Shown piece after piece: positions 1 to 12,658 of a DNA stretch of 12,658 nt (its first letter is position 1; each line of letters begins with the position of its first letter). Position numbers and translations under genes: made by a program. Source of the stretch: Thoreauomyces humboldtii (Eukaryota > Chytridiomycota > Chytridiomycetes > Spizellomycetales > Powellomycetaceae); contig JADGJA010000677.1 in NCBI GenBank assembly GCA_027596035.1, forward strand, positions 1 through 12,658, given 5' to 3'. Under the pieces are notes generated by a model, which saw nothing but the letters and a program-made list of their open reading frames with translations, was not told the origin of the DNA and did no database searches.

Positions 1-312
1 CCCGCGCACTTCGCAGGCTTCGTGAACCTCAGCGACCGCACCCCGGACGAGCTGCGAAACGCGCTGTCCCAGCATCTGAAGTTCACCAAAGCCGTCGCCG
101 ACGCCATCCTCCCCCGGACCCGAGCTGCCCAACTCCGCTCGTCATCGGCTCCCCGATCGTCGTCAAAGATCGCTGCCGCGGCGACCGAGCTCCCGTACGA
201 TGAGGTTGCGAGCATGGCAACCCTCGTCCTCGTGGCGAGAGCCATGCGCCTCCACGGAGAAAACCGTGCTGGCCAGAAGTCGGAGTACAATCATCCTGCA
301 ACACAGATCTGA
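1..312 (+). CDS. 3' end of an unrecognised gene, cut by the left window edge
   Basis: The frame is open from the first base (Pro-Ala-His-Phe-Ala-Gly-Phe-Val) to a TGA at 310-312, giving about 103 residues. The first half looks like real coding sequence: it contains LSDRTPDELRNALSQHLKF and then an amphipathic stretch ending in KAVADAIL. The second half is low-complexity Ser/Arg/Ala (RSSSAPRSSSK) and a short hydrophobic run (ASMATLVLVARAM). No ATG starts it; the GTG at 22 is internal. An acceptor-like TTCGCAG ends at base 16, so the first true exon base could be 17. I recognise no family and propose no function. The tail after about residue 60 could be an unspliced intron or read-through. Confidence 0.4.
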   Translation, partial: PAHFAGFVNLSDRTPDELRNALSQHLKFTKAVADAILPRTRAAQLRSSSAPRSSSKIAAAATELPYDEVASMATLVLVARAMRLHGENRAGQKSEYNHPATQI

Positions 313-452
313 AGCGCTTGTTCGGGTCATTGATCCCGGTGTGAGCACTGATGCTACTTCAAGAATAGGTGCCAATCATGGGGACCGCCAAGGCACATGA
401 TACTCAAAATACGGCATGTGCATACAGCCGGATCTCGTTGCCAGCCGAGTTT

Positions 453-909
453 TCAATCGGTTTCACTGACGGCCTCCAGGGCAAACTCGTGGAAAGTCAT
501 GGTCGCTTGGTGCTCGGGCTCCTCCTGCTCGCTTGAGAAGTCTGAAGTGGAGACGGAAGGTATAGTAGTCGGGCTTTGCTGTCTAGCTGCAAGTAACATG
601 CCAGACAGGATGCGAATGACGATGATTTCGTCAGCCGGCTCGTTGTAGTTGTAGTCTTGCGAGTAAGACACCTTGCCGCAATGCTCAATGCGCAAAAAGG
701 TCCACCAATGCCAGTCAGGACCAGGTCGGTAAAGTCTCGTCAGAGAGATTGAAGTAGAGGCGCCTCACTTCATCGAGCGAGCGAGTAGATGCGGCCATGT
801 TGTGTCTGTGTAAATGCTTCACTGCTGGACTGTGACAGGCAGCCCACCACAGCGTGCTGATTCCGCACACGTCCTCCAGAATGAGCGGAGCAGCGGAGAC
901 CCCAAACAT
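453..909 (-). pseudogene. Protein-like frame with a frameshift, possible relic of a small gene
   Basis: On the minus strand an ATG at 909 opens a frame containing MFGVSAAPLILEDVCGIS and MAASTRSLDEVRRLYFNLSD, which stops at about 715. The +1 frame then takes over without a gap, reading GPDWHWWTFLRIEHCGK and YNYNEPADEIIVIRIL, and ends at 453 after FHEFALEAVSETD. Both halves look like protein (aromatic-rich, few low-complexity residues), and they overlap by about ten codons near 715-745. No GT-AG intron between them would fix the frame: the only candidate, starting GTGAGG, is 33 bases and keeps the same frame. Either this is a decayed gene, there is a one-base error in the sequence, or the two frames are unrelated. 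The family is not recognised. Confidence 0.3.
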
Positions 910-1515
910 GTGTTTACCCCCCCAGGTAAAGGTCCGTGCCAATGGGTGTGGCTCTAGTGCGATATAGCGCGTCACACTGTTGTACCCGTATGCATGCGGG
1001 CGGGGCGGTGAGGTTGCACGAGGGCGGTTTGTTCTCGTTCTCTCGGTGTGTGTGTGTTGCGCCCACCTTTGTTGCCCTTTTTGCTTCCCTTGTCTCTCTC
1101 TTACTGCTGTGCTCTCTCTCTGTTCTCTCCTGTGCCGCCGGCGAACGGACCGCAGAACCGTTGAGCAAACCAAACCTTTTTTTCCCCCCGTAAACCTCTC
1201 CTTCCTCGGCCGTTCCCCTCAGGCATTCCTCCACTCTCTCCATCGCAATTCCCCCCCATTCCCACGGTCTCCTACACCTTTCCACCACCCACCTTGCTTG
1301 TCTCTCGACCTCTCCGTCACGCCTCTGAAGAGGAAAGCCACACATCGGTCCAGGCCAGTGCACAGCGCCCGGATATTTTTCTACCCTCAGCAGTAGTCAC
1401 GGCAAGCATCCTTTGTGTACTGCCAGCTGCATCTCTCGACCCTGGCTCCCTCGCATCCCGTTACGACGTCCCGGCATCTCCTCATAACGGGTTCCAGGCT
1501 GACTATACTACAAGC
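910..1515 (+). promoter_or_regulatory. Promoter and CT-rich leader of the zinc-finger gene
   Basis: This stretch holds no gene I can support. From about 1040 to 1330 the + strand is strongly pyrimidine-rich, with repeated CTCTC blocks and a short (GT)n run near 1046-1057, as is common in fungal core promoters and 5' leaders. There is no clear TATA box. The frame of the downstream gene stays open back to 1294, but it contains no in-frame ATG before 1516, and I see no upstream ATG in any frame between 1294 and 1516. The leader therefore seems free of competing starts. Confidence 0.45.
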
Positions 1516-3691
1516 ATGGCGTTCCTACAGACCATGGCCCACGGAGGCTTTCCAGCTACAGTTCCGTCAATGGCGCAAAAGGGCAATGCAAACTTCGCTC
1601 CACCCTCGCTTCCTTCGTACCAGCAACAGATGTCCCAGCAACCGCCACAGACCGTATACCCGCTCACGCACCCTCTTCACCCATCCAACATATGTCTTCC
1701 GAGCCCCTCCGCCAACCTCTTCGAACGAAGCATGAATGCCATCGTGAGCAACTTCAGAGGTACCATAGCGAACACGGCTTCTCCTCTGGTCAACGGCGCC
1801 AGCATGATGGGCCACGACGGCGCTGCACAGGGACATGGAGATGGAGAGTGGGATTGGGATAGGGATTTTCAGGACGGATATCAGAACGCCGACATGGCCA
1901 GTCAGGACCTGCTAGGTACGGGTGGAGTTTCTAACCAAATCGAGCGTATATCCCCACCCATCGTGCTCATCTATCATGTACTCTCTTGTAGGTCTGTTTG
2001 CGTCGAGCCCCGGATCACATCAGCGTGTAGATAGCGGCAATGCATTGTCACCTTCCACGGCAACCCTGTTCAATTTGGATAACGGCCAGTCGCTCCTGAC
2101 TCCCAACGGATCGTTGCGAAACGATCTCTTCACGTCGCCACAAACGTACGCCAATGATTTCGTGAACTATCAACCTTACGGGGAAGGGGCACTTCCCCTT
2201 GGCGACCCTCAGGACACGACAGAGTTCAAGAACCCCGCCTTTGATTACATCGTCGGATCGTTCCTGGATACCATCGATTCCATGACCCCAGCGACCTCTT
2301 TCAACCTGAATTCGTTCGATGACATCTCCAAACCTGTAAACGATGCTTCGTTTGATGCCTCGAAACCGATCGCCTTCCATCAGGACATGCTGCTGCTGAA
2401 CTTCAACGACGTAGCGGCCAGCATCGCGTTGAAGAAGCAGAACTCCTGGACGACGTCGGACGGAACGGACCTGCAGCACGGGCCCAACCAAGAGATGGTC
2501 GACTACCTGCAGGCATCCAACCAACTGTCTCACGGCGAGCGCCTTCGGTCGAACCACGGATTGGAACGCTCCGATATGGCTCCCAGTCGGCTTTCCCATC
2601 CCACGAGCCCAATACAGAAGCGGGTGCCGCCACGGACCGGTCCCGGCGCTGGGGCTGCGGCAAGCCGCTACTCCCCCAAGCGCACGTTCCAAGCTCAACC
2701 GCAGCACCTTCAGCAGTTTCCGCAACTCAACGGCACATCAGCGCATTCGTCACCTCAGCTCCAGCATCACTCACTGGTGAAAACGCCTTTGCTCCGATCC
2801 CACGGACCACCCTCCAGCCACCTTCAGCAGCACCAACAACAGCAACAGTATCACCAGCAGCAACAGCACGTCATCTACAGTGGCATGCAACATTCGCAAC
2901 AACAACAGCAGCAGCAGCAGCAGCAAAGCCAAGGCATGTCGTCCAACTCCAGCTATCCCGGCTCCACCCTACCCTACCATCCCACCACCACACCCCTGTT
3001 CCCATGTCCGACGCCCAACTGCTCCAAGGTGTTCGCAAAGTACACGGCCCTGACCCACCACCTCCAGACCCACCACGGCGCGCCCGGCGGCGGCAGCAAC
3101 AACAACCACCACCCGGCCTCGTCCACCAGCAGCGCCACAAAGAGCAAACCCTACCACTGCACCATGTGTCCCCAGACCTTCTCGAGGTCCCACGACCTCA
3201 AGCGACACTACTACATCCACACCCACGAGAAGCCCTACAGGTGCAAGAGGTGCTCCAAAGGGTTCAGCCGACGGGACGCTCTGAGGAGACACGAGAAGAG
3301 CGTCGCGGAGGGCAAGAAGGTGCACTGCAGGGACGTGGACGACGGCGACGAGGACGACATGGAGGGCGTCGAGGAGGACGAAGGGGAGTATCCCGACGAT
3401 GCGGACGGACGGAGCAACAGCGGTGGGAACCAGGCGTGGGACGACCCTGGCGGCAGGAGGGAGATGAGCGAGGGTGTGGGAGCTCCCGGTGGTGGTGCTG
3501 GTGGTGGCGCTGGTGGTGGTGCTCCTGGGATGGGCGGCGTGGGGATGGACGGTGTCCCGAGGTCACCGTACGCCGCGGGCGGCGGGAACGCGATGGCGTC
3601 CGGACGGAGGTCCAACAGCGGGAACTCCCAGGGAAGTAGGTCCAGACGAACTTCTGCTAGAGACCTGAGTCTCCTGGGCGATGGGAGTTGA
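1516..3691 (+). CDS. C2H2 zinc-finger transcription factor (two exons, 699 aa)
   Basis: Exons are 1516-1915 and 1992-3691, with a 76-base GT-AG intron (donor GTACGG, acceptor CTTGTAG) that joins ASQDLL-G-LFASSP in frame. The ATG at 1516 is the first in the leader and has A at -3 and G at +4. The first 400 residues are Ser/Pro/Gln-rich and disordered, and glutamine tracts lie at about 410-450 (CAG/CAA repeats). Finger 1 has C472, C477, H490, H494 (C-x4-C-x12-H-x3-H). Finger 2 has C523, C526, H539, H543. Finger 3 has C551, C554, H567, but no His three to five residues later; H578 or C579 would have to be the last ligand. A TxEKPYRC linker joins fingers 2 and 3. An acidic block (about 580-610) and a Gly-rich block (about 630-670) follow, then a basic Ser/Arg tail. 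It is presumably a nuclear, sequence-specific DNA-binding regulator; the fingers do not let me name an orthologue. Confidence 0.93.
1916..1991 (+). other. Spliceosomal intron in the zinc-finger gene
   Basis: The donor is AG|GTACGG and the acceptor TCTTGTAG|GT. The exon frames on the two sides differ and are reconciled only by removing these 76 bases. A CTAAC branch-like site lies at 1931-1935, unusually far (about 56 bases) from the acceptor, so another branch point may be used. Confidence 0.88.
2824..2930 (+). repeat. CAG/CAA trinucleotide tracts encoding polyglutamine
   Basis: Mixed CAG and CAA codons give two glutamine-rich blocks separated by HVIYSGMQHS, within about residues 410-450 of the zinc-finger protein. 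The mix of the two codons argues for selection on glutamine content rather than a recent pure expansion, and it should slow slippage. Confidence 0.85.
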
Positions 3692-4297
3692 GAGTGTTTC
3701 CCTTTTTATTTCCTTTCTGAAGATGCACCTCAAATATCATGATGGACGCAACTTCGAACCACACCCCGCGTGCAAATCGGTGCAAAAAGCCTCCATGGAC
3801 GGACTCTTCTCATTTTGACCATCGCTCCGCGCGCTTGCACATTCCATAGGAATTCCCATACCAGGCTAGACATACCAACTACCGTGCCGGTCGTACTGCT
3901 TGCGATCAGCCGTGTGCCTTCGATTGAGCGCTCACTCAGGAGACCTCGCGATTACGAAAGCTCCTCCCATAGCCAGAATGCGCAGTGAACCCAGATCTCT
4001 CACGCCGCCCAACTTGCTTCGAACAGCTGGACTACTCGGAATTCTCCATGATGCAAGGGCTCAAGAGTACACCTAACACACCTCTACCAAGAGTTTCCTG
4101 TGCGTTTGGGTTAACTTTGCATCTTGGCACGTCACGGAATTTCCAAAGTCCATTCCCGATGGAAACGCGCCGACCTATGCTGGGGGGGTATATCTGTCGA
4201 GAATTGAGGGTGTGGGGAAGTCACAGAGGGAACGACGCGCTGGTAACCAATCAAAATCAAGGGTTCCCAGCACAGCCACTGGGGAAAGCATATAACG

Positions 4298-4315
4298 CAC
4301 ACACACACACACACA
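4298..4315 (+). repeat. (CA)9 microsatellite
   Basis: Nine perfect CA units lie in the intergenic region downstream of the zinc-finger gene. Confidence 0.95.
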
Positions 4316-4420
4316 TCCGGCAAGTTCTTCGGTCACTTTTCTGCACCTTTCCCTCGCTCACCACCACGTTCTCTCTTTGGCAGGTTGTTTTTCCACCCCA
4401 CCGGGCGCTGGTCGCCTTCC

Positions 4421-4450
4421 TGGATCTGGATCTGGACCTGGACTTGGATC
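4421..4450 (+). repeat. Imperfect TGGATC hexamer array (five units)
   Basis: Five tandem units read TGGATC, TGGATC, TGGACC, TGGACT, TGGATC. In one frame they would encode alternating Leu-Asp, but the surrounding frame does not look like a gene. Confidence 0.85.
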
Positions 4451-4792
4451 TTGGACTGCACGGAAGGGATAGGTACGGTTAGGTATGGATATGTCAACCC
4501 CCTCTGTTTGTTTGCCTTGTTTGTTTTGCCTTTTCAGCGGGTGTCGACCCGATGATCATACCGGTATCTGTTTCCTGGCGTGGCTGGCGTGGATTTGCTG
4601 CTCTGCCTGGGGGCAAGCCGGCGTGGGTTGTTCGGGCTCGAAGGAGTCCCGTCAACCTGTCGGTCTTCAGGTGGATGTCGGTTGTCTGTCGGCTGTCGGG
4701 GGCAGGTATTCGGGCGAGGGACCGCTGTCTCTTGATATCATCCAGGCTTTGAGCTACGGTATTACAATCAAGCTCAAACCCTTGATGGTACA

Positions 4793-4928
4793 TGATATCG
4801 CTGCCCCATATTACCCATAGAGAAATTCACTTGCACTTGCATATATGCATGTTTCAATAGTAGAAACACAACCCATCTCGCACCAGCTATCGTGGCTTTC
4901 CGAGGCGATGTGATATCGCTGCCCCATA
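4793..4928 (+). repeat. Pair of 18-base direct repeats
   Basis: The 18-base word TGATATCGCTGCCCCATA occurs at 4793-4810 and again at 4911-4928, 118 bases apart. Each copy is followed within 35 bases by TGCACTTGC. It is probably an old local duplication of about 50 bases with indels. Confidence 0.8.
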
Positions 4929-5559
4929 GAGGACCTGCACTTGCTACCTGGTCTTTGGGAGAGAGCTCGCGATTGCGACAGTTGGGTGATTCCTAGCCTG
5001 GTATGGAGAATCTCGAGGAATGTGCAAGCGCAGCAGCAGCAGCCCGGCGCGTGTTTCCCGAGGATATGCAACCTACGCCTTCTCCTGTTTTCTTGGTACC
5101 GATGATACGATAATGTGATCTCCAATGTTACGACCTTTGGTCCTGAAATAGTGAACAGGAACCTTGATCGGATTTCCCTCAACTCATGTCAACGTTAGCG
5201 TACGAAGGCGGACGCTGGGTGTTTCTACACATCCAAACTGAGATCGGCAACGGGAAGTCATCTTGTATATGACCCACTCGGAATCAGTTCGCTATAGTAC
5301 CAGACCCAAGTTTGCCGTATCTTCGGGCTGAAACTTCGTCCGCACCCATCGGGCGAGAAGTCCTCGAACCGGGTTGCGCAACAGGGCTGACAGGTAGGTC
5401 GTAAGGCTCGAGGACAGTTGGAGGTAGCTAGGGAGAGAGTATCAATCCTTGCCAAGCCTTCGATGACTTCCAAGGCGACGTGCAATGCGTCGTGATTCTC
5501 AAGCGTAGTATGAGGATCGCCCCCTATTCAACGAGTCCAAGTCCACATCATTGAGCCAA

Positions 5560-6266
5560 TCAGGGATTTCCGTCCTCGCTGCGCTGCCGCGTCCATACGC
5601 CGCTTCCCCATCTTCCCTGTCCCAGCATCCCTATCCCGCTATCCTTCGATCTTGCATCCTCCTCGTCATCTCGCTCCTCCTTCCTGGCGCTGGTCCATGC
5701 GTAATCCTCCGTCTCGTAGTCATCAGTCCTCGTCCAGGCCCAACATCCAGTAGGATCGTCGTCCGGGTTCTCGGTCCGTGAAAAATCGACCGGTTCGTCG
5801 CACATGCTGGCTCCCTTCCCGGGAGACGGCGGGGTCGTCATCGTCGTCGTCGGACCCAAACTCGTCGTCAGAGGAGTCAGGACGCGACGAATCCCAGGTG
5901 AAATCGGTCGTGTCGTCGTATCATCTCCTTGCTGAAACGACCGGTGGCCGAGAAGAGAGACCGAGGCTGCGTGACCGCGTCCCTGATCCGGTTCCTGTTA
6001 CTGCGGATCCCGATTCCCAAGCGTGTCCATTGGAACCGTCGTCCGTGGCGACTCCATCCCAGGCGGCGTTGGGGCTGACGGGGTCGGCACCGTACACTTC
6101 GAGGTGAAGCCACTCTTCGTAGTTTTCCATAACATTTGGGTCGAGAGCCAGGTGTTCCTCGAGATCTGGGTGCATGCGACGATTGCCCGTCGCGGGTCCC
6201 ACAAGTCCAATCTGTGGGTCCGTGGCGCCTTCGAAGCGCGTCGGGAGATGGAAATAATCAGGTCTA
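5560..6266 (-). CDS. Unrecognised acidic protein, 3' exons of a minus-strand gene
   Basis: Two exons can be modelled. The upstream exon (about 6266-6002) contains PDYFHLPTRFEGATDPQIGL, MHPDLEEHLALDPNVMENYE and EEWLHLEVYGADPVSPNAAW. A 70-base GT-AG intron (6001-5932; GTAACA...GTTTCAG) leads to the last exon (5931-5560), which ends at a TGA. The C-terminal part is very acidic (KEERDDEEDARSKDSG) and Trp-containing, and looks cytosolic or nuclear; there is no membrane segment. The 5' end is unresolved: an in-frame stop sits at 6274-6272, so an acceptor near 6267-6263 is needed, and I could not connect an upstream exon with confidence. The first third of the last exon also reads well in the unspliced frame (DFTWDSSRPDSSDDEFGSDD), so the intron call or the gene's intactness is uncertain. 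I recognise no family. It lies tail-to-head behind the SH3 gene on the same strand. Confidence 0.45.
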
Positions 6267-6703
6267 GCTCGTCAGGCTGGTGATGTGCGTTGTCTTCCGA
6301 GCCGTCGTCTTTTTGCGCTCCCGCTGCTTGCGGTAGCAGGTGCGTGATTGGGAACGTCTGTGCCGATGACTTCTGGGTACCGGTGCTCGTGATATGAGGC
6401 AATGAGAGATCGAAGTTTTTGTTCGTGCGCCTAGTGCGATCATTTCCGTTAACTTTCTTACAATAAAAGACTGGGAGATTCAAAGACGCGAAATTACCAG
6501 CGCTTCGTCAACATCAACGTCCACATCCCCAGCCAGATACTCATCTCGCAAACATGGCCGAAGGTGCAGTAAGATGGCAGTGATAACCTTCATATTACAA
6601 CGAAACAAATTGACCATTGAAGGATGAATCGACGAAAAGATGAAGACGACTGAGACGACTAGGGTTCTTCTACGCCTGAACAAAACGGCCCAAGGTACCC
6701 CCC

Positions 6704-7792
6704 TCATCTCGACTGCACGAACGATTTTGGGAATATCCCGGACTTTCCACGAAACGTTCCCTTGTACCAGTTTTCGTCCACTAAGAAAAGAATGAAGAGC
6801 ATTACGAAATCGAGTGAATACGCTTGTTTTCCATGCGAGAGGGTTTCTGCTGGGGGAAGGGGGGCGGAGGTGACATCCATCCATCGACTCACCATCCTCC
6901 TGAACCACGACGATGTCTCCCTTCTGGAACCCCAGGTCGCCGTCCTCGGTGGGTACGTGATCCTCGACTGCCACGACGGTTCGCCTCGACAGGGGTCGGG
7001 CGGAGACGGGGGGCGGTGTCGGTGTGGGTGTCGATGATTTGTTCAAAGAAAGGGAGGCGAGGGACATCAATGCCGGAGATGATGCGGTGGATTGGTGCTG
7101 CTGCTGCTGCTGCAGGTGAGGAGAGGCCACGGTGTACGCCTTCTTCAGGGCGCTGGGACTCGGGGCAGGGAATGGTGGGTTCGGGCTCACGGAGCGGGAT
7201 TCTGGAGGCGTGTACTGGTGTTTCGTGATGGAAGGAGAACGACCGGGGAGAGGTGGGGAGATGGTTGAGGATGCGGGAGTGGACAGTCCTGCTGCGCTGG
7301 CGGTGCGAAGGACGCTGTGGGTTGTGAGGTGGGGGATGGGTTGGGATTCGGCGCGGGATGGGATGGGTGGTGATGGTGCTGCTGCATTTGGTTTGCTGTA
7401 CGAGAGATCCGGATACGTGGTTCGAGACACGGGAGCGCTGCTGGGGTGGGAGGCGAGGGGTGCGTTGGGGTCGACGTTCAGACCGTTCTGGGCCAAGGTC
7501 GAGACGAGGAGTTCGAGGGCCTGCGAGGAGATCCAGTTCCGTTGGCTCAAAGCTGAAAGGCGAGGAAAGAAGAATGGGAAGACACACAGTCAATGAGACG
7601 ATAGGGGGAGAAGAAGGACAACGACGTCCCCTTACTTGCGAGGTTTGTCTGTAGGCTCTGCCTGACGTGTTCCCTGTAGGCAGCGTTTCCGTGCTCGTTG
7701 AGGTCGCTGAGGTCTGTGACCTGCTTCTTCTTTCCCTTGCCAACGCTGCCGCCGCTGCTGCCTCCTGAGGAACCCTTTATCCTTGAGAGCAT
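6704..7792 (-). CDS. SH3-domain protein resembling yeast Lsb1/Pin3 (three exons, 297 aa)
   Basis: Exons are 7792-7636, 7552-6893 and 6780-6704. The introns are 83 bases (GTAAGG...TTTCAG) and 112 bases (GTGAGT...TTCTTAG), both phase 1. The N-terminus (MLSRIKGSSGGSSGG...GKGKKKQ) is Gly/Ser/Lys-rich. A helical segment around residues 36-75 (AAYREHVRQSLQTNL, then RNWISSQALELLVSTLAQNG) is followed by a long Pro/Ser-rich linker with a short Gln run. The SH3 domain fills about residues 244-295: EDGDLGFQKGDI, NWYKG (W277) and GIFPKSF (P290) are clear, and the protein ends two residues later. The DGDLG and WYKG words, the C-terminal position and the short helical N-terminus resemble Lsb1/Pin3, which bind the actin-nucleation factor Las17/WASP in yeast. 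A cortical-actin or endocytic adaptor role is therefore likely by family. The ALYDY motif is changed to AVEDH. The ATG chosen is the first after a TATA element about 125 bases upstream. Confidence 0.88.
6781..6892 (-). other. Intron splitting the SH3 domain
   Basis: The donor G|GTGAGT and acceptor TTTTCTTAG join ...VVVQED-V-DENWYKG in frame, restoring an uninterrupted SH3 fold. The 112 bases removed would otherwise break it. Confidence 0.85.
7553..7635 (-). other. First intron of the SH3-domain gene
   Basis: The donor CAA|GTAAGG and acceptor CCTTTCAG|CTT flank 83 bases. Splicing yields QTNLA-T-LSQRNW, joining the start-codon exon to the long second exon. Confidence 0.82.
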
Positions 7793-7916
7793 ATTGCCTT
7801 CCTTGTAAATGTGGGTGCAAAGGTGGGGGTGTGAGATGGAGTGGAGTGGTGCGGTGCCTTTTCTAACTTGGAATGGGGAAGGGAACAGGAAGAGAACTCT
7901 GAGGCACACCACACCC

Positions 7917-7931
7917 CTTTATATGAGTCAT
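7917..7931 (-). promoter_or_regulatory. TATA element overlapping a Gcn4-type bZIP site
   Basis: On the minus strand TATAAAG (7923-7917) lies about 125 bases before the SH3 gene start. Immediately upstream, sharing one base, is the perfect 9-base palindrome ATGAGTCAT (7923-7931), the consensus site of Gcn4/AP-1-type bZIP factors. This suggests that the SH3 gene, or a divergent + strand transcript, responds to such a factor. No expression evidence is available here. Confidence 0.55.
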
Positions 7932-8072
7932 ACGACCGCACGGCTAGCCGCGCTTACGAGCAGCCTCCGTCCACGCCGCAATCGCACTTCATTCACGGGT
8001 CTCCCCTTCGCGGTCTTTGCCATTGCAGTTCAGCGCTGGGAAGAATAAAAGCAACCAAGATCATCGGAGTGA

Positions 8073-8252
8073 ACTTTTGAGGAGATTGAACTTGACAGCA
8101 AGCTCCTTGCCCATCACGTTGCAAGCTTTGCTGACCAATTCAAGATCAAACCAATCCAGGACCAGACCGACGAGGAGTACGGCGACACTTCCTTTCACCC
8201 CATCTACGGGACTCTTGCCCGTCCAATCGTTTCATTGGGGCTGACGAGATGA
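8073..8252 (+). other. Startless protein-like segment, possible exon or gene relic
   Basis: From just after a TGA (8070-8072) to a TGA at 8250-8252 the frame encodes 59 residues with normal protein composition, including TFEEIELDSKLLAHHVASFA, DQFKIKPIQDQTDEEYGDTS and FHPIYGTLARPIVSLGL. There is no ATG. Upstream in the same frame, two stops within 27 bases separate it from another protein-like piece ending FAIAVQRWEE. Downstream, the +1 frame stays open to about 8430. This could be an internal exon with unrecognised splice sites, or part of a decayed gene. The family is not recognised. Confidence 0.35.
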
Positions 8253-8570
8253 CCCGGGGGCTGCTCTTCCTGTTCCCTTGGATGAATGCCTTGACTCGAC
8301 CTTACCTCGCTGTATCTTGCACTGCGGAATCCTGTTGCTATTAGTAGGTTCGCTGTCCAAACCGGCGGAAGCCTTCATCTATCGGCGAAATTGTAACGCC
8401 GGCATCGGGGTGAGAAGCGGGATCTCCTAGTCTTTCCCGCAGTGGTTCAGGAAGCAGGGATGGGGGTTGCAAAGTCCCCTTCAGTTGTGGGCCGTTTGAC
8501 AAAAAAAAAACAATCGGTGTTGGGGCCCCCATCCGAATGGGCGTGAGGCAGGCCACCGGCTCGAGATCGA

Positions 8571-8801
8571 GGAGGTGGACTGCTGTCCACTTGGGAGATA
8601 GATTACGGGCACTGTCCCAGCGACATATGCGAGCGGGACATGTTTGCCGCCCCAATCGTCGAAGGAGCGGCAGGAGCAAGTGTGGCGCAGCAGTTCATAC
8701 GATTCGACAGAACCCTTGAACGTCAATCCCTCTCCCTCAAGCAGGAAACGAGGCTTGCCCTTATCACGGGCATGCCATCTTCTGTCAACAAGAAACTGAC
8801 C
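8571..8801 (+). other. Startless protein-like segment abutting the tRNA-like element
   Basis: The frame containing STWEIDYGHCPSDICERD, MFAAPIVEGAAGASVAQQF and IRFDRTLERQSLSLKQETRL runs into ITGMPSSVNKKLT and then directly into the tRNA-like sequence at 8798, after which its translation loses protein character. An ATG at 8640 lies inside the segment. The coding-like sequence stops where the element begins, which is what an insertion into an older coding sequence would look like. I find no clean target-site duplication. The family is not recognised. Confidence 0.33.
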
Positions 8802-8869
8802 ACTGTGGCTCAGTGGTTAGTGCGCTCCAGCTCACACTGGAGGCCACGGGTTCGAATCCCGTGGGGGTC
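8798..8869 (+). tRNA. tRNA-like sequence, degenerate cloverleaf (SINE head or tRNA pseudogene)
   Basis: The A box TGGCTCAGTGG (8806-8816) and the exact B box GGTTCGAATCC (8849-8859) are present. The T arm is perfect (ACGGG/CCCGT around TTCGAAT). The acceptor pairs G8798-C8869, A-T, C-G, C-G, then an A/G mismatch, C-G and T-G. One extra base lies between the acceptor and the D stem, which itself has a T/T mismatch. The anticodon stem CTCCAG/CTGGAG closes a loop of only six bases (CTCACA); restoring one base would give a Val(CAC)-type loop. These defects argue against a working tRNA while leaving the Pol III promoter intact. Confidence 0.6.
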
Positions 8870-8902
8870 TGGCACTCGGACCCAGCTAAACTGAGTGAGC
8901 CC

Positions 8903-8920
8903 CTGGGGAGACGTCCCCAG
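8903..8920 (+). other. Perfect 7-bp hairpin in the body of the element
   Basis: CTGGGGA pairs with TCCCCAG around a GACG loop. It lies between the tRNA-like head and the ribozyme-like domain and is a likely structural module of the RNA. Confidence 0.7.
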
Positions 8921-8940
8921 CTGGATGCGGCGATAGTAAC

Positions 8941-9003
8941 GGGTTAATGCAGCTACCCCGATCCAAAGCCCGGAAACCTCAAAAGAGGGATGCAGATGGG
9001 CCT
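8941..9003 (+). ncRNA. Twister-like self-cleaving ribozyme (type P1)
   Basis: The order of elements matches the twister fold. P1 is GGG (8941-8943) with CCT (9001-9003). The cleavage-side segment TT|AATGCAGC puts predicted self-cleavage between U8945 and A8946. P4 pairs C8958-G8973, C8959-G8972 and G8960-C8971 around the loop TCCAAAGC (8962-8969), which keeps the conserved AAG; CCCGG follows. A P5 hairpin CCTC-AAAA-GAGG (8977-8988) comes next, then TGCAGA (8991-8996), whose GCA can pair with the TGC of AATGCAGC as P2. The loop bases UCCA (8962-8965) can pair with UGGG (8997-9000) as the long-range pseudoknot, matching the UUAC/GUAA pairing I recall in the env22 twister while differing in sequence. 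P3 seems absent (four bases, TACC). P1 is short (two G-C and one G-U). Calls are by eye, without a covariance model. Confidence 0.68.
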
Positions 9004-9011
9004 TTCATATA

Positions 9012-9046
9012 TTTTTCGAGGTTTTTTATTTATTTTTTATTTTTTT
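9012..9046 (+). terminator. T-run cluster, likely Pol III terminators
   Basis: Runs of five (9012-9016), six (9022-9027), six (9033-9038) and seven (9040-9046) Ts follow the ribozyme-like domain. Eukaryotic Pol III stops at four or more Ts on the non-template strand, so transcripts from the internal promoter upstream should end here. Confidence 0.55.
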
Positions 9047-9047
9047 A

Positions 9048-10462
9048 TTTCGATCGCGCCGACTCGATATTGTGTATGCCATGACTGTCCATCCGGTTCA
9101 AGTTGCTTTCCTGCAGGACCGAGCTTACCTTTTTTGCGTGATGACTGTGACGAGCGTGCCGAGATCGCTAATGATCAAGCTGGATGCCCGATCTTTTTAG
9201 CGGTGAGTTCATCGGCCCAACTTTTGATCTTGGCCGCAAGGAAAGACATAATGGCAAATGCTATCGTGACCGGTCACCGAACCCAGATCCTCTCAATGAC
9301 TCCCATCTGGCATTACCATCGCTTCGAACAAGCAGGACCGCCATTGTCAAGCGGCACTGTCATTCCTCGACATCTTCCGGTTTGCCGAACCTGCAAGTCG
9401 GTTCGATAGTGGGGGGTTGGCTGTCGGTTGCGCGGCGGGACCGCCCTGGGTGCGGGTACCTCCACGTCGCTCTTTCTAGCAAGGACAAAGTACCCTCCTT
9501 TTTCCTCTCTCAGGTCCATCTGCTTTCTCTTCTTCAACATGCGATGGACGTCCATCAGACCATGAAAAGAAACGGATGTCTGGATTGACCTGCCGAACCC
9601 TCATGGAGTCCTACCACGTTCCTTCCGTAGATGCTCCGTCTTACCCGACCAGTTTAGCTTGTTCTGCGGGCCTCTGTCGCATAAGTCCGCTTCATGGTCA
9701 TGGACTGGACCAGGGAGAGCAGGAGGACCATTGGAATGTAGTTGGAAGACGAAAACACCCCGAAGACGAAGGTCTTTCTTGTGGGATCGTTTCCTTAGCA
9801 ACCAACCTCAGGGACACGACAAAGGAAAAAAGGGTTCCCTTCCTCCCCTTCCCCCCTATCCGTCCCGACGAACAGCCAAACACGTCATGAATGGGCATCG
9901 GGCGGTTGCACCTCCCTAGCTTGACTAGATTCCCGAACTTCGCGTGGACGAGGCGTGACATCGATCATCTGAAAGTTGACTCCCCACTGTCCAAAACTCG
10001 ACCACCGGTTGCAAACTAACAGAGCGACAAGACGTCCATTTCATTGTTCCCGCGTCCAGGATGTACGCTCAGGGAGTGGGCTAAAAGGTGGTGATATACG
10101 AGTGGGTACTAATAGGTGTGTATAGATGCATCTACTCTATAGTCCTACGGTTCGTGATTTCCGCCTCCTCTTACTCCAACCCTCAGAGCTGCATATCCAA
10201 AAAGCGAGACGAGAAAGAGACGAAAAGGAGAGCGTACATGTTGTGTGTTCAAGTGTGAGTCAAGTCCAGATTCATGTAAAAGAGTCAAAAAACAAAAAAA
10301 TGTTCAAAGCGCCATAGGTTTTTTTGTACTATGGGGAGGGCAAAGTTTCGTCGGCGAAGACGAGGACCGCCTTCTACCCGTCCGTGAGAGAGAGAGGGGG
10401 GGGGGAGGAAAATGTCGGGAAGAAAAAACAGAAGAGAGAGAGAGCAAAAGGTTTTTTTCCAC
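9048..10462. other. Intergenic stretch without a supported gene
   Basis: No gene is supported. A + strand protein-like run near 9062-9200 (YCVCHDCPSGSSCFPAGP, then RDDCDERAEIANDQAGCPIF) is followed by a strong donor-like GGTGAGT near 9198, and could continue the relic interrupted by the element. A 134-codon frame at 9184-9588 lacks domain character. GA-rich tracts and a G run near 10385-10440 lie just beyond the transporter stop and probably belong to its 3' untranslated region. Confidence 0.45.
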
Positions 10463-11602
10463 TTAGTAGATGCCGTCGCCGGCGACGACTCCGGGCTCGT
10501 GGAAGCCGGACGCGTAGCCCTTGTCCTGGGCGGCGTGGTGTCGGGAGTGGGCGAAACGGGGGAGTACCTCGCGCTTGGGGTTGGCCTCGTGGAGGACGTA
10601 GAGGGCCACTCGGTACGTGGCGAGCGCTGAGGATACGATCCAGAAGTACTGAGAAACGGGAAGAAAAGGAAAGAGGAAAAAGGTTAAGACTGGGGCGACG
10701 ACGACGACGATCGGACGATGGGGAAGGGAAGAGGGGGCACGAAGAAATACTTACTCCCATCAGCTTGAGGATCGCCGTCTCAGAGATGAACCAGCCGAGA
10801 ACGCCGAGGAGGGATCCGGTGGCGAGGGTGAAGAGGGACGATGCCCAGATCAAGTCGCGGAAGGTACTGAAAGAAGATGACGAAAGAAAAAACAAAAGTC
10901 AGTTCAACGATCACAAGAGCGACGACGACGACGACGAGGATGAGACTTACGCAGCGGCGGTGAGAACGTAGGTGAGGATGGCGAGAGGAACCATCCAGAT
11001 GGCCCAAGCATCATTGTAGGCGTATCGGTTGACGATGCCGCCGACAGCCGCGTCGGGGTGGATGACAGCGAGGGAGAGGGAGACGGCGATCCAGAAGGCT
11101 CCCCACATGGTGTGGAAGACGGTGGCCAAGGTGTCGCGAGAGCTACGAAAAAGGAACGGAGGGAGAGCACATTTGTTAGACAGGTGGGTCGGACAGCGGA
11201 CGACGACGACGACGACGGCAAAGGTAGTCAGTCTTTCGACTGCTATGAAGTTACTTACTTGAAGGACCACATTCCAGCGGCGAACTGACCGAATCCGCCA
11301 AAGGTGAGGAGGAAGGGCCAGAGTGCGAAAGGGGTGAGCTCGTTGCCGTACCACGATGCGAGCCAGGTGGCGACGATGAAGGTGGACGAGGCGAATGCAG
11401 CGAGACCGAGTGCCGAGGGAGCGGCGATCGGGGTCAGGTTGATGCGAGCGAAGGGACCGCCGGCGTTGGTCTTGTGGTGGTTGCCGGGGAGATCGTAGGC
11501 GGGTCCATCGTGGTCGAGTGTGTTGGTGGACATGATTTGCTGCCCGTTGTTGGTGGCCTGGGAGTGTGCGAGAGGAGGCTGAGTAGTAGATTCGTAGGGC
11601 AT
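10463..11602 (-). CDS. GPR1/FUN34/YaaH (Ato) family acetate transporter (four exons, 277 aa)
   Basis: Exons are 11602-11259, 11142-10951, 10866-10755 and 10648-10463. All introns have GTAAGT-like donors and TAG/CAG acceptors (116, 84 and 106 bases), and the frames join cleanly. About 55 hydrophilic N-terminal residues are followed by six hydrophobic segments near 57-83, 90-113, 119-141, 159-180, 182-204 and 212-236, and a basic cytosolic tail. The family word FGGFGQFAAGMWSF (about 101-114) followed by a WGAFW motif is diagnostic. These proteins carry acetate and other short monocarboxylates, or ammonium in some members, across the plasma membrane. The usual NPAPLGL signature reads APSALGL here (61-67), with Asn and the second Pro replaced. 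The first ATG has AAA before it; an in-frame ATG at residue 24 is an alternative start. Confidence 0.92.
10649..10754 (-). other. Transporter intron 3 with a (TCG)n tract
   Basis: This 106-base intron (GTAAGT...TTTCTCAG) joins LKLMG-YFWIVSS in phase 0. It has four to five TCG units mid-intron, a TTAAC branch-like site and a long pyrimidine tract. Confidence 0.87.
10867..10950 (-). other. Transporter intron 2 with a (TCG)n tract
   Basis: This 84-base intron (GTAAGT...TTTCAG) joins LTAA-A-TFRD. About five TCG units begin 13 bases after the donor. Confidence 0.87.
11143..11258 (-). other. Transporter intron 1 with a (TCG)n tract
   Basis: This 116-base GT-AG intron (donor GTAAGT, acceptor TTCGTAG) joins GMWSF-N-SRDT. 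It carries about six tandem TCG/GTC units (11200-11217 on the + strand as GAC repeats). Confidence 0.85.
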
Positions 11603-12496
11603 TTAGCCAGTTGATTGAAGATGAAAAAGATAAAAGAAAGAGGGGTGGAAAGTGCCCTGACAGACGGTGATAAGAAGGAGAGAGAGAGAATCAAGCGATG
11701 ATTGATATTGCTGTGATGTTGTGATGTGTGTGCTGTCAGGGTGTCAAGGTCGGTGTAAGGATGAGAGAAGGCCCGGGCGGACGCTCGCGACCCTCGTGCT
11801 TATATCACCGTCGCTTAATTCCCCCTCTGACCTATGCACGCCAGGCCCGCGCAGTGCGCATCTTTCGCCCAGCGTTTACTGCCGTGCGCACATGGTTTTC
11901 TGGCCCGGGTCCCGCCTTCAGAGATGACGCAGGAACGACATCACGTCACAATATGTATGCGAGAGTCATTCGTGGCGCCCTCTAGCCCGAACGGTGGCAG
12001 GTTCTCGGCCATGGTCGGTGGTGAAAGACTGGTGGGGGAGGTGATCAAAACAGGTACCAAGGTGCGATCAGCGGACCGTCCCAGCCTCCTTCGCTCTGGG
12101 AACCACGTTGGGTAATGACGCGCACGGGTGGATCTCATGTGAGATGATTGTCGGAGTTTAATGCTACCCTATTCTTAGGTTGACCCCCACATTTCATAAC
12201 TCTAGGCCGGGATAAATTAATGAAAGCATGATGGCGTATAGAAGAAAGGTTCTGCGGATTCAGTAAGCGACGGACGCTGTCATCTAACCCATACATGTAC
12301 GCTGTCTAGTAGGCTGTCTACGCCCGGTCCACGCTCCCACCTCCCCAAAAAATTAAAAGATATCAATACGTATCATGGGAAACGGAATCCGTGACGAAAG
12401 CAGGGCCGGGAGTGTAAGTAGTGCACGAAAGTCCAGCTCTGCATCACAACTCTGCCAGCGAAATGAACGTAGTCCCAAGTGAAAGAAAAGTTTTCA
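11603..12496 (-). promoter_or_regulatory. Upstream region of the transporter gene
   Basis: No gene is seen in these 0.9 kb. Reading toward the transporter, a CT-rich leader fills about 11700-11603, and a TATAA-like element lies at 11804-11800, some 200 bases before the ATG. Three TGACG cores (near 11925, 11944 on the opposite strand, and 12114) could bind bZIP factors. A CGG-N3-CCG inverted repeat (ACGGAATCCGT, 12382-12392) fits the spacing of some Zn2Cys6 regulators, but it is far upstream. All assignments are by motif only. Confidence 0.4.
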
Positions 12497-12565
12497 TCAG
12501 TTCTGATGATCGTAATCTCCGTCCTCAGCGCCCCACGCTTCGTTCTGCTTTTCCATGGTTTCGAT
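12497..12565 (-). CDS. Last exon of a gene cut by the right window edge
   Basis: On the minus strand a strong acceptor (CCGCTCTTCAG, ending at 12566) opens a 22-codon frame reading IETMEKQNEAWGAEDGDYD then HQN and a TGA at 12499-12497. The polypyrimidine tract, clean frame and acidic, Trp-containing sequence make this a credible terminal exon. The preceding intron extends at least toward 12658 and includes a 15-base G run (+ strand). The product is not recognised; the rest of the gene lies outside the window. Confidence 0.6.
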   Translation of the reverse strand: METMEKQNEAWGAEDGDYDHQN

Positions 12566-12608
12566 CTGAAGAGCGGGGAAGAGAAGAGTTAAGCTAACAC
12601 GCTCGACA

Positions 12609-12623
12609 GGGGGGGGGGGGGGG
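12609..12623 (+). repeat. Fifteen-base G homopolymer
   Basis: An uninterrupted run of 15 Gs, followed by TGGGGG, sits inside the putative intron of the right-edge gene. Its exact length is prone to sequencing and slippage error. Confidence 0.9.
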
Positions 12624-12658
12624 TGGGGGTTAAACCAGGGACCGGCCCCCCGGCACGG

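Follow-up and report, generated by a model that had tools for sequence, protein, structure and literature searches.

The window, by which we mean the whole stretch of 12,658 nucleotides analysed from a contig of the chytrid Thoreauomyces humboldtii, contains Pfam matches at 6480-7550 (-), 11255-11602 (-) and 1922-3691 (+), namely DUF3402, GPR1/FUN34/yaaH and a C2H2 zinc finger protein that carries polyglutamine runs, and these matches are compatible with a fungal genome. All window features described in the following lie on the forward strand. Positions 8790-9020 matched 12 places in the 20.7-Mb genome, the window and 11 others, with 78-87% identity and on 12 contigs, and a query with 8871-9006 alone led to the same 12 contigs; as only the best candidates were scored, copy counts are lower bounds and the element has at least 12 copies. 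This number is low for a SINE, yet the copies are dispersed. In the alignments of copies a tRNA-like head is followed by body hairpins, a twister-like 3' part and a T-rich end, so arranged that the motif at 8941-9003 forms the 3' end of a dispersed SINE-like element with a common core of about 230-290 bp. The first-pass annotation had described a twister ribozyme in an intergenic region; the twister motif proved real, and it is more than an intergenic motif, since it belongs to a dispersed element with a tRNA-like head, of which it is the 3' module.

The tRNA-like head (8798-8870) has a degenerate anticodon loop of 6 nt and is called an undetermined tRNA by ARAGORN, a call obtained in 4 of the 12 loci. 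Its Rfam tRNA score of 23.7 bits is below the gathering score of 29, which a single copy, C759, passes with 30.1 bits. Positions 8806-8816 read TGGCTCAGTGG, which is A-box-like, and lie in a block (8805-8816) with 88% mean pairwise identity in nine copies. At 8849-8859 we find the B-box-like GGTTCGAATCC, a full match to the B-box consensus GGTTCGANTCC. A B box in which 9 or more of the 11 letters agree (N being scored as a match) is present 83-98 bases upstream of the twister in 9 of the 12 copies, and in three copies (C116, C354 and C255) the head is lost or altered and the twister kept. Upstream of the head, a conserved block at 8758-8797 shows 84% mean pairwise identity in nine copies, compared with 81% for the head; it may be promoter-like or part of a longer element. 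When this block and the head were used as query, nine places were found, every one of them a twister-bearing copy.

Downstream of the head, RNAalifold folded nine copies into two body hairpins, each with one double-changed pair. In hairpin 1 (8874-8896; 8874-8879 with 8891-8896) the pair 82-104 is A-U in seven copies and U-G in two, and in hairpin 2 (8903-8920; 8903-8909 with 8914-8920) the pair 112-127 is U-A in six, A-U in two and unpaired in one. Comparison of the copies also revealed T-runs resembling Pol III terminators behind the motif (9012-9038, with runs at 9012-9016, 9022-9027 and 9033-9038), and in 12/12 copies a run of at least five T starts no more than 15 bases after the motif's end. 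The ends of the element are diffuse, with no convincing target-site duplications in the 12 copies, and homology does not stop at the head but continues upstream of it, some copies being homologous also for 250-490 bases downstream, past the T-runs; these findings count against simple Pol III retrocopying. Each of the 12 fetched loci (2.7-4 kb) contains one exact core and at most one model match, and no second ribozyme per unit was found in them.

The type-P1 twister motif itself occupies 8941-9003 according to the Rfam alignment, the alignment of copies, RNAalifold, pairing counts and the covariance model R2 (see below). The bases on which the first-pass annotation had built its proposal are all in place, with TTAATGCAGC at 8944-8953, CCGATCCAAAGCCCGG at 8958-8973, the hairpin CCTC/GAGG at 8977-8988 and TGCAGATGGG at 8991-9000, and the twister order and spacing hold as well, since RF03160 is aligned end to end over exactly 8941-9003. 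Stem P1 (8941-8944 with 9000-9003) is weak and ends in two G-U pairs, P2 (8948-8951 with 8991-8994) has 4 bp, P4 (8958-8960 with 8971-8973) borders a mismatch of 8961 and 8970, and a P5-like hairpin (8977-8980 with 8985-8988) is present in a motif that lacks P3. Pseudoknot T2 (8952-8969) joins G8952-C8953 of L2 to G8968-C8969 of L4, and pseudoknot T1 (8963-8999) joins C8963, C8964 and A8965 of L4 to U8997, G8998 and G8999 of L1. The twister core (UAA, L2 GC, L4 AAGC and GA in L1) is present in the window copy and all of its listed bases are kept in 11 of the 12 copies, C354 having lost the G of GA. In the window this G, in the 3' L1 strand, is G8995, a putative catalytic guanine which we take to be the probable equivalent of G48 of env22 and G45 of the rice twister, the catalytic guanine proposed in the review PMC5408937; G8968, which had been named as a key test base, lies in T2 instead. 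Cleavage is predicted at the U-A step 8945-8946, from the position in the RF03160 alignment and from the U-A site given in the same review. There, too, a short junction is said to take the place of P3 in about 20% of annotated twisters.

An Rfam scan of the whole window (E up to 5) reported no twister and only tRNA-like matches, at 8799-8870. When the 83-base slice 8930-9012 was scanned alone, twister-P1 (RF03160) was matched over model positions 1-68 of 68, with 19.5 bits and E 0.028. This is far below the gathering score of 67.2 bits, by which the first-pass annotation would have judged the motif; that score is a poor test, because it also shuts out 40 good twisters of the same genome, the best of which reaches 66.7 bits. 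The Rfam threshold for twister-P1 can thus conceal whole families. Relatives of the window copy score higher, with C816 reaching 28.3 bits over the full length. Lone weak RF03160 matches prove little, sub-threshold matches being found also in 10 of 14 prokaryote control genomes. Counted over the 20.7-Mb genome, the pattern TTAATGCAGCN{2,20}CAAAGCC is present 11 times, as against 0 when read backwards, which is more than chance would give. With Twister-P5 (RF02684), nine matches were obtained, all below threshold, and five of these belong to the window's family.

Searching the genome with RF03160 (E up to 10; best 61 of 1915 candidates scored) led to 44 matches, none above 67.2 bits, of which 40 scored 34.9-66.7 bits and four 19.3-20.7 bits. 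Two of the weak ones are window-family copies (C759 and C564). The other two, C379:45783 (+) and C113:33001 (-), with 20.6 and 19.3 bits, lie in a near-duplicate region of 2 kb that lacks UAA where the cut would fall; they are probably due to chance and were treated as such, outside the 40. The 40 (L066-L105; 38 distinct rows) are good twisters, since 98.1% of 872 cells are paired and 15 of 23 pairs show double changes. Their P1 and P3 stems are diverse and compensated.

From the 40 better twisters elsewhere in the genome we built one covariance model (R2), and from the 12 window-family copies another (R1). With filters off, R2 ranked 8941-9003 (+) as the best place of the window (20.2 bits, E 0.001), the next best place scoring 9.3 bits; the lead amounts to 11 bits, and E-values of such models are rough. 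Over 13 sources, R2 gave 12 matches, in the window and in 11 of the 12 family loci, the window copy being again among the latter. It was correctly placed in 10 of the 11 non-window loci (E 0.001-0.18), C354 being missed, and in 59 kb (E up to 10) no match fell outside the window-family motifs. In the reverse direction, R1 was run over the window and 42 loci (97 kb, E up to 10) and gave 29 further matches in 29 of the 42 loci, all within independent twisters, the best with 24.4 bits, many of them weak and some partial.

Pairing across the copies points in the same direction. P1, P2 and P4 were proposed unprompted by RNAalifold from the alignment of the 12 twisters, and with both pseudoknots included, 97.1% of 204 cells are paired in the 12 diverged copies, compared with 15-53% for slid versions. 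By element, the paired cells amount to 97.9% for P1, 100% for P2, 95.8% for P4, 91.7% for T1 and 100% for T2, the last being unvarying in 12/12 copies, which is conservation and not covariation. A single pair of the 17 is double-changed, the P4 pair of columns 22-34, which is C-G in eight copies and G-C in four; the covariation within the family is modest, because the four G-C copies may come from a single event. The observed covariation score was reached by 4 of 500 shuffles; double-changed pairs and pair types were not above shuffles, 428 of 500 reaching the observed double-changed count. Mean pairwise identity in nine copies is 98% and 95% for the two twister core strands, 90% for P4/L4, 72% for the P5 arm and 87% for the whole twister. 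Outside the twister, and apart from the upstream block and head, it is 88% for the body at 8871-8900, 82% for hairpin 2, 54% for the stretch 8921-8938 and 68% for the T-rich tail. The whole twister is therefore not above the body at 8871-8900 and little above the upstream block; the core is conspicuous inside the twister, yet the twister is not the sole conserved part of the element.

A departure from the Rfam twister consensus in pseudoknot T1 led to relatives outside the fungus. In the consensus, CCC of L4 pairs with GGG of L1, whereas the window family has CCA with UGG, a linked change in which a loop-4 C to A is matched by G to U in the T1 partner, giving A-U for the consensus C-G. Viral loci were picked by the 5' half only, with the pattern TAATGCAGCN{2,20}TCCAAAGCC, and among the 57 loci obtained GCAGATGG is found no more than 75 bases downstream in 14 and GCAGAGGG in 0; a second viral pattern gave 89 stretches. 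The contigs with the A-U T1 subtype are L111, L117, L123, L124, L126, L129, L131, L132, L139, L145, L156, L159, L166 and L167. In the 13 distinct rows from these contigs, P4 is paired in 52/52 cells and P1 in 49/52, compared with shuffle means of 35 and 26, and 0 of 5000 shuffles were as high. At E up to 1, R1 reported the motif in all 14 A-U loci (partially in L145; weakest E 0.19) and in 0 of 14 loci taken from the other 43; one extra weak match lay elsewhere in L117 (14.4 bits, E 0.4). Scans of four of these loci against the complete set of Rfam families (E up to 1) gave twister-P1 at 42.4-49.6 bits, and none of the 14 passes the RF03160 gathering score. The same 5' pattern matched at least 118 stretches in bacterial genome contigs; among the 80 matches listed, none has GCAGATGG or GCAGAGGG within 75 bases, and with 0/80 for GCAGATGG these were rejected as twister relatives. 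Many of the bacterial matches that are 27 bases long resemble cysteine desulfurase coding sequence.

Reciprocal covariance models, pairing across copies and the viral-contig relatives together lead us to reject a chance resemblance to twister. They support the identity that the first-pass annotation had proposed, as well as its double-pseudoknot layout and its predicted cleavage step at U8945-A8946. The motif is real, and for 8941-9003 a divergent type-P1 twister is the best reading.

Whether every copy cuts is another matter. The weak P1 had been put forward as a reason to doubt activity, yet it is not the main doubt; according to the review PMC5408937, twisters can cleave without P1, and P1 pairing in env22 is limited to two central pairs. 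A clearer defect is A8961 x C8970, which breaks in the window copy a P4 pair described in the same review as an essentially invariant G-C. The pair is intact in the other 11 of 12 copies and is G-C in 13/13 distinct viral-contig rows. Probably the window copy is impaired by this mismatch, and even if the family does cut, this copy may do so slowly or not at all; the failure bears on the likely activity of this copy and not on the identity of the family. In the checked stems, pseudoknots and core bases, 5 of the 12 copies have no defect, among them C366, C116 and C759, and seven have one or more, the defect of C818 being confined to P1. Folding of the motif alone was no better than that of dinucleotide shuffles (z -0.04), its minimum-energy fold pairing 8940-8943 with 8957-8960 in place of P1. 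The whole RNA 8798-9020 gave z -2.05, with 5 of 200 shuffles as good, and the consensus fold of the whole RNA from nine copies retained P4 and lacked P1 and P2. These results are not decisive, since nested folding cannot make pseudoknots; the competing hairpin is, according to these folds, a real possibility.

The twister could thus be a decayed relic, inherited and no longer cutting in the window copy and perhaps in the family, with shared ancestry conserving the 3' end, an explanation that overlaps with our preferred one as to origin. We consider it a serious though unlikely one. The broken P4 pair, the defects in seven copies, the loss of the catalytic-G equivalent in C354, the small number of copies, the lack of target-site duplications among them and the alternative hairpin favoured by plain folding would all fit a relic; the five intact copies, and core strands that are 95-98% identical next to a P5 arm at 72% and a stretch 8921-8938 at 54%, argue against it.

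We prefer the reading, to which we assign a probability of about 0.72, that a P3-less type-P1 twister with an A-U pair in T1 forms the 3' module of a tRNA-headed element and gives rise to that element's 3' end. What the computations show is the motif, how it is conserved and paired among the copies, and its context; Pol III transcription, cleavage and role we infer. Directed by the internal promoter in the tRNA-like head, Pol III would transcribe the element through to the T-runs, giving a transcript composed of the tRNA-like head, two hairpins, the twister and a U tail. The terminal twister would then fold and cut between U8945 and A8946, leaving the upstream RNA with a defined 2',3'-cyclic phosphate end and without its U tail, and a ribozyme piece with a 5'-OH that carries the U tail. 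In this way the element would make its own 3' end.

Alternatively, the twister might trim or separate RNA in longer read-through transcripts or in transcripts of a larger element, the tRNA-like head being a mere relic, which we regard as unlikely. Homology upstream of the head and far beyond the T-runs, and the three copies that keep the twister without an intact head, speak for such a role, as do the other twisters of the genome: nine of the 40 have a B box no farther than 260 bases upstream (three of these at about -90) and 31 lack one, and a T-run follows within 30 bases in one and within 150 bases in nine, leaving again 31 without. In the window's family, by contrast, T-runs follow the motif in 12/12 copies and a B box precedes it in nine. 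LINE recognition sequences lie at the 3' ends of SINEs, so the position of the motif would also suit a SINE tail recognised by the reverse transcriptase of a partner LINE, with a twister likeness by chance; this is very improbable, given that two pseudoknots are kept though the models do not encode them, that twisters of viral contigs carry the same double change in T1 and that models from independent twisters find the motif.

Once the twister itself was masked, common flanks united 34 of the 40 other twisters into groups of 19, 4, 4, 3, 2 and 2, and the 12 window-family copies form a separate flank group. In aligned rows of the group of 19 (e.g. L071, L074 and L092), the twister directly follows a pyrimidine-rich stretch ending in TGTAG, which resembles a 3' splice site, and cleavage and splicing could be in competition there. 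B-box-like sequences, GGTTCGAGTCA in L080 and L088 and GATTCGAGTCA in L094, precede the twister by 90-94 bases, much as in the window's family; judged by this spacing, a common tRNA-headed ancestry of these loci and the window family is possible. When ten ORFs from three loci of other twister repeats were compared with Pfam, some matched ordinary genes (PGAP1, class-III aminotransferase, bZIP, ankyrin, alpha/beta hydrolase) and the rest had no match, and no reverse transcriptase was found among them. Counting the window's family and the six flank-sharing groups, we tentatively propose, with the odds somewhat against it, that a terminal twister trims the U tail off a Pol III tRNA-like RNA and that several flank-distinct families each carry a twister. 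If this is true, mobile elements of Thoreauomyces humboldtii make repeated use of twisters as working parts. To our knowledge, a biological role has been established for only a minority of genomic twisters. In the present case the place of the ribozyme in a likely transcription unit is clear, behind a tRNA-like head and as the last module before terminator-like T-runs, and broken and intact natural copies side by side make a role in mobility or 3'-end formation directly testable.

Compared with twister type P1 (RF03160), the window motif shares UAA at the cut site, a 4-bp P2, L2 GC, P4/L4, GA in L1, T1, T2 and a closing P1. It differs in that P3 is absent, a P5-like hairpin is present, T1 has A-U for C-G, P1 is weak with G-U pairs at its end, and the score stays far below the gathering score. 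Similar to the window family, the IMG/VR viral-contig twisters (L123, L131, L139, L159, L166 and nine more) have UCCAAAGC in L4 with an AUGG partner, and in 5 of the 14 L2 is likewise short, with no P3; they differ in being viral, and none of the 14 has a tRNA above the gathering score within 1 kb of its motif. Twisters are also described, in PMC10162972, from fungal ambiviruses and one mitovirus. In mostly open literature, covered by the titles and openings of abstracts that were listed, no twister in a tRNA-headed repeat or SINE was found, which is weak evidence of absence.

The closest likeness in architecture is offered by Sm-alpha and Sj-alpha of Schistosoma, which PMC2770079 presents as short SINE-like repeats with a self-cleaving ribozyme, adding that predicted tRNA-Gln repeats in Schistosoma turned out to be similar to Sm-alpha. 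That ribozyme is a hammerhead and not a twister, the host is a flatworm and, by the same paper, the copies are estimated at more than 10,000. Plant and animal retrozymes, as described in PMC4918200 and PMC7761336, are likewise non-autonomous repeats with self-cleaving ribozymes; they form circular RNA via double cleavage, whereas one ribozyme per copy was found in the window's element. Finally, the twisters of RTE retrotransposons, announced as in preparation in PMC7761336, also place a twister in a eukaryotic retroelement, with the difference that they lie at the 5' end of a LINE and that the window motif closes a short tRNA-headed element on its 3' side.
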